From positions 124,001 through 188,000 of the forward strand of contig NZ_JALKBC010000003.1 of assembly GCF_023015865.1 (NCBI RefSeq): 64,000 nucleotides of DNA, written 5' to 3'. The notes below the pieces were generated by a model, which searched no databases, was not told the DNA's origin, and worked only from the letters and a program-made list of their open reading frames with translations. Of the stretch, positions 1-64,000 are shown piece after piece. Position 1 is the first letter of the stretch, and each line of letters begins with the position of its first letter. Position numbers and translations under genes: made by a program. Origin of the DNA: Arenibacter sp. F26102. Its GTDB lineage: Bacteria; Bacteroidota; Bacteroidia; Flavobacteriales; Flavobacteriaceae.

Positions 1-1
1 A

Positions 2-1549
2 CAAGGTAAAACCGTACGCGGCATAAGCCATGTGGAAAATATTGCACTGGTATCGCTTGAGGGTCCTGGAATGGTTGGAATCACCGGTATCTCCAAACGC
101 TTTTTTGAAGTGCTGTCGACTGCGGGTATCAGTGTTGTAATGATCACCCAAGCTTCATCTGAACATTCCATTTGTATAGGAATCGATAATCAGGACGCTG
201 ACCATGCAGTACAGGTTATTAATGATGCTTTTGATATTGAAATTTCACTCGGTAAAATAAAACCGGTGGTTGCCGAAAAAGATCTGGCCATAATTGCATT
301 GGTCGGTGATAACATGAAAAGCCATCAAGGCCTTAGCGGAAAGATGTTCAGTACCCTTGGCAAAAACAACGTAAATATAAGAGCCATTGCACAAGGTGCC
401 TCCGAAAGGAATATATCGGCGGTTATCCTAAAGGAAGATGTAAAAAAAGCACTCAATACTTTACACGAAGAGTTTTTTGAAGAAAATGTAAAGCAGTTGA
501 ACCTCTTTGTTATGGGGGTAGGTAATGTAGGTGCAAAGTTCCTAAACCAAATACAATCCCAAAAGAAATATTTAAAGGAAAAGCTAAAACTTAACATCAG
601 GGTGATTGGAATGTCCAATTCCAGGAAAATGATTTTTGATGAAGATGGAATTCCGCTTAAAAACTGGCAAGAACTCCTAAATAATGGCGAAGAAGCCAAT
701 AGGGAGCTATTTTTTGACAAGGTTAAAAAGCTTAATTACAGAAATAGCATTTTTGTGGACAATACCGCCAGTCAAGAAGTTTCAGAAACCTATAATTCCT
801 ACCTAAGAAATAGTATATCTGTTGTAACCTGTAATAAAATTGCTTGTTCGTCGCCTTATGACAACTATCAGGAATTAAAAGATCTCGCAAGACAGTACAA
901 TGCACCTTTTCTTTTCGAAACGAATGTGGGAGCAGGCTTGCCAATTATAGACACCTTAAAGCACCTAGTGGCTTCTGGGGATAAAATTCTTAAAATTCAA
1001 GCTGTGCTGTCCGGTAGTTTAAATTTTGTATTCAACAATTTTAAGGACACCACTACATTTCATGATATAGTAAAGGAAGCACAGGTGGAAGGCTATACGG
1101 AACCAGACCCCAAAATAGATTTGAGCGGGGTGGACGTTATGCGTAAAATATTAATTCTGGCAAGGGAAAGTGGATATGTCCTGAATATTGAGGATATCCA
1201 AAACAACCCTTTCCTACCCAAAGAGAGCTTGGAAACAACCAACAATGAAGATTTCTTCAAGACGTTGACCAAGCATGAGGCTTCATTTCAAGAGATGTAC
1301 AAGAAGGCCGTAGACGAAGATAGCAAGTTGAAATATGTTGCACAATTCGAAGACGGTAAAGCCAGCGTAGGATTGCAGCGCATCCCTAAAGGACATGATT
1401 TTTATAATTTGGAGGGAAGCGATAATATTGTACTGTTTTACACCGAACGTTATCCCAACCAACCCATGATTATTAAAGGAGCCGGAGCAGGTGCCGATGT
1501 TACGGCATCCGGAATATTCGCCGATATTATACGCATCGGTAATTTTTAA
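2..1549 (+). CDS. thrA: Bifunctional aspartokinase/homoserine dehydrogenase I, C-terminal part (5' end outside window)
   Basis: The reading frame is open to the left edge of the window, so the gene begins upstream; the GTG at 32 is internal, because the residues before it (QGKTVRGISHVENIALV) fit the kinase-ACT junction. The visible part holds two ACT-like regulatory regions (about the first 160 residues) and a homoserine dehydrogenase half. That half has the nucleotide-binding glycine motif GVGNVG, the TNVGAGLP signature and EGYTEPDPKIDLSG. It catalyses the first and third steps from aspartate to threonine; the ACT region suggests threonine feedback, by family knowledge. The aspartokinase catalytic domain is outside the window. 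It is first visible in a thrABC operon, 35 bp from thrB. Confidence 0.95.
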   Translation, partial: QGKTVRGISHVENIALVSLEGPGMVGITGISKRFFEVLSTAGISVVMITQASSEHSICIGIDNQDADHAVQVINDAFDIEISLGKIKPVVAEKDLAIIALVGDNMKSHQGLSGKMFSTLGKNNVNIRAIAQGASERNISAVILKEDVKKALNTLHEEFFEENVKQLNLFVMGVGNVGAKFLNQIQSQKKYLKEKLKLNIRVIGMSNSRKMIFDEDGIPLKNWQELLNNGEEANRELFFDKVKKLNYRNSIFVDNTASQEVSETYNSYLRNSISVVTCNKIACSSPYDNYQELKDLARQYNAPFLFETNVGAGLPIIDTLKHLVASGDKILKIQAVLSGSLNFVFNNFKDTTTFHDIVKEAQVEGYTEPDPKIDLSGVDVMRKILILARESGYVLNIEDIQNNPFLPKESLETTNNEDFFKTLTKHEASFQEMYKKAVDEDSKLKYVAQFEDGKASVGLQRIPKGHDFYNLEGSDNIVLFYTERYPNQPMIIKGAGAGADVTASGIFADIIRIGNF

Positions 1550-1584
1550 GGAAGCGGCATAACTCTGATATTATATCGATTTAA

Positions 1585-2517
1585 ATGAAAACTAACGAAA
1601 TAAGAATTTTCTGTCCGGCTACCATAGCAAATGTTTCCTGTGGCTTTGACGTATTGGGACTTGCATTGGACTCTGTAGGTGATGAGATGGTGGTGAGGAA
1701 AACCAGTGAAAAAGGAATAAAAATAACCAAGCTCATAGGTCAGGACCTGCCCACAGAAACCTTACAAAATGTTGCTGGAGTTGCCGGTTTGGCCCTTTTG
1801 GCGGAAAGTGATCATGTTGGCGGTTTTGAGATCGAAATCTTCAAAAACATAAAGGCAGGCAGTGGTATAGGAAGTAGTGCTGCCAGTTCTGCCGGAGCAG
1901 TTTGGGCTATGAACCAATTATTGGATAGTCCTTTTAGCACTTCGGAATTGGTAAAGTTTGCCATGGAGGGCGAACGACTGGCCAGTGGAGTTGCACATGC
2001 CGATAATGTTGCCCCTGCCCTATTTGGCGGTTTTACCTTGGTGCGCAGTTACCAACCCTTGGATATTGTAAAAATACCCACACCACCGGAGTTATATGCA
2101 ACTGTCATTCACCCACAAATAGAAGTAAGGACCTCGGACTCCAGGCGGATATTAAAAACATCAATTTCCTTGGAAGACGGCATAAAACAATGGGGGAACG
2201 TAGGTGGACTTATCGCTGGACTGTACACCAATGATTATGAATTGATCGGGAGGTCACTGGTAGACCATATTGTTGAACCTATCCGATCCATTCTTATTCC
2301 AGGGTTCGATAAGGTCAAGGAAGACGCTTTAAATGCCGGTGCTCTAGGCTGCGGAATCTCTGGCTCGGGCCCCTCAATATTTGCCTTGAGCAAAGGAAAG
2401 GAGATTGCCGTTAAAGTAGGCGAAGCCATGAGAAATGTGTACGAAAAAATAGGAGTTGACTATGACGTTCACGTGTCAAAAATAAATACCAAAGGAATTA
2501 AAATAATAGAAAATTGA
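1585..2517 (+). CDS. thrB: Homoserine kinase
   Basis: A 310-residue GHMP-family kinase, normal length for ThrB, that phosphorylates homoserine with ATP to give O-phosphohomoserine. The ATP-binding glycine/serine loop GSGIGSSAASSAG lies near residue 95. The C-terminal GHMP motif (ALGCGISGSGPSIFAL) lies near residue 250. The ATG at 1585 follows the thrA stop by 35 bp and the gene is followed 69 bp later by thrC, so the three genes form a threonine operon. Nothing unusual is seen. Confidence 0.96.
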   Translation: MKTNEIRIFCPATIANVSCGFDVLGLALDSVGDEMVVRKTSEKGIKITKLIGQDLPTETLQNVAGVAGLALLAESDHVGGFEIEIFKNIKAGSGIGSSAASSAGAVWAMNQLLDSPFSTSELVKFAMEGERLASGVAHADNVAPALFGGFTLVRSYQPLDIVKIPTPPELYATVIHPQIEVRTSDSRRILKTSISLEDGIKQWGNVGGLIAGLYTNDYELIGRSLVDHIVEPIRSILIPGFDKVKEDALNAGALGCGISGSGPSIFALSKGKEIAVKVGEAMRNVYEKIGVDYDVHVSKINTKGIKIIEN

Positions 2518-2586
2518 GATACAAGTTTTGCAAGAAATTGAAAAACGGAACTTGTAAAATATATTTCACCTTAACAACAATTACTA

Positions 2587-3882
2587 ATGAACTTTTATAG
2601 CCTTAACAAACAAGCTCCAAATGTATCTTTCAAAGATGCTGTTATAAAAGGAATTGCCCCTGATCGCGGGTTATATTTCCCTGAAAAAATTCAAGCTTTA
2701 CCCAAAGATTTTTTTGATAATATAGAAGATTACACCAATCATGAAATTGCATTTTTAGCAATTCAACAATTTGTAGGTGAGAATATTCCGGAGGAAGCTT
2801 TGAAGGAAATTCTTGCAGATGTATTGGATTTTGATTTTCCCATAGTAGAAATTGAAAATGGGGTGGCCACTTTGGAACTCTTTCATGGCCCCACCCTAGC
2901 TTTTAAGGATGTAGGCGCTAGATTTATGGCGAGATGTCTGGGATATTTTTCAACCGAAAACACCAAGGATGTAACGGTATTGGTTGCCACTTCCGGAGAT
3001 ACGGGAGGTGCGGTAGCGAATGGATTTTTAGGAGTGGACGGGGTTAAGGTTGTAATTCTATATCCTAGCGGAAAAGTAAGCGACATACAGGAGAAACAGT
3101 TGACAACCTTAGGCAAAAACATTAAAGCGCTGGAAGTGGACGGCACTTTTGACGATTGCCAAAATATGGTAAAAACAGCGTTCTTGGACGAAGAATTGAT
3201 ACAGAACATGCAATTGACCTCGGCCAATAGTATCAACGTGGCCAGATGGCTTCCACAAATGTTTTACTTTTTGTTTGCCTACAAAGAGATGAAATCCAAG
3301 GGCAAAGAAATCATATTTTCCGTACCTAGCGGTAATTTTGGAAATATCTGTGCAGGTATTATGGCTCAAAGATTGGGAATGCCCTGCAATCATTTTATCG
3401 CTTCAACGAATGTGAACGATGTTGTTCCGCGTTATATGACAACAGCTACCTATGACCCTAAGGCTTCCATCGCCACTATATCAAATGCCATGGATGTTGG
3501 GGACCCCAGTAACTTTATTAGGATAAGACATTTGTACAAGGATAATTTTGAAGCGCTATCCAAAAACCTATCTTCCTATTCCTTTACCGATAAAGAGACC
3601 AAAGAGGCCATGCGCAAATTATACAACGACTACACCTATGTTGCAGATCCGCACGGTGCCGTTGGTTATTTGGGCCTAAAGAAATATCAGGAAACACATC
3701 CGGACACCTTTGGTATTTTTCTCGAAACTGCTCACCCTGTAAAATTTTTGGATGTTGTAGAAGATACCATTCGTGAAAACATAGAATTGCCGGATAGCAT
3801 ATTGAAAGTTATGGGCAAGAAGAAAAAGGCAATCAAAATAGCCCAATACGATGAACTAAAGGATTTTTTATTAGGTAAGTAG
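2587..3882 (+). CDS. thrC: Threonine synthase
   Basis: A 431-residue PLP enzyme that converts O-phosphohomoserine to threonine. The PLP lysine lies in LAFKDVGARF (about residue 107). The phosphate-binding SGDTGGAVANGF motif and the SANSINVARWLPQ segment, both typical of the family, follow. It is the last gene of the thrABC run, and its stop lies only 11 bp from the stop of the convergent glf gene. The 69-bp gap after thrB shows no obvious terminator, so cotranscription is likely. Confidence 0.96.
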   Translation: MNFYSLNKQAPNVSFKDAVIKGIAPDRGLYFPEKIQALPKDFFDNIEDYTNHEIAFLAIQQFVGENIPEEALKEILADVLDFDFPIVEIENGVATLELFHGPTLAFKDVGARFMARCLGYFSTENTKDVTVLVATSGDTGGAVANGFLGVDGVKVVILYPSGKVSDIQEKQLTTLGKNIKALEVDGTFDDCQNMVKTAFLDEELIQNMQLTSANSINVARWLPQMFYFLFAYKEMKSKGKEIIFSVPSGNFGNICAGIMAQRLGMPCNHFIASTNVNDVVPRYMTTATYDPKASIATISNAMDVGDPSNFIRIRHLYKDNFEALSKNLSSYSFTDKETKEAMRKLYNDYTYVADPHGAVGYLGLKKYQETHPDTFGIFLETAHPVKFLDVVEDTIRENIELPDSILKVMGKKKKAIKIAQYDELKDFLLGK

Positions 3883-3893
3883 GTGAATCGAAC

Positions 3894-4991
3894 CTAGTTG
3901 AATATTTTTTTACATTTGGCCAATGCTGAGGCAATTACCTGATGCATGTCGTAATACTTATACTCCGCTAGCCTACCTCCAAAAATAATATCGTCCTGTT
4001 CGGACAATGCCTTGTATTTGGAGTAAATTTCACTGTTCCTTTCATCATTAATAGGATAATAAGGTTCCTTATTACCAGACCATTCGGTGGGGTATTCTTT
4101 TGTTATTACAGTCTTTTTCTGTGTTCCAAATTCAAAATGCTTGTGCTCTAGAATACGGGTATAAGGAATGTCTGAAGCTGTATAGTTTACGACCGCATTA
4201 CCCTGGTAATTTTCCATATCCAGGGTTTCATGCTTAAAATCCAGACTCCTATATTCCAGCTTACCATATCGGTAATCATAAAACTCATCAATTTTTCCAG
4301 TGAACACTACCTGATCGGCCATTGCTACCAATTCCGTTTTATCTTTAAAAAAATCGACTTCCAATCGTGTTTCGATGCCTTCCAATAAACCATTGATCAG
4401 CTTATTGTAACCCCCAATAGGTATTCCTTGGTACTTATCATTAAAATAATTATTGTCGAAGGTAAATCGCAATGGCAACCTTTTTATAATAAAAGCAGGC
4501 AGTTCTGTGGCTTTTCGCCCCCATTGTTTCTCCGTATACCCTTTGATCAACTTTTCGTAAATATCCTTACCAACCAGCGACAAGGCCTGTTCTTCCAAAT
4601 TTTTTGGATTTTTCACCCCTACTTCCCTTACTTGTTCCGCAATGACAGACTTGGCTTCCTCGGGCGTCTTTACCTTCCATAACTGATAAAAGGTGTTCAT
4701 ATTGAAGGGCAGATTATAAAGCTCGCCCTGATAATTGGCCACTGGTGAATTGGTATACCTATTAAATTCCACAAAACTATTTACATAATCCCAAATTGCT
4801 TTGTCATTGGTATGAAAAATATGGGCTCCGTACTTATGAACATTTATACCCTCCACTTCCTCACAATAAACATTGCCTCCAAGATGCGGACGTTTATCTA
4901 TAACCAGGCATTTTTTTCCCTTCTTCTTGGCCTCATGGGCAAATACGGCGCCAAAAAGTCCAGCTCCCACAATAAGGTAGTCGTATTTCAT
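3894..4991 (-). CDS. glf: UDP-galactopyranose mutase
   Basis: A 365-residue FAD flavoenzyme that interconverts UDP-galactopyranose and UDP-galactofuranose, the donor for Galf-containing surface glycans. The N-terminal FAD-binding motif is VGAGLFGAVFA, followed by GGNVY and KYGAHIFHTND, which are characteristic of Glf. The start is the ATG at 4991 (MKYDYLIVGAG); a longer frame beginning with TTG at 5012 adds seven residues that do not look like the family. It is divergent from a glycosyltransferase at 5129, which fits a small galactofuranose locus. The gene is complete and ordinary. Confidence 0.95.
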   Translation of the reverse strand: MKYDYLIVGAGLFGAVFAHEAKKKGKKCLVIDKRPHLGGNVYCEEVEGINVHKYGAHIFHTNDKAIWDYVNSFVEFNRYTNSPVANYQGELYNLPFNMNTFYQLWKVKTPEEAKSVIAEQVREVGVKNPKNLEEQALSLVGKDIYEKLIKGYTEKQWGRKATELPAFIIKRLPLRFTFDNNYFNDKYQGIPIGGYNKLINGLLEGIETRLEVDFFKDKTELVAMADQVVFTGKIDEFYDYRYGKLEYRSLDFKHETLDMENYQGNAVVNYTASDIPYTRILEHKHFEFGTQKKTVITKEYPTEWSGNKEPYYPINDERNSEIYSKYKALSEQDDIIFGGRLAEYKYYDMHQVIASALAKCKKIFN

Positions 4992-5096
4992 TATAGGTAG
5001 ATTAGTATCCAATAGGAATAAAAAAGTAAAACTAGTGTATATTATAACGTTTACGAATTGAAATCAAAAAAAAAATCCCTTTTGGCATAACATGGT

Positions 5097-5104
5097 TATA
5101 TTTG
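5097..5104 (+). promoter_or_regulatory. Candidate -7 box TATATTTG for the glycosyltransferase gene
   Basis: TATATTTG matches the Bacteroidota TAnnTTTG -7 element and ends 24 bp before the ATG at 5129. A TTTG at 5081-5084 lies upstream, but its 12-bp spacing is too short for a classical -33 box, so only the -7 element is convincing. Confidence 0.35.
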
Positions 5105-5128
5105 CAGAGCTCAAAGAACCAACCCGTA

Positions 5129-6172
5129 ATGGCCAATTTATTTTATATCTCTCGAAATTATAAAGCTACCAACAGTGCAGCCTCCAAGCCGAAAACAGAT
5201 TGTGAGCGGATCTTGGACAAGATAGGTTTCAAAAATTTAGGTTTTAAACAGACTACATACGCCAGTTCCGCCTTAGGTGCGATAATAAGTTTTTTTGGAA
5301 TAACAAAGGGGGTTATCCGATTGCCAAGAAATTCTACCCTGGCCATACAATACCCTCTTAGCAAATATTACAAATACATCACTACCATAGCCGGAATAAA
5401 AAAATGTAAAATCGTTTTGATCATTCATGATGTTAAATACCTCATGGGAAAGAATAAGGATATTGCCCGGGAAATGAAAAAATTCTCATGTGCCTATGTA
5501 ATCATCGTACATAACGACAACATGAAAAAATGGTTCGAGCAACAAGGGGCAACCGCCAAATTGATCCCCTTGTACATGTTCGATTATTTGGACGACAATA
5601 GTAGCTATACTGCTCCGGAACTTTCCAATAATGGCTTATTCGATGTGGTTTTCGCGGGTGGCTTGGGAATGGCAAAAAGTGCCTTCATCTATAAATTGGA
5701 TGCCTTAAAAAATAATAGCTTCCATTTAAAATTATATGGTAGCGGTTTTATCAAAAACGATGTGGACCCCGCCAACACCATCATAAGTTTCGAGGGTATG
5801 TTTTCCCCGGATGACGTTGCAAAACACATAAGAGGTTCCTTCGGATTGGTTTGGAACGGGAATTCCATAGACGAATGTGCCGGACATTTTGGACAATACC
5901 TATTATACAATAATCCACATAAAACATCACTTTATTTGCTTTGCGGCTTACCAATTATTATCTGGGATAAAGCCGCGATTGCCGCCGTTATCAAGGAACG
6001 TCATTTGGGAATTTGCATTTCCTCCTTGGAGGAGTTGGATGGGAAATTAAAAAACCTGTCCCCTGAAGACTACCAACAAATGGTGAAAAATGTGGCCGAA
6101 GTTAGGAAAGAAATCATTTCTGGTGGATTTTTAAAAGCTGCCATGGCTAAGGCTCTTTTGGAGCTTTCTTAA
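5129..6172 (+). CDS. Glycosyltransferase, probably galactofuranosyltransferase-like
   Basis: A 347-residue GT-B-like protein without signal peptide or membrane helix. The C-terminal half has nucleotide-sugar-binding character: FDVVFAGGLGMAKS (about residue 175) and the segment around GSFGLVWNGNSIDECAG, where bacterial beta-1,6-galactofuranosyltransferase-like proteins are similar. It probably moves a sugar onto a surface glycan in the cytoplasm. The divergent neighbour glf makes UDP-Galf, which supports (but does not prove) Galf as donor. The ATG at 5129 was chosen; the frame also opens with a TTG 27 bp upstream. The acceptor is unknown. Confidence 0.75.
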   Translation: MANLFYISRNYKATNSAASKPKTDCERILDKIGFKNLGFKQTTYASSALGAIISFFGITKGVIRLPRNSTLAIQYPLSKYYKYITTIAGIKKCKIVLIIHDVKYLMGKNKDIAREMKKFSCAYVIIVHNDNMKKWFEQQGATAKLIPLYMFDYLDDNSSYTAPELSNNGLFDVVFAGGLGMAKSAFIYKLDALKNNSFHLKLYGSGFIKNDVDPANTIISFEGMFSPDDVAKHIRGSFGLVWNGNSIDECAGHFGQYLLYNNPHKTSLYLLCGLPIIIWDKAAIAAVIKERHLGICISSLEELDGKLKNLSPEDYQQMVKNVAEVRKEIISGGFLKAAMAKALLELS

Positions 6173-6190
6173 TTTACTTAAGAAAATTTA

Positions 6191-7810
6191 TTAGTCCAGT
6201 TGTGGCAATTTAAAATTATCCAACGGGCTGGGCAGTTTCATTGCCGCCTCAATAGCCTCGGTAGTCCTAGGAGCCATTTCCGATAAATTAACAGGACCAT
6301 TCTTACTTATAAGGATATCGTCCTCAATTCTTACTGCAATCCCCCACCACTTCTTATCACAGTCACTGCCCTCCGGTATATAGATTCCTGGTTCCACTGT
6401 AATTACCGTGTTTTCCCTAAAGGGCTGGTAAGTGCCTTTATCGTGAACATCAAGTCCCAAATAATGGGAAGTGCCGTGCGGAAAATATTTTCTGGCCTCT
6501 TCAGGGCTGTCTATAATCCCAAGCTTCATCAACCCTTCAGCAACAACATCAATGGCAGCCTGTCCGGGCGCCTGAAAATCAGCTCCTACCACGCTGGCCT
6601 TTATTCCTGCCTCTTGAGCGTTAAACACAATATCATAAATTTGCTTTTGTTCCTTGGAAAATTTTCCGTTTGCCGGAATGGTTCTGGTTACATCAGCGGT
6701 ATAACCGTGATATTCCGCTCCCAAATCCATCAACACCAAATCGTTTCCAACCTTAGGTTTATTATTTTCAATATAATGTAGAATACAGCCATTGTTACCC
6801 CCACCAACAATGGAAGGATAGCCTTCGTATTCGGCACCATACTTCTTATAGACAAACTCATGTACTCCTTGTATTTCCATTTCGGACATATTGGGGTGCA
6901 TGGCTTTCATGACTTCCAATTGACCCACTGCGGAAATCTCCACGGCCTTCTTTAACAACACCAATTCTTCCTTGGTTTTAATTTCCCTTAAGGTATTCAT
7001 TATTTCCTCCAATTTGGAGCTGTTAAGATTATTGGATTGCAAATGTAGGGTTACCTTTTCCTTAATTTCTATTCGGGATTTATCATCTCTGGCATCCACA
7101 AAATCAACCAACAATTTATCGGATTTCAATTCCTCATAATAGTTCAAGTACCTCCCTAAGGTCTGGGCAACATTTGCACTGTTCTCTACTTCAGTAGATT
7201 TGATTATGCTGTACAACTGTTGTTTAGTTGCATTATAGTCAGATGGATAATTGGATTTCTCCTTAAAACTCCTGATCAAATCGAAAAGATCCGCTGCGTC
7301 ATTGCCATCCCTAAAATCATTCTTAAAATCGAAAAAAAGCACATTGTCAAACATGGAAAAATTAATATCGGAGCTTAAAAATTGTTCGGCATTAAAGGCA
7401 CGCTCAAAGCCCAATTTATTTTTTACCCCTTCAACCCCAAGTCGCTTTCCGTTCCATTGTTCCGCTTTTTCATCCCGTTTTTGGGCATATAGCACTTCGT
7501 CATATCCACTGCCATCATTATCCTTTTGCATTTCGGAATAAATAAGCAAAAGGGCATTAGGCTCCTTATACCCCGTTAGATAATAGAAATCCGGATCCTG
7601 ATGATATATATAATCCACATCGTTTGCCCTATTCCTTACCGGAGCAGCAAAAAATACTGCAACACTATTTGGAGGCATGGCCTTACGTACTTCCTGCCGC
7701 CTTCCCTTATGAAAATCTGCAGGTAAAAAATCGTTGGGAACCTCTTGGGCCTGAAACCAAGAAGCACAAAAAAGAAAAAAAGAAAACAAAAATAAATTCC
7801 TCATGACCAT
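6191..7810 (-). CDS. Exported Xaa-Pro aminopeptidase (M24B family)
   Basis: A 539-residue metallopeptidase that removes N-terminal residues preceding proline. A signal peptide (hydrophobic residues 4-20, ending SWFQAQ) predicts export. An aminopeptidase P N-terminal domain occupies about residues 30-170. The M24 pita-bread domain starts near residue 285. The metal ligands are visible: Asp in MDLGAEYHGYTADVTR (two Asp), His in HGTSHYLGLDVHD, and Glu in TVEPGIYIPEG and RIEDDILI. The gene is complete. A second in-frame ATG at 7804 would also work as start. It is convergent with the glycosyltransferase, 18 bp apart. Confidence 0.93.
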   Translation of the reverse strand: MVMRNLFLFSFFLFCASWFQAQEVPNDFLPADFHKGRRQEVRKAMPPNSVAVFFAAPVRNRANDVDYIYHQDPDFYYLTGYKEPNALLLIYSEMQKDNDGSGYDEVLYAQKRDEKAEQWNGKRLGVEGVKNKLGFERAFNAEQFLSSDINFSMFDNVLFFDFKNDFRDGNDAADLFDLIRSFKEKSNYPSDYNATKQQLYSIIKSTEVENSANVAQTLGRYLNYYEELKSDKLLVDFVDARDDKSRIEIKEKVTLHLQSNNLNSSKLEEIMNTLREIKTKEELVLLKKAVEISAVGQLEVMKAMHPNMSEMEIQGVHEFVYKKYGAEYEGYPSIVGGGNNGCILHYIENNKPKVGNDLVLMDLGAEYHGYTADVTRTIPANGKFSKEQKQIYDIVFNAQEAGIKASVVGADFQAPGQAAIDVVAEGLMKLGIIDSPEEARKYFPHGTSHYLGLDVHDKGTYQPFRENTVITVEPGIYIPEGSDCDKKWWGIAVRIEDDILISKNGPVNLSEMAPRTTEAIEAAMKLPSPLDNFKLPQLD

Positions 7811-8041
7811 GCAATAATTTAAAGTTTAAAAATAATCAATTTTAATACCAAACCAATTCACCGTTACAAATAAGGCTATAAGTAATTCTAAACACAGAAA
7901 ACCTAAAGCCAATTTCAACAATCGGACCGATCCACTCGCAAAACATATAAATCCCATTTAACATTAATTTGTGCAAAACAATAAGTATATAGATTTTCAC
8001 ATCGATTAATTTTCGATATTTTTACCCTCTAATTAATACAT

Positions 8042-9127
8042 ATGAAAAATACAGCACTAACTAAAATTCACGAAGCCCTAGGTGCTAAAATGGTACCTTT
8101 TGCAGGATATAATATGCCAGTTTCCTATGAGGGTGTTAACATAGAGCACGAAACGGTCCGCACAGGGGTGGGCGTTTTTGATGTATCCCATATGGGTGAA
8201 TTTTTAATAAGTGGGCCCAAAGCATTGGACCTCATACAAAAAGTAACTTCCAATGATGCCTCAAAATTAACCATAGGAAAGGCACAATACAGCTGTCTGC
8301 CCAACGAAAATGGTGGCATTGTAGATGATCTTATAGTCTACAAAATAAAGGAAGAACAATATTTATTGGTGGTGAACGCCTCCAACATTGATAAGGATTG
8401 GGAGCACATAAGTAAATACAATACTGACTTTGGTGCTGAAATGCGTAATATATCGGAAGGCTATTCCCTTTTGGCCATTCAGGGTCCAAAAGCTGTTGAA
8501 GCCATGCAAGCGTTGACGTCAATAGACTTAAGCGCAATTAAGTTCTACAGCTTTGAGGTGGCTGATTTTGCGGGTATTGAGCATGTAATTATTTCTGCAA
8601 CCGGTTATACGGGTTCCGGCGGTTTTGAAATATACTGTAAGAATGAAGAAGTGGAGCAAATCTGGAACAGGATCTTTGAAGCTGGCGCCTCCTTTAACAT
8701 AAAGCCCGTTGGACTTGCAGCTAGGGATACCTTGAGATTGGAAATGGGCTACTGTTTGTACGGTAACGATATTAACGATTCAACCTCGCCTTTAGAAGCC
8801 GGTCTTGGATGGATAACCAAATTCACCAAGGATTTTGTGAACAGCGAAGCTTTAAAAAAACAAAAGGAAGAAGGGGTTACCAAAAAACTGGTAGCTTTTG
8901 AACTGGACGAAAAGGGAATTCCGAGGCACGATTATGATATTGTGGATCAAAAAGGAATGAAAATTGGGGTAGTAACCTCTGGCACCATGTCGCCGTCCAT
9001 GGGGAAGGGTATTGGTTTGGGATATGTCCCCACCACCATATCTAAAAATGGCGGTAAAATCTTTATTCAAATTAGGAAAAATATAGTTCCTGCTACCATT
9101 GTTAAACTCCCTTTTTATAAGGTTTAA
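8042..9127 (+). CDS. gcvT: Glycine cleavage system T protein (aminomethyltransferase)
   Basis: A 361-residue tetrahydrofolate-dependent aminomethyltransferase. It takes the aminomethyl group from lipoyl-GcvH and yields 5,10-methylene-THF and ammonia. Family features visible: the N-terminal [13 protein letters not shown] segment, [17 protein letters not shown], the folate-site region [13 protein letters not shown] and the C-terminal [14 protein letters not shown]. The length is normal. The other gcv genes are not in the window, as is common in this phylum. A short purine-rich gap leads into the next gene on the same strand. Confidence 0.96.
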
Positions 9128-9166
9128 CAAGTGTAACGGTTGAGTTTTGCAAAAGAAGGTGATAGA

Positions 9167-9985
9167 ATGAACAAAATACTCATTTTAGGAGCAAGCGGTT
9201 TTATAGGCAATGCCATATACAAGGAATTACATTCCTATTTTGACACCTATGGCACCTATTATTCTTCAAGAAGGAGCTTTGAAAACAATCAACAGTTTTT
9301 CCGGTATGATCTTGAAGAGGACGATGTACATGATATATTGGACCAGGTAAAACCCGATCTAATTATCTCTGCCCTAAGAGGAAATTTCCAGGCTCAGGTA
9401 ATGGCACATCAACATATGGTTGAATACATTCAAAATAAGGATTGTAAATTGTACTTTATATCCTCTGCCAATGTTTTTGATGCCTATAGTAAGTATCCCT
9501 CCTATGAAAATGACAAAACTTTGTCCGAAAGTATCTATGGTCGACTCAAAATTAAAATAGAAAATATGCTACTAAGGATACCTGCTTCAAAAATGGCTAT
9601 TCTTAGGGTACCCATGGTTTTTGGTAATAATTCACCACGAATCAAAGAACTAAAAAATGCCTTGACCAGTTATGAACCTATAGAAGTATTCCCCAATTTG
9701 ATCATAAACGTCACCAATGACGACAAGCTGACACAGCAAATACATTACCTCATAAATCACAATAAAACTGGGATTTTTCATTTGGGAAGCGTTGACTTAA
9801 TACACCATGAAGATTTTATTAAGGAAATTGTGAACAGATTGGGCAATAACCGTCCTATCTATAAGCGTGTCTTTACCACTAATGAAGACCGCTATCTGGC
9901 CGTTCTTCCCAAATCCAATAGACTCCCAAAGAACTTATTATTCAATTGTCAGGAAATAATTGACCATCATATCTTTAGCGAATAA
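9167..9985 (+). CDS. NAD(P)-dependent sugar-nucleotide reductase/epimerase (SDR, RmlD-like)
   Basis: A 272-residue extended short-chain dehydrogenase. The Rossmann motif GASGFIG is at residues 8-14, the active-site Tyr/Lys pair is in YGRLK (about residue 125), and a Ser lies in the preceding ISSANVFD. The fold is closest to dTDP-4-dehydrorhamnose reductase or a related epimerase; the substrate cannot be named. The ATG at 9167 was preferred over an in-frame TTG at 9140 because a purine-rich AGAAGGTGATAG precedes it and the glycine loop then sits at the expected distance. It follows gcvT by 39 bp. Confidence 0.8.
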   Translation: MNKILILGASGFIGNAIYKELHSYFDTYGTYYSSRRSFENNQQFFRYDLEEDDVHDILDQVKPDLIISALRGNFQAQVMAHQHMVEYIQNKDCKLYFISSANVFDAYSKYPSYENDKTLSESIYGRLKIKIENMLLRIPASKMAILRVPMVFGNNSPRIKELKNALTSYEPIEVFPNLIINVTNDDKLTQQIHYLINHNKTGIFHLGSVDLIHHEDFIKEIVNRLGNNRPIYKRVFTTNEDRYLAVLPKSNRLPKNLLFNCQEIIDHHIFSE

Positions 9986-10033
9986 GCCAATGGCAATTGT
10001 ACTGTTTTAATTAACTTTATAAAAAATAGCGAC

Positions 10034-10321
10034 ATGAAAAAACTATCGGAAGTAGAAATAGAAAAACGATTGGAGGAATTGGATGGATGGGATTATGTTA
10101 ATGGTGCCATTGAAACCTCATTTGAATTTAAAAATTTCAAGGACACTTTCTCCGTAATGACGAGAATTGCCTTTGAATGTGAATCCCAAAATCATCACCC
10201 AGATTGGAGCAATGTCTATAACTCACTAAATATACGGCTATCTACCCATGATGCGGAGGGTGTTACTGAAAGGGATTTTAAATTAGCACATAGTATTGAA
10301 GAAATTATTGTAAGCAACTAA
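10034..10321 (+). CDS. 4a-hydroxytetrahydrobiopterin dehydratase (pterin carbinolamine dehydratase)
   Basis: A 95-residue single-domain protein of normal family length. It carries the signature residues NHHPDWSNVYN followed by the Leu-Ser-Thr-His and Asp of LSTHDAEGVTERD. It dehydrates the 4a-carbinolamine formed by aromatic amino acid hydroxylases, recycling the pterin cofactor; some homologs act in other pterin pathways. No phenylalanine hydroxylase is in the window. It sits 48 bp after the SDR gene, and yebC downstream has its own promoter. Confidence 0.92.
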   Translation: MKKLSEVEIEKRLEELDGWDYVNGAIETSFEFKNFKDTFSVMTRIAFECESQNHHPDWSNVYNSLNIRLSTHDAEGVTERDFKLAHSIEEIIVSN

Positions 10322-10330
10322 GCCGAACAC

Positions 10331-10360
10331 TTGCTGCAGTAGTTAAAATTATTACATTTG
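10331..10360 (+). promoter_or_regulatory. Promoter of yebC (TTG - 19 bp - TACATTTG)
   Basis: TTG at 10331-10333 and TACATTTG at 10353-10360 are separated by 19 bp and match the Bacteroidota sigma-A consensus. The predicted start near 10367 leaves a leader of about 20 nt before the ATG at 10389. Confidence 0.6.
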
Positions 10361-10388
10361 TCCATATTTATTATAATAAAATCAAAAA

Positions 10389-11099
10389 ATGGGAAGAGCT
10401 TTTGAATTTAGAAAAGCACGTAAAATGAAAAGATGGTCCGCAATGTCCAAGGCCTTTACCAGAATAGGCAAAGACATTGTTATGGCGGTAAAAGAGGGTG
10501 GACCAGACCCAAGCTCCAATGCGCGCTTACGGGCAGTAATCCAAAATGCCAAGGCTGTAAACATGCCTAAGGATAATGTGGAAAGAGCTATTAAAAGAGC
10601 CTCAGACAAGAGTTTGGGCGACTTTAAGGAAGTTCTTTTTGAAGGGTATGCGCCTCATGGCATTGCCATATTGGTGGAAACGGCCACAGATAACAATACA
10701 AGGACTGTAGCGAATATCAGAAGTTACTTCAACAAATGCAACGGCAGTTTGGGAACTTCCGGTTCGGTAGAGTTTATGTTCGACCATACCTGTAACTTTA
10801 GGATTCCCGCAGAAGGCATAGACCCCGAAGAATTGGAATTGGAAATGATCGACTTCGGAGCCGAAGAAGTTTTTGCCGATGAGGATGGTATTTTAATTTA
10901 TGCTCCCTTTGAAAGTTTCGGAGCTATTCAGAAAGAATTGGAAAACAGGGAGATTGAAATTCTTTCCTCCGGTTTCGAGCGTATTCCGCAGGTCACCAAA
11001 GCCCTAAGCGAGGAAGAAGCGGCCGATGTGGAAAAACTCTTGGAAAAAATAGAAGAAGATGATGATGTACAAAATGTATATCACACCATGCAGGAATAA
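10389..11099 (+). CDS. yebC: YebC/PmpR (TACO1) family protein
   Basis: A 236-residue protein of the YebC/TACO1 family. The N-terminal GRAFEFRKARKMKRWSAMSKAF and GGPDPSSNARLRAVIQNAK segments are the family signature, followed by the acidic two-domain remainder. Members are described as DNA-binding regulators or as ribosome-associated factors relieving stalls on proline-rich mRNAs; which applies here cannot be read from sequence. Its last 18 codons, stop and downstream terminator recur as a direct repeat at 13935-14039, with the surface-protein gene 11177-13609 in between. The gene itself is complete. Confidence 0.93.
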   Translation: MGRAFEFRKARKMKRWSAMSKAFTRIGKDIVMAVKEGGPDPSSNARLRAVIQNAKAVNMPKDNVERAIKRASDKSLGDFKEVLFEGYAPHGIAILVETATDNNTRTVANIRSYFNKCNGSLGTSGSVEFMFDHTCNFRIPAEGIDPEELELEMIDFGAEEVFADEDGILIYAPFESFGAIQKELENREIEILSSGFERIPQVTKALSEEEAADVEKLLEKIEEDDDVQNVYHTMQE

Positions 11100-11147
11100 T
11101 AGTTTCCTATAATGGCATGAATAAAAAAGAGGCCCTATCATGGGCCT
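11043..11147. repeat. Direct repeat copy A: yebC 3' end plus terminator hairpin
   Basis: This 105-bp stretch covers the last 18 codons of yebC, its stop, the 3' trailer and the hairpin. It matches 13935-14039 in the same orientation with two substitutions by manual alignment (constant offset 2892). One substitution changes a Glu codon to Asp; the other is just after the stop. Similarity ends abruptly at both edges. Confidence 0.93.
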
Positions 11148-11154
11148 ATTTTTT
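11130..11154 (+). terminator. Bidirectional terminator of yebC and the convergent surface-protein gene
   Basis: The hairpin AGGCCC-TATCAT-GGGCCT is followed by A then TTTTTT on the + strand. It is preceded by an A-run that would give a U-run on the - strand, so it can serve yebC and the gene ending at 11177. Confidence 0.8.
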
Positions 11155-11176
11155 GTTTTAAATCAACCTGTTTTTA

Positions 11177-13609
11177 TTACTTAATAACCATTTGTTTCTG
11201 AAACTGATGCCCCTCATCATCAATAGTCTTTACAATATAGGACCCAGGCTGTAAATAATTCAGTTCCAGCCCATATCCTTCCCCAAATTGGACCTCCTCG
11301 GCGTTATAAGTACGTACCAACCTTCCGATCATATCGAATACCATTATAGCCTTGACCTTTATGGGAAGTTTAAAACTTACTGTAGTGGCATTGGTTGCAG
11401 GGTTAGGAAACAAACTTAGGTCATTATAACTCTTTAGTGTTTGGGTAACTTCAATTTCACTGGAATCGCCGTAGGTGATCATCAATTGAGGTGCCAGATT
11501 TGTTTCGTCAGACGCAAAAGCCACATCATTGCCATTGCTGTGTTTTACGATAAGGGTAACTAATCCGCTGCCGGGTATTCGGACGACATCTAGATCCCAG
11601 GTCTTTTTTTGTCCTAAATTATGTATTCCCGTAATTGCACTCAGATATGTACCAACCGTTGTTGGCTTATTAGTGCCGTTAAGCCCATTCTCTGTCCAGT
11701 CAGAACTACTTCCAAGGAAAACCTCCAAAGTGCCAAAACCGGGATCGCTTGCCACCTGCATTTGCAATTGAGCTTTGGTAATTGGCCCTCGGAACGCTCC
11801 AAGATCGAACTTCATATAAACTAGTCTATTCCCTTGTTCGGCCCTTAAAATATTACCAGTAGGACTAGGATTGCTTGATCCCTGTAAAAAGGTCGCATCT
11901 ATCAAATAGGCAGTAGGCCCACTATCACAATCCTCAATCAGTGGGTCCTCGGCGTCTATAAGGCCGTCACAATTATTATCGATACCATCGCAAATCTCTT
12001 GAGCTCCAGGAAATACATCTGGGTTGGTATCATCGCAATCCACATCGCTGAAAAAGGTATCGTTATCCATATCTACAGGATTATTGAAACCATTGGAATT
12101 AATTATCAGTTGTGGGGCTTGCTTGGTTTCGTCAGAGGAAAAGGCCACATCATTACCATAGGCTTGTTTAACGATAAGCGTTATTATTCCGCCACTAGGT
12201 ATCCGGCCAGTGTCGAGTTCCCATATCTTTATTTGGCCCAGGTTGTGAGACCCCTTGACCAAACCCAAAGCACTACCAACCTCAGTAGGTTTATTATTGC
12301 CATTAAGGCTACTCTCCGTCCAATCAGAATTACTCCCTAGGAAGACCTCCAATGCGCCAAACCCTGGATCACTTGTCACCTGCATTTTCAATTCTGCAAT
12401 GGAAACTGGCCCTTTAAAGGCCCCCAAATCGAACTTCAGGTAAACCACCCTATTCCCTTGCTCTGCCCGTAAAATAGGACCTGTAGGACTAGGATTACTT
12501 GACCCCTGCAAAAATGTCGCATCGATAAGATTGGCGGCAGCCCCAATACCACAGGCACCAATCAGCGGGTCCTCGGCGTCTATAAGGTCGTCACAATTAT
12601 TATCGATACCATCACAAACCTCTAAAGCCCCTGGAAATACATTGGGGTCGGTATCATCACAATCAATATCCGCGCAATAACCATCTCCATCCTCATCCCT
12701 TATGAAAGTGCATTTTAGATTATTTGTAATGGTAAACTTTAGGGTAACAGGGATACCGGCATCACCCTGCAAACCGTCACCCGAATAGGGTGTGGCGGCA
12801 AGACTATAAATTCCCAATGGAAAAAGCTGTCCCAAATAATTCCCATCAATATCACCATAGAACGCATAGGGCGTAGCGCTCTCGGTACGACCATTGTTCA
12901 ACGCTCCACTAAGTTTCAGACTAACGCTCTCCACGTCGGAGGTGGTATTTGCCCGAATATTCAAATTTAATGACGGTAAGGTGGCCACATCAATAATATC
13001 CCCATTTTTAAGGGTCATTACATCTTTGTTGTCATCTGAAGTGACCAAAGTAAAACTTGTAATGGCAAGTACCCTTGGTACGTCTACACCATTACCGTCA
13101 CCTTCCGACTCCTCATACTCATCGGCATCCAAGGGGAAGGCGTCCAAAGTATCCGGGGTGCCGTCGTTATCATCATCCGTATCGGCATTGTTGCCCACAC
13201 CATCGCTGTCCGTATCCATGTCCTCATTTGCATCCAAGGGGAAGGCATCCGATGTATCCGGGGTGCCGTCGTTATCATCATCCGTATCGGCATTGTTGCC
13301 CACACCATCGCTGTCCGTATCCATGTCCTCATTTGCATCCAAGGGGAAGGCATCCGATGTATCCGGGGTGCCGTCGTTATCGTCATCTTGATCCTGGTAG
13401 TTTGGCAGGCCATCATTATCACTATCTTGGTAACTTTGTGGATCGGAACAAGTGTTGTTTGTTCTAGAAGTAAAGCCTTTACGCGTTTTTTGATCCTCAA
13501 ACCGCTGACATATTTCCTCTGCAGTCCATTCATCGCTACTTTGAGAATGGGCATTGGAAAAAACAATAAAAAAAAGAATGGCTACTAAATACTTTGATTT
13601 GCACTTCAT
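11177..13609 (-). CDS. T9SS-secreted multidomain surface protein (TSP3, MopE-type and DNRLRE/CBM96-like repeats)
   Basis: An 810-residue exported protein. Signal peptide 1-22. Calcium-type thrombospondin-3 repeats (DDDNDGTPD/DTDSDGVGNN) at about 62-172. An ITSFTLV...LNIRANT beta domain, seen in many Bacteroidota extracellular proteins, at about 182-298. Then a tandem pair, each with a MopE-like metal-binding segment (DCDDTDPNVFPGA..VCDGIDNNCD) plus a DNRLRE/CBM96-like jelly roll beginning LIDATFLQGSSNPS, at about 302-505 and 513-710. The type A T9SS sorting domain (SLFPNPATN...GSYIVK) runs from about 728 to the end. It is probably a calcium-stabilised, glycan-contacting surface or released protein; the ligand is unknown. 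The gene is bracketed by direct repeats of the yebC end. Confidence 0.87.
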   Translation of the reverse strand: MKCKSKYLVAILFFIVFSNAHSQSSDEWTAEEICQRFEDQKTRKGFTSRTNNTCSDPQSYQDSDNDGLPNYQDQDDDNDGTPDTSDAFPLDANEDMDTDSDGVGNNADTDDDNDGTPDTSDAFPLDANEDMDTDSDGVGNNADTDDDNDGTPDTLDAFPLDADEYEESEGDGNGVDVPRVLAITSFTLVTSDDNKDVMTLKNGDIIDVATLPSLNLNIRANTTSDVESVSLKLSGALNNGRTESATPYAFYGDIDGNYLGQLFPLGIYSLAATPYSGDGLQGDAGIPVTLKFTITNNLKCTFIRDEDGDGYCADIDCDDTDPNVFPGALEVCDGIDNNCDDLIDAEDPLIGACGIGAAANLIDATFLQGSSNPSPTGPILRAEQGNRVVYLKFDLGAFKGPVSIAELKMQVTSDPGFGALEVFLGSNSDWTESSLNGNNKPTEVGSALGLVKGSHNLGQIKIWELDTGRIPSGGIITLIVKQAYGNDVAFSSDETKQAPQLIINSNGFNNPVDMDNDTFFSDVDCDDTNPDVFPGAQEICDGIDNNCDGLIDAEDPLIEDCDSGPTAYLIDATFLQGSSNPSPTGNILRAEQGNRLVYMKFDLGAFRGPITKAQLQMQVASDPGFGTLEVFLGSSSDWTENGLNGTNKPTTVGTYLSAITGIHNLGQKKTWDLDVVRIPGSGLVTLIVKHSNGNDVAFASDETNLAPQLMITYGDSSEIEVTQTLKSYNDLSLFPNPATNATTVSFKLPIKVKAIMVFDMIGRLVRTYNAEEVQFGEGYGLELNYLQPGSYIVKTIDDEGHQFQKQMVIK
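11480..12690. repeat. Internal duplication (MopE-like + DNRLRE-like module, two copies)
   Basis: Inside the 11177-13609 gene two modules of roughly 600 bp (about 11480-12060 and 12090-12690) encode closely matching proteins. Both contain IDATFLQGSSNPSPTG, RAEQGNR, KFDLGAF, NDVAF and SDET. The resemblance extends to DNA level, which points to a fairly recent in-gene duplication. Confidence 0.8.
13126..13385. repeat. 105-bp tandem repeats encoding TSP3 units
   Basis: Two units of 35 codons are near-identical at DNA level (each with the DAFPLDANEDMDTDSDGVGNN coding block), followed by a third, partly diverged unit. They code the calcium-binding stalk of the 11177-13609 protein. Confidence 0.85.
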
Positions 13610-13676
13610 AGATTATCACAATGTTACGAAAAGCCATTTCAATTTACCTTAAGATTATAACTAAATGAAACAGGTT

Positions 13677-13691
13677 CACAATAGTATTGTG
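13677..13691. promoter_or_regulatory. Perfect inverted repeat CACAAT-AGT-ATTGTG
   Basis: A 6-bp arm palindrome with a 3-bp spacer lies 68 bp upstream of the ATG of the - strand surface-protein gene (13609). Its size and place suit a dimeric regulator site, but no regulator is known; function is inferred only. Confidence 0.3.
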
Positions 13692-13877
13692 TTGCACAAT
13701 CTACCAACCATCAAGTTAGTTTAATCGATTAACAGCGAAAAATCTAGTCGTTTAAATAAGGAATAAGATTGACAGTCCGATTGGTTTTAAAAGGGGTTTT
13801 TTTGAGAAAAATTTTAACAACAGCTAAAATACGGTTATTACACTGTGATTGCTATAAGAATTAGATTAAAGGAGGAT

Positions 13878-13991
13878 ATGAGTGCTAAACTACATCCTAG
13901 AAATCATATTGTATTAAATTTAATGCTAATAACTGAAAAAATAGAAGATGATGATGATGTACAAAATGTATATCACACCATGCAGGAATAA
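13878..13991 (+). pseudogene. 37-codon ORF fusing unrelated sequence to the displaced yebC tail
   Basis: An ATG at 13878, preceded two bases upstream by the Shine-Dalgarno-like AAAGGAGG (unusual in this phylum), opens 37 codons. The last 18 (EKIEDDDDVQNVYHTMQE) are the YebC C-terminus with one Glu-to-Asp change, in frame and with the native stop. The first 19 residues are unlike YebC. It is most simply a remnant left by the duplication or insertion event, with an ORF open by chance; expression as a micropeptide cannot be excluded. Confidence 0.5.
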
Positions 13992-14039
13992 TAATTTCCT
14001 ATAATGGCATGAATAAAAAAGAGGCCCTATCATGGGCCT
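13935..14039. repeat. Direct repeat copy B: yebC 3' end plus terminator hairpin
   Basis: Partner of copy A at 11043-11147, same orientation. Together they bracket about 2.8 kb carrying one complete gene. The rest of the 498-bp gap 13610-14107 holds the inverted repeat at 13677 and the small ORF at 13878; nothing else is recognisable. Confidence 0.93.
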
Positions 14040-14046
14040 CATTTTT
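14021..14046 (-). terminator. Bidirectional terminator hairpin, copy B
   Basis: A perfect 7-bp stem GAGGCCC/GGGCCTC with loop TATCAT, flanked by an A-run on one side and a T-run on the other. In this position it can terminate the - strand beta-helix gene that ends at 14108. The stem is one pair better than copy A. Confidence 0.75.
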
Positions 14047-14107
14047 ATTTATGTAGTTCAGTTTTTTTCTGCTTTAATACAATTCCAATATTTGGAAATA
14101 CCCAACT

Positions 14108-15202
14108 TTAGTGCAATCCTTCCACAGTCTCTATTTGTAGTGATTTGTTCAAGTTAAGAAACACCGTGCTGTCGTCTTCCGAGGTGGATACCGATTCAAC
14201 AAAATTGTTCTGTTGGTTTCCCGTCTCTACTATAGGATTACCATACCACATCTTTCCATTGTTTACAAAAATATTATTCGTAATGGTAGTTTTGGAATCA
14301 TGTTTAAAACCTCCACCAGTATTAAGAATGGTCCCTGTATTTCCCTGAAATAGGTTCCCGTCAAAAAGGGTATTATTAGCCCCAAGTGTATCCTCGCCCC
14401 AAGATGGAGTATCGCCAATCTTACTTGAAAAGGTAAACAATAAACGGCCTGTATTATTTACAAAGGTAGAATTTATAACCTGGTATCGGTTTACGCCCCT
14501 AAAACTGGCAATTTGACCATAATTCCTACTGAAGTTACATTTGTCTATTTTTACATAGCGCTCCGTTGAAAAGATTAAGTCCCTATTATTACTGAATGTT
14601 GACCCGGTTACCGTAATTCTGTTGGTATAATCACTTTCATTATCTGAAGTAAAATTTGGAGTAGACCCCCAATAGCTCCTAAAAAGGGTAGCTGTATTAT
14701 TTTTGAAAATTGAATTGGAGATCGTAATGGTTGAATTGTCACCTTTGGACCAAAATGCAGTTTGATTGGAAATTCCAGTAACCACTATTTCAGAAGCTGT
14801 TACGGATGAACCGGAAACATCAAAAATAGTCCCGTTATTGTAATTGTTGGCAGAATCAGTAAAAGTGATTCCAGAAATATCCAATGTAAATCCCGATTGA
14901 ATTACAAACATTCGGTACTCTCCTGCACCAGAAATAGTAATGTTATCTGCCCCGGTCCCCCTAATAACCATATTGCTAGTCACATTTGGCAGGTTGGAAG
15001 TAAGGCCAATAGTACCTTTTAACCCAGTATCAAAAATAATCTCATTGATTTTGGTATCGGCATTGGCGGTAATTATTGCATGGCGTAAAGTTCCTTCACT
15101 ATTATCATCAGCAAGGGAAGATACTCTTATTCCCTCCTGTGCATAGGATACTGATAAACAGAAGACTGCAATGAGAAAATATATTATTTGAATTCTTTTC
15201 AT
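14108..15202 (-). CDS. Exported right-handed beta-helix protein (CSLREA-like start)
   Basis: A 364-residue protein with a signal peptide (residues 1-21, ending VSYAQ). The first mature segment, VSSLADDNSEGTLRHAIITAN, resembles the CSLREA-type motif that starts many secreted beta-helix proteins. The remainder is made of short strands with asparagine-rich turns (ITISNSIFKNN, ITVTGSTFSNN, QVINSTFVNN, TTITNNIFVNN), typical of a pectate-lyase-like parallel beta-helix. No catalytic motif can be assigned. Unlike its neighbours it has no recognisable T9SS C-terminal sorting domain, so it may stay periplasmic or be truncated. Confidence 0.7.
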   Translation of the reverse strand: MKRIQIIYFLIAVFCLSVSYAQEGIRVSSLADDNSEGTLRHAIITANADTKINEIIFDTGLKGTIGLTSNLPNVTSNMVIRGTGADNITISGAGEYRMFVIQSGFTLDISGITFTDSANNYNNGTIFDVSGSSVTASEIVVTGISNQTAFWSKGDNSTITISNSIFKNNTATLFRSYWGSTPNFTSDNESDYTNRITVTGSTFSNNRDLIFSTERYVKIDKCNFSRNYGQIASFRGVNRYQVINSTFVNNTGRLLFTFSSKIGDTPSWGEDTLGANNTLFDGNLFQGNTGTILNTGGGFKHDSKTTITNNIFVNNGKMWYGNPIVETGNQQNNFVESVSTSEDDSTVFLNLNKSLQIETVEGLH

Positions 15203-15570
15203 TCTCGATGGAATTTATACTATAGTTGCTGATTTACAAATCGCTTTTCATTGTTATAAATAGACTTATACCTTGTTCATTCATAACGTATTGAGATCAA
15301 AATTAGTATTTCAATTATTGTAAAGTATTTATTATGACACCAAAGATGTGAAAGTGTTAAATATTGTTGTGAACTAGGCTATTGGTAAAGTCTTGATTTT
15401 CTTGATTCTTACCAATTCCATGCCAAACATAGGTTTTGGCCTATAAACCGAATAATAGTTTTAGTCTATTCTAGAATACCATTTTAGGGAATAATTTTTT
15501 TGTAGACTCTTCCTAGGCATATCAAGAAATGGAAAAAAAAGCCTCCAATTTAAAATAATTTTGAATAAGA
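15203..15570. other. Intergenic region without recognisable gene
   Basis: About 370 bp of AT-rich sequence between the beta-helix gene start and the terminator of the porP/sprF gene. It presumably contains the beta-helix promoter, but no TAnnTTTG box is clear. No RNA gene or repeat was seen. Confidence 0.5.
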
Positions 15571-15602
15571 AAAAGGGCTAATGTCTGTGCAATAGCCCTT
15601 TT
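15571..15602 (-). terminator. Terminator of the adhesin-PorP/SprF operon
   Basis: Ten-base arms AAAAGGGCTA and TAGCCCTTTT around a 12-base loop. On the - strand the hairpin follows the PorP/SprF stop (15623) and is followed by U residues. Confidence 0.8.
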
Positions 15603-15622
15603 ACCAGAAGTTTACTTCTTAT

Positions 15623-16510
15623 TTAAAACAAAAACCTCAATAAAAATTCATTTGTATTCTTGGCACTGGCCAGTTCGCTACGGGTACTTACCTCATAGGC
15701 ATATCCCAATAGCAACCTTTTTTTAATGCTGATATTCACCAGTCCGGCAAATGCCCCATCTGTCCTGTAGCTACCCCCGAATTCAAAAATGTTGTCAAAG
15801 GAAATCATAGCGTTGAAATCCACGGAAACGGGTGCCCCGCTTACATAACGTCCCATGGCCGATGGCCTCAACATTAGGTTGGTGGCCGGATTCAGCATCA
15901 GCTCATACCCAGCCGTGGCGTAGACATGTGGCTTGGCCAAGGCCGCCGTTGCCACTCCGTTGTCATTATCCGCACGTTCGGTAGACAATAGCCTTGGCAC
16001 TGCCATGGAAGCGTACCACTTGCCGCTCTTTAATAAAGCCCCCACCCCCACATTGGGATTGAAACGGGAGATGGAGGAGATACTGGGGTCCGAATTTACG
16101 TTATAGGTCTCCAGGCCGGAGGTGTTAACGCTGTAGGAGTTACCACCTGCCTTAAGCCCTAGGTAGAGCTCCGTTCCTTGGGACAGCTGCAGCCTATAGG
16201 AAAAGTCGATGCCCGTAAAGGTCTGGCTCTCCACAAAGGTATTGCTGTTGTAAATGGATATCCCTATCCCCAAATTCTTGCCCAGGGTGGTCCCGAAGGA
16301 TACCGCCTCTGCACTGGGGGCATCCTGGACACCCGTCCATTGTTGCCTGAAACTGGCGGTCACCATGGTTTCCCCGTCCACACCTACATAGGCCGGGTTA
16401 TAGGAGTTCATATGGTACATATAATTGGTGATCACCCCTTCCTGCTGGGCAAACAAGGTGCCGCCCACTAACAAAAGTGCGCCTAAAATGATCTTATTGA
16501 ATATCTGCAT
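15623..16510 (-). CDS. PorP/SprF family type IX secretion membrane protein
   Basis: A 295-residue outer-membrane beta-barrel-like protein. It has a signal peptide (MQIFNKIILGALLLVGGTLFAQ) and the family start EGVITNYMYHMNSYNPAYVG. The barrel-like strands end in NEFLLRFLF with the terminal aromatic residue typical of outer-membrane barrels. PorP/SprF proteins are needed for secretion and surface attachment of a partner with a type B C-terminal domain. That partner is the gene directly upstream (16546-19407), 35 bp away on the same strand. The ATG at 16510 was chosen; an upstream in-frame ATG at 16570 would spoil the signal peptide and overlap the upstream gene. Confidence 0.9.
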   Translation of the reverse strand: MQIFNKIILGALLLVGGTLFAQQEGVITNYMYHMNSYNPAYVGVDGETMVTASFRQQWTGVQDAPSAEAVSFGTTLGKNLGIGISIYNSNTFVESQTFTGIDFSYRLQLSQGTELYLGLKAGGNSYSVNTSGLETYNVNSDPSISSISRFNPNVGVGALLKSGKWYASMAVPRLLSTERADNDNGVATAALAKPHVYATAGYELMLNPATNLMLRPSAMGRYVSGAPVSVDFNAMISFDNIFEFGGSYRTDGAFAGLVNISIKKRLLLGYAYEVSTRSELASAKNTNEFLLRFLF

Positions 16511-16545
16511 GCTAATAATGTCTTTAGTTGAAATTAATGGTTTGG

Positions 16546-19407
16546 TTAACGTGAAGTGATATAAAGCCATCCGTCCTGGTCTACTTTACCGTCGCCTTCA
16601 TAATCGATCTGGAAATAGTAGGATCCGGCATCCGGAAGTTGGGCTCCCATGTCTTTGTAACGGCCGTCCCAAGTATTCTGGTAGTTCCGTGCCGAGAAGA
16701 CCTCTTTCCCCCATGAGTTGAACACCCTTACCAAGGAATTTGGATGGTTCTCTATGTTATGGATCATCCAGGTATCATTGATCCCGTCTCCGTTTGGCGT
16801 AAAGGATTGTGAAATATTAAGTACAACGGTATCACAGACATCACCAATACCATCGTTGTCCCTGTCTTCCTGACCTGGGTTGTGCACTGCCGGGCAGTTG
16901 TCCAATGAATCCTGAACACCATCATCATCAGCATCCTTCTGGGAATCTGCACAGCCTATGGCATCCACGCTTTCACCGGATGGGGTATTGGGACATTCGT
17001 CCTGGTCATCATTTACACCGTCGTTGTCCGAATCCTTTTGCGAAGGAGTACAGCCATAAGCGTCCACTGCTTCATCTTCTGGGGAAGCGGGACATTGGTC
17101 CTCTGCATCGTTAACCCCATCAAAATCACTATCCTTTTGGGAATCCGAACATCCATTGGCATCAGCAGACTCTCCAGCGGGAGTGGAGGGACAATCGTCT
17201 ATCTCATTGTTGACTCCATCACCGTCAGCATCTTTTTGAGAAGCGGAACAGCCGGTACTATCTGCAATTTCTTCCGAAGGAGTATTGGCACAAGAATCAA
17301 CATTATCCATAACACCATCGTTGTCGGCATCCTTTTGAGAATCAGAACATCCATTGGCATCTACAGTTTCCCCTGTTGGTGTGTTCCCACACGTATCTAC
17401 ATCGTCCATGATACCATCGTTATCACTGTCCTTTTGACTGTCCGAGCAACCATTGGCATCTACAGTTTCTCCGCTTAGTGTATCGGCGCATTTATCGGCA
17501 TCATCCATAATACCATCGGTATCACTGTCTTTTTGACTATCCGAACAACCATTGCTATCTACAGTTTCTCCACTTGGAGTATTGGCACAGATATCAACAT
17601 CGTCCATAACACCGTCGTTATCGCTATCCTTTTGACTATCCGAACAACCATTGCTATCTACTATTTCTCCACTTGGAGTATTGGCACAGATATCAACATC
17701 GTCCATAACACCGTCGTTATCACTATCCTTTTGACTATCCGAACAACCATTGCTATCTACTGTTTCTCCACCTGGAGTATTGGCACAGATATCAACATCG
17801 TCCATAACACCATCGTTATCACTGTCCTTTTGACTATCCGAGCAACCATCGCTATCCACTGTTTCTCCACTTGGGGTATTGGCACAGGTATCTACATCGT
17901 CCATAACACCGTCGTTATCGCTATCCTTTTGACTATCCGAACAACCATCGCTATCCACTGTTTCTCCACTTGGAGTATCGGCACAGGTATCTACATCGTC
18001 CATGACACCATCATTGTCATTGTCCTTTTGGCTATCCGAGCAACCATTACTATCTACTGTTTCTCCACTTGGAGTATTGGCACAGGTATCTACATCGTCC
18101 ATAACACCGTCGTTATCGCTATCCTTTTGACTATCCGAACAACCATCGCTATCCACTGTTTCTCCACTTGGAGTATCGGCACAGGTATCTACATCGTCCA
18201 TGACACCATCATTGTCACTGTCCTTTTGGCTATCCGAACATCCGTTGGCATCTACAGACTCCCCACTGGGGGTACTTGGACATAAATCAAGGGAATCATG
18301 TATACCGTCCTGATCCGTATCTAAAAAAGGCTTTTCAAATACTATATTTCCCAAAAAATCACTGGAAGAAGTAGATATAGTACTTATATTCCCTGAAGTT
18401 AGATCAACATGTTTTAAAACATTGGAGGACACAACATACAAGAATGATCCCGTTGGATCAATTTCCATATGGCTTACAGAACCAGTACTGTAGGTATCTG
18501 TAGAAAGTAAGTGAGCATTCGTACTAAGATTTCTTTCTATTACCTTTACTCCAGCCCCTGTTCCTACATAAATTTTAGAACCGTCATTATTTGAAACTAC
18601 ATCAACAGCTCCTCCAACATTAATATAATCGATTACTGAGTTGGTATCTGTATTTATAATTGCTATATCTGATGAATGATTGGAGTTTTCTACCCCATAT
18701 ATATCTGTCATCAATGAAGGATCATTTGCACAACTACTATAACCCCAACTTGTATTACATACATAAACAAAATTATTATCGGAACTAATATTTAACCTTG
18801 TTGCTCCAGAAATACCCGAATGAATTTTAATTTCGCTTCCTGTTGAAGTGTCATAAACGGACACTCCTTTTTTTCGAGGATCCAAATTTGCCACATATAG
18901 TTTCGTTCCAGAAGAATTAATTGCTAATCTAACGCTTTGATATGCTTCATTAGGATTTGTAGCATTACAAGTTCCCGTATTCCTGCTCACAAAATTTGTA
19001 CTCAATTGTGAGTTAACATCATAAATATTAACACTATATGCGGCTGCCGTATAAATCTTGTTTCCGGAGGGCGAGGATACAATACCACTTTTACCAGAAA
19101 AATTGCTGATATTTCCTATTATAGAATTACCTGATAAATCTATAATTTTAGTCCCACCGCCGCAATTATAACAATCTTGAAAAAGATATTTATTATCATT
19201 ACTGACACCAATCGTTCTTTCGTTGTTACGCCAATTTGTATCCCCAGAAATTGGGCCTATAGTTCCGGACAAAGTATGGGTTTCGGTATTGATGATTTGA
19301 ATATTACCCCCTTTCAATGCAGAAACGTAAGCTCTGTTTTGTGAAAACAACGCTAAAGGAGTGAATAGTAAGAAAAATACAATTTTGATAAAGCTTTGGT
19401 TATTCAT
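16546..19407 (-). CDS. Surface adhesin: beta-propeller, 14-15 TSP3 repeats, gliding-motility type B C-terminal domain
   Basis: A 953-residue exported protein. Signal peptide 1-22. A YVTN/NHL-like beta-propeller occupies about residues 24-360 (repeated GTKLYVANLD, SKIYVGTGAGV and SFLYVVSSN strands). Fourteen thrombospondin-3-type units of 33 residues (DSDNDGVMDDVDTC...NGCSDSQK) and a final diverged unit span about 363-862. A CHU_C/gliding-motility C-terminal domain (SFTPNGDGINDTW...WDGRYKDMG...GSYYFQI) closes the protein. That domain directs T9SS export with a PorP/SprF partner, which follows immediately. The TSP3 stalk should bind calcium and extend the propeller from the cell. The ligand is unknown. 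Confidence 0.9.
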   Translation of the reverse strand: MNNQSFIKIVFFLLFTPLALFSQNRAYVSALKGGNIQIINTETHTLSGTIGPISGDTNWRNNERTIGVSNDNKYLFQDCYNCGGGTKIIDLSGNSIIGNISNFSGKSGIVSSPSGNKIYTAAAYSVNIYDVNSQLSTNFVSRNTGTCNATNPNEAYQSVRLAINSSGTKLYVANLDPRKKGVSVYDTSTGSEIKIHSGISGATRLNISSDNNFVYVCNTSWGYSSCANDPSLMTDIYGVENSNHSSDIAIINTDTNSVIDYINVGGAVDVVSNNDGSKIYVGTGAGVKVIERNLSTNAHLLSTDTYSTGSVSHMEIDPTGSFLYVVSSNVLKHVDLTSGNISTISTSSSDFLGNIVFEKPFLDTDQDGIHDSLDLCPSTPSGESVDANGCSDSQKDSDNDGVMDDVDTCADTPSGETVDSDGCSDSQKDSDNDGVMDDVDTCANTPSGETVDSNGCSDSQKDNDNDGVMDDVDTCADTPSGETVDSDGCSDSQKDSDNDGVMDDVDTCANTPSGETVDSDGCSDSQKDSDNDGVMDDVDICANTPGGETVDSNGCSDSQKDSDNDGVMDDVDICANTPSGEIVDSNGCSDSQKDSDNDGVMDDVDICANTPSGETVDSNGCSDSQKDSDTDGIMDDADKCADTLSGETVDANGCSDSQKDSDNDGIMDDVDTCGNTPTGETVDANGCSDSQKDADNDGVMDNVDSCANTPSEEIADSTGCSASQKDADGDGVNNEIDDCPSTPAGESADANGCSDSQKDSDFDGVNDAEDQCPASPEDEAVDAYGCTPSQKDSDNDGVNDDQDECPNTPSGESVDAIGCADSQKDADDDGVQDSLDNCPAVHNPGQEDRDNDGIGDVCDTVVLNISQSFTPNGDGINDTWMIHNIENHPNSLVRVFNSWGKEVFSARNYQNTWDGRYKDMGAQLPDAGSYYFQIDYEGDGKVDQDGWLYITSR
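16835..18321. repeat. 99-bp tandem repeats (coding TSP3 units)
   Basis: About fifteen consecutive units of 99 bp inside the adhesin gene. Units 2-8 from the N-terminal side are nearly identical at DNA level, while the outer units have diverged. The array can expand or contract in whole codon units without frameshift and also creates a long open frame on the + strand, which is not a gene. Confidence 0.92.
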
Positions 19408-19796
19408 ATTTGAGAGGGTTGATTTCTATTTAAATTATGTAGTCTATTTCCTAAATATTAACAATTCAATACTCATAGAATAGATAGACAAGAATGACGT
19501 CAAAAGTAGTATTATACCGATATAACGTATAGGAGATTAGAGCCAATGATGTATAAACATTAAATTATGTTGTGAAATATCCTTTTAGTGTAGTCGCAAT
19601 TGTATGTAGGAAAATTATTCACCTACAATTACCCAACAATCAGGCTATTTTAGTACTTAACTATTGCCTTGATCTAAGAATTACGTTTAAAATTTAAGTA
19701 AAAATAGGTTCTGCGAAGAAATTTGATAAGATAATAGAGGAAGGTGTAGGGACAAAATTAAATCGAATAATCTGTAAGAAATCAAACTTCGGAGAT
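19408..19796. other. Intergenic region without recognisable gene
   Basis: About 390 bp of AT-rich DNA upstream of the adhesin operon and downstream of the acyltransferase gene. It should hold the adhesin promoter, but no consensus box, hairpin or RNA gene was recognised. Confidence 0.5.
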
Positions 19797-20336
19797 CTAA
19801 AAACTATTCTCGGAAATCTTGCCCACCACTCCTTTAAAGAATGCCTTATAAGTTGTAAAATCCTGTTCCTTGTCGTCTGTAGGATATTGTGGTTTAGATA
19901 TTTTGATCTGCTTTTTCCCGAAGTCGAACGCCACCAAAACAATGGGAACCTTGGCCGCTTTGGCTATATAATAGAAACCCGTTTTCCATTCCGTAACTTT
20001 TTTTCTTGTGCCTTCCGGGGAAAGCGCCAATCTGAACTTTTTATTCTGCTCAAATATTTTGACCGTGGCACCAACGGTATCCATATTTTTACTTCTATCT
20101 ATGGGGGCTCCACCCATCCAGCGAAAATACCAGCCGAATGGCGGTTTAAAAAGTGCTTTCTTTCCAATAAAATGAATATCCTCGTTCAACACACGTCGAA
20201 TCAGAAGTCCCAAGAAAAAATCGACCCAGCTCGTATGTGGCACCACTATAACAACGCATTTGTCCAATTGTGGGAAGGAGCCGATTAGCTTCCATCCCAA
20301 AATTTTAAAATATATAAATTTTGCAAGTGCATGCAT
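19797..20336 (-). CDS. 1-acyl-sn-glycerol-3-phosphate acyltransferase family protein
   Basis: A 179-residue PlsC-like acyltransferase, short but complete for this flavobacterial subfamily. The catalytic HX4D motif is HTSWVD (about residue 34), the substrate-binding arginine is in GGAPIDRS, and the phosphate-contacting motif is SPEGTRKK (about residue 106). It likely transfers an acyl chain to lysophosphatidate or a related lipid at the inner membrane. No true transmembrane helix is clear. It stands alone on the - strand, downstream of the Kdo genes by 139 bp. Confidence 0.87.
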   Translation of the reverse strand: MHALAKFIYFKILGWKLIGSFPQLDKCVVIVVPHTSWVDFFLGLLIRRVLNEDIHFIGKKALFKPPFGWYFRWMGGAPIDRSKNMDTVGATVKIFEQNKKFRLALSPEGTRKKVTEWKTGFYYIAKAAKVPIVLVAFDFGKKQIKISKPQYPTDDKEQDFTTYKAFFKGVVGKISENSF

Positions 20337-20475
20337 AAACCATCAATTGTTTAAAATGTTAAGACCACAGATAGCCTTTATTTAAAAAGAACCATTTTAC
20401 CATTTCTAACCTAACCCTCAAAGAAATCAAGTTCGAAATTGGCATTAACAACCAGATTCAGAATGTTCGGAAATA

Positions 20476-21606
20476 TTATATTTTTTGATAAATAGATTTC
20501 AATTTTTCGGGGGTTATAATATTTCGCCATTCACTTCCCAATGCATTTTCCCATAGGGGAACAAGGCCTAAAGCTACATTGATCATAATATCAAAATCGT
20601 TATTGGTCAGTCCGCTGCAGATGCCTTTTGGAAGTTGGATATTGTGTTTTTGCTTCATTTCATTAAAAAGTTCAACCCCCTCTGGATAAAATTCTTCTAA
20701 ATGCTGAAAAACCAAACAATTCCCAATACCATGTCTAACCCCTAATAAATAGGACAAGCCGTAGCTCATGGCATGGGCAACCCCAACTTGTGAATACGCT
20801 ATACTCATACCTCCATGCCAGGAAGCCATCATTAATTTATTTCTGGCATCATCTTCGGTCAAATCTCCCAAATATACTTCTTTGCATAATTCCAGTGACT
20901 TTTCCCCATAGCTTTGGCTAAAGGCATTTAAAAATGTGCCATTTAGTGATTCTATGCAATGAATAAAACAATCCATACCTGTGTAAAACCATTGCTCCTT
21001 AGGAACCCCTTGTGTTAAATCGGGATCCATAAGGACTTGGTCAAAAGTGGTATAATCCGAGTTAATCCCAAGTTTTTTCTCGGGACCCAATAATACCGTG
21101 GTTCTGGAAACCTCTGCTCCCGTACCACTGATTGTTGGAATACCTACATGATATATAGAGGGTTTTTTTACCAAATCCCAACCTTGATACTCATATGCAT
21201 TTCCCCTATTGGTCAACATGATTGCCACAGCTTTTGCCAGGTCCAATAAAGTACCACCACCAATACCTATAATTCCAGAAGGCAGTTCGGCAAAATCATT
21301 TTTGATTTTATTTATCAATACGTCTACTTGGTCTGTCTTGGGCTCCTCATCGGCTGATATAAAAATTATCTGATCGTTAAATATCAAAGGTATTCTAGAA
21401 ACTAGTTCCGAACCTTCAAAAACATCATCGACCAAAAAGATAAAAGGTGCCTCGGAATGAATCCTTTTGGGCATCAAAATCTCCCCCAATTGTACAAAGC
21501 ATCCGGCGCCAAAAATGACTCGGGGTACCATAGGAAAATTCTTGTAGTTCGTCATCAATCCAGGGTGGTTAACTGTTGTATTGTTATTTTTACTCTTTAC
21601 GTTCAT
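20476..21606 (-). CDS. kdnB: 3-deoxy-alpha-D-manno-octulosonate 8-oxidase (iron-dependent alcohol dehydrogenase)
   Basis: A 376-residue group III metal-dependent alcohol dehydrogenase resembling KdnB. KdnB oxidises the C8 hydroxyl of Kdo to an aldehyde, which the aminotransferase KdnA converts to 8-amino-Kdo. Visible motifs: the nucleotide-binding GIGGGTLLDLAKAVA, the PTISGTGAEVSRTTVL segment, and metal-ligand histidines in the GVAHAMSYGLSYLLGVRHGIGN region. It is last in a kdsB-HAD-kdnB operon, 4 bp after the HAD gene, which strengthens the assignment over a generic alcohol dehydrogenase. No KdnA-like PLP enzyme is in the window. Confidence 0.82.
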   Translation of the reverse strand: MNVKSKNNNTTVNHPGLMTNYKNFPMVPRVIFGAGCFVQLGEILMPKRIHSEAPFIFLVDDVFEGSELVSRIPLIFNDQIIFISADEEPKTDQVDVLINKIKNDFAELPSGIIGIGGGTLLDLAKAVAIMLTNRGNAYEYQGWDLVKKPSIYHVGIPTISGTGAEVSRTTVLLGPEKKLGINSDYTTFDQVLMDPDLTQGVPKEQWFYTGMDCFIHCIESLNGTFLNAFSQSYGEKSLELCKEVYLGDLTEDDARNKLMMASWHGGMSIAYSQVGVAHAMSYGLSYLLGVRHGIGNCLVFQHLEEFYPEGVELFNEMKQKHNIQLPKGICSGLTNNDFDIMINVALGLVPLWENALGSEWRNIITPEKLKSIYQKI

Positions 21607-21610
21607 AAAC

Positions 21611-22312
21611 TTATTTAAGATACTCCAATAAATCCGAGATAGTGTTCAAGGTTAGATGATCATTATTGTGTTCCTCCAAATTCACTTCTTCATGTTGCCA
21701 TGTCGTGTGAAATGGAATATGGACCGCCTTTGCCCCAATATTTATAATTGGCAATACATCTGATTTTAATGAATTTCCAATCATCAGGAACTCCTCTACG
21801 GGAATTTCCAAATGATTCAATAGATTCTTATAATTTTCCTCCTTTTTATCACTAAGCACTTCCACATGATGAAAATATTTGGACAAACCGGACTTTTCCA
21901 ATTTTCTTTCCTGATCCAACAAATCACCTTTGGTCAATACTATCAAGCGATATTTATCCTTTAATTTTTCGAGCACTTCCTCTACACCATCCAATAACTC
22001 AACCGGGTGCAATAACATTTCCTTTCCTAAATTCAAAATATCCGTAATCCTTGTTTGAGAAATCCTATTGTTGGACAAATCCAAAGCAGACTCTATCATA
22101 GATAACATAAATCCCTTTACTCCATAACCATATAAATCAAGGTTCTTAATCTCTGTTTTAAAAAGTTCCTGATCTATTTGGTTTTTGGTCTCATAACTAT
22201 CCAAAAGGCTGGCAAATTTTTCTTCAGCATTCCTAAAGTACGTTTCATTTACCCAAAGGGTATCATCGGCATCAAAACCAACCACCTTAATATTCTTGAA
22301 ATCTATTTCCAT
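21611..22312 (-). CDS. HAD-superfamily phosphatase in the Kdo operon
   Basis: A 233-residue haloacid dehalogenase-type hydrolase. Motif I is GFDADDTLW, motif II is VLTKGD, the motif III lysine is in SDKKEENY, and motif IV is [10 protein letters not shown]; a helical cap lies between I and II. It overlaps the kdsB stop by 10 bp and precedes kdnB by 4 bp, so translation is coupled. By context it might act as a Kdo-8-phosphate phosphatase or on another sugar phosphate. It is longer than KdsC and has a C1-type cap, so this role is inference. Confidence 0.8.
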
Positions 22313-23031
22313 ACCTTTTTAGCTTTTTCCAAATCTTCGGGCGTGTCTATTTCTATACCGCTTACGTTGGTTTCTACCATCTTGATTTTTTTTCCGTATT
22401 CCAGATAACGAATTGCTTCTATTTTTTCCGTAGCTTCCAATATAAGCATGGGCAATCTCTGGAAATCCATGAGTGCACTTTTTCTAAAGGCATAGATTCC
22501 TTTATGTTTAAAATAAGGAATGTCCAATTCCCTTGACCTAGGGTATGGAATTGGGGCACGTGAAAAATAAAGGGCAAAATTCTGATTATCAACAATCACC
22601 TTTACCGTGTTGGGGTCATTGATCTCTACCCAATCTGAGATTCTCGTCATTAAAGATGCTAAATCTATTTCTTTATTAACATCATCTTTAAAAACTTCTA
22701 TTACGCTGGCAAGACTTTCCCTGTCCGTAAAAGGTTCATCCCCTTGAACATTAACAATAATATCAACATCCATGTCCTCCACAGCCTCGGCAATCCGATC
22801 ACTTCCACATTCATGTTGCTTTATACTCATGATGGCCTTTCCACCCACCTTTTTAATAGTATCATATATAGTGGTACTATCCGTAACTACATACACTTCT
22901 TGAAACAAGCCAGTATTTACGGCTGCCTCATATGTTCTTTGTATTACAGGCTTCCCCTGTAAGTCTTGCATAAGCTTACCTGGAAATCTTGAGGCAGCGT
23001 AACGCGCCGGTATCATTGCAATGATTTTCAT
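22303..23031 (-). CDS. kdsB: 3-deoxy-manno-octulosonate cytidylyltransferase
   Basis: A 242-residue nucleotidyltransferase that activates Kdo (or 8-amino-Kdo) with CTP before transfer to lipid A. The N-terminal [14 protein letters not shown] is the CTP-binding signature. [11 protein letters not shown] and NVQGDEPF are KdsB hallmarks, and the C-terminal [15 protein letters not shown] is also typical. It begins an operon with the HAD phosphatase and kdnB. In Shewanella a KdnAB-linked KdsB prefers the 8-amino sugar; the same preference here is a hypothesis. Confidence 0.94.
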
Positions 23032-23146
23032 ATGTGGATATTTATTATTTTTTAACTGTCATATGTAATACGCATATCTTCATTGATTTTGCGACCAGTT
23101 TTGGTCATGCTCATTTCACACGAAAATTATTTAAGATTAATTTGGA

Positions 23147-23710
23147 TTATGTTTTAGGTCTAAGTTTTTTATATATCCTAAAAATGACAATGAATATTAT
23201 AATTACCAAAAAAGCTGCCAGGATGGGTGCGAAAATTGACGCAGTAGCCACCACGGCGGCAGTACCCGTTTCCACCAGACCAATTACTGGATTAGCCGTT
23301 CCACCTGTTGTAGCAGTAGATGCCAATCTACCAGTAGCGGAAGCTCCCTTTATGGCTGTTGCTGTTCCACCACCGGCAATTATAGCCAAGGTCCAAGTAA
23401 TTAGGGGATCTAAATTGGATGCAGTTGAAACCATTACTGCGGTTCCTGCCAAAGCGGCCATAGGTATGGCAACACTATCCAATATATTATCTAGCCAGGG
23501 GATAAAGTAAGCAAAAATTTCAACTATGGTTGCTACTCCTAGAACTATTAGAGCTGTGAAACTTCCGACCCATTGCCAATTTTCATTCAATTCCCACACA
23601 TTAAAATAAGCGGCCAAACTTAAAAAAAACAATGGCAAAAAAATTCTAAATCCCACAGATGCAGCTAGCCCGACACCCAAAAATATGCTTAAAATAGTCT
23701 CAAAAGCCAT
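23147..23710 (-). CDS. DUF4126 family membrane protein
   Basis: A 187-residue hydrophobic protein with about five predicted helices (for example residues 5-30, 45-70, 80-100, 105-125 and 155-180), rich in Ala, Gly and Thr, ending in the positively charged KKLRPKT. It matches the DUF4126 pattern (SVGFRIFLPLF near the start, GGTATAIKGASATGR in the middle); no biochemical role is known. It follows the helicase gene on the same strand by 33 bp. Confidence 0.75.
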   Translation of the reverse strand: MAFETILSIFLGVGLAASVGFRIFLPLFFLSLAAYFNVWELNENWQWVGSFTALIVLGVATIVEIFAYFIPWLDNILDSVAIPMAALAGTAVMVSTASNLDPLITWTLAIIAGGGTATAIKGASATGRLASTATTGGTANPVIGLVETGTAAVVATASIFAPILAAFLVIIIFIVIFRIYKKLRPKT

Positions 23711-23743
23711 ATTCCTATTTTATAATGCGAAATTAGACTATTC

Positions 23744-25177
23744 CTAATCAACAAAAAAATCGTTCTTAAAGCCTATAAGGTACAATTTATGCTTTGCCCT
23801 GGTCACTGCAGTATACAACCAACGAAGGTACTCCCTGTCTATTCCGTTCGGCAAATAAGGTTGTTCGACAAACACGGTATTCCACTGCCCCCCTTGTGAC
23901 TTATGACAGGTGATGGCGTATGAGAATTTAACCTGAAGTGCATTGAAAAATTTATTGTTCTTTACTGCCAGAAATTTCTTGTATTTAGATTTCTCATCGG
24001 CATAGTCCCTCATAACTTCCTGATAAAGCCGGTTGCCATCATCATAGGATAAGGATGGGGTTTCTGCCATTATGGTATCCAATAGGAGCACTGTTTCAAA
24101 AGGTTTTTGGTTGGGATAATCAACCATTTTAACCTTTACTTCGGCAAATTTAAAGCCGTACAATTCTTTTATTGAAAAAATCTCCAACACTTCAATGATA
24201 TCCCCATTGGCTATAAAACCGGCCTCAGAGGTAGGCTTCAACCAAAAATAGTTGTTCTTCACCACCATCATATAATCGCCTACCGCCAGCTCATTTTCAA
24301 GGTATAGAATTCTATTCCTAATGTTTTCGTTATATAAATTCGCCCTCTTGTTGGACCTGACGATAATGGCGGTTTCCTCCTTGCCATTTTGCGAATAGGA
24401 CTCGTCTATAGCTTCCTGTATATCATTCCCATCCACTAATCGAACAATATCACTATACTGACTTACTGAAAATTTAAAATCATCGTAAAATTCACCCTGA
24501 AGCTGTTCGCGCAAATTAGTGGCATTTACCAAAATTCCAGAATCCTCGGCCTGTCTAACCACCTCATCCAACTCCAACTTTATTACTTCCTTATTATAAT
24601 TCAAGGACAATTGATTCTCGTCCAAGGCCGGACTAATATTTAAATGTACAGGAGGAAGCTGAGCCGTATCACCAATTAAGATCAACTTACAATTGTGTCC
24701 TGAATAAACAAACATCAATAAATCGTCCAAAAGAGACCCATTCTCAAATGACTTGGAATCTGCAGGAGTATCCGGAATCATTGAGGCCTCATCCACAATA
24801 AAGATTGTATTTCTATGCTTGTTGGGCGACAATACGAACTGCACCCCGCCACCACTCTGTTTTTTTGGGAAATAAATTTTTCTGTGAATTGTAAAAGCCT
24901 GTGTTCCAGAGTAATTGGACATCACCTTGGCTGCCCTACCTGTGGGGGCCATTAAAACGGCCTTCATAGTGGTTTTCCAGAGATTCGTTACAATGGTGCC
25001 GACAATGGTTGTCTTTCCTGTACCAGCAAAACCCTTTAACATGAAAACACTATCCTTTTCCTTGGATAAAACAAAACTTGCAAGTTTCTCCAAAGCCACT
25101 GACTGCTTGGCAGTTGGATCATGCGGAAATTTGTCTTTGAGCAGTTTAAAAAAAGTAGCGTCAGTTATAGAAGTCAT
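23744..25177 (-). CDS. ATP-dependent RecD-like DNA helicase
   Basis: A 477-residue superfamily 1B helicase. Walker A GFAGTGKTT is near residue 50, Walker B is IVDEAS near residue 128, and GDTAQLPPV is motif III. SYAITCHKSQGGQW and LYTAVTRAKHKLYLIG are the motif V/VI UvrD_C_2-type segments. It likely unwinds DNA 5'-3' in repair or recombination, like RecD2 or Dda. It has no RecBC partners here. A consensus promoter lies so close that the mRNA would start within a few bases of the ATG at 25177. Confidence 0.88.
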   Translation of the reverse strand: MTSITDATFFKLLKDKFPHDPTAKQSVALEKLASFVLSKEKDSVFMLKGFAGTGKTTIVGTIVTNLWKTTMKAVLMAPTGRAAKVMSNYSGTQAFTIHRKIYFPKKQSGGGVQFVLSPNKHRNTIFIVDEASMIPDTPADSKSFENGSLLDDLLMFVYSGHNCKLILIGDTAQLPPVHLNISPALDENQLSLNYNKEVIKLELDEVVRQAEDSGILVNATNLREQLQGEFYDDFKFSVSQYSDIVRLVDGNDIQEAIDESYSQNGKEETAIIVRSNKRANLYNENIRNRILYLENELAVGDYMMVVKNNYFWLKPTSEAGFIANGDIIEVLEIFSIKELYGFKFAEVKVKMVDYPNQKPFETVLLLDTIMAETPSLSYDDGNRLYQEVMRDYADEKSKYKKFLAVKNNKFFNALQVKFSYAITCHKSQGGQWNTVFVEQPYLPNGIDREYLRWLYTAVTRAKHKLYLIGFKNDFFVD

Positions 25178-25184
25178 AGGTCAT

Positions 25185-25213
25185 CAAAGATAATCAGTAT
25201 TTTTAAGGTCAAA
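25185..25213 (-). promoter_or_regulatory. Promoter of the helicase gene (TTTG - 17 bp - TATCTTTG)
   Basis: Read on the - strand: TTTG at 25213-25210 and TATCTTTG at 25192-25185, spacer 17 bp. The predicted start at about 25179 is only a couple of bases before the start codon at 25177, implying a nearly leaderless mRNA. Confidence 0.55.
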
Positions 25214-25238
25214 TACTTTTACCATTAAAAAAAAATTG

Positions 25239-25246
25239 TAGATTTG
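25239..25246 (+). promoter_or_regulatory. Candidate -7 box TAGATTTG of the 25279 gene
   Basis: TAGATTTG matches TAnnTTTG; a TTTT at 25217-25220 stands in for a -33 box, 18 bp upstream. Predicted start about 25253, leader about 26 nt. It lies back to back with the helicase promoter. Confidence 0.45.
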
Positions 25247-25278
25247 TGACAACCACTAAAAAAAATAACACTTACAAG

Positions 25279-25929
25279 ATGAAGACCATATTACAAATTT
25301 TCCTTTGGATAGTATCTATCGTGTTGGGATATATGATTTATAATTCTGTGAACGGCCCAATTGAATTTAAAAAAATTAAGCAGGAACGCTTTGCCAAAGT
25401 AATATCCAATTTAAAGGATATCAGGAATTCCCAAGAGGCCTATAAAACTGTAAATGGTAGATATGCAAAAGATTTTAACGCGCTTGTTAGTTTTGTAGAT
25501 ACCGGATATTACACCATCACCCAACAGAGAGATTCCTCTTACTTGGAATACGACAAGAATTTTGGCATCGATATGCTAAAAGAGGTAAAAATAATAGATA
25601 CACTTGGTAGAGTTTCCGTCAAGGATTCCCTATTCAAAAAAGACGATCGTTTCAAAACAATGATGAATGTGCCTTATGCGGCCAAAGGGGAAAAGTTTGA
25701 AATGAAATCAAGCATTCTTGAAAAAAGCGGATACAAAGCTCCTGTTTTTGAAGCAAAAGTTAGTAAGGATGTAGTTTTGCATGACCAACCTAAAACTTTA
25801 TTGGCTAGGGAAAATACCCAGATAAATGTTGATGAAGTAAATGGAAACGTTATTAAGGTTGGATCTTTGACCGAGGTAAGTACCAGTGGAAATTGGCCAT
25901 CTATATATGACAAACGAAACGACCAATAG
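25279..25929 (+). CDS. Conserved hypothetical protein with one N-terminal membrane helix
   Basis: A 216-residue protein from the ATG at 25279 (the frame also opens with a GTG at 25246). One membrane helix at residues 3-20 is followed by a segment with pilin-like spacing (RFAKVISNLKDIRNSQEAYKTVNGRYAKDF, split here as RFAKVISNLKDIRNSQ and EAYKTVNGRYAKDF). That segment is reminiscent of the start of type IV pilin/pseudopilin globular domains; the rest is soluble and polar. The function is unknown. It overlaps the next gene by 23 bp, so the two are translationally coupled. Confidence 0.7.
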   Translation: MKTILQIFLWIVSIVLGYMIYNSVNGPIEFKKIKQERFAKVISNLKDIRNSQEAYKTVNGRYAKDFNALVSFVDTGYYTITQQRDSSYLEYDKNFGIDMLKEVKIIDTLGRVSVKDSLFKKDDRFKTMMNVPYAAKGEKFEMKSSILEKSGYKAPVFEAKVSKDVVLHDQPKTLLARENTQINVDEVNGNVIKVGSLTEVSTSGNWPSIYDKRNDQ

Positions 25930-26743
25930 CATTTTAGAAAATTCTAAATCGGAATATCATAAATTGTCCATTCAAGTTAGCTTGAATGGACTTTCTTTTT
26001 GTGTCTTGGACACACTTTCCAACAAAATTCTTGCTTCTGAAAGGCTGGTATTTGAAAATGAACTTACCCCCTATGCCGTCCAAAAGGAAATAAAGCAGCT
26101 TTTTGAAAAAAACAGAATAAAGGACGTAAAGTTTTCAGAGGTTGTTGTAATACACAGGAACAATCTTTTTAGCCTTGTTCCACAATCCCTTTTCAATAAG
26201 GAAGAATTGGCAAATTATTTAAAATTCAATGCCAGGATCTTAGCCAACGACCATCTGGAATATGATGAAATTAAAAGTTTGGACATGGTTAACGTTTATG
26301 TTCCCTTTATGAATATAAACAATTACATCTATGACCTTTTTGGCGAATTTGAATTTTTGCACCACGGCACCATCCTGATCCAGACTTTGACCAACAGCCA
26401 TGGCAACCTAAGCGAGCCCATTTGTTATATACACCTTATAGAGGGACATATGGACATTACTGTGATTTCCAATAAAAAGTTGATCCTATACAACAACTTT
26501 AGTTTTAACACCAAAGAGGATTTTATATACTATCTTCTATTTACTTTGGAACAATTAAAACTGGATACGGAAACCACTAAACTTAAACTTTTCGGATCCA
26601 TTGAGGAAGGTGATGAATTATATAACATGTGTCATCAATACGTAAGGGATATTTCCATTTTTATCCCCTCCAACACTTCTTTTTGTCATTTTGGGGGATC
26701 GGAAAAGGAAACTATAGATTTTACACAGCTAAATACCCTTTAA
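25907..26743 (+). CDS. DUF3822 family protein
   Basis: A 278-residue cytoplasmic protein with the features of flavobacterial DUF3822: LSIQVSLNGLSFCVLD near the start, VVVIHRNNLFSLVP, and an ILIQTLTNSHG..CYIHLIEGHMDI core that suggests an actin/ASKHA-like fold. The function is unknown. The ATG at 25907 was chosen; a GTG 21 bp earlier is possible. Its TAA overlaps the ATG of rsmD (TAATG). The arrangement hypothetical-DUF3822-rsmD suggests a link to ribosome or RNA maturation, but this is inference. Confidence 0.78.
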   Translation: MTNETTNSILENSKSEYHKLSIQVSLNGLSFCVLDTLSNKILASERLVFENELTPYAVQKEIKQLFEKNRIKDVKFSEVVVIHRNNLFSLVPQSLFNKEELANYLKFNARILANDHLEYDEIKSLDMVNVYVPFMNINNYIYDLFGEFEFLHHGTILIQTLTNSHGNLSEPICYIHLIEGHMDITVISNKKLILYNNFSFNTKEDFIYYLLFTLEQLKLDTETTKLKLFGSIEEGDELYNMCHQYVRDISIFIPSNTSFCHFGGSEKETIDFTQLNTL

Positions 26744-27291
26744 TGCGAATAATTTCCGGCAAAAACAAAGGCCAAAGGCTTACCGCCCCTAAAAAACTCC
26801 CAGTTCGTCCTACAACGGATATGGCAAAAGAAGCTTTGTTCAACATCCTTAACAATCAATACTACTTTAACGATGTAAGCGTATTAGATCTTTTTGCAGG
26901 TACAGGAAATATCAGTTACGAATTTGCTTCCAGAGGTTCAGAAAATATAACTGCTATTGATGCAGACCTAGGGTGTATTCAATATATTACCAAAACGTCC
27001 GCAGACTTGGACTTTCCAATTACTGCCCTGAAGAAAGATGTTTTTCAATATTTGGAAACCAACCCTATAAAGGCCCATATCATCTTTGCCGATCCGCCTT
27101 ACGATCTATCACCGGAAGAATTCTCGGCAATTCCAAAACTGGTTTTTGAAAAACAGCTATTGTTGGAGAATGGTGTTTTGATCATAGAGCATTCCAAACA
27201 TACCGATTTATCCCACTTGGAACATTTCACCAATCACAGAAGATATGGTGGCAGTATCTTTAGTTTTTTCGAGTGGACCGAGGGTAATTGA
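26743..27291 (+). CDS. rsmD: 16S rRNA (guanine(966)-N(2))-methyltransferase
   Basis: A 182-residue SAM-dependent methyltransferase, normal length for RsmD. The N-terminal MRIISGKNKGQRL and RPTTDMAKEALFNIL are family signatures. LDLFAGTGNISYEFASRG binds SAM, and FADPPYDL is the catalytic D/NPPY motif. It methylates G966 of 16S rRNA during 30S assembly. The start is the ATG at 26743 overlapping the previous stop; a longer frame would run into the DUF3822 gene. Confidence 0.94.
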   Translation: MRIISGKNKGQRLTAPKKLPVRPTTDMAKEALFNILNNQYYFNDVSVLDLFAGTGNISYEFASRGSENITAIDADLGCIQYITKTSADLDFPITALKKDVFQYLETNPIKAHIIFADPPYDLSPEEFSAIPKLVFEKQLLLENGVLIIEHSKHTDLSHLEHFTNHRRYGGSIFSFFEWTEGN

Positions 27292-27460
27292 AGTCTTATA
27301 GCAGGCAGTAGTACATTAAAAATAACCTTAAATCCTATTAAGGAACTTTTTAGTTGCGCCTATTTATATAATAAGGCTGATAATTTTTTGGCTACATCTA
27401 CCATTCATATTTACAATTGAACTCTTTGAAGAGGCATTGATTGCAGGGATTTCTCCTCTG

Positions 27461-27621
27461 CTATCATTAATAAACTTATTACCGCCTGCGGGGGCATTAA
27501 TTGAAAAAAAACTTCTCATGGCAGCATTAATAAACAAGATATCGCCTGCGGCGGCATTAATTGAAAAAAACTTCTCATGGCAGCATTAATAAACAAGATA
27601 CCGCCTGCGGCGGCATTAATT
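27461..27621. repeat. Intergenic tandem repeat, unit about 60 bp
   Basis: Unit 27483-27542 and unit 27543-27601 are nearly identical. Each runs from CGCCTGCG through GCATTAATTGAAAAAAA and CTTCTCATGGCAGC to ATTAATAAACAAGATA. A partial third copy covers 27602-27621, and a degenerate one lies before 27483. The unit holds a small GC-rich dyad (CCGC-CT-GCGG) in an AT-rich frame. No ORF or known element matches. Together with the inverted repeat at 27629 it is all that is visible in the 368-bp gap between rsmD and rnpB. Confidence 0.85.
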
Positions 27622-27628
27622 CGACTAC

Positions 27629-27647
27629 GTATTTGCTGTGCAAATAC
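27629..27647. repeat. Perfect inverted repeat GTATTTGC-TGT-GCAAATAC
   Basis: An 8-bp stem with a 3-base loop just beyond the 3' end of rnpB, between it and the tandem repeat. It may support 3'-end formation of RNase P RNA, although it lies after, not before, the T-run. Role unassigned. Confidence 0.5.
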
Positions 27648-27659
27648 TGTCTCATTAAA

Positions 27660-27974
27660 AAAAAGCAGGTCATAAGCCGGATTCTGTTGACCTTGAATTA
27701 CTTCATGGCCTCCTTATCATTTATCTAGGCCAAAAGTTGCCCTTTGGCTCCAACCGCCTACCCTTCAGCTCGAGCGTGCAGCCCTCAAACACTGATTTAC
27801 ATGACGTTGCACCGTATAGAGTTTACCTGGTTTCACTACAGCATAACCTGTACATACTTTCTGTTGCACTTGTCCTCATCTCACGACGGACGGGCGTTAC
27901 CCGCTATACTGCACTATGGTGTCCGGACTTTCCTCCCCCCACGGAACGCGGGGAGCGATAAGGCGACCTGCTAC
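27660..27974 (-). ncRNA. rnpB: RNase P RNA, bacterial class A
   Basis: Read on the - strand the sequence has the conserved core GAGGAAAGTCCGGAC near the 5' side and ACAGAATCCGGCTTATGA at the 3' end. The P1 helix is formed by AGCAGGTC (27972-27965) and GACCTGCT (27671-27664). A run of eight U residues follows the 3' P1 strand as terminator. It is the catalytic subunit of RNase P, processing tRNA 5' ends. Short + strand open frames across it are not genes. It is convergent with rsmD and divergent from dnaX. Confidence 0.96.
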
Positions 27975-27976
27975 TG

Positions 27977-27984
27977 CAAAGGTA
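27977..27984 (-). promoter_or_regulatory. -7 box TACCTTTG of rnpB
   Basis: On the - strand TACCTTTG ends about five bases before the P1 helix of rnpB, exactly where the RNA should start. A TTTG at 28013-28010 lies 25 bp upstream, slightly farther than usual for a -33 box. Confidence 0.55.
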
Positions 27985-28053
27985 ATTCAATTGTTGATAA
28001 ATAAAATATCAAAGAAAGTTAAATAGGCCCTTTAATGCAATGCTATTTTTATA

Positions 28054-28085
28054 TTTGTACTTCACCCTTTTGCGTAGTATTTTTG
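28054..28085 (+). promoter_or_regulatory. Promoter of dnaX (TTTG - 20 bp - TATTTTTG)
   Basis: TTTG at 28054-28057 and TATTTTTG at 28078-28085 with a 20-bp spacer fit the Bacteroidota consensus. Predicted start about 28092, leader about 16 nt to the TTG start codon at 28108. Confidence 0.6.
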
Positions 28086-28107
28086 CGCTGAATTTAAGTT
28101 GATAGCC

Positions 28108-29184
28108 TTGGAACCTTTTATAGTATCCGCCCGAAAATACAGGCCCCAAACATTTAAGGATGTTGTTGGGCAGCAGGCTATTACCAATACTTTGACCAAT
28201 GCCATAGACAACAATCACCTGGCACAGGCCCTATTGTTTACAGGTCCAAGAGGTGTTGGCAAAACCACTTGTGCCCGAATATTGGCCAAACAAATCAACC
28301 AAGATGGCAGGGCACCTGAAGATGAAGACTTTGCTTTTAATATATTTGAGCTCGATGCTGCGTCCAACAATTCCGTGGATGATATAAGGGAGCTTACCAG
28401 TCAAGTTCGCATACCTCCCCAAGTAGGAAAATATAAGGTATACATTATTGATGAGGTACATATGCTATCCCAGGCTGCCTTTAATGCTTTCTTAAAAACG
28501 CTGGAGGAACCACCTGCACATGCCATTTTTATATTGGCCACGACAGAAAAGCATAAGATTATCCCAACCATCCTGTCCCGTTGCCAGATATTCGATTTTA
28601 AACGTATTACGGTTAAGGATGCCGCGGAATACCTGAAATATATTGCGGAGAACCAAGAAATTGATGCCGAGGACGATGCACTCCATATTATAGCCCAAAA
28701 AGCTGATGGAGCAATGCGCGATGCACTATCCATCTTTGATAGAGTCGTGAGTTACTCCGGTAAAAAACTTACGAGAAAAGCCGTAACGGAGAATTTAAAT
28801 GTTCTGGATTACGACACCTATTTTACGGCTACCGATCTTATTCTAAAGCATGATATTCCTGGCCTATTGATTCTTTTTAATGAAACCTTGGCCAGAGGGT
28901 TCGACGGACACCATTTTATAAGTGGTCTGGCTTCACACTTTAGAGATTTAATGGTATGCCTACACCCATCCACTATTGAACTCTTAGAAGTTGGCGATGA
29001 AGCTAAAAAGCACTATAGCGAACAATCCAAAAAAACTTCAAGTTCCTTTTTACTTACCGCAATTGACATGGCCAATGATTGCGACATTAAGTACAAGACC
29101 AGTAAAAATCAACGACTTCTTGTTGAATTAGCCTTAATGAAATTAGCCTCTATCGATTTTGATGGAGAAAAAAAAAAAGTCTGA
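28108..29184 (+). CDS. dnaX: DNA polymerase III clamp-loader subunit gamma/tau, zero-frame (gamma-like) product
   Basis: A 358-residue AAA+ clamp-loader subunit. The start is a TTG at 28108 (MEPFIVSARKYRP), which fits flavobacterial DnaX better than the TTG nine bases earlier. Walker A TGPRGVGKTT, Walker B YIIDEVHML, sensor 1 ATTEKHKIIPTILSRCQ and sensor 2 ADGAMRDALS are present. The zinc-binding cysteines of E. coli DnaX are absent, as I recall for this family in Flavobacteria. Domain III ends at an 11-A run (29168-29178), after which this frame adds Val and stops. The tau-specific C-terminus continues in the +1 frame from 29159 to 29947. Programmed slippage or an error in the A-run are the two explanations. 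Confidence 0.9.
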   Translation: MEPFIVSARKYRPQTFKDVVGQQAITNTLTNAIDNNHLAQALLFTGPRGVGKTTCARILAKQINQDGRAPEDEDFAFNIFELDAASNNSVDDIRELTSQVRIPPQVGKYKVYIIDEVHMLSQAAFNAFLKTLEEPPAHAIFILATTEKHKIIPTILSRCQIFDFKRITVKDAAEYLKYIAENQEIDAEDDALHIIAQKADGAMRDALSIFDRVVSYSGKKLTRKAVTENLNVLDYDTYFTATDLILKHDIPGLLILFNETLARGFDGHHFISGLASHFRDLMVCLHPSTIELLEVGDEAKKHYSEQSKKTSSSFLLTAIDMANDCDIKYKTSKNQRLLVELALMKLASIDFDGEKKKV

Positions 29185-29947
29185 ATCCCTAGGGAATGGT
29201 CGTAACAAACCAGATTTTATAATTCCAGCATCATTCTATAAAATTAACCGCCCAACTGTGGTGGACAAGGAATTAAAGGCCAAGAAAACAGAAGAAGTTA
29301 TAATTGGCACCACAGCCCATACTACCGAAACCATAAAGGAAGAACAGGGTATTCAGCACCAAACTTCCAACCCAAATACTCCAGATCAGGCTCACCGTAA
29401 GGTGGAGGCGGGCAGCATGGACGTTGCCTTGGAAAAAGATCCAAATCCTACCCCAAGGGCCAAAATAAATCTAAAATCTACCGAAAGGAGGGTTTCAGGT
29501 CTTTCACTTTCCAGCTTAAAGGCAAAAAAAGAACATCAACTAAATAAAAAAGAAGATGTTATTGATGAAAGCAATCTGCCCAAGGCCATATTTACGGAAG
29601 AGGAAATGCAAAAACATTGGGCGGATTTTGTTGATATAATGGACAAAGATGGACGGAAAATTTTAGCATCCAACCTACATTCCGATGTACCCAAGTTAAC
29701 CGAAAATTTTACCATTTGGATAGAATTACCAAATGGCACTATGAAGAAGGAAATTGAGCGGGATAAGTATGATTTAATGGAATACTTAAAATTAAAACTC
29801 AACAATCACTTTATACAATTGCGAATAACGGTCAACGAAGCTACCGCCAAAAAATTTGCTTTTACCCCCGAGGAGAAGTATTTAAAATTACGGGAGAAAA
29901 ATCCGGCCATCGACCTTTTGCGCAAGGAGTTCGATTTAGATATTTAA
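29159..29947 (+). CDS. dnaX: DnaX tau-specific C-terminal region, shifted frame
   Basis: Not an independent gene: this frame joins the preceding one across the A-run. It carries a variable, charged linker (about 130 residues, Lys/Glu/Thr/Pro-rich) and then the conserved C-terminal domain (EEMQKHWADFVDIM... KNPAIDLLRKEFDLDI), which in other species contacts the polymerase and helicase. One A fewer (A10) gives DGEKKKSES, the continuation expected for flavobacterial DnaX. The full tau product would be about 620 residues, normal for the family. Its stop overlaps the 3' end of the convergent TMEM220 gene. Confidence 0.85.
   Translation: MMEKKKKSESLGNGRNKPDFIIPASFYKINRPTVVDKELKAKKTEEVIIGTTAHTTETIKEEQGIQHQTSNPNTPDQAHRKVEAGSMDVALEKDPNPTPRAKINLKSTERRVSGLSLSSLKAKKEHQLNKKEDVIDESNLPKAIFTEEEMQKHWADFVDIMDKDGRKILASNLHSDVPKLTENFTIWIELPNGTMKKEIERDKYDLMEYLKLKLNNHFIQLRITVNEATAKKFAFTPEEKYLKLREKNPAIDLLRKEFDLDI
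29168..29178 (+). other. A11 slippery run in dnaX
   Basis: Eleven consecutive A residues, reading GAA AAA AAA AAA GTC TGA in the zero frame. Loss of one A in the transcript (or gain of two) opens the tau frame. The position at the end of domain III is equivalent to the known dnaX frameshift or slippage sites of E. coli and Thermus thermophilus. Confidence 0.8.
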
Positions 29948-30297
29948 GCCTTTCCAACCTTTTTTATCCTCCAAGCATAAAACAACATCACTAAGGCGTT
30001 TATTATTAGACCCAAAGATTCCCGTGCATGTTCTATATTATTTATATTTCCCCCATCAATGGAAACCCCTTCAAAGTGCTCTGGCCAAAACATATAAGCA
30101 CTTAATAAATAAGCAAACGATAGTATTACCGGCACTATTAAGACCATTTTCTCCATTAAAAACAAAAACGAAGCTATGGCCGCCAATCCATAAATAAAAT
30201 ACCACAGCATGGCATCGGGATCATTGTACTGAAGAAATGCGGCCCAAATAAACAGTATGGTAAATACGGCCGAAATAATCTTGGAAAAAAGTCTCAT
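29944..30297 (-). CDS. TMEM220-family membrane protein at the end of the ebo operon
   Basis: A 117-residue protein with four predicted membrane helices (about residues 7-24, 32-48, 51-70 and 92-110). The conserved LQYNDPDAMLWYFIYGLAA segment between helices 1 and 2 marks the transmembrane 220 family. The function is unknown. The ATG at 30297 lies one base after the eboF stop, so it is almost surely cotranslated with the ebo genes and may be a membrane part of the same pathway. Its 3' end overlaps that of dnaX on the other strand. Confidence 0.82.
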   Translation of the reverse strand: MRLFSKIISAVFTILFIWAAFLQYNDPDAMLWYFIYGLAAIASFLFLMEKMVLIVPVILSFAYLLSAYMFWPEHFEGVSIDGGNINNIEHARESLGLIINALVMLFYAWRIKKVGKA

Positions 30298-30298
30298 A

Positions 30299-31675
30299 CT
30301 ATGAATTTATAATATGGTTTTCTATAATGCCGCAAACTTCTGTCGCCAACAAAGTCTCTTTTAAATCAGCCCCCTTTTTGTTGGAAATTAGGATTGGATG
30401 ATCTTGGGAATCTTCCGGCATTCTACCGTGCGAACCTTTTACCAAAGAGGCGTCCAACGGAATAATGTCCATTATTGTTCTGAAACCTAATTTCTTCTTT
30501 AACAACTTCCAAATAACCTTTGGCATCAATAATTTATCCTTGGGGTCTGATAGCATCTCAACGGGGTCGTATCCAGGCTTTTTGTGAATGTCTACCATTC
30601 TGGCATAATCAGGTGCCTTACTATCATCTAACCAGAAGTAGTAGGTAAACCAAGAATCCTTATCGGCCAACACCACTAAATCCCCACAGCGTTCATGATC
30701 CAATTGTAATTTTTGGATTTCACTGCCCGAAAGCACTTGTTCCACCCCATTAATATTTTTCAATATTGCCTTAACCTTAGCCACATCTTCTTTATTCTTC
30801 ACATAAACATGGGCCATCTGATGATCTGCCACCGCAAAGGCCTTGCTTGCACCTGCATCCAATAATTCCAATCCCCTTTCCATACGAATATCAAGGAATC
30901 CCTCTTGCCTAAGCTTTCTATTTAAATGAATGGGATTGTTAACATTGGTTATACCATATTCGGAAAGCAAAATAACGTGGGCAGATTTGCTTTCATAATG
31001 CTCCACCAACTGCTTAACCACATCGTCTATCTCCCTTAGATCTTTTGATATTTTACTAAAATCCGTACCAAAACGTTGCATATTATAATCCAAATGTGGC
31101 AGATATACCAAGGTCAAGGTAGGATCATGTAATAAATCGGTCTTCAGGGCAGCATCTGCGATCCACTGACTGGATTTAATGGAGGTTTTTGGACCCCAAA
31201 AATGAAAAAGAGGGAATGTACCCAATTCACTTTGCAATTGGTCGCGAAGTTCCGCTGGATAAGAATACACATCAGGGATTTTTCTACCATCGGCCAAATA
31301 ATTTGGTCGTGGAGTAACACTATAATCCACATTGGAATACATATTGTACCACCAAAACATGTTGGCGCAGGTAAAATTTTTATCTTGCCTTTTGAGTCTG
31401 TCCCAAATTTTTTCCGATTGGATCAAACTATTGGATTGTCGCCAAAATTTAACCTCTTGTTCCTCCTTAAAATACCAACCATTTCCCACTATTCCGTGTT
31501 CGGCAGGTGTTTTTCCCGTTAAGTAAGTAGCCTGTACACTACATGTTACTGCGGGTAATTGGGGTGTAACTGTTGCCGATGTACCTTTCTCCAAAAAAGA
31601 CCTAATGAAGGGAGTGTGCTCCCCAATCAATCCCTTTGTTAATCCAACTATGTTAAGTACTACGGTTTTATTCAT
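30299..31675 (-). CDS. eboF: EboF: alkaline phosphatase/nucleotide pyrophosphatase-type hydrolase
   Basis: A 458-residue member of the type I phosphodiesterase/nucleotide pyrophosphatase family, without signal peptide. The nucleophile threonine lies in PAVTCSVQATYLTGKTP (about residue 44). Metal-site residues are in LPHLDYNMQRFG, LLSEYGI and near the end GSHGRMPEDSQDHP. In ebo clusters it presumably hydrolyses a phospho-ester of the pathway metabolite; the substrate is unknown. It lies 3 bp after eboE and 1 bp before the TMEM220 gene. Confidence 0.85.
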   Translation of the reverse strand: MNKTVVLNIVGLTKGLIGEHTPFIRSFLEKGTSATVTPQLPAVTCSVQATYLTGKTPAEHGIVGNGWYFKEEQEVKFWRQSNSLIQSEKIWDRLKRQDKNFTCANMFWWYNMYSNVDYSVTPRPNYLADGRKIPDVYSYPAELRDQLQSELGTFPLFHFWGPKTSIKSSQWIADAALKTDLLHDPTLTLVYLPHLDYNMQRFGTDFSKISKDLREIDDVVKQLVEHYESKSAHVILLSEYGITNVNNPIHLNRKLRQEGFLDIRMERGLELLDAGASKAFAVADHQMAHVYVKNKEDVAKVKAILKNINGVEQVLSGSEIQKLQLDHERCGDLVVLADKDSWFTYYFWLDDSKAPDYARMVDIHKKPGYDPVEMLSDPKDKLLMPKVIWKLLKKKLGFRTIMDIIPLDASLVKGSHGRMPEDSQDHPILISNKKGADLKETLLATEVCGIIENHIINS

Positions 31676-31678
31676 TTC

Positions 31679-32872
31679 TTATATGTTGTTCTTCAACCAC
31701 TCCAATTCACGTACAATGGAATTGGAAAGTTCAGTTTTAAGATTTTTAGGCAATACGTCCCAAGTATAGGTCTCTATTTCCAATTGATCCGAAAATTGAT
31801 CCTTCTTAAGATATTCCAACACCTTGATTATTTGATCCTGGGTGGAAAATAAATTATCATACTTCTCCAAAAAGATGGGAACATGAAAGTGGGATCTTAG
31901 CTCAGGCACCTTTGGCCGTTTCTCCAAAACCTCAGCTAAATCCTTATATGTCACAACTTTGCCCCCAACCTTTTCAGTAACCTGGTGTAAATATGTAGGT
32001 TCATTGAACTGAGCCAAGGAACGCCATATTTCCTCATTTTCACCATCTTTAAAAAGTATTTTAAGGGCCGAACTAACTTGTATTTTGCCAACCTTTATAC
32101 CTGCCTTTCTAAATTTTTCCAAAGTATACTCTGGTTCTTCATAGGCCAAGGAAAAATGACAAACGTCGTAGCATACGGTAATATGCTTTAAAATTAAATC
32201 CTTGGCCTTTTCTTGATCACAGCCCTGGACGTCCATTAATTTACGGGTGGCTATAGGAATCAAATATTCCTCATAGAAGTGAATTACTTCATCGCTATTC
32301 TCCATCATACCATCCGGTTCTGGTTCAATGTCCAAATGAAGACTTTTACCCGTAGTCCTTTCAATATCTGCCAACTGCAAAACCACCTTGGCCATACTTT
32401 CCGCACCTATCGTAAAAGCCTTATGTAGTGCTTCCGATGAAGTATGCCAATGTCGGTAGCTGACAGGCGAAGTAGAGATACCCCCTGAAATACCTTCTGG
32501 GATCAAAAAAGCCAATTGATCAAAAAGACGCTTGGTATAGTCCAATCTTTCACTGGTGGTCCAATCTGGGGCATGTACCATATCCTTTACCCGTTCATTG
32601 TGAAAGTTCCCATATGGGAAACCATTCATGGTAAAGGCATAAAATTGATTTTGGTCCAGCCAATCCTTAAATTCTTTTAAATTATCATCTTCATTGAGCC
32701 CTAAACTTGCAATATTGGACAAACGCAATCCTATTCCAAAGGCAGAATCCGGCGAAACCTCCTTTTTAATTTTAGGTAGATAGGTTTTTAGGCTATTAAA
32801 GGTCTGCTCCCAATCTTCACCCGGATGTATATTGGAACAATAACCAACATGATATTTATTGTCTACTAACAT
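31679..32872 (-). CDS. eboE: EboE: TIM-barrel metabolite traffic protein
   Basis: A 397-residue xylose isomerase-like TIM barrel. The start at 32872 (MLVDNKYHVGYCSNIHPGEDW) matches EboE and overlaps the eboD stop by 7 bp; a longer frame from 32914 lies inside eboD. HLDIEPEPDG and ITVCYDVCHFSLAYEEPEY carry acidic and histidine residues that could hold a divalent metal as in sugar isomerases. In cyanobacteria ebo genes are needed to move the scytonemin precursor to the periplasm, but the reaction of EboE is not established. Confidence 0.87.
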   Translation of the reverse strand: MLVDNKYHVGYCSNIHPGEDWEQTFNSLKTYLPKIKKEVSPDSAFGIGLRLSNIASLGLNEDDNLKEFKDWLDQNQFYAFTMNGFPYGNFHNERVKDMVHAPDWTTSERLDYTKRLFDQLAFLIPEGISGGISTSPVSYRHWHTSSEALHKAFTIGAESMAKVVLQLADIERTTGKSLHLDIEPEPDGMMENSDEVIHFYEEYLIPIATRKLMDVQGCDQEKAKDLILKHITVCYDVCHFSLAYEEPEYTLEKFRKAGIKVGKIQVSSALKILFKDGENEEIWRSLAQFNEPTYLHQVTEKVGGKVVTYKDLAEVLEKRPKVPELRSHFHVPIFLEKYDNLFSTQDQIIKVLEYLKKDQFSDQLEIETYTWDVLPKNLKTELSNSIVRELEWLKNNI

Positions 32873-34047
32873 AAGCTTTTGGATACTTGAGGTTTGTACT
32901 TTTCTTTTAACCAAATTATTGCTTTTCCCATTGTAGCAATATCAATTTCATGCACATCGTGCTTTGCTCCTATTTTAGATATTAATGTTATGGTAAGTTC
33001 TCCTCCTAAATGCTCCCTAAATTCCTGAATACCATTTAGCAACTCATCCAATTCATTATCTTTTTCAATAGGAATATGTAAATTGAACCCAATTTGTTCC
33101 AAAACAATTAATATTCGGTCCAGCGTATCCTTATCAATTAAGCCTGTAAAATTGGCATAGACCAAGTCCAAGGCCATCCCTATGGCTACAGCCTCACCGT
33201 GCCTTAGCTGATAATTGGTCATATATTCCAATTTATGAGCGGCCCAATGTCCAAAATCCAAAGGTCTGGACGAACCACTTTCAAAAGGATCTCCTCCTTG
33301 GGCAATATGCTCCATGTGCATCTCGGCACAGCGATAGATCAAGTACTCCATAGATTCCATTTCGCGTGCCTGAAGTCTCGTACTGTTTTCCTCTATAAAC
33401 TTAAAGAAGGTCTCATCCTTGATCAAAGCCACTTTTACAGCTTCAGCTATTCCTGAAATCCAGTCACGTTGATGTAGAGTGGTTAAAAAATTATTGTCAT
33501 TTATTATAGCATGGGCAGGAGCAAAAGTCCCAAGAAAGTTCTTTTTACCTAAAATATTAAAACTGTTCTTAACGCCTACGGCAGAATCATTCTGTGACAG
33601 TACTGTGGTAGGTATCCTAATAAGTTTCACTCCCCTGTGGGCTATGGCGGCAGCATAACCTACCATATCTATTATAGCACCTCCCCCTATAGCTACAACA
33701 AAGGAATGTCTACAGATTTTATTGTCGTTTATGGCTTTCAAGATACGCTCCACATTTTGGTAGTCGTTCTTACACTGTTCGCCTCCAGCAATCTCCATTT
33801 GCTCAGTAAGATTTATCACGGAACTATTGGCCTTGCAATATGAGGATATCTGTGAGCTTAAATTTGGATGACATTCCTGAACACCACTATCTATAACAAA
33901 AAGCACTTTTACCTTACCCTTTTTATTGTACCCTTCAATAATATCTTTGAACAGAGGATTTTTGGAGCTAAATACATGTTCGGTAAAATGTAACTTATAC
34001 TCATAAGATACTTTGAAGGACTGCTCAATTGGCTTATAATGTGACAT
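32866..34047 (-). CDS. eboD: EboD: 3-dehydroquinate synthase-like sugar phosphate cyclase
   Basis: A 393-residue member of the dehydroquinate synthase-like superfamily. The NAD-binding VAIGGGAIIDMVGYAAA, RIPTTVLSQNDSAVGVKN, and the metal/active-site segments DFGHWAAHKLE and RHGEAVAIGMAL are visible. It probably cyclises a sugar phosphate to a cyclitol, making the polar core that EboC then prenylates; whether the substrate is DAHP or a C7 sugar such as sedoheptulose 7-phosphate cannot be told. It is longer than typical AroB and lies in the ebo operon, so it is unlikely to be the shikimate enzyme. Confidence 0.88.
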   Translation of the reverse strand: MSHYKPIEQSFKVSYEYKLHFTEHVFSSKNPLFKDIIEGYNKKGKVKVLFVIDSGVQECHPNLSSQISSYCKANSSVINLTEQMEIAGGEQCKNDYQNVERILKAINDNKICRHSFVVAIGGGAIIDMVGYAAAIAHRGVKLIRIPTTVLSQNDSAVGVKNSFNILGKKNFLGTFAPAHAIINDNNFLTTLHQRDWISGIAEAVKVALIKDETFFKFIEENSTRLQAREMESMEYLIYRCAEMHMEHIAQGGDPFESGSSRPLDFGHWAAHKLEYMTNYQLRHGEAVAIGMALDLVYANFTGLIDKDTLDRILIVLEQIGFNLHIPIEKDNELDELLNGIQEFREHLGGELTITLISKIGAKHDVHEIDIATMGKAIIWLKEKYKPQVSKSLC

Positions 34048-34058
34048 ACTCTAAAAAG

Positions 34059-34961
34059 TTAGGTAACTGCAAACAGTTTGGATAAAAAAATTGACAGGGG
34101 CAATAGCAATAAGGTAATCAACCCTACCCACCAATAGGAAAATCCTACTGCCAAGGTAGCGTCCAAAACTATGATCGATATTACTCCGGCCATTACTGCT
34201 TTTTTTATGTTTTGTGGTGAATTTTCCTTGTAAGCCCTGAATAAAGGTCTAAACACTAAAAAAGCAAACAGTAATAAAAAAGGAATGGATTCCAATAGAT
34301 TCAAATTGGAAATGGAAAAAAGAACTATAATACCCAAAATAACACTTGAATATAATCCTCCTGCAAAAAGAATATGACTTTTGTTTTTTCCATGTACTTC
34401 CCCCCTACTTATAAGTGTAATGGCCGCGATGTAAACCACAGGAAATACAAAGTATCCCCAATTGCTAAAATTGCCCAAAATGGCAATTCCGAGCAACAAG
34501 TTCAATCCTCTACAAACACCCATATTAAGTGGACCAAAGAAGGAATGATGTTTCCCCAAAGCATCATATAAAAGAATGGCAAGCCCTAAAGAAAAAGCTA
34601 TTATTCCACATACAGAACTCACCAAAAATGCACTTAGCACCCCCAAATTCATTAAAACACCTCCAAAGATAGCAGCAGATTTCACTGAAATTAATCCCGA
34701 AGGGATAGGCCTTTCCGGACGCTCTATTTTATCCAACTTATGATCAAAGACATCGTTGAGCACTACACCTGCCGCATATAGGAACACGGAAGAAAATATC
34801 AGCAATAATAAATCTACAAGTCTAATTGTATCCCAGACATTATTGAGGGAAGTGCCCATAAATAAGCCCGAAATAGCCACCCCTGCCAATATATCGGCAG
34901 CCGCAGTAGGTAAATTTGCCGGTCGGGCCAGCCTTAAATATCCTTTGAATACAGGATTCAT
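34059..34961 (-). CDS. eboC: EboC: UbiA-like prenyltransferase
   Basis: A 300-residue integral membrane protein with about eight or nine helices and the first UbiA aspartate motif NDVFDHKLDKIERPERPIPSG near residue 70. The second motif is weaker (LLYDALGKHHSFFGPLNMG). It should transfer a prenyl chain to the small-molecule product of the ebo pathway at the membrane. The ATG shares one base with the eboB stop, indicating translational coupling. Genuine respiratory-quinone UbiA/MenA enzymes are not normally in such an operon. Confidence 0.88.
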   Translation of the reverse strand: MNPVFKGYLRLARPANLPTAAADILAGVAISGLFMGTSLNNVWDTIRLVDLLLLIFSSVFLYAAGVVLNDVFDHKLDKIERPERPIPSGLISVKSAAIFGGVLMNLGVLSAFLVSSVCGIIAFSLGLAILLYDALGKHHSFFGPLNMGVCRGLNLLLGIAILGNFSNWGYFVFPVVYIAAITLISRGEVHGKNKSHILFAGGLYSSVILGIIVLFSISNLNLLESIPFLLLFAFLVFRPLFRAYKENSPQNIKKAVMAGVISIIVLDATLAVGFSYWWVGLITLLLLPLSIFLSKLFAVT

Positions 34962-35869
34962 TATACTATTTTATCGGCATCGACCTTAGGCTCCTGCCCT
35001 CGCAAAACACTATTGTCATTATATAATTTTGTCTGATTGATGCCTTGTGGATTTAACCAATCAGATTCCTTCATTTTACCGTTCTTGCCAAAAATTTCCA
35101 ATGCATTTTGGTAACAGGTTTTAACTACATCCGATTTTGCTATTCCCCTTTTCAACATAAGGGACGCTGTTTTAGGTACGGCAAGGGGGTCACTTACACC
35201 CCAATCGGCAGAACTATCCACAATGATTCTATCACTTCCATAATTTCTAACTACCTCTACCATTCTTTCATTCCCCATTTTAGTTTTTGGATAAATTGTA
35301 AATGCTGCCCAAAAACCGCGATCCAATACATCCTTAACAGTTTCTTCATTGTTGTGATCAATAACAACCATCCCTGGATCCAAACCATGTTCCAAACAAA
35401 CCTCCATACTTTTTAGGGTTCCAGACTTTTTGTCCCTATGGGGGGTATGTATCTGTACAGGTATATTTAATTCTTTGGCCAACTCCAATTGCATTCGAAA
35501 ATATTTGTCCTCAGCGGGAGTCTGGTCGTCATAACCAATTTCACCTATGGCCACTACATTTTCCTTATGCACATATAGCGGCAATAACTCAATTACTTGT
35601 TCCGCCAATGCCTCATTATTGGCTTCCTTTGAGTTTAATCCTATAGTGCAATAATGATGTATACCAAACTGACTGGCCCTAAAAGGCTCCCAACCTACAA
35701 GGCTGCTGTAATAGTCTTGAAACGAACCTACTTGGGTACGTGGTTGCCCCAACCAAAAAGATGGCTCTATAATAGCCACTACACCTGCTGCTGCCATTGC
35801 CTCATAATCATCGGTAGTCCTGGATGTCATATGCACGTGCGGGTCTATAATCATCATTTTCTCTTCCAT
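34961..35869 (-). CDS. eboB: EboB: TatD-family metal-dependent hydrolase
   Basis: A 302-residue amidohydrolase-like TIM barrel. Metal ligands are visible as HxH in IDPHVHM, Glu in VVAIGEIGYD, His in VQIHTPH and VIDHNN, and Asp in VDSSADWG. TatD proteins include nucleases, but EboB forms a distinct branch in ebo clusters and its substrate is unknown. The start is taken at 35869 (MEEKMMIIDPHVHM); an in-frame upstream start at 35905 is less likely. It is the first gene of eboBCDEF-TMEM220, which is tightly packed with overlaps or gaps of at most 11 bp. Confidence 0.87.
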   Translation of the reverse strand: MEEKMMIIDPHVHMTSRTTDDYEAMAAAGVVAIIEPSFWLGQPRTQVGSFQDYYSSLVGWEPFRASQFGIHHYCTIGLNSKEANNEALAEQVIELLPLYVHKENVVAIGEIGYDDQTPAEDKYFRMQLELAKELNIPVQIHTPHRDKKSGTLKSMEVCLEHGLDPGMVVIDHNNEETVKDVLDRGFWAAFTIYPKTKMGNERMVEVVRNYGSDRIIVDSSADWGVSDPLAVPKTASLMLKRGIAKSDVVKTCYQNALEIFGKNGKMKESDWLNPQGINQTKLYNDNSVLRGQEPKVDADKIV

Positions 35870-36118
35870 AATAATATTGTATACTTTAATTGATAAACGT
35901 GTCAAAAATCAAAATGTTTCACTGCCCCAACCGAACTAAATCATATAAAACTTAAAAATCCATATTTTTCTAAGCAATTCCAACCGTTAAAGTTAATTAA
36001 ATAATGGGTTTTAACACTTATAACAACTCCATTTTAAAAGTGTTTTAACAATATCCCAAATTACAAACCTGAAATTCCCACTAAGAAAATTACCTTAACT
36101 ACAATTCCGATCCACGAA

Positions 36119-39100
36119 TTAATATATCAGAATCATGGAGTTAAAATTACCTATAATTTGTTCCTTGTCCCCGGCACTCTTAAACACCAGAAATATAGCA
36201 TCAAAATCCGAAGTTGGCTTTACTGGGATATCATATTTTCTTTTGGAACCTTTCTCCTTATTAAAATACTTCAAGGAACTTTCTCCAATAAGGTTTCCGG
36301 TAGGACTACTTTCCCTTATTTCAACGGTACCCTCGTATGGATAGTCTGCCCCGAAATACATGGATAGTTCTATATTTTTCAGACCCTCCAATCCTATGTC
36401 GTTAAATTTCAAATAAGAATTATTTTTAATGGCTCCTACTACTTCTTCACCCTCTACTTCCCACTTACTTAATCCACCACTTTTCTCATCAGCATTCACT
36501 CCGTCGAATTTTGGGAATTTAAATATTATTTGATCCCTAGCCGATAAGGAGGATTCCGGCTGCGCTTCGCTTCCTTTATCCGAATATGAAGCCATTAAGA
36601 CGTACTTTCCTTGGCTCCTTTTTGCCATATGGTCGTTAAAATCAAGTTCACCGGATACTGGAAGCAAGTTTTCATTTTTACCCATCTTTGAATCCAGAGA
36701 AAGAATATAATCCACTATTTTATCTACATCAGCAACCGCTAATTGGGGGTGAGCAGACATCATACTTTCTCCCCATACCCCAGAACCACCTTTGATAATT
36801 TTATCTATCAGGTAATTTTTGTCCGCCGATGAATACCGCGCTGCAATTTCCTCGTAAGTAGGTCCATTGACCTTTACGTTTACCGCATGACATGCTTTAC
36901 AGTCCGTATCGTCCATAATCAACTTCCCTTCCGGTATGGTGTTCTGTTGGTGACCTATGGTAGCCTTAACCATATCCTCACCTTCCGGAATATAATCGAA
37001 GGTAACTTTCACCTTTTCAGGATCAATAGTACCATCCAAAGTACTACCATCCTGTTTATCGGTCACCACAACCTTGTAAGCCACTTTCCGCCCATCCCAA
37101 TATGTCTTGTTCTTGGTGTCCAATTCAATTTTTATTTCGGGGATATCATTCCCTACCAATATTTTCTGGTTAGAAATATCTGTACTTCCAGCTTCATCGG
37201 TAACCTTTAAACGGACTGTATAATTCCCAGGTTCATTGAATGTAAAACTTGGCTCCATTGAAGTATCTTGGACCTCTTCCGAATCAAAGTACCATTCGTA
37301 TTTTAGTTGATCCTTATCAAAATCCTCAGAAGAACTTCCAGAAAACCGAACTGTAAAGGGTTGGGCTCCTACCATTTTGTCCGACGTTATTCTAGAAACT
37401 GGTTTCCGATTACCATTTACATAACCAATTCTATTTAAACGGGCATCCATGTTTTGCGAATTCCACTTTTGTCCGTATTCAAGAACATAAAGGTTACCAT
37501 CAGAAGCAAAAAGCATGTCCATTGGATGGGAAAACTCATCACTGGGCATAAAAGGATCCGCCTTTACATAATTGTGATCTTCATCCAATGTTACCACATA
37601 GATCCAATCCCTCATCCATTCATACAAGAGAATCTTATTCTCAAAATATTCTGGAAAATTATTCGTGGCATTGGGATAATTGGAAGCATGGTAAATAGGA
37701 CCCGCCATAGGGTTGACTCCTCCAGAGCCCAACCATGGGAATTCTTTGGAAGCCCCATATGAAAACCATATCATTGATTCCTGAGCAGGAGGAAGCTCCT
37801 TTATACCTGTATTATTTGGTGAATCGTTTATTAGTTTGGCAGGGTCAAATTTTTCGCCTGCCGTTTCCGTAGCAAAATTATAATCATTGTACGGCTGATT
37901 GTTTCCTCGGGTATAAGGCCATCCCCAATTCCCGGCTTTTCGGGCTTGGTCAAATTCCCCCATACCATGAGGTCCACGATTGGGGTTACCCTTACCCGCA
38001 TCCGGACCAACATCTCCCCAATAGACATATCCTGTTTCGCTATCTATGGAAAATCTAAATGGATTTCGGCTACCCATTACGTATATTTCCGGCCTTGTAT
38101 TGGGAATACCAACTGGAAAAAGATTGCCGTCCGGTATGGAATAAGTACCATCATCCTCAGGTTTAATTCTCAAAATTTTCCCTCTAAGGTCATTGGCATT
38201 GGCTGCAGATTTTTGGGCATCCCACAGAGCTCTACCCTCCCTTTCGTCTATAGGTGCATAACCAGAAGACTCAAAAGGGTTGGTGTTGTCACCCAAGCCA
38301 ATAAACAAATTGCCATCGGGACCAAATTCCAAGGCCCCTCCACTATGACAGCATTTGCGCATTGTTGGAATGGTCAATAGATTTTTTTCAGAGGCAAAAT
38401 CCAACGAATCTCCCACCAAAGTAAATCTTGAAATACGTTGTTCCGATATTTCACCAGGTGCGGAATAGAATAAATAAATCCAATTATTCTTCTGATAATT
38501 TGGGTCAACTGCAATACCCAATAACCCGTCCTCATTGCCATAAAACAAATTAAGCTGGGCTATTTGCTTTGTTTTTTCCTCCTTAAAATCATAAAGTTTT
38601 AACGCTCCCCTTCTTTCTATGAATAAAATTCCCCTACCAGGCAGTTCTTCGAGTTCCATAGGCTCGTTTAGGTTAAAATCGAGCACTGTGCGAACATATC
38701 TATTTTCCTCTGGAATCCTCTCCGTTTTCGACTTACTATAGTCCAAATTATCTTTCCCGATTACATAATTAAGTCCACCCAAAACATGATCTAGAAAATC
38801 AGGATTTTCAAAGGTAGCATCGGAATGCCCCATTTCCGTGTAAAAAGACCTACCCCCATCAAAGTCATGATACCAAGATATAGGATGATGCTCCCCATTT
38901 TCCCCTCCCTCATAACTGGTTTCGTCAATTTCTATCAAGACCTTTATATCTGGATTGATATCCTTAAAATTATACCATTCGTCCGTCTTCATCCATGTAT
39001 CGGACATAGTTTTGGTAGCCAGGTGGTTTTTATCCACTATATTCAACCTTGCCTCCTGAATTTTGGGATGATTCTTAAAATAGGCACCAACTAATTTATT

Positions 39101-39469
39101 GTACCATGGCCAACCGTATTCGGTATCCGTGGCGGCATGAATACCAAAAAATCCTCCGCCCGCTTGAATGTACCTCTCAAAATCGGCCTGTTGCACATCA
39201 TTTAAAACATCTCCTGTAGTATTTAAAAATACAACGGCGGAGTATTGCTGTAGTATTTCTTCAGTAAAATAGGTTGCATCTTCGGTGGCAACAACAGAAA
39301 AACCATTTTGCTCTCCCAACTTTTTCATAGCTACCACTCCTGCCTCTATGGAACCATGCCTAAATCCTTCCGTTTTACTAAACACCAATAACTTTATTTC
39401 CTTGGATGTGCAAGAACCAAGAAAACCTACCAAGATCAGTATTAATAATGATTTTGAAATTTTAGCCAT
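36119..39469 (-). CDS. Lipoprotein: ThuA, PQQ-type sugar dehydrogenase, PKD, cytochrome c and CBM6-like domains
   Basis: A 1116-residue modular lipoprotein; Cys20 in LGSC is the lipobox. A ThuA (trehalose-utilisation) domain occupies about 24-237 (FRHGSIEAG, GGFFGIHAATDTEY). A glucose/sorbosone dehydrogenase-type beta-propeller follows at about 255-690 (GNEDGLLGIAVDP, GSRNPFRFSID). A PKD domain is at about 693-778. A cytochrome c domain has heme motif CKACH near residue 860 and distal Met in MMSAHPQL. A CBM6-like C-terminus completes it. It probably oxidises a sugar at the outer surface or periplasm and passes electrons to its own heme. It lies upstream of eboB on the same strand, 249 bp away. 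The exact sugar is unknown. Confidence 0.88.
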   Translation of the reverse strand: MAKISKSLLILILVGFLGSCTSKEIKLLVFSKTEGFRHGSIEAGVVAMKKLGEQNGFSVVATEDATYFTEEILQQYSAVVFLNTTGDVLNDVQQADFERYIQAGGGFFGIHAATDTEYGWPWYNKLVGAYFKNHPKIQEARLNIVDKNHLATKTMSDTWMKTDEWYNFKDINPDIKVLIEIDETSYEGGENGEHHPISWYHDFDGGRSFYTEMGHSDATFENPDFLDHVLGGLNYVIGKDNLDYSKSKTERIPEENRYVRTVLDFNLNEPMELEELPGRGILFIERRGALKLYDFKEEKTKQIAQLNLFYGNEDGLLGIAVDPNYQKNNWIYLFYSAPGEISEQRISRFTLVGDSLDFASEKNLLTIPTMRKCCHSGGALEFGPDGNLFIGLGDNTNPFESSGYAPIDEREGRALWDAQKSAANANDLRGKILRIKPEDDGTYSIPDGNLFPVGIPNTRPEIYVMGSRNPFRFSIDSETGYVYWGDVGPDAGKGNPNRGPHGMGEFDQARKAGNWGWPYTRGNNQPYNDYNFATETAGEKFDPAKLINDSPNNTGIKELPPAQESMIWFSYGASKEFPWLGSGGVNPMAGPIYHASNYPNATNNFPEYFENKILLYEWMRDWIYVVTLDEDHNYVKADPFMPSDEFSHPMDMLFASDGNLYVLEYGQKWNSQNMDARLNRIGYVNGNRKPVSRITSDKMVGAQPFTVRFSGSSSEDFDKDQLKYEWYFDSEEVQDTSMEPSFTFNEPGNYTVRLKVTDEAGSTDISNQKILVGNDIPEIKIELDTKNKTYWDGRKVAYKVVVTDKQDGSTLDGTIDPEKVKVTFDYIPEGEDMVKATIGHQQNTIPEGKLIMDDTDCKACHAVNVKVNGPTYEEIAARYSSADKNYLIDKIIKGGSGVWGESMMSAHPQLAVADVDKIVDYILSLDSKMGKNENLLPVSGELDFNDHMAKRSQGKYVLMASYSDKGSEAQPESSLSARDQIIFKFPKFDGVNADEKSGGLSKWEVEGEEVVGAIKNNSYLKFNDIGLEGLKNIELSMYFGADYPYEGTVEIRESSPTGNLIGESSLKYFNKEKGSKRKYDIPVKPTSDFDAIFLVFKSAGDKEQIIGNFNSMILIY

Positions 39470-39909
39470 GTTACCTATTTAATTTGATTAATGAATTATA
39501 GAACTCCAATCCTTGATTTAGCATTGGTATTTCAACCTTAAAATCTACCTATCGCAAAACAATATATGCCTATGCCTATACTTTTTTTGCCTATTACCCA
39601 TTGTTTCAATGAATAATGCAGCAATTTAAATCATTTGAGAATAAATTTGCAAAATCCCAGTAAAAAATACGATCCAGCACTCATATTTAACCTTTACCAG
39701 CTCCTTTCTATTTTAAATCATAAAATTCAAAAAAACTAAAAATATTAGTGTACACACGAAAAGCAACCTACGATTACCATTGCGACCTATCCATTGTTCC
39801 AAGAAGAAAACACAAATATGCACCATATGTTAAATTCCAGATGACCTCATCATTAAACTGTGATTAATGATACCTTTAGATCCAATTTTTAATAATCAAG
39901 TTTAATACA
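39470..39909. promoter_or_regulatory. Divergent control region between the two sugar-metabolism transcription units
   Basis: A 440-bp AT-rich gap between divergent start codons. TAAATTTG at 39642-39649 matches the -7 box for the + strand but is 260 bp from the ATG and lacks a well-placed -33 box. No operator palindrome or RNA gene was found. It must contain both promoters. Confidence 0.35.
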
Positions 39910-41799
39910 ATGAAAATCAAACTGGCAATCCTATTACTTTTTTCTGGATTTAGCATGTTATCCCAAGAACAATTATCGCTGGAAAACTTAAACGATTTTA
40001 AAGACCCGGGCAGTAATTGGAAAATAGTAGGGGATGTAGTTGCCGACCGCAACATTACCGTTCACACGCATCAGGATCCAGAACCTATTAATTTATCCAA
40101 AAAGGAAAAACGAAGACAAAAAAAGTCAAAAGAAACAATACACCCCATACACATTCAACCAGGAACGGGTGTTTTGTTCAACGATTATTCCTTTACGCAA
40201 AAAGACCATCTTTTGTCGCAGTGGCAACACGGCGATATAAAATTGGAAATGGAAATCCTAATACCTAACGGCTCTAATTCAGGAATATATTTACAAGGCA
40301 GATATGAACTGCAAATAAAGGACAGCTGGGGTATTTTAAATCCTACTTCCTATGATTTTGGTGGCATCCATAGAAATTGGGAAGAAGAGCCGTCAAAGAA
40401 ATTTCTAGGAATTACTCCATTGAGCAATCCTGCCAAAGCACCGGGTTTATGGCAAAAAATTAAAATTCACTTTGAGGCTCCAAAATTTAATGATTCCGGA
40501 GAAAAAATTGCAAATGCAAAATTTGTTTCCGTAACACTGAACGGTGTATTAATCCACAGCAATGTGGAAGTTCCAATGCCTACCGGCGGTCCTATTTCTA
40601 CAGAAGAAACCGCTATGGGCCCACTAATGATTCAAGGAGACCATGGTCCTATGGCTTTTCGGAATATTAAGTATCAGCTATTAAAAGAATCGCAAGTCAC
40701 TTTATCGGATTTAAGTTACATCACCTATAAGGGCGATTTTAAGGGCTTGGAAGAATTGGAAGATGCAGTGGTGTCGGAAAAGAAATCCGGGGAATTAATA
40801 GACATTAATGTTGTACATGCAGAAGACCGCTATGGCATTACCTATACGGGTAAATTTACTATTCCTGAAGCCGATGACTACCTCTTTTCCATAGGATATA
40901 CAGGTGGAATAAATTTTGGTCTTGACGGCAAAACCATTGTCACCAACAATTCCTCAGAGGCCCAAGAAAATTTGGAGCAAACGGTTTCTTTAAATGCGGG
41001 AGAGCACCTATTTACATTGACCAACATAAAGAATGCAGGCTGGAGAGCACCTAGGCTGGGCCTTTCAATTGCAACTGCTAATTCCAATCCGAAAAACTTT
41101 CATGTTTATGATTCCTATCCTCCACATATAAGTTCCGTTTCCCCAATTTCGGTCACCGCCGAGGCAACTCCGCGTATGTTAAGGGGCTTTGTAAGTTTTA
41201 AAGGTAATGAGGAGCGTCTTTCCCACACCATAGGTCTAGGAACTCCTGAAGGCATAAATTTCGTTTATGACATGGGGTCCGAAAATCTTGTTGGTATGTG
41301 GCGTGGCACTTTTGTTGACGCCACCCCAATGTGGCACAGTCGAGGTAACGGATCTTTTAAACCTAATGGAGCCGTACAATGGACTTTTTTAAATCAACCT
41401 TTGGCCGAACTAGCGGACTTACAAAGTCCGTTTCCCAAAACAGGAAGCGCTCCAGACTTTAAATCCAACGGATATACTATGAACCCGGTCAACGGACTAC
41501 CTATCTTTAAATATACCTACAAAGGCGTTGAGGTAGAGAACAAAATCTATCCCAATGACAAAAACACTCATCTGATCAATGAAGTTAGCTTTTCCCAAAC
41601 CGGAAAACCCAATTGGTATTATAAAATTGCTTCCGGAAAAGCCAAGAAATTATCTGACGGGTCATTCGATGTTGGTGATCATCAATTCTACGTAAAAGTA
41701 CTTTCTGGACAAGAACCTATTATTAGAGAGGTAAATGATGAAGCGGAAATAATTATTCCCGTGGATGGCAGCACTATTAAATATGAAATAATTTGGTAA
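39910..41799 (+). CDS. Exported DUF1080 (3-keto-disaccharide hydrolase-like) protein with PA14-like domain
   Basis: A 629-residue exported protein: signal peptide 1-18 (ending SMLSQ). A DUF1080/3-keto-disaccharide hydrolase-type jelly roll occupies about 50-255 (NGSNSGIYLQGRYELQIKDS, QGDHGPMAFRNIKY). A PA14-like domain is at about 275-395 (YTGKFTIPEADDYLFSIGYTGG). A C-terminal region from about 400 to 629 has no clear family. DUF1080 proteins are known to cleave 3-keto-glycosides and to sit next to sugar dehydrogenases, which fits both neighbours. It is 5 bp ahead of the cytochrome c gene, so it is cotranscribed with it. Confidence 0.8.
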   Translation: MKIKLAILLLFSGFSMLSQEQLSLENLNDFKDPGSNWKIVGDVVADRNITVHTHQDPEPINLSKKEKRRQKKSKETIHPIHIQPGTGVLFNDYSFTQKDHLLSQWQHGDIKLEMEILIPNGSNSGIYLQGRYELQIKDSWGILNPTSYDFGGIHRNWEEEPSKKFLGITPLSNPAKAPGLWQKIKIHFEAPKFNDSGEKIANAKFVSVTLNGVLIHSNVEVPMPTGGPISTEETAMGPLMIQGDHGPMAFRNIKYQLLKESQVTLSDLSYITYKGDFKGLEELEDAVVSEKKSGELIDINVVHAEDRYGITYTGKFTIPEADDYLFSIGYTGGINFGLDGKTIVTNNSSEAQENLEQTVSLNAGEHLFTLTNIKNAGWRAPRLGLSIATANSNPKNFHVYDSYPPHISSVSPISVTAEATPRMLRGFVSFKGNEERLSHTIGLGTPEGINFVYDMGSENLVGMWRGTFVDATPMWHSRGNGSFKPNGAVQWTFLNQPLAELADLQSPFPKTGSAPDFKSNGYTMNPVNGLPIFKYTYKGVEVENKIYPNDKNTHLINEVSFSQTGKPNWYYKIASGKAKKLSDGSFDVGDHQFYVKVLSGQEPIIREVNDEAEIIIPVDGSTIKYEIIW

Positions 41800-41804
41800 G
41801 AGAC

Positions 41805-43751
41805 ATGAGAACCATAACAAAAAATACAAATACAATCATAAAAACATTCGGCTTCCTGGCGATTATGCTTACAGCAACAATTTTGGTAGCTCAAAATGTT
41901 TCCAGTGAAGAGGATTACTATAGGTTAACAACAGTACCAACACCAGAGGGAATCCAAATTGAAGGCGGAGGTGTTCTGTCCCTTCCCAATGGCAATCTTG
42001 CGGTATGTACAAGACGTGGGGATGTTTGGATCATTGAAAATCCGTCCATGGCCAACGGGGTTTCGCCAACATTTAAAAAATTCGCTTCTGGTTTACATGA
42101 ACCCTTAGGGCTTGCTTATCATGACCAAGCACTTTACACCGCACAAAGAGGCGAGCTAACTAAGCTAATAGACACTAACGGGGATGATATTGCCGATGAA
42201 TATAAGACCATCTATGCTTGGCCTGTTTCCACACACTACCACGAATATTCCTTTGGACCGGTATTGGCCCCCGATAATACCTTTTTCGTTACCGCCAATG
42301 TTGCCTTCGGCGATGAAGAATGGTGGAGAGGCGAAAGCAGGGTACCGTGGAGGGCCTGGACCATGAAAATCACGGAGGATGGAAAGATGGAGCCATGGGC
42401 CACAGGTATGAGGTCTCCCGCAGGCTACGGCCTTGTTGACGATGAATTGTTTTATACTGAAAACCAAGGGGATTGGGTAGGCTCCGGAGCTATTTGGCAT
42501 CTTTCTAAAGGTACTTTTGCAGGACACCCTGCAGGACTAAGATGGACAAGTCACGCGGATTCTCCAATTAAACTTACAGAGGAAGAATTTTACAGCAAGG
42601 TAGACAAAAGACAAGTCAGGGTAAATGGCAGGTATGTGAAACCGGAAAATATTAGGGATGAAGCAAATCCTGATTTTGCATATGAAATAAAGAAATCTTT
42701 TCCTGAATTGAAATTACCGGCCGTTGTCTTACCACATGGCATTTTAGGCATATCCAATTCTGAAATTAAGGTAGACAAGACCCAGGGCAAATTTGGGCCA
42801 TTTGATGGCCAATTACTTGTTGGGGACATGGGGCAAAGTAAAATTATGAGGGTAGTTCTCGAAAAAATAAAGGGAGAATATCAAGGAGTAGCATTCGATT
42901 TTAGGACAGGTTTTCAATCTGGAGTAATGCGGATGGATTTTGATAACGAAGGAAGACTTTTTGTTGGAGAAACCAATAGAGGCTGGGGATCGGCCGGTAC
43001 CACCAATTCTGGCCTGGAATACCTAACATGGACAGGGCGCACACCATTTGAAATGAAAACAGTAAGCGCAAGGTCTGATGGTTTTGAAATCGAATTTACA
43101 TTACCAGTGGACAAAGCTTCGGCCGAGGATCTGGATTCCTATTTTGGCAAGAGCTACATATACAAATATCATGCGGCCTATGGAAGTCCACAAACTAATA
43201 TTGAGGAAATCAAAATCAAAGGTGTAAAAGTAAGTGATGACGGCATGAAAATACGTGTGGTCATAGACAATCTTCGTCAATACTATGTACATGAAATAAT
43301 GTTACCTGGGCTAAAGGCCAAAGAAACTGGCAATACTATCTTACACCCTACCTTATATTACACCTTGAACAATATACCAGAGGGTGCTACGGTTCCCGTT
43401 TCGGAACTCTCTACCAAACGCTCCAGTCTATTAAAAAAAGCGGTTATTACTAAGAAATCGCCACCTAAAAGGGCAACAGTTAAAAGTAAGGTTTTAACGG
43501 ACACTGAAGTTCAGCCTCTATTAATGACCAATACCTGTGTGGCATGCCATCATAAGGACAAAAGAGTCATTGGGCCTTCTTTTACCGAAATTTCTAAACG
43601 GAATTACAGCAATGAAAAAATTGTGGAACTAATTTACAATCCACAGCCCAAAAATTGGCCAGAATACGCTACCCCAATGGCACCCATGCCACATGTGCCC
43701 GAGGATGAAGCACTTAAAATTGCAGGGTGGATCAACTCATTAAAGAAGTAA
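41805..43751 (+). CDS. Exported beta-propeller protein with C-terminal cytochrome c domain
   Basis: A 648-residue protein with an N-terminal hydrophobic export signal (about residues 14-30, ending ILVAQ). A soluble sugar-dehydrogenase-like beta-propeller spans about 40-420 (LSLPNGNLAVCTRRGDVWII, GLAYHDQALYTAQRGELTKL, GMRSPAGYGLVDDELFYTENQGDW). A class I cytochrome c domain has heme motif CVACH at residues 578-582 and a distal Met near PMAPMPHVP. Similar propeller-heme proteins accompany DUF1080 hydrolases in Bacteroidota and Planctomycetes. The substrate is unknown. The ATG at 41805 is preferred over a TTG at 41793 overlapping the previous gene. Confidence 0.82.
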   Translation: MRTITKNTNTIIKTFGFLAIMLTATILVAQNVSSEEDYYRLTTVPTPEGIQIEGGGVLSLPNGNLAVCTRRGDVWIIENPSMANGVSPTFKKFASGLHEPLGLAYHDQALYTAQRGELTKLIDTNGDDIADEYKTIYAWPVSTHYHEYSFGPVLAPDNTFFVTANVAFGDEEWWRGESRVPWRAWTMKITEDGKMEPWATGMRSPAGYGLVDDELFYTENQGDWVGSGAIWHLSKGTFAGHPAGLRWTSHADSPIKLTEEEFYSKVDKRQVRVNGRYVKPENIRDEANPDFAYEIKKSFPELKLPAVVLPHGILGISNSEIKVDKTQGKFGPFDGQLLVGDMGQSKIMRVVLEKIKGEYQGVAFDFRTGFQSGVMRMDFDNEGRLFVGETNRGWGSAGTTNSGLEYLTWTGRTPFEMKTVSARSDGFEIEFTLPVDKASAEDLDSYFGKSYIYKYHAAYGSPQTNIEEIKIKGVKVSDDGMKIRVVIDNLRQYYVHEIMLPGLKAKETGNTILHPTLYYTLNNIPEGATVPVSELSTKRSSLLKKAVITKKSPPKRATVKSKVLTDTEVQPLLMTNTCVACHHKDKRVIGPSFTEISKRNYSNEKIVELIYNPQPKNWPEYATPMAPMPHVPEDEALKIAGWINSLKK

Positions 43752-43770
43752 ACTTCTAAAAGGCTCAATA

Positions 43771-43821
43771 AAAAAGAGCGGTTAAAAAGTTCCATATAGT
43801 ACTTTATTAACCGCTCTTTTT
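43771..43821. terminator. Long bidirectional terminator between the sugar-metabolism genes and eboA
   Basis: Perfect 15-bp arms AAAAAGAGCGGTTAA (43771-43785) and TTAACCGCTCTTTTT (43807-43821). The 21-base loop can itself pair (AAAGT/ACTTT). The A-run and T-run sides allow termination from both convergent genes. Confidence 0.9.
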
Positions 43822-43836
43822 ACTTTTAGAACAAGA

Positions 43837-44694
43837 TTATTCTTTGATATTATCCCAAGTAATAATTCCCTTTTCAATTTCTTTTGAGATACCAGGAAAA
43901 TCGGCCAACAACGCCTTTGCTTCACTTGAATTGGAATTATAGCAACAAAGACTGGCAGCTTTTCTCTCGGCCAGATTATCACTGGAAAATAGCCTTTTCA
44001 TATCCTTGAGCAATTTTTCGTCTATGAAATTGCTCACCGGCCTCCAAAAGCTGGGATCTATTTCCCTTGATGCTGCCCAACGTTCGTGAGCATAGTCGGA
44101 AATGATTCTAGCAAGCTCCTTATTTGCCCTTTTATCTACCTGAACAATGTTATTAAGGTTTTGTTCCATAAATGCCGCCTTAAGATACATTTGATTCCAT
44201 TGCTGTTCATTGAAATAAAGTGCAGGATAAGGATTGTTCAATGCAATGGCATCAAAAACGGTAGAGATATTTGTCCGAAGTGCCTCTACCGCCTGAAATT
44301 TATAATTTTCGGGATGCGGCAGCAACACCAAATATTTTAAAAAGGTTTCCAGTTCGCTCTTATCGGCCACTTCAATAATATTTGCCACCTTGGCCCTAAA
44401 GAAATCTTCCTTAGCCTCCAATACCTTATAAAGCAAATATATTCTTCCAATCTGTTGAAGGTTCGCTTGTTGAACTTCCAGATATGCCTTTAATTCTTGG
44501 TCATCCAACAAAAGCAAGAGATCTTTCTCCGTCTTAATTTTGGTAGGAACTAGACTATAGGTCAAATAAAGATCCTTAGTTGACTCCGTTTCCACAATTT
44601 TTTCTATTTTGGAGAATAGCCATTGTTTATTTTCATTATCCACATTATCCTCCAAAATTTTTAGAAGCTGTGAACCAATATTTTCAAATAACAT
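43837..44694 (-). CDS. eboA: EboA domain-containing protein
   Basis: A 285-residue helical, probably cytoplasmic protein. The C-terminal half carries the EboA-like signature: ALNNPYPALYFNEQQWNQM, LKAAFM, DKRANKELARIISDYAHERWAA and DPSFWRPV. The function is unknown beyond its requirement in ebo clusters. It is on the same strand as eboB-F but about 8 kb away, beyond three exported sugar-metabolism genes on both strands, so it must have its own transcript. No other gene is in its transcription unit. Confidence 0.85.
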   Translation of the reverse strand: MLFENIGSQLLKILEDNVDNENKQWLFSKIEKIVETESTKDLYLTYSLVPTKIKTEKDLLLLLDDQELKAYLEVQQANLQQIGRIYLLYKVLEAKEDFFRAKVANIIEVADKSELETFLKYLVLLPHPENYKFQAVEALRTNISTVFDAIALNNPYPALYFNEQQWNQMYLKAAFMEQNLNNIVQVDKRANKELARIISDYAHERWAASREIDPSFWRPVSNFIDEKLLKDMKRLFSSDNLAERKAASLCCYNSNSSEAKALLADFPGISKEIEKGIITWDNIKE

Positions 44695-44846
44695 ATAACA
44701 AGATTCTTTTTATTGTTAAACCAAATGTTTTAATAAGACTATGTTTAGATAATTGTGGTAATTCAAATTAACTTCCATTGCTTACCTAGAAGGCTTAAAT
44801 ATAAAACTATATCAGCATAAATTACTGCGGTTTATGGTATTCTTTC

Positions 44847-44854
44847 TATTTTTG
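44847..44854 (+). promoter_or_regulatory. Candidate -7 box TATTTTTG of miaE
   Basis: TATTTTTG ends 16 bp before the ATG at 44871, a suitable distance, but no TTTG is seen 17-21 bp upstream. Confidence 0.4.
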
Positions 44855-44870
44855 AAAAGAAAATTACACT

Positions 44871-45452
44871 ATGCTAGGTTTAAAACTGCCCACAGACCCC
44901 AGATGGGTCAATATTGTTGAAAAAAATATCGATGAAATATTGACGGATCACGCCTATTGCGAACAAAAGGCGGCTAGTACAGCTATTTCCTTAATTGTGA
45001 GCTTTCCTGAGTATACGGAACTTACCCAGGAAATGATAGCGCTATCCCGGGAAGAAATGGGACATTTTAAAATGGTGCACGATCGTATTATAGCTAGGGG
45101 AAAAACACTTGGAAGGGATAGAAAGGACGAGTATGTGTTGGCCCTATTAAAATTCTTTCCAAAAGGTGGCAGTAGAACAACCCAACTGGTACATAGATTA
45201 TTATATGCCGCATTAATTGAAGCACGCAGCTGTGAACGCTTCAGGTTACTTTCCGAGGAATTAAAAGATAAAGAGTTGGCCGATTTTTACCATAAATTAA
45301 TGGTAAGTGAAGCCGGCCATTATACTATGTTCCTAAATTTTGCCCGTAAGTATGGAGACCGAAAAGAAGTGGACAAGAAATGGGACGAGCTACTATCTTA
45401 TGAGGCTTCCATTATGAAGGACCTAGGCAAGAATGAATCGGTCCATGGTTAA
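44871..45452 (+). CDS. miaE: tRNA-(ms2io6A)-hydroxylase
   Basis: A 193-residue non-heme diiron monooxygenase that hydroxylates the isopentenyl group of ms2i6A at tRNA position 37, using O2. The ferritin-like four-helix bundle has iron-ligand motifs DHAYCEQKAAS, REEMGHFKMVHD, IEARSCERF and SEAGHYTMF (Glu/His pairs). The length is normal. The gene stands alone between eboA (divergent) and ppx (convergent). Its presence implies that MiaA and MiaB exist elsewhere in the genome. Confidence 0.92.
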   Translation: MLGLKLPTDPRWVNIVEKNIDEILTDHAYCEQKAASTAISLIVSFPEYTELTQEMIALSREEMGHFKMVHDRIIARGKTLGRDRKDEYVLALLKFFPKGGSRTTQLVHRLLYAALIEARSCERFRLLSEELKDKELADFYHKLMVSEAGHYTMFLNFARKYGDRKEVDKKWDELLSYEASIMKDLGKNESVHG

Positions 45453-45493
45453 AATTCACTATAGCCACATAGGAATACCAAGACTATAAATCC

Positions 45494-46381
45494 TTATTTT
45501 TTGGCGTAGTAAAGGGTTTTAATTATTCCATCGGACAACCCTATTTTGGGTACATGAATCTTTTTGGCCCCGATCCATTTGGCAGAAGAAACAAAAATCT
45601 CGGTAGCCGGAATTATTACGTCCGCCCTATCCGGATTTAGTCCCAATTCAGAGACCCTTTCCTCAAATGTCAAACTGGACAAAAAATGATATTGTGCCCT
45701 TAGCCAAATATAAGAAAGGGACTCGCCTACCTTTCTTCCCGACATTTTATGTAATTTATTAATGTTACCCCCAGAACCAATAATCGATAAATTGGGCAGC
45801 CCTTTTACATGCTTTTTCAACCAAAGTTCCAGTTCAGTCCACTTCACATCATCCACCATACCGTTTAGTAGCCTTACAGTTCCAATCTTGAAGGATTCGG
45901 AAATCTTTATTTTCCCTTCAGAAAAGACTGTAAATTCAGTGCTCCCTCCCCCAACATCAATATAAAGATAAGTCTCGTCTTTCCTTATCAAATTCTTAAG
46001 GTCTGTAGATGCGATGATAGAAGCCTCTTTTTCCCCATCTATCAATTGAATTTCAACTCCCGAAGCCTCCAAAATATTATCAATAATCATCTGTCCATTA
46101 TCCGCCTCCCTCATGGCCGAAGTGGCACAAGCCATATATTTTTCCACTCCATGTACTTCCATTAAAAGTTGAAATGCCTTCATGGCACTTAACAGGCGCT
46201 CTTCATTACGCTTGGAAATGGTCCCATTTTTAAAGACATCTTCCCCCAATCTGATTGGTAATCGCACCAAGGCACTTTTTCTAAAAAGGGTTTCTTTCCC
46301 CTCTTCCTCTATTACGTTATGGGTAAGCAAACGTATGGCATTGGAACCGATATCTATTGCGGCATATTTCCTTACTTTCAA
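45494..46381 (-). CDS. Exopolyphosphatase / pppGpp phosphatase family protein
   Basis: A 295-residue Ppx/GppA ASKHA-fold phosphatase. The phosphate-1 loop AAIDIGSNAIRLL is at residues 7-19, ACATSAMREADNG follows, and the phosphate-2 loop is YIDVGGGSTEFTVF near residue 140. It is the short form lacking the C-terminal HD-type domain of E. coli Ppx. It lies 13 bp after ppk1 on the same strand, so polyphosphate hydrolysis is the likely role, with pppGpp an alternative substrate. Confidence 0.9.
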   Translation of the reverse strand: MKVRKYAAIDIGSNAIRLLTHNVIEEEGKETLFRKSALVRLPIRLGEDVFKNGTISKRNEERLLSAMKAFQLLMEVHGVEKYMACATSAMREADNGQMIIDNILEASGVEIQLIDGEKEASIIASTDLKNLIRKDETYLYIDVGGGSTEFTVFSEGKIKISESFKIGTVRLLNGMVDDVKWTELELWLKKHVKGLPNLSIIGSGGNINKLHKMSGRKVGESLSYIWLRAQYHFLSSLTFEERVSELGLNPDRADVIIPATEIFVSSAKWIGAKKIHVPKIGLSDGIIKTLYYAKK

Positions 46382-46394
46382 ATGGGATATGTTT

Positions 46395-48473
46395 TTAGGA
46401 GTTCAATTTATTCAGGTAGTAATCATAAGTCGCGAATTGCGATCGCACCTTTGAGTTATTGTTCTTTCTATAGGCATTGTCATGCTTTTCAGAAAACACC
46501 CTCGCTTTAACGTTATCTCTCCAAGAGATATCGAAGGTATCCAAAAGTTCCTGTTTAACATCGGTATCATATATTGGCACTCCAACTTCTACCCGATAAT
46601 CCAAATTTCTTGTCATCCAATCCGCCGAGGATATATACACTTTGGAATTGCCATCATTACCAAAGATAAAAACCCTTGGATGCTCCAAAAATTTATCCAC
46701 AATACTAATGGCTTCTATATTTTCACTCATACCTTTAACTCCGGGTACCAAACAACAAATACCTCTTATAATAAGTTGAATTTTTACACCTGCCCTACTC
46801 GCTTGATACAGTTTGTCCACCATTTTATAGGAGGTAAAGCTGTTCATTTTAATTTTAATGTAGGCCTCCTTGCCTGCCTTGGCATTTTGAATTTCCTTGT
46901 CTATCAATTTCTTAAAAACATTCTTGGTGTAATGTGGAGAAACTATGAGGTGTTTATATTTATTGATTTTATAGGTTGTTTCAAAGAAATCGAAAACCTT
47001 GTTCAGTTCCTTTAAAATTCCATCATGTGCCGTAAACAAGGTATAATCTGTATAGATACGGGCCGTGGATTCATTAAAATTTCCTGTGCTAATAAATCCA
47101 TATCGCTTAATATGCGAACCTTCTTCCCTTTCCACCAAACATATTTTACTATGCACTTTTAGGCCACGAACACCAAATATTAGTTTAACACCCTCTGCCT
47201 GTAACTGTTCCGCATATTCAATATTGGCCTGTTCGTCAAATCTGGCCTGCAATTCTATCTGTACCGTTACTTGTTTTCCATTTTTTACGGCATTTATCAA
47301 GGATGCTGCTACTTGTGAGTTATCTGCCAATCTATATACCGTAATTTTTATGTTTCTCACCTTGGGATCCAAGGCTGCTTCCCTTAAAAATTTTATGATA
47401 TAGGAAAAGGTCTGGTATGGTGTGTATTGTAAGAAATCCTTTTCTGAAATCCTTTCAAAAAGACTGCCCTCCATCGAAATTCCTTTAACGGGCAAGGCGG
47501 TAATCTTCTCATACATTAAATCGTTCCGACCCAAACTTGGAAAGCCCATATAGTCGCGTCTGTTGTGGTACCTTCCACCTGGAATTACACTATCGGTGTC
47601 CTCAATGTTCATTTTTTCCTTCAGAAAATTAAGGGTATCCTTTCCAATACTCTTATCATACACAAACCGAACAGGGTCACTAATTTTGCGATGCTCTACA
47701 CTCGAGGATATTTTTTCTATAAAACTTTTACTTAGATCATTATCAATGTCCAACTCCGCATCACGAGTAATCTTGATCATATGTGCCGATATGGATTCAT
47801 AATCGAACATGTTAAAAATACTTCCCAAGCAAAACCTGATTAGATCATCCAAGAGGATAATATAATTTTTATCACCCTCTTTGGGAAGCACCACAAAACG
47901 GTCTATTCCTTTGGGAATTTCTATAAGGGCATAGCGTTTCTCCTTTACAGTTGAGCCGCTTCCAGGTAGTTTCTTTAAAATCAATTTTACCGCTAGATAA
48001 GCCGCTGTATCTTTTAGCATTGGAAAGCTTGCCAAATCATTCAAAATTATTGTCATCAAGACCGGACTTACCTTTTCAATGAAATAATTCTTGATAAACG
48101 AACACTGGGACTCAGTTATTTTTGATTCATTGATCAAAAATATATTTTGGGTTTCCAACTCCTTTTCAATATCGCTGAGTATTTTTAAGCTTTTGGTTTG
48201 CTGTTCAATAACGATTTCGGTAATTTCTTCTAAAAGATCCTTGGCACTTTCACCGCCCAAAACACTTTTCCCGGTTTTGCCTGCTTCCACTATTCTTTTT
48301 ACGGTTGCATACCGGACCTTAAAAAATTCATCCAAATTATTGGAAAATATTCCTAAAAATCTAAGTCGCTCTATTAAAGGAACATTCTTATCAGCACTTT
48401 CTTGTAAAACTCTCTCATTAAAACTTAACCAACTAATTTCTCTGTTTATATATTGATTCTTACTCTTAATCAT
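46395..48473 (-). CDS. ppk1: Polyphosphate kinase 1
   Basis: A 692-residue PPK1, which makes polyphosphate from ATP through a phosphohistidine. The N-terminal INREISWLSFNERVLQE and LRFLGIFSNNLDEFF, the central PYQTFSYIIKFLREAALDP, the catalytic histidine in GLKVHSKICLVER and the C-terminal SSADWMTRNLDYRVEVGVPI are all present. The start is the ATG at 48473, whose ATGA overlaps the sixA stop. The longer frame from 48533 is inside sixA. The enzyme is complete and is followed 13 bp later by ppx. Confidence 0.94.
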   Translation of the reverse strand: MIKSKNQYINREISWLSFNERVLQESADKNVPLIERLRFLGIFSNNLDEFFKVRYATVKRIVEAGKTGKSVLGGESAKDLLEEITEIVIEQQTKSLKILSDIEKELETQNIFLINESKITESQCSFIKNYFIEKVSPVLMTIILNDLASFPMLKDTAAYLAVKLILKKLPGSGSTVKEKRYALIEIPKGIDRFVVLPKEGDKNYIILLDDLIRFCLGSIFNMFDYESISAHMIKITRDAELDIDNDLSKSFIEKISSSVEHRKISDPVRFVYDKSIGKDTLNFLKEKMNIEDTDSVIPGGRYHNRRDYMGFPSLGRNDLMYEKITALPVKGISMEGSLFERISEKDFLQYTPYQTFSYIIKFLREAALDPKVRNIKITVYRLADNSQVAASLINAVKNGKQVTVQIELQARFDEQANIEYAEQLQAEGVKLIFGVRGLKVHSKICLVEREEGSHIKRYGFISTGNFNESTARIYTDYTLFTAHDGILKELNKVFDFFETTYKINKYKHLIVSPHYTKNVFKKLIDKEIQNAKAGKEAYIKIKMNSFTSYKMVDKLYQASRAGVKIQLIIRGICCLVPGVKGMSENIEAISIVDKFLEHPRVFIFGNDGNSKVYISSADWMTRNLDYRVEVGVPIYDTDVKQELLDTFDISWRDNVKARVFSEKHDNAYRKNNNSKVRSQFATYDYYLNKLNS

Positions 48474-48958
48474 TCTTTTAATTGTTTTGGAAAAAGTGTC
48501 CGCACCGTACTCCCTTTTGTAACGGCACTCCAATCGTTAGTGTCAAATTTTAATTGTACCAATCCACCTGTTGGAACATTGTCAATATACATGTTTCCTA
48601 AGGAATTGGCAATATGTGTAAAGGCCTCATTGTGTCCAAAAATAATAACTGTATTCTTATCATTGTTCAATCCCAATATAAACTGATGAACATCCTCACC
48701 GGAAAAATCATATAGTTCATTGGACAATTCAAAATTTGCAAATGAAAAGTTTAAGCTTCTTAGGAAAATCATGGCAGTGTGCATAGCCCTATTGGCGGGA
48801 CTTGAATAAGCGGCATCGATACGGGTCAATTCCGATTGAAATGCCTTTGCTACTTTGTTAACATCCTTGATGCCCCTTTCCATTAGTGGTCTATCCCTAT
48901 CCGAAACATTATATTCCCAAGACGATTTTCCGTGTCTAACCAATATTACCGTTTTCAT
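48470..48958 (-). CDS. sixA: SixA-like histidine phosphatase family protein
   Basis: A 162-residue phosphohistidine-phosphatase-like protein. The catalytic RHGKS motif is at residues 8-12, SSPANRAMHTA contains the second arginine, and IIFGHNEAF carries the second histidine. SixA of E. coli dephosphorylates phosphohistidine proteins. The stop overlaps the ppk1 start (ATGA), so both are cotranslated. This raises the possibility that it acts on the PPK1 phosphohistidine or on polyphosphate-related phosphates, which is inference. Confidence 0.85.
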   Translation of the reverse strand: MKTVILVRHGKSSWEYNVSDRDRPLMERGIKDVNKVAKAFQSELTRIDAAYSSPANRAMHTAMIFLRSLNFSFANFELSNELYDFSGEDVHQFILGLNNDKNTVIIFGHNEAFTHIANSLGNMYIDNVPTGGLVQLKFDTNDWSAVTKGSTVRTLFPKQLKE

Positions 48959-49140
48959 ACGTTTAAGTCTTTTTAATTTAAAGAATAAAGAAAATTCAAA
49001 TCATAGATAACCCCTTCGCTCTCACATTAAAAATTTTAAACATCACATTTTGAGAAAAACTTTATAATGTTCATTTCATCAGATTATATCTACCTATTTA
49101 TGCCTTCCCGCTGCCATACCAATCCAAGGACATGAAGGTA

Positions 49141-49788
49141 TTATGGCGCCAATCTTTCTATTTTCCAATCAAAATTATCCTGTAAACTATAACGTATCCT
49201 ATCATGCAACCTATTGGGCCTTCCCTGCCAAAATTCCATGGAAATAGGCTTCACAATAAAACCGCCCCAATACTTGGGACGTTCTATCTCCTTATTTTCA
49301 TATTCCCTCTCCAAATCCTTTAATTTTTTCTCCAAAAACTCCCTACTTGGAATTACCTGGCTCTGATTGGATACTATAGCACCAAGTTTACTACCGTCCG
49401 GTCTGGATTCAAAATAGCCATCCGATAAATTTTCAGCTATTTTCTCGGCCTTTCCCTTTATAATAATCTGCCTTTCCATATTGGGCCAGAAAAATGAAAT
49501 ACACATATTGGGATTATGGGCTATGGCCCTCCCCTTTTCACTATCATAATTGGTATAAAATATAAAGCCTTCAAATGTGTACTTTTTTAGTAGGACTACC
49601 CTATTTTTGGGAAATCCGTCCAAACCGATGGTTGAGACCGTCATGGCATTGGGTTCATCTACCCCTTCCGATGCCTCTACCTCATAAAACCATTTCTGAA
49701 ATAATTCCATAGGGTTATCTGAAATCACGTCTTCGGTAAGCGCGCTTTTCTCATAGGATTTTCTGTAATTCCCTAGGTCTTTTTGCAT
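49141..49788 (-). CDS. pdxH: Pyridoxamine 5'-phosphate oxidase
   Basis: A 215-residue FMN oxidase that forms pyridoxal 5'-phosphate from PNP or PMP. Visible are EPNAMTVSTIGLDGFPKNRVVLLK (FMN-binding arginine region), FYTNYDSEKGRAIAHNP, the SNQSQVIPSRE segment, and the C-terminal PISMEFWQGRPNRLHDRIRY signature. The length is normal. It is monocistronic. The gaps on either side (182 and 264 bp) show no further gene; a weak AAGCCC/GGGCTT hairpin near 49862-49884 lacks a proper U-run. Confidence 0.95.
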   Translation of the reverse strand: MQKDLGNYRKSYEKSALTEDVISDNPMELFQKWFYEVEASEGVDEPNAMTVSTIGLDGFPKNRVVLLKKYTFEGFIFYTNYDSEKGRAIAHNPNMCISFFWPNMERQIIIKGKAEKIAENLSDGYFESRPDGSKLGAIVSNQSQVIPSREFLEKKLKDLEREYENKEIERPKYWGGFIVKPISMEFWQGRPNRLHDRIRYSLQDNFDWKIERLAP

Positions 49789-50052
49789 GTGTCCTCTTGG
49801 ATAATTATATCATGAAAGTTACTATACAAAATTGCATAAAACAAACTGAAACTCGAAAACTAAGCCCAATTTTTTTTAAGGGCTTTCAACCTAAGAATGA
49901 CAAATAAAACAATAATTATTCAAAGGAATATAATAAGCAGCTTAAAACCTTGTAATTAGCGACAATAATAATCAGGTACTTTATAGCTTTTACTTAACGA
50001 CCATTTATGATAGAGGGCCAAAGACCCCTAATTCCTAAGTAAGTGATTGTAA

Positions 50053-50958
50053 TTAAAGGTCAAATTCCTTGCCGTCATCTGCAAGTTCCACCATGGGAAA
50101 TATGGTTTCGGCTTCTTCCCTAAAAAGATCTAAGGATGCATATCTAGTAGAAAAATGACCCAAAATCAACACCCCAACATTGGCAGCCTTAGCAATGGCT
50201 GCAGCCTCCTTGGCCGTGGCATGTTTTGTTTTCGGGGCCAACTTCCTTTCACTCTCCAAAAAGGTGGCTTCATGATACAACACATCCACATTTCTGATCA
50301 AAGGAATAATCTTCTCCGAATAAGCAGTATCGCTACAAAAGGCATAACTCTTGGGTGCCGGTGGATCAAATGTCAATAAGGCATTGGGGATTACCTGGTT
50401 ATCTTCCATAACAATGTCCTTGCCGTTCTTTATATTTTGAAAATAACATTTATCAATTTTGTATTTGGCAACTGCGGCAATATTCAATTTTCGTTCCGCC
50501 AACTGCTCTTTAAACAAAAACCCATTGGTGTATATCCTATGATCCAATGGTATAGTTGTGACGGTAACTTTATTATCCTCATAAATTTTTTCGGATTCTG
50601 TTGACGATAACTCGTGAAAAATAAGTGGATAATTGGTCCATGAATCGCCCAATTTCAAAAATAGGGTAATAGCCTCCTTTATTCCCTGGGGGCCATAAAT
50701 ATGCAATTCTTTGGTTCTTCCCAATAACCTAAACGTAGAAATTAAACCTGGCAAACCAAAAAAATGATCCCCATGTAAATGGGATATTAGAATATGATTG
50801 ATTCTCGAAAATTTAATCTTACTTTTTCGCAATTGAACCTGTGTTCCCTCTCCACAATCTATTAAAAACAAATGATTTTTGATCTCCAGTACTTGGGATG
50901 TGGGATTGTTCAATGATCTTGGTGTTGCAGCGTAACAACCCAATATGGTTAGTTTCAT
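50053..50958 (-). CDS. rnz: Ribonuclease Z
   Basis: A 301-residue metallo-beta-lactamase-fold endonuclease that processes tRNA 3' ends. The metal-binding HLHGDHFFGLPGL motif is near residue 62. Further ligands are in FCSDTAYSEKI, DVLYHEATF with the following HATAKEAA, and LGHFSTRY near the C-terminus. The length is normal. It lies 155 bp after the STAS-like gene in the pyrR-pyrB direction and is preceded by an odd AT-rich repeat in the leader. Confidence 0.94.
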   Translation of the reverse strand: MKLTILGCYAATPRSLNNPTSQVLEIKNHLFLIDCGEGTQVQLRKSKIKFSRINHILISHLHGDHFFGLPGLISTFRLLGRTKELHIYGPQGIKEAITLFLKLGDSWTNYPLIFHELSSTESEKIYEDNKVTVTTIPLDHRIYTNGFLFKEQLAERKLNIAAVAKYKIDKCYFQNIKNGKDIVMEDNQVIPNALLTFDPPAPKSYAFCSDTAYSEKIIPLIRNVDVLYHEATFLESERKLAPKTKHATAKEAAAIAKAANVGVLILGHFSTRYASLDLFREEAETIFPMVELADDGKEFDL

Positions 50959-50960
50959 AA

Positions 50961-51000
50961 AAATGAAATATTGAAAATGGAAATTGGAAAATTGAAAATG
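50961..51000. repeat. Low-complexity TGAAA/TGGAAA repeat in the rnz leader
   Basis: Forty bases made of short near-repeats (AAATGAAATA, TTGAAAATGG, AAATTGGAAA, ATTGAAAATG), directly before the rnz start codon on the - strand. The rnz mRNA leader would thus be a pyrimidine-rich CATTTTC/AATTTCC run. Confidence 0.6.
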
Positions 51001-51113
51001 ACACTCTCATTATTTAGTTTGGCGGATCTTTAAACTGAATCCAACAATCTTATAATTTGAGTTATTTCTTCAACTACATTCTTTCTTCCGTTTTCCCTTT
51101 AAATTTTAAATTC

Positions 51114-51446
51114 CTAAAAGTCCAAATCCCTTTCAATCTCCTCCATTTCTATAATATCATTCGCCTCTTGAAGGGTAGGAACAACGCAGATGTTATCAGG
51201 AACTTCATCGTAGGATACTTTTTCGGTAACCAAAACGAAGGATTTTTTGCTTTTTCGATGTGTATCCGAAAGCTCCAAAAATTCCAAAACATCATTGGAA
51301 GTAAGTTTTGCAAAGGAAAAGAGATTTATAATAATATGATCGTTTTTTATTTTAGGATATATATCCCTAAAATTGGAAATAAACTTGTTCAGTGAAATAT
51401 TCTCTTGCAGAACAGTGGTGACATTTCCTTCTTTATCCAATATCAT
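51114..51446 (-). CDS. Small STAS-like protein between pyrB and rnz
   Basis: A 110-residue acidic soluble protein with alternating strands and helices (ITVLQE-type start, HIIINLFSFAKLTSNDVLEFLELSDTH, SFVLVTEKVSYDEVP, VPTLQEANDIIEMEE). The pattern resembles STAS/anti-sigma antagonist domains. The conserved phosphorylated serine is not obvious; a Ser or Thr after LFSFAKL could take that place. Flavobacterial homologs sit next to rnz and are sometimes mislabelled as ribonuclease Z; it has no nuclease motif. It lies 7 bp after pyrB. Confidence 0.65.
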   Translation of the reverse strand: MILDKEGNVTTVLQENISLNKFISNFRDIYPKIKNDHIIINLFSFAKLTSNDVLEFLELSDTHRKSKKSFVLVTEKVSYDEVPDNICVVPTLQEANDIIEMEEIERDLDF

Positions 51447-51453
51447 AAGTCAA

Positions 51454-52380
51454 TTATTTAATTTTTGACGCTAATAAATAAATCACTGCCATACGTATGG
51501 CTACCCCATTTTCAACCTGATTCAATATAATGGATTGCTTTGAATCAGCTACATCACTGGTAATCTCCACACCGCGGTTAATGGGCCCAGGGTGCATAAT
51601 TACTATTTCCTTGTCCAAACTATCCAATAAGGCCCTGTTGACCCCAAACTGCTGGGTATATTCCCTAGTCGTCGGAAAATAACTGATATCCAGACGCTCA
51701 TTCTGAATACGGAGCATATTGGCAACATCGCACCAATTTAAAGCCTTGCGTAAATTGGTCTCCACTGTAACCCCCAAGGATTCTATATGTTTGGGCAACA
51801 AGGTTTTAGGTCCACAAACTTTTACATTAGCCCCCTGCAATTGTAAGGCAAAAATATTGGAAAGCGCTACCCTTGAATGAAGGATATCACCCACGATAAC
51901 GACATTTTTCCCAGCTACATCACCTAACTTTTCCCGTATGGAATACGAATCCAACAAGGCTTGTGTAGGGTGCTCGTGAGCACCATCCCCAGCATTTACG
52001 ATAGAAGCCTTAACATTTTTGGACAGGAATATACCAGCTCCTGGATTTGGATGGCGCATTACCACCATATCCACCTTCATAGATAGAATATTATTTACCG
52101 TATCGATCAAGGTTTCCCCTTTCTTCACTGATGACTGTGCCGCAGAAAAATTTATAACGTCTGCTGACAACCTCTTTTCTGCCAGTTCAAAGGAAAGCCG
52201 AGTACGGGTACTGTTTTCGAAAAATACATTGGCAATGGTAATATCGCGAAGTGAAGGCACTTTTTTGATAGAGCGGTTGATTACCTCTTTAAAATGATCT
52301 GCAGTTTCAAAAATGAGCTGAATATCCGATTCTTTCAGATACTTTATTCCCAACAAGTGTTTTACACTTAATTCGCCCAT
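51454..52380 (-). CDS. pyrB: Aspartate carbamoyltransferase catalytic subunit
   Basis: A 308-residue transcarbamylase that joins carbamoyl phosphate and aspartate in pyrimidine synthesis. The carbamoyl-phosphate site FFENSTRTRLSFE is near residue 55, SSVKKGETLIDT near 82, GDGAHEHPTQALLD near 135, and the C-terminal MHPGPINRGVEI near 265. It has normal length, starting 3 bp after the pyrR stop. No pyrI regulatory subunit is present, as expected for a PyrR-regulated bacterium. Confidence 0.96.
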   Translation of the reverse strand: MGELSVKHLLGIKYLKESDIQLIFETADHFKEVINRSIKKVPSLRDITIANVFFENSTRTRLSFELAEKRLSADVINFSAAQSSVKKGETLIDTVNNILSMKVDMVVMRHPNPGAGIFLSKNVKASIVNAGDGAHEHPTQALLDSYSIREKLGDVAGKNVVIVGDILHSRVALSNIFALQLQGANVKVCGPKTLLPKHIESLGVTVETNLRKALNWCDVANMLRIQNERLDISYFPTTREYTQQFGVNRALLDSLDKEIVIMHPGPINRGVEITSDVADSKQSIILNQVENGVAIRMAVIYLLASKIK

Positions 52381-52383
52381 GAG

Positions 52384-52923
52384 CTATGTCTTTACTAAAT
52401 ATATTACATCCTCCCCGTCATTTTCCTCCCACATAACCTTAACCTTTTCACCATTAATGGCATCCACTTGTCTTCCCCTATAATTGGGCTGTATGGGCAA
52501 ATGCCGGCTAAATCTGCGGTCGATCAGGGTTAATAACTCAATTTCCAAAGGTCTACCAAAAGATTGTATAGCCGTTAATGCCGCCCTGATACTTCTTCCA
52601 GTATAAAGCACATCGTCTACAAAAACTACTTTCCTATCCTCCACAAGAAAGTCGATTTTGGTCTTGTTGGCCTCCAAGGTCTTCTCCCCTCTTCTAAAAT
52701 CATCACGATAAAATGTAATGTCAAGAAAACCTAAATCGATCTTCTTTACCCCATAATCCTCCTGAAGAATCTTGGCTAGGCGCGAGGCTACAAATATACC
52801 CCTAGGTTGTATACCTATTAGAACCGTATTTTTAAAATCCAGATGGTTTTCTAATAATTGACAAGCCAAGCGATGCAGGATAATATTTATTTCTTTGGAA
52901 GAAAGTAATACTTTTTGACTCAT
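52384..52923 (-). CDS. pyrR: Bifunctional pyrimidine operon regulator / uracil phosphoribosyltransferase
   Basis: A 179-residue PRT-fold protein, the usual PyrR length when started at 52923 (MSQKVLLSSKEI); the longer frame from 53007 adds 28 residues unlike the family. The PRPP-binding motif is VVFVDDVLYTGRSIRAAL near residue 98, and GIQPRGIFVASRL lies before it. PyrR binds pyr mRNA to attenuate transcription and can convert uracil to UMP. It heads an operon with pyrB; I could not see a clear attenuator or PyrR-binding hairpin upstream. Confidence 0.93.
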   Translation of the reverse strand: MSQKVLLSSKEINIILHRLACQLLENHLDFKNTVLIGIQPRGIFVASRLAKILQEDYGVKKIDLGFLDITFYRDDFRRGEKTLEANKTKIDFLVEDRKVVFVDDVLYTGRSIRAALTAIQSFGRPLEIELLTLIDRRFSRHLPIQPNYRGRQVDAINGEKVKVMWEENDGEDVIYLVKT

Positions 52924-52951
52924 AGATGATTTGGCCAATGCTTTTGAATTA

Positions 52952-52959
52952 CAAAAGTA
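52952..52959 (-). promoter_or_regulatory. Candidate -7 box TACTTTTG of pyrR
   Basis: On the - strand TACTTTTG lies 29 bp before the pyrR ATG, but no TTTG occurs at the expected -33 distance. Confidence 0.35.
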
Positions 52960-53157
52960 GGGATTTCTATTTAATATTGGCGCTATAAAGACAAAAGACC
53001 TCTTCAATACCCTAACAAGGAATTGGTACTACCGTACAATCCATTGACTACCTAGGAGTTGTAGCTTAACTTGACTCTAAATACTGGCCCTAAGATAAAT
53101 TGTGCACATGGGAAGGTGGTTAGGGCAGTGAAGTTTTATTCAATTAATTCCAAAAAA

Positions 53158-53183
53158 AAAGCCCTGACAAATGCCAGGGCTTT
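53158..53183 (-). terminator. Terminator of rpsA
   Basis: Stem AAAGCCCTG/CAGGGCTTT with an 8-base loop, 22 bp after the rpsA stop on the - strand, followed on that strand by a long U-run (nine T on the opposite-strand complement). Confidence 0.88.
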
Positions 53184-53205
53184 AAAATATCAATAATCCA
53201 AAAGC

Positions 53206-55047
53206 TTACTTTTTCTTCTTATCGTTAGCTTCCATTTTATCTTTCAACGCTTGCAAAGCTTCGTTTGCGTCACCTAAAGTAGGCTTAGCTTCATCTGCAG
53301 ATGCTGCAGCTTTCTTAACAGCCGCTTTTACATTACGTTGTTCCTCTTCTCTAAAGATAGCAGTGTGACTGGCTACAACTCTTTTGAATTCTTTGTTGAA
53401 TTCAATGATCTTAAACTCAGCTTCCTCACCTTTTACCAATTTCTTGCCATCTTCTTTTTCCAAATGACGAGATGGTACAAAGGCAACGATATCTTCGTTA
53501 AAATCTATAGTGGCTCCTTTATCTACTATTTCAGCTATACTTCCTTTGTGAACTGTGTCCAAAGCAAATTCAGTTTCGTACTTATCCCAAGGATTCTCTG
53601 TAGTTTGCTTATGTCCTAAACTCAATTTACGACCATCAACATCCAATTCCAATACCTCAACTTCCAAAGTATCACCTACGGTTACAAACTCTGATGGATG
53701 CTTAATTTTCTTGGTCCAAGAAAGGTCGGAGATATAGATCAATCCGTCAATTCCTTCTTCCAATTCAACAAACACTCCAAAATTAGTAAAGTTACGTACA
53801 ATACCTTTGTGCTTAGATCCAACAGGATATTTGGTAGTAATATCAGTCCATGGGTCTGGAGTTAATTGCTTAATTCCAAGAGACATTTTACGGTCTTCCC
53901 TATCCAAGGTCAATACTACAGCTTCCACCTGATCACCAACTTTTACGAAATCCTGAGCGGAACGTAAATGTGTAGACCAAGACATTTCAGAAACATGGAT
54001 CAATCCTTCAACACCTTCGGCAACTTCGATAAATGCACCGTAGTCAGCTATAACAACTACCTTACCTTTAACTTTGTCTCCAATTTTAATGTCTTCGCTA
54101 AGAGCATCCCAAGGATGTTTCTCCAATTGCTTAAGTCCTAATTGAATTCTAGACTTGTTCTCATCAAAGTCAAGGATAACAACATTCAATTTCTGATCCA
54201 ATTCCACCACTTCATTTGGATGGTTGATCCTGCTCCAAGAAAGATCGGTAATATGCACCAATCCATCTACACCACCAAGATCAATAAAGACACCGTAAGA
54301 AGTAATGTTTTTAACAACACCTTCCAATACCTGTCCTTTTTCCAATTGACCGATGATTTCTTTTTTCTGCTCTTCAATATCAGCCTCGATCAACGCTTTA
54401 TGGGAAACTACTACGTTTTTGAATTCGTGGTTTATTTTCACCACTTTGAATTCCATAGTTTTGTTTACATATTGATCGTAATCACGGATTGGCTTAACAT
54501 CTATTTGTGAACCTGGCAAGAATGCCTCAATTCCAAATACGTCCACAATCATACCACCTTTAGTTCTGCACTTAACAAAACCGCTAACAATTTCTTCTTT
54601 GTCATGGGCCGCATTAACGCGATCCCAAGCCATGATAGTCCTTGCTTTTCTATGGGATAATACCAACTGTCCACTTTTATCCTCACGGATATCGATCAAC
54701 ACTTCTACCTTATCACCAACCTTTAGGTCAGGATTGTAACGGAATTCGTTCAGAGAAATAACACCTTCAGATTTAGCGTTTATATCAATAATCGCCTCAC
54801 GCTCTGTTAGGTAAACTACTGTTCCCTGTACTACTTCTGCGTCTGCAGTATCTACAAAGTTCTCAGCTACCAATTCTTCAAATTCCTTTAATTTGGTGTC
54901 ATCAACGCGCTCAATTCCTTGCTCATACTTGTCCCAATCAAAATTAGCCAAAAACTCTTTTGGATCTTGTGCTGGGGTCTCTACTTTTGTTTCTTGTGTA
55001 GTTTCGGTAGTTTCCTCTACCTCAACCGTTGTTTTTTCTTCAGCCAT
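53206..55047 (-). CDS. rpsA: 30S ribosomal protein S1
   Basis: A 613-residue protein with six S1 OB-fold domains, at about residues 75-140, 155-222, 240-310, 325-395, 412-485 and 498-565. The typical motifs YGVFIDLGGVDGLVHITDLSW, YGAFIEVAEGVEGLIHVSEMSW and FGVFVELEEGIDGLIYISDLSW occur in domains 3-5. There is an acidic Glu/Thr-rich N-terminal extension (first 30 residues) and a Lys/Ala-rich tail. S1 delivers mRNA to the 30S subunit; in Bacteroidota, where Shine-Dalgarno use is rare, it is likely central to initiation. Promoter about 120 bp upstream; own terminator. Confidence 0.96.
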   Translation of the reverse strand: MAEEKTTVEVEETTETTQETKVETPAQDPKEFLANFDWDKYEQGIERVDDTKLKEFEELVAENFVDTADAEVVQGTVVYLTEREAIIDINAKSEGVISLNEFRYNPDLKVGDKVEVLIDIREDKSGQLVLSHRKARTIMAWDRVNAAHDKEEIVSGFVKCRTKGGMIVDVFGIEAFLPGSQIDVKPIRDYDQYVNKTMEFKVVKINHEFKNVVVSHKALIEADIEEQKKEIIGQLEKGQVLEGVVKNITSYGVFIDLGGVDGLVHITDLSWSRINHPNEVVELDQKLNVVILDFDENKSRIQLGLKQLEKHPWDALSEDIKIGDKVKGKVVVIADYGAFIEVAEGVEGLIHVSEMSWSTHLRSAQDFVKVGDQVEAVVLTLDREDRKMSLGIKQLTPDPWTDITTKYPVGSKHKGIVRNFTNFGVFVELEEGIDGLIYISDLSWTKKIKHPSEFVTVGDTLEVEVLELDVDGRKLSLGHKQTTENPWDKYETEFALDTVHKGSIAEIVDKGATIDFNEDIVAFVPSRHLEKEDGKKLVKGEEAEFKIIEFNKEFKRVVASHTAIFREEEQRNVKAAVKKAAASADEAKPTLGDANEALQALKDKMEANDKKKK

Positions 55048-55166
55048 TTGCTGATTATAAATTTGTATTCCATGGAGTTACAAGAGTTAACAATTACCAC
55101 AGAAGAAGTTATATTGATTTTCTTTTCGTTCCTTTTTTCTCTTGATACTTTGCTAAAAAAGGAGTG

Positions 55167-55197
55167 CAAAAATACAACTAAAAAATGGTTTTACAAA
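55167..55197 (-). promoter_or_regulatory. Promoter of rpsA (TTTG - 19 bp - TATTTTTG)
   Basis: On the - strand TTTG at 55197-55194 and TATTTTTG at 55174-55167, spacer 19 bp, a full consensus match. The predicted start near 55160 leaves an untranslated leader of about 110 nt, long enough for autoregulation. Confidence 0.6.
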
Positions 55198-55310
55198 TCT
55201 AAAAATGAGATGAGTGTCAATTACTTAACTATTTTGTACAAATTGATAAAAAACATGCCAAGATTCCCTATATTGGATTGTAAAATATTAACCGTTAAAT
55301 AATTACTATT

Positions 55311-55688
55311 ATGAGTGTTAAAACAAAGTATCAAGCTGTATTGAACCTTGGTGAGGAATTAAAAATAAAAGGCGGGGATGTAACTGAGGAGTCCGGTATT
55401 CTAAAAATAAAGGGGCAGGCTGCGACCCAGTACGAAAAGAACCTTTTGTGGGATAAAATCAAAGAATTGGGCGGAGAAAACCCTTCTGATATCAAAGCCG
55501 ATATTACCGTTGCTGATGAGAGTGTTTACCATCGGCATACCGTAAAAAGTGGAGAATCTCTTAGCAAAATTGCCAAAAAATACTATGGCGACCCCATGAA
55601 GTACAAGAAAATTTTTGAGGCCAACACCAATATCCTAAAAAATCCGGATATGATTCATCCAGATCAAGTTTTGGTAATACCAAACTAA
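55311..55688 (+). CDS. LysM domain protein (YgaU-like)
   Basis: A 125-residue protein. The first 60 residues resemble a short BON-like domain (EESGILKIKGQAATQYEKNLLWDKI). A LysM domain at residues 75-124 (YHRHTVKSGESLSKIAKKYYGDPMKYKKIFEAN...IHPDQVLVIPN) follows. The architecture is that of YgaU/Kbp-type proteins, small soluble proteins linked in E. coli to potassium sensing. There is no signal peptide, so peptidoglycan binding is not assured. It is monocistronic, divergent from rpsA and convergent with cmk. Confidence 0.85.
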   Translation: MSVKTKYQAVLNLGEELKIKGGDVTEESGILKIKGQAATQYEKNLLWDKIKELGGENPSDIKADITVADESVYHRHTVKSGESLSKIAKKYYGDPMKYKKIFEANTNILKNPDMIHPDQVLVIPN

Positions 55689-55705
55689 AGGCTGAATAAT
55701 TTAAT

Positions 55706-55763
55706 TTTGGGCGGAGTCTGGAGATAGGCCGAATCGACAATTACCTTCCTTACTCCGCCCAAA
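55706..55763. terminator. Hairpin between the convergent lysM and cmk genes
   Basis: Twelve-base arms TTTGGGCGGAGT and ACTCCGCCCAAA around a 34-base loop. The long loop is unusual for an intrinsic terminator, but its place between convergent stops and the T/A-rich flanks support that role. Confidence 0.6.
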
Positions 55764-55789
55764 TTAATGTTAACAGGATCAAGAAAGCA

Positions 55790-56482
55790 CTATTTCCCCT
55801 CAATTTTACGCAGTGCAAAATTATATATGCGTTCCAATTGTTCTTTTAAACCCATGTCACTATTATCAAATTCTATAGCATCCTCCGCTTTTCTCAAAGG
55901 TGAAAATTCACGGTGTGAATCTATATAATCGCGGGTTTGAACATTCTTAAGCACATCTTCGTAGGCTACCTTCTCCCCTCTGTCCAAAAGTTCCTTATAT
56001 CTTCTAAAGGCCCTTGTCTCAGGTGATGCGGTCATGAAAATTTTGAATTCAGCATCCGGAAAGACTACAGTACCAATATCCCTGCCATCCATTACAACAC
56101 CTTTTTTCTTCCCCATATCCTGCTGCATCGCCACCAATTTCAAACGCACTTTCTCTATGGTAGCAATCTTACTCACTTGCTGAGAAACGGGCAAGGTCCT
56201 AATTTCCTTCTCCACATTTTCCCCATTCAAATACATTTCCGAAAATCCAAGGGATTTATTGTAGACAAACTTAAGATCTATCCCGGAAAGTGCATTTCCC
56301 AAACTTTCCAGATCCTCAGTTTCACCGCCAATAAAACCTTGCCGCATGGCAAAAAGTGTTACCGCCCTATACATGGCGCCAGTATCTACATAAACATAAT
56401 CCAGTGCTTTTGCCAGCTGTTTTGCTATAGTGCTCTTTCCTGTTGATGAAAATCCATCAATTGCAATAGTAATTTTTCCCAT
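55790..56482 (-). CDS. cmk: Cytidylate kinase
   Basis: A 230-residue nucleoside monophosphate kinase that phosphorylates CMP and dCMP. The P-loop GFSSTGKSTIAKQLA is at residues 9-23, DTGAMYRAVTLF follows, GRDIGTVVFPDAEFKIFMTAS is the typical central motif, and a lid region lies around RRYKELLDRG. The length is normal. It is the only gene in its transcription unit, with lon further downstream on the same strand after its own hairpin. Confidence 0.95.
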   Translation of the reverse strand: MGKITIAIDGFSSTGKSTIAKQLAKALDYVYVDTGAMYRAVTLFAMRQGFIGGETEDLESLGNALSGIDLKFVYNKSLGFSEMYLNGENVEKEIRTLPVSQQVSKIATIEKVRLKLVAMQQDMGKKKGVVMDGRDIGTVVFPDAEFKIFMTASPETRAFRRYKELLDRGEKVAYEDVLKNVQTRDYIDSHREFSPLRKAEDAIEFDNSDMGLKEQLERIYNFALRKIEGK

Positions 56483-56635
56483 GGGTCTAAAAATAACAAG
56501 AATTGCTTAATTCCGTAGTATGTATAAGGGTAATATTGACAAGATAACTCCTCAAAGTTAATAAATTGATTTTTTTGCAAACTCCAACCGCCTTTTCAAG
56601 CAGGCCTATACACTTAAGTTACTTCTCAAAATAAA

Positions 56636-56672
56636 AAAAGGTACCTACCGAGTAAATCGGTAGGTACCTTTT
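56636..56672 (-). terminator. Terminator of lon
   Basis: Perfect 16-base arms AAAAGGTACCTACCGA and TCGGTAGGTACCTTTT with a 5-base loop, directly after the lon stop on the - strand and followed by a U-run. Confidence 0.93.
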
Positions 56673-56696
56673 GTCAACTCATTCCAGGTAAATTGC

Positions 56697-59147
56697 TTAA
56701 AGTTGCTTTGAATTTTTGACAGATTCATTTGTGATGGCAATATCTATCACCTCCTGCATATCGGTCACATAATGGAAGGTAAGCCCCTTCAAATAGTCCT
56801 CCTTTATTTCCAAAATATCTTTCCTATTATCCTCACAAAGTATTATTTCCTTTATTCTTGCTCGCTTGGCAGCTAAAATCTTCTCCTTTATCCCCCCTAC
56901 AGGCAGCACCTTGCCCCTTAGGGTTATTTCCCCTGTCATGGCCAAGCTCTTTTTGATCTTTTTCTGCGTAAACAGGGAAACCAAAGAGGTTAGCATCGTA
57001 ATACCTGCACTAGGTCCGTCTTTTGGGGTAGCCCCTTCCGGAACGTGGATATGCACATTGTATTTATCGAAAACCTCTGGATCTAAACCATACCTGTCCG
57101 AATTGGATTTAATATACTCCATGGCTATAGTCGCAGATTCCTTCATCACCGTACCCAGGTTACCGGTAATAGTTAAATTACCCTTCCCCTTGGACAAGAT
57201 GGATTCAATAAATAGAATATCACCACCAACACTGGTCCATGCCAACCCAGTAACTACGCCAGCTACATCATTATTCTCATATTTATCCCTTTCCATACGC
57301 GCCGGCCCCAAAACCTTTTCAACGTCCTCAAAGGACACCTTAAGATTATACTCCTCCTCCATGGCAATGGATTTGGCGGCGTGTCGCACCATTTTGGCAA
57401 TTTGTTTTTCCAAGGACCTAACACCCGATTCCCTGGTATAACCTTCAACAATTTTTTCCAATTGTGGCTTGCCAATTTTTAAATCTTTCGGAGTCAAACC
57501 ATGTTCCTTCAATTGCTTTGGCAACAAATGCTTTCTTGCAATTTCTACCTTTTCTTCAATGGTATACCCCGTTACGTGGATTATTTCCATTCGGTCCCTT
57601 AGGGCAGGCTGAATTTCACCTAAACTATTGGCGGTAGCTATAAACATTACCTTGGATAGGTCGTAGCCCATTTCCAAGAAATTATCATGAAACTCATTGT
57701 TCTGTTCCGGATCCAATACCTCCAACATAGCCGAAGACGGATCTCCTTGATGGCTATTGGATAACTTGTCTATTTCATCCAAAATAAAAACAGGATTGGA
57801 TTTGCCCGCCTTTTTCAAACTTTGAATAATTCGGCCCGGCATTGCTCCTATGTATGTTTTACGATGGCCACGTATCTCTGCCTCATCCCTTAGACCCCCA
57901 AGTGATATTCGAACATATTCCCTTCCCAAGGCTTCGGCAACAGATTTCCCCAAAGAAGTTTTTCCAACTCCTGGAGGTCCATACAAACATAGGATAGGCG
58001 ATTTCATATCGTTACGCAGTTTTAAGACCGCCAAATATTCGATGATTCTCCTCTTAACATCTTCCAATCCATAATGATCCCTATCCAATATTTTCTGAGC
58101 CCTTTTCAAGTCAAATTTATCCTTCGAATATTCGTTCCAAGGTAATTCTATAAACAAATCCAAATAATTGCGCTGAATGGAATACTCGGCAACTTGTGGG
58201 TTCATCCGTTGCATTTTTGCCAATTCCTTTTCAAAATGTTCGGCAACTTCCTTGCTCCACTTTTTCTTTTTGGCCTTTGTCCGCATCTCATCAACTTCTT
58301 CCTCATAGGAAATACCACCCAATTCTTCTTGGATAGTCTTCATTTGTTGATGAAGATAGTATTCCCTTTGCTGCTGATCCATGTCGGTTCTTACCTTGGA
58401 CTGAATGTCATTTTTCAGTTCCAGCTTCTGAAGCTCAATGTTCATATACCTAAGTGTTGCCAATGCCCGATCCTGCAAACTTCCTATTTCCAAAAGCTCC
58501 TGCTTATCTTTTACACTTAAGTTGAGATTGGAGGAAACAAAATTGATCAAAAACGAATCGCTCTGAATATTTTTTATTGCAAACGAGGCCTCACTTGGGA
58601 TATTGGGATTATCCCTGATAATCTGAAGGGAAAGTTCTTTTATGGAATCTATGATCGCTCTAAATTCCTTGTTGTCCCTTTCAGGTCTTACTTCCTTTGT
58701 TTCCCTAACCGTAGCAGTGATATACGGCTTTTCCGTAAGCACTTCTGCCACTTCAAAACGCTTCTTACCCTGAATGATCACTGTAGTGTTTCCATCGGGC
58801 ATTTGTAGCACCCTCAATATTCTGGCTACGGTACCAAGGGTGTTAATATCCTTTACCCCTGGATTTTCAGTTTCCTCATCCTTTTGGGAAACTACACCAA
58901 TTACCTTGGAGCCGTTATTGGCATCCTTAATTAATTTAATGGATTTATCCCTTCCAGCTGTAATTGGAATAACCACGCCAGGAAACAATACCGTATTGCG
59001 CAATGGCAATATAGGCAAGGTTTCAGGCAAATTTTCGTTATTAATTTCCTCCTCATCCTCTGGTGTCATCAGGGGTATTAATTCAGATTCCTCATCAATC
59101 CCATGCAATGACATAGTGTCAAATTTTATGTTTTTCGTTTTAGCCAT
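56697..59147 (-). CDS. lon: Lon protease, ATP-dependent
   Basis: An 816-residue LonA. The N-terminal substrate-binding domain ([19 protein letters not shown]) occupies about 40-250 and a coiled coil follows at about 250-340. The AAA+ module has Walker [15 protein letters not shown] and Walker [12 protein letters not shown]. The Ser-Lys protease domain has the catalytic serine in [10 protein letters not shown] and lysine in [13 protein letters not shown]. It degrades misfolded and regulatory proteins in the cytoplasm. No CIRCE or other heat-shock operator was found upstream. It is divergent from a sigma-factor operon 217 bp away. Confidence 0.97.
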
Positions 59148-59364
59148 ATTCTTATATCGGTCATTCTGTCATTTAAAGACAGAAAAATAATTTATATTCA
59201 ATCCTATATACACCGTCATTCCTTTATAAATAAGGAGGTTATGGATCTTGGTATTTCCTTTTAACTCTAAATGGGCAATTCTTATGCCAACAAGACAAAT
59301 CTTTTTATAAATAAACTGTAACATTCCCTAAATTACTTCATCTATTAAGCAAACCAATTCCTTT

Positions 59365-59928
59365 TTGAGCCTAGAAAAGAAACATATTGATGAACTAATA
59401 CCATTGTGTTTAACTGGTGACCGAAACGCACAAATGGAAGTTTACAATCGCTATTACAAGGGAATGTACAATGTTTCCTTCAGGATTGTAAAAGATAGCG
59501 CCATTGCCGAGGATGTTATGCAGGAATCACTGCTAAGCGCACTTACCAAACTGGATACCTTTAAAGGAGAAGTATCTTTTGGGGCATGGTTAAAGCGCAT
59601 AGTCATAAACAACAGCATTCATCAATACAGAAAACGATTAAAGCGCCAAGAAATTGATCTTGGCAATGTAATGTACAAGGTCGAAGACAATGATGGATAT
59701 GTCCCAGATTATGGTATGATTGAACTAAAGGCTCAAAAAGTGATTGAAACCATGAAACTGTTAAAAGACAATTACAGAATTTCTTTGACCTTACATTTAA
59801 TTGAAGGATATGATTACGAAGAAATTAGCGAAATAATGAATTTGAGTTATGCCAATTGCAGAACAATGATATCAAGGGCCAAAGAGAGCCTAAGACAAAA
59901 ATTAAATACGGTATACGATGGAAAATGA
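59365..59928 (+). CDS. ECF-type RNA polymerase sigma factor
   Basis: A 187-residue sigma-70 family protein. Region 2 runs from about 20 to 90 (AQMEVYNRYYKGMYNVSFRIV, DVMQESLLSALTKL, SFGAWLKRIVINNSI). Region 4 runs from about 125 to 180 (RISLTLHLIEGYDYEEISEIMNLSYANCRTMISRAKESLRQKL). There is no region 1 or 3, as in ECF factors. The start is a TTG at 59365; the first ATG is inside region 2 and too late. It overlaps the next gene by 11 bp. That gene encodes a membrane protein that is a plausible anti-sigma factor. Confidence 0.87.
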   Translation: MSLEKKHIDELIPLCLTGDRNAQMEVYNRYYKGMYNVSFRIVKDSAIAEDVMQESLLSALTKLDTFKGEVSFGAWLKRIVINNSIHQYRKRLKRQEIDLGNVMYKVEDNDGYVPDYGMIELKAQKVIETMKLLKDNYRISLTLHLIEGYDYEEISEIMNLSYANCRTMISRAKESLRQKLNTVYDGK

Positions 59929-60478
59929 CCACATTGAAAATCTGTTCAGGGAATTAAAAGGTTCCTTCGATATTGAAGAGCCCATGGATGGACATAGGCA
60001 ACGGTTTTTATCAAAATTGGAGGCATCATCAGCTGCGGCCACAAGAACAAAAAAAACTGGTATATGGTGGAAATCCCTATCCATAGCGGCCACCTTGCTT
60101 TTACTTTTCTCAATTGGATTTAATTTCTTTAACCCATCCCCGAGCTTGCGACAAAAGGTTTCGAATATTTCACCGGAAATCACCAACACCGAATACTACT
60201 TTGCAAGTTTAATTGAGGAACAAGTAAAAATAATGCAAAGTAAAAGTACTCCTGAAACACAGAAGTTGATTGCCGATACCATGACCCAGCTAAGGACACT
60301 GGATGCTGATTACAAAAAAATGGAACAGGATTTATTAAATGGCGGAAACAGTAAACTTATATTAAGCGCCATGATTACCAATTTCCAGACTAGAATAGGA
60401 CTATTAAATGAAGTATTGGAGCAAATAAAAGAAATAAAGACTTTAAAAAACTACAAAAATGAAAACATTACAGCTTAG
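59918..60478 (+). CDS. Single-pass membrane protein, candidate anti-sigma factor
   Basis: A 186-residue protein: a cytoplasmic N-terminus (1-48) with GHRQRFLSKLEAS, one membrane helix (about 51-68, LSIAATLLLLFSIGFNFF), and a periplasmic part rich in helix-forming residues (SLIEEQVKIMQSKS..., LNEVLEQIKEIKTLKN), probably coiled coil. No zinc-type HxxxCxxC anti-sigma motif is present. The position immediately after and overlapping the sigma gene, plus its topology, suggest an anti-sigma role; this is inference. It overlaps the next gene by 20 bp. Confidence 0.65.
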   Translation: MENDHIENLFRELKGSFDIEEPMDGHRQRFLSKLEASSAAATRTKKTGIWWKSLSIAATLLLLFSIGFNFFNPSPSLRQKVSNISPEITNTEYYFASLIEEQVKIMQSKSTPETQKLIADTMTQLRTLDADYKKMEQDLLNGGNSKLILSAMITNFQTRIGLLNEVLEQIKEIKTLKNYKNENITA

Positions 60479-61550
60479 GTATATAATCGGCATATTATTG
60501 ATTATTCCCTTTCTCTCATTTTCCAACAGCGATACACCAAGGGGCAAGTATACCAAGGAAAAAACCATTAAAAAAGAGTACAAAGTTAATTTGGATGCAC
60601 TATTAAAGATATCCAATAGCTATGGCAGTTTAAATATAACCTCGTGGAACGAAGACCGGGTTACTATCGAAGTGCATATTAAGACCACAGGGGACAATGA
60701 GGATAAGGTACAACGTAAGCTTGATGGAATTACGGTTGATTTTGAGGCCAACAACAATTTGGTTTCCGCTACAACCATCTTTAACAAGGATAGAAATAGT
60801 TGGGGCTGGAACTGGGGCAGCAACAGCAACGTAAATATGCAGGTGAACTATACGATCAGAATCCCTGTGAAAAACAGCGTTAACCTCAATAACGATTACG
60901 GGAGCATAATTTTGGACAGAATAGATGGGCATGCCAAGATCAATTGTGATTATGGCAGGTTGGAAATTGGGGAACTGCATGGCAGAAGCAACCAATTATC
61001 CTTCGACTATACATCCAAATCTACCATTGGTTATATAAACAGTGGCAAAATCAACGCTGACTATTCAGGATTCACTATTGAAAGGGCAGGGAACCTGGAT
61101 ATCGTTGCAGACTATACAAATGCTACTGTCCAAACAATGAAAGACCTGACCTATGTTTGCGATTATGGCAATTTGGAAATTGGAGAGGCCAAAAATATAC
61201 AGGGCAATGGCGATTATGTAAATGTAAGATTGGGACTAATCCATGGTAATGTAGATATAAAATCGAGCTACGGGTCCGTAAAAATAGACAGAATGGCAAC
61301 CGATGCCAAAAATCTCCAAATAAGTAGCGATTATACTGGTATTAAGATAGGATACTCACCTGAATATCATTTCAATTTTGAAATTGAAACCGAATACGCA
61401 GGAGTAAGCGGGAAAGATGATTTCGAAATAAACATAAGCAAGGAAAAATCAAACACAAGCTACTACCAAGGATATCACGGAAGTCAAAATAGTGGTAATC
61501 TAATGTCTATAACTAGTGAATACGGAGGAATATCGTTCATAAGAAAATAA
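60459..61550 (+). CDS. Exported DUF4097-type beta-strand repeat protein
   Basis: A 363-residue exported protein; signal peptide about 1-23 (IIGILLIIPFLSFS). The mature part is a series of short beta repeats with the recurring pattern xxDYGxLxIGxxx (SYGSLNITSW, DYGSIILDRI, DYGRLEIGEL, DYGNLEIGEA, SYGSVKIDRM, EYGGISFIRK), typical of DUF4097/DUF4098 adhesin-like beta-helices. The function is unknown. It is translationally coupled to the membrane protein before it and lies 16 bp before a DUF2807 gene, so it is likely a target or part of the sigma-controlled envelope response. Confidence 0.75.
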   Translation: MKTLQLRYIIGILLIIPFLSFSNSDTPRGKYTKEKTIKKEYKVNLDALLKISNSYGSLNITSWNEDRVTIEVHIKTTGDNEDKVQRKLDGITVDFEANNNLVSATTIFNKDRNSWGWNWGSNSNVNMQVNYTIRIPVKNSVNLNNDYGSIILDRIDGHAKINCDYGRLEIGELHGRSNQLSFDYTSKSTIGYINSGKINADYSGFTIERAGNLDIVADYTNATVQTMKDLTYVCDYGNLEIGEAKNIQGNGDYVNVRLGLIHGNVDIKSSYGSVKIDRMATDAKNLQISSDYTGIKIGYSPEYHFNFEIETEYAGVSGKDDFEINISKEKSNTSYYQGYHGSQNSGNLMSITSEYGGISFIRK

Positions 61551-61566
61551 CACTAATAACATAGAA

Positions 61567-62292
61567 ATGAAACAATCAACAACTATCCTGGTCATATTAT
61601 TTTTCATGGGCTTATTGACTGCCCAGAAAAATAAAAGAATTAGCGGTAATGGAAATGTGACCACAATAGAAAGAATCACATCGGATTACGATCATATTGC
61701 AATTTCTGGTTCTTTTGATATTGAACTGGTGGAAGGAAGTGAAGGCAAAATAACCTTGGTAGGGGAAGAAAATATATTGGATCATATTACTACGGAAGTA
61801 AGAAATAATAAATTAGTAATCAAAGTGGAGGAAGGATACAACCTAAATCCTTCCTTTTGGAAAAAGGACGTTACCATTACCATTCCCGTAGAGCACATTA
61901 ACAGTCTAACTTTGTCTGGATCAGGTAATATTGTTGGCAAAAAAACTATAAAAACAGATTATTTTGAAACCTCAATGTCCGGTTCGGGAGATATCACACT
62001 ACGTTTGGATGCCACTACGGTAAAAGCCAGTATGTCTGGATCTGGGGATATGGCCTTAAGTGGAATTACCACCAATTTTGAAGTATTTATTTCAGGATCG
62101 GGAGACATCAATGCCTATGACCTAATTGCAGATAATGTAGTTGCATCTGTCTCCGGTTCGGCGAATATTGAGGTTACCGCCAACAAAAAAATAGAGGCCA
62201 AAGTATCGGGATCAGGTGATATAGATTATCGAGGGAATCCTGAAAAAATAAATAGTAAAGTTTCCGGTTCGGGAGATATCACCAAACATTAA
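61567..62292 (+). CDS. Exported head-GIN (DUF2807) protein
   Basis: A 241-residue exported protein with signal peptide 1-19. The mature part is a DUF2807 right-handed beta-helix with seven SGSG-type turns, such as LSGSGNIVG, MSGSGDITL, MSGSGDMAL, ISGSGDINA, VSGSANIEV, VSGSGDIDY and VSGSGDITK, spaced about 18-20 residues apart. The family is annotated as putative auto-transporter adhesin head, but no passenger or barrel domain exists here. It is the last gene of the sigma-factor operon. It is complete; function unknown. Confidence 0.85.
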   Translation: MKQSTTILVILFFMGLLTAQKNKRISGNGNVTTIERITSDYDHIAISGSFDIELVEGSEGKITLVGEENILDHITTEVRNNKLVIKVEEGYNLNPSFWKKDVTITIPVEHINSLTLSGSGNIVGKKTIKTDYFETSMSGSGDITLRLDATTVKASMSGSGDMALSGITTNFEVFISGSGDINAYDLIADNVVASVSGSANIEVTANKKIEAKVSGSGDIDYRGNPEKINSKVSGSGDITKH

Positions 62293-62385
62293 TTTATAAA
62301 ATTTTGTAAGGCACGGTTTTGTTTACGTGAAACATCCAAAAATGAAACCTTACCCCTGAATGTGGTGGCAAATAACCATAGGATT

Positions 62386-63713
62386 TTAAAGCTCCCGTAC
62401 CTTGTTTACCCTGGTCAAAAGATAAGCACCAACTAAAAAAAACAATCCCAATAAAATAATGGCATATCGCATACTGCCAGAATACTGTGCTGCAAAACCA
62501 TATAAAAATGTACCTATTACAATTCCTATCTTTTCCGCTACATCATAAAAACTAAAGAATGAGGCCGTATCTATAGTTTCTGGAATAAACTTGGAATATG
62601 TTGATCGCGAAAGTGCCTGAATCCCTCCCATGACGACTCCAACAAAGCCTGCAGCTATATAAAAATCCAATGGTGTAATTACAAAATAAGCATAAATACA
62701 AATTATTACCCACAGAATATTAACCGCGATAAGAGTTCTAATATTTCCAAAGGCTTCGGAAGCCCTAGCTGTAAGGGTAGCCCCTAATATTGCAACTAGC
62801 TGAATAAGAAGAATACTGATAATTAATCCTGTTGTGCGTTCGGAACCCGAATGCCATTGAATCTCCTCTTCCCCAAAATAGGTCGCAATCAGCATAACGG
62901 TCTGCACTGCCATACTATAAACAAAAAATGCACCCAAATATCGCTTCAGTTTTTGTGAGCTCCTAATTGATGCCACACCCCCTTTAGCTCCCTAAAACCA
63001 TTTAGTACTATATGCTTCCTTTCCCCTTCCCTTTTAAACCCCTTTGGAAGAAAATAGAAAGTGTACTGTGCGAAACCTATCCACCAAATACCCACCGATA
63101 AAAATGAATACCGCATGGCCTTTATTTCGGCAACACCAGTTACATCCGTTTCAATACCAAATAGATTGGGTTTCATTACCATTGCTAAATTAAACAACAG
63201 CAAAATAACACTGCCGGCATATCCCAGTGAAAACCCTTTTGCACTTATGCGATCTTGTTGTCCTGGAAAAGCAACATCGGGCAAATAGGAGTTATTAAAG
63301 GCAAAACTCACCCAAAAACCGACCAATCCAAAAAAATAGCAGATTAGACTAAAATAAATATTGTCCAAAGAAAACCAATAGAGCCCAATACAGGAAAATG
63401 CCCCCAAGTAACAGAACAATTTCATAAATAGCCTTTTATTTCCTAAATAGTCGGAGATACCGGACAAAACAGGCGTTATGATGGCAATGAATAAAAATGC
63501 TGCCGAGGTTACATAACTTATCAAGGGTGCCCTTGCTATTTCTCCCCCAAAGACAACTACTTTCTCTATTTCGGCCACCCGAAACAGGGCTCCATAAAAA
63601 ATGGGAAATATTGCCGAAGAAATTACAAGACTATAAACTGAATTGGCCCAATCATAAAATGCCCAGGCATTCAACAATTTATTACTGCCCTTTTTCGGAA
63701 GTGTTCTAGCCAT
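62386..63713 (-). pseudogene. UMF1-family MFS transporter, frameshifted at an A5 run
   Basis: Two overlapping frames together make one normal-length (about 440-residue) UMF1/Atg22-like major facilitator. The N-terminal part starts at ATG 63713 (MARTLPKKG, WAFYDWANSVYSLVISSAIFP) and stops at 62946 in VWHQLGAHKN. The C-terminal part continues in the -1 frame with QKLKRYLGAFFVYSM and ends at 62386. One extra A in the five-A run (T5 at 62950-62954 on the + strand) would restore HQLGAHKKLKRYL. It is a recent pseudogene, a frameshift site, or a sequencing error. UMF1 proteins export small solutes; the substrate is unknown. Confidence 0.85.
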
Positions 63714-63722
63714 ATACAAAAA

Positions 63723-63746
63723 AAGCTGTCCCTATAAGAACAGCTT
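63723..63746 (-). terminator. Terminator of the M48 peptidase gene
   Basis: Arms AAGCTGT/ACAGCTT with a 10-base loop after the stop at 63787, followed on the - strand by seven U residues. Confidence 0.8.
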
Positions 63747-63786
63747 CGCTATTGAAATTACTTTATAATTCTTATTCCAAATACCA

Positions 63787-64000
63787 CTATTGAAAGGAGG
63801 TAACACCAAATTTAGCGGCTTCTTGTTTAGCCAAAGGCGCCCATTGCTTTAGGTTGGCAATCCGGGTATCATTTGAGGGATGTGTACTTAAAAACTCCGG
63901 TGGTGCAGCACCTCCACTATTAGCCTTCATTCTTACCCAAAGTTCCGCAGCCTCATCTGGATTATAACCGGCAATGGCCATAATTTGTAAACCAATTCTA
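63787..64000 (-). CDS. M48-family metallopeptidase, C-terminal end (5' part outside window)
   Basis: The frame is open to the right edge, reading RIGLQIMAIAGYNPDEAAELWVRM and then FLSTHPSNDTRIANLKQW before the stop. The EADRIG-type helix end and the STHPSxxxRIxxL motif are characteristic of M48 peptidases of the LoiP/YggG/BepA type, which act in the periplasm on outer-membrane proteins. The HExxH active site and export signal lie outside the window. Confidence 0.88.
   Translation of the reverse strand, partial: RIGLQIMAIAGYNPDEAAELWVRMKANSGGAAPPEFLSTHPSNDTRIANLKQWAPLAKQEAAKFGVTSFQ

Follow-up and report, generated by a model that had tools for sequence, protein, structure and literature searches.

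Arenibacter sp. F26102 is a marine bacterium of the family Flavobacteriaceae, and its 5.44 Mb genome is a draft of 84 contigs. All positions given below are those of the window, the 64,000-nucleotide stretch of this genome that was analysed. The dnaX gene in the window contains a run of eleven consecutive A residues, and at this run its coding sequence passes from one reading frame into another (Table 1). A TTG-started zero-frame ORF (28099–29184) encodes 361 aa; if translation is taken to begin at the in-frame TTG at 28108, the product has 358 aa and EKKKV as its C-terminus. A second ORF, which lies in the +1 frame (29159–29947), carries the tau part. The split at the A11 run, which a first-pass annotation made from the sequence alone had pointed out, was confirmed by direct reading of the bases and by the ORF list.

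Table 1. Features of the dnaX junction of Arenibacter sp. F26102 (positions in the window).
Feature	Position	Strand	Remarks
dnaX zero-frame ORF, gamma-like DnaX (AAA+ domains I–III)	28108..29184	+	TTG start, 358 aa, TGA stop
RNA hairpin CUCUAUCG-AUUU-UGAUGGAG	29148..29167	+	8 bp, 4-nt loop; predicted, proposed stimulator of slippage
A11 run, putatively slippery	29168..29178	+	A10 in all 17 congeneric genomes
tau-specific part of dnaX	29180..29947	+	+1 frame, 255 aa and stop
TGA, gamma stop for transcripts with A8, A11 or A14	29182..29184	+	in silico
TAG, gamma stop for transcripts with A9, A12 or A15	29190..29192	+	in silico
tau folded C-terminal part	29591..29944	+	KH-like domain = first 82 residues (model residues 138–219)

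The two reading frames and their products

The gamma part scored 386 bits against the NCBIfam model TIGR02397 (cut-off 250) and was also above the cut-offs of the Pfam families PF13177 (125.7 bits, cut-off 27), PF22608 and PF12169. ORF and model match together bear out the 358-residue gamma-like product of domains I–III that had been proposed for the zero frame. The tau part (29159–29944) matched the C-terminal half of the DnaX model NF011531 (positions 387–613, E 1.5e-22), and tau does continue in the +1 frame to 29947, as had also been claimed. Both pieces fall below the full-length cut-off of NF011531 (685 bits; gamma piece 618, tau piece 80), which is to be expected of two halves. The tau part shares 93% identity with the tau part of the sister genome G005; its C-terminal part gave only a weak match to domain V of E. 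coli tau.

The zero frame had been described as ending two codons after the run. It does stop shortly after the A residues, but a single sense codon, GTC, precedes the TGA. When the length of the run was varied in silico, A10 or A13 gave unbroken products (612/613 aa) reading ...DGEKKKSES..., which is the continuous junction predicted for a gene with one A deleted. Proteins from A8, A11 and A14 end in ...KKV and those from A9, A12 and A15 in ...SLNP.

Run length and frame in Arenibacter

The genus set consisted of 18 Arenibacter genomes including F26102, and dnaX was present in all of them. A10 is found in each of the 17 other genomes and A11 only in F26102. Thirteen of the 18 genes are in frame and five are not. 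In F26102 one A fewer restores the frame; the offset of the remaining out-of-frame genes (4/17) is the opposite one, and one nucleotide more is needed. This state has arisen in two forms: in G006 and G004 the A10 is directly followed by TCT, the usual G being absent, and in G015 and G011 AT stands before the A10. An in-frame gene lacking a long A-run in all relatives had been named as pointing to an artefact; the 17 congeners, with A10 throughout and four genes out of frame, show the opposite.

On an Arenibacter tree calculated from DNA with the junction excluded, in which some inner forks are weakly supported, the gene changed between open and split at least three times, or at least four times when direction is counted. 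G015 and G011 form a fully supported sister pair with a common out-of-frame state. A second pair of congeneric species, G108 and G310, likewise has a common out-of-frame state, and independent sequencing errors would not yield such shared states in these two pairs. The first-pass annotation did not mention the predicted hairpin 5' of the run, the stops that close both other frames or the occurrence of the run across the class, all of which are described below.

Run and frame across family, class and phylum

Among 299 Flavobacteriaceae genomes, 291 were matched by the family search (E ≤ 1e-100). The family loci parsed numbered 226 (18 from the genus, 128 from the family and 80 named), 211 of which were distinct; 209 genes, those that were distinct and had enough sequence after the run, the genus included, were used. 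The 128 family loci comprise 28 from the search and 100 more that include every split among the matches listed, so that the proportion of splits in this set is biased and is no estimate of the family rate. The set is also weighted to close relatives.

An unbroken run of at least nine A is present in 209/209 family genes. Its length is A10 in 197, A11 in six, A9 in two, A13 in two, A12 in one and A14 in one. The frame is open in 190 genes and interrupted in 19, of which 14 need one additional nucleotide and five need one fewer. At least 17 changes of frame state are required on the FastTree tree. A11 with the offset of F26102 recurs elsewhere in the family, in loci L122 and L235.

The class draw comprised 148 genomes (completeness 95 or more), F26102 included. 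Of these, 145 were matched and 144 parsed, locus L434 being incomplete; with three more loci at contig ends, 141 were judged for frame. The longest run at the junction (n = 144) is A10 in 90 genes, A9 in 21, A11 in 14, A12 in one and shorter in 18, which places A9–A12 at the dnaX junction in 126 of the 144 class members. The frame is open in 101 of the 141 judged genes and split in 40; 36 of the splits need one additional nucleotide and four need one fewer. The frame state changed at least 22 times, a rough count from a FastTree tree with long branches meeting. All splits occur in genes with the run (40/124) and none in those without (0/17; Fisher p 0.003, genes counted regardless of kinship), and in 28 of the 40 out-of-frame genes the run is exactly ten. 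The direction of the offset goes along with run length: in the family all five genes needing one nucleotide fewer have runs longer than ten and all 14 needing one more have nine or ten, and in the class runs longer than ten occur in three of four of the former and in 5/36 of the latter.

The flanking sequences vary widely among the families of the class, and the run is kept. It begins at all three codon positions. As a 10-base run contains a slippery heptamer whatever its register, the start position by itself cannot tell polymerase slippage from ribosomal shifting.

In a draw of 80 genomes from the phylum 78 were matched, and the best 30 of these 78 loci were read, five of the 30 belonging to the same class. 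Among the 25 outside the class, 13 have a run of at least nine near the junction, and three (L462–L464) are split at it.

Conservation of lysine codons, stops and tau

The lysine codons in the run are all AAA in the 209 family genes. In 20 other conserved lysine columns the proportion of AAA is 0.45–0.89. Both frames other than that of tau are closed within six codons past the run in 95.7% of the family genes (control positions 13.2%), in 79.8% of 124 class genes (control 10.5%) and in 18/18 Arenibacter genes (control 0.101).

The dN/dS ratio was calculated for ten pairs, one of which gave no tau value owing to saturated synonymous sites. For tau it is 0.091 and 0.105 between F26102 and its in-frame sisters G005 and G009, respectively, and 0.080 (G015/G011) and 0.127 (G108/G310) in other split pairs. 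Two in-frame pairs gave 0.152 and 0.219; the pairs with a split member are thus no higher. To judge from these ratios (0.08–0.13), tau is under purifying selection in the split lineages. By the comparisons made here, run length, early stops and selection on tau are all kept while the genomic frame has changed repeatedly.

A predicted hairpin directly 5' of the run

In F26102 the 3' arm of the predicted hairpin (Table 1) directly adjoins the A run (gap 0). Its energy is −7.4 kcal/mol alone and −7.7 in a 26-nt fold. A 26-nt fold of −4 or lower is found in 191/209 family genes (160 with gap 0) and in 90/124 run-bearing class genes. In the 209 family genes the 20-nt window at the run has a mean MFE of −6.82, compared with −0.17 to −1.25 for windows ending 8–36 nt earlier; the corresponding values for the class are −3.44 at the run and −1.09 to −1.68 for windows ending 8–60 nt earlier. 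The family profile also has a second, smaller peak of −3.46, 40 nt upstream.

With 24-nt folds, values below −4 were obtained for 75 of 80 sampled family genes (eight control windows 0–13/80) and for 79/124 class genes (control windows 14–25/124). The mean z-score is −3.27 in the sampled family genes, with 74 below −2, and −1.16 in the class, with 34/124 below −2 and 3–8/124 in eight control windows. No 24-nt fold of −4 or lower precedes any of the 39 other runs of ten or more A in the F26102 genome.

Of the 154 genes that have GATGGAG before the run, 60 were subjected to randomisation of synonymous codons, which gave a mean z of −2.04 and 52 genes at p ≤ 0.05. The conserved peptide alone does not explain the hairpin, as the randomised mean MFE in these genes is −3.37 versus −8.22 observed. 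For the 55 genes without GATGGAG the mean z is −1.03, and 16 of them reach p ≤ 0.05, compared with 6 and 1 at two control offsets. For 120 class genes the mean z is −0.83 and 30 reach p ≤ 0.05 (three control offsets: 11, 11 and 5). Many of the genes without GATGGAG form the stem from other bases, e.g. ACTAGCTTCTATTGATTTTGAGGCTG; in Muricauda sp. CP2A it is re-formed as CCTGCCTGCCGGAGGGCAGG, again with other bases. Nowhere else in the gamma part is codon choice as restricted as in the eight conserved columns immediately preceding the run (first of 262 windows, 172 thinned genes), a restriction for which the hairpin would account.

RNAalifold returned no consensus structure from a 149-row alignment. 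This may be due to the use of other bases and registers for the stem in some lineages and to a few rows that bring in gaps. Covariation in a fixed register is modest (score 0.211 versus 0.195 ± 0.010; 28/500 shuffles as high), and the number of pairs with double changes is no better than in shuffles (260/500). In the class, stems scoring at least 5 (G-U counted as half) and ending 0–2 nt before the run are found in 34/124 genes, the control rate being 0.077. Among the best 30 loci of the phylum draw a hairpin is present at 7/18 runs, or at 5/13 outside the class. Outside the Flavobacteriaceae, as far as can be predicted from these folds, the hairpin is weaker and does not occur in every gene.

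An intrinsic terminator was considered and rejected: what follows the hairpin is a stretch of A, not of U.

Proposed mechanism

From the run, the hairpin potential, the stops, their conservation, the repeated frame changes and the selection on tau, all of which are sequence-based, we infer slippage itself and its efficiency, a part for the hairpin in it and the production of both proteins. Our reading, to which we give a probability of roughly 0.8, is that the dnaX junction is a programmed, hairpin-assisted RNA-polymerase slippage cassette that would supply gamma and tau from any genomic frame.

According to this model, copying of the run would produce a 9–10 bp RNA:DNA hybrid that is nearly all rA:dT. 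The hairpin encoded just 5' of the run would at that moment sit in the RNA exit channel, where it would strain the weak hybrid and block backtracking, so that the RNA slips on its template. The resulting mRNAs would carry A9, A10, A11, A12 and so on. Ordinary translation of those with A10 or A13 would give tau, and the other lengths, stopping within a few codons, would give gamma. For F26102, with A11 in the genome, gamma would be the default product, and tau would be made when one A is lost or two are gained; an A10 sister would be the reverse, with tau by default. Each genomic frame would feed all three transcript frames, and the genomic frame would therefore be nearly neutral.

Polymerase slippage would explain the occurrence of both offsets, the indifference to genomic frame and a run about as long as the 9–10 bp hybrid, as well as the position of the putative stimulator 5' of the run. 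For the Bacteroidia as a whole it is probable that the cassette is ancestral and hairpin-programmed, with hairpin, run length and stops under selection and a genomic frame that drifts in a nearly neutral manner.

The slippage at the T. thermophilus run is described in the sections of PMC6260861 consulted as consisting mostly of insertions. The 36:4 excess of class splits that need an additional nucleotide would fit a mostly inserting polymerase, and it would fit −1 ribosomal shifting equally well. Besides the limits of the hairpin evidence given above and the SD-like 4-mers described below, two observations count against the cassette. If slippage in F26102 likewise consisted mostly of insertions, as reported for T. 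thermophilus in that part of PMC6260861, the requirement of its tau for a one-A deletion or a two-A insertion would be unfavourable. In addition, 18/144 class genes are without a run of nine.

Alternative explanations

The genome of F26102 may truly have A10, the eleventh A being an error of sequencing or assembly. A11 is found in just one of 18 genomes of the genus, the assembly is a single draft of 84 contigs, and the sister G005, whose gamma protein is 98% identical, has A10 and is in frame. However, nine of the 39 other long A-runs of this genome were flagged by a simple rule as lying inside an ORF, and none of the nine, when read frame by frame, breaks a long ORF into another frame; the same-offset A11 of L122 and L235 also speaks against an error. 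We consider it rather unlikely. It would in any case be compatible with the slippage cassette, since A10 together with the hairpin and the early stops would leave the cassette unchanged except that tau would occupy the zero frame.

Both forms could also be made by programmed ribosomal frameshifting on the A run, either as in E. coli or, in F26102, in the +1 direction. The heptamer A_AAA_AAA lies within a 10-A run in every register, and −1 frameshifting could serve the direction of 36/40 class splits. GGAG stands immediately 5' of the run in 160/209 family genes, and SD-like 4-mers occur within the last 8 nt ahead of the run in 177/209 family genes (control 0) and in 26/126 class genes (control 6). 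However, at 8–18 nt upstream, the place they have in E. coli, such 4-mers show no excess (0/209 family, 9/126 class; 19 and 2 of 209 family genes and 11 and 8 of 126 class genes at control places), and SD sequences are, according to the abstract of PMC9976891, unrecognised by Bacteroidia ribosomes. F. johnsoniae is moreover cited, in an extract of PMC12421855, as a poor shifter at prfB. The 5' hairpin bears on this alternative in both directions: in the extracts of PMC6321510, which describe 70S systems, a 5' hairpin stimulated +1 shifting when RF2 was absent, which would suit F26102, but attenuated −1 shifting on A6G, which opposes the majority direction.

On the 3' side the fold in Arenibacter has a median MFE of −7.7 over 60 nt (F26102 −6.0), a median z of 0.05 and 0/18 values below −2, against −18.7 over 45 nt and −22.8 over 60 nt for the E. 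coli control. The z-score of this control is weak too in its G+C-rich context, so that the 3' z test is insensitive and the absolute MFE is the fairer contrast. In the class a slight lean is seen (median z −0.43 in 40 split genes, −0.75 in 84 open genes and −0.04 in 124 controls). Finally, both directions of offset occur even inside one genus, and ribosomal shifting would require different directions in sister species. Taken with its points in favour, ribosomal frameshifting seems to us clearly improbable. The first-pass annotation had cited both E. coli-like ribosomal frameshifting and Thermus-like transcriptional slippage for a two-form gene; the Thermus-like mechanism, in which RNA polymerase slips, fits better.

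A very improbable alternative is phase variation at the DNA level, by which replication slippage would switch the run length between cells and tau on or off. In its favour are the hypermutability of long homopolymers and the many changes of frame state seen on the trees. Yet the length is ten in 197/209 family genes, and a clade of five class members (L329, L330, L332, L333 and L339) has a common out-of-frame state, a pattern that a reversible switch would not give; tau is also presumably needed for growth.

Ordinary loss of tau through a frameshift mutation, leaving gamma only, would agree with an ORF that terminates at 358 aa and is scarcely credible, given an intact tau part of 255 aa with no stop, a dN/dS of 0.08–0.13 in pairs with a split member and the recurrence of the out-of-frame state in many lineages at the same run. 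The first-pass annotation, too, had judged a fixed loss unlikely.

Comparison with known systems

With hairpin-assisted polymerase slippage as the preferred reading, the nearest relatives of the junction are other dnaX genes with poly-A. Antonov et al. (2013) report, in the passages of PMC3711429 available, 17 two-ORF dnaX genes with poly-A, nine of them A10, for which transcriptional realignment was proposed. Gamma in the zero frame and tau in another frame are common to that set and to Arenibacter. As far as these passages describe it, the cluster has only −1 offsets at the DNA level, in 12 genera, whereas the Bacteroidia have the opposite offset too. In-frame relatives with the same run, a class-wide run and an abutting 5' hairpin are further features of the Bacteroidia beyond the set described there.

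In T. thermophilus, transcriptional slippage at nine A/T in dnaX (Larsen 2000, as cited in excerpts of PMC5009743 and PMC1088944) is comparable in that a sense-strand A run lies late in the gene with nearby stops in both other frames. In those accounts gamma and tau come from mixed mRNAs in about equal amounts; a corresponding mixture of mRNAs is predicted for Arenibacter. Tau is in the zero frame in T. thermophilus and gamma is in F26102, and the same excerpted descriptions mention no 5' hairpin for T. thermophilus.

Such a hairpin is known from IS630 of Roseiflexus (Penno 2015, as summarised in part of PMC5009743), in which transcriptional slippage is mediated by a stem-loop. The likeness lies in a nascent RNA hairpin directly 5' of the motif, predicted in our case, and in a motif of about the length of the RNA:DNA hybrid. 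By that summary, however, the element encodes a transposase with a U5C5 motif and undergoes single-base deletion only, whereas dnaX is a cellular replication gene with a homopolymer.

E. coli dnaX (L466), with −1 ribosomal frameshifting, resembles the Arenibacter gene in yielding two products with their N-terminal domains in common. It differs in its signals, which are A6G, AGGGAG upstream and a strong 3' stem, compared with A10–11, a hairpin on the 5' side and nothing notable 3' in Arenibacter.

Two-ORF dnaX with A10 (parts of PMC3711429) and hairpin-assisted slippage in an insertion sequence (parts of PMC5009743) are thus already known. Their combination, hairpin-assisted slippage with an A10 dnaX, looks new: a literature search, mainly at the level of titles and abstracts and with few subscription papers, found for Bacteroidota dnaX no 5' hairpin, no class-wide run, no opposite offset and no in-frame relatives with the same cassette.

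Implications

If the proposed mechanism is true, dnaX would provide a case of hairpin-assisted polymerase slippage in a cellular replication gene, the precedent being an insertion sequence, and one that is conserved over a bacterial family and more weakly over a class. The apparently broken dnaX genes that make up over a quarter of those judged in the class draw (40/141) would then have an explanation. The junction would also constitute a natural experiment, with a fixed decoding signal and an encoded frame that is free to vary, and the purpose of keeping both gamma and tau would become testable in culturable environmental bacteria.

Folding and reading frame at the dnaX A run

Among the 209 distinct Flavobacteriaceae dnaX genes, a second, weaker folding peak was seen about 40–60 nt 5' of the A run: 20-nt windows whose 3' end lies 40 nt upstream of it have a mean MFE of −3.46, their neighbours about −1.2. 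At the run itself the usual hairpin can be replaced: the Muricauda sp. CP2A locus (L173) carries another, stronger one, CCTGCCTGCCGGAGGGCAGG, which abuts the run and scores −12.3 in a 26-nt fold.

Split dnaX genes were also found in the same phylum but another class, at A9 or A10 runs, in loci L462, L463 and L464, where the 5' fold before the run amounts to −4.2, −2.4 and −4.7, respectively, which makes a hairpin uncertain in these loci. In the sample from the strain's own class, 17 of the judged members contain A4–A8 only, with no run of nine (L355, L359, L360, L368, L374, L378, L384, L388, L390, L395, L397, L413, L416, L424, L430, L433 and L435), and all 17 are in frame.

Start codon and upstream neighbour of dnaX

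The start codon of dnaX appears to be the TTG at 28108. Its TTGGAACCTTTT context recurs, read on the reverse strand, among the nine minus-strand Arenibacter loci compared: eight share it, and the ninth, L020, has TTGGAGCC. The directly upstream neighbour is the gene for RNase P RNA, and the small plus-strand ORFs overlapping it are probably spurious.

Features of the dnaX region (window coordinates)
Feature	Position	Strand	Basis
Second folding peak	about 29108–29127	+	mean MFE of 20-nt windows, 209 Flavobacteriaceae genes
RNase P RNA	27658–27974	−	RF00010, 211 bits

Other A runs in the same genome

Four other ORFs of this genome (L244, L251, L275 and L282) contain A10–A11 runs deep within an unbroken reading frame, and no 5' hairpin was found before any of these four runs. 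These ORFs could serve as natural controls for slippage.
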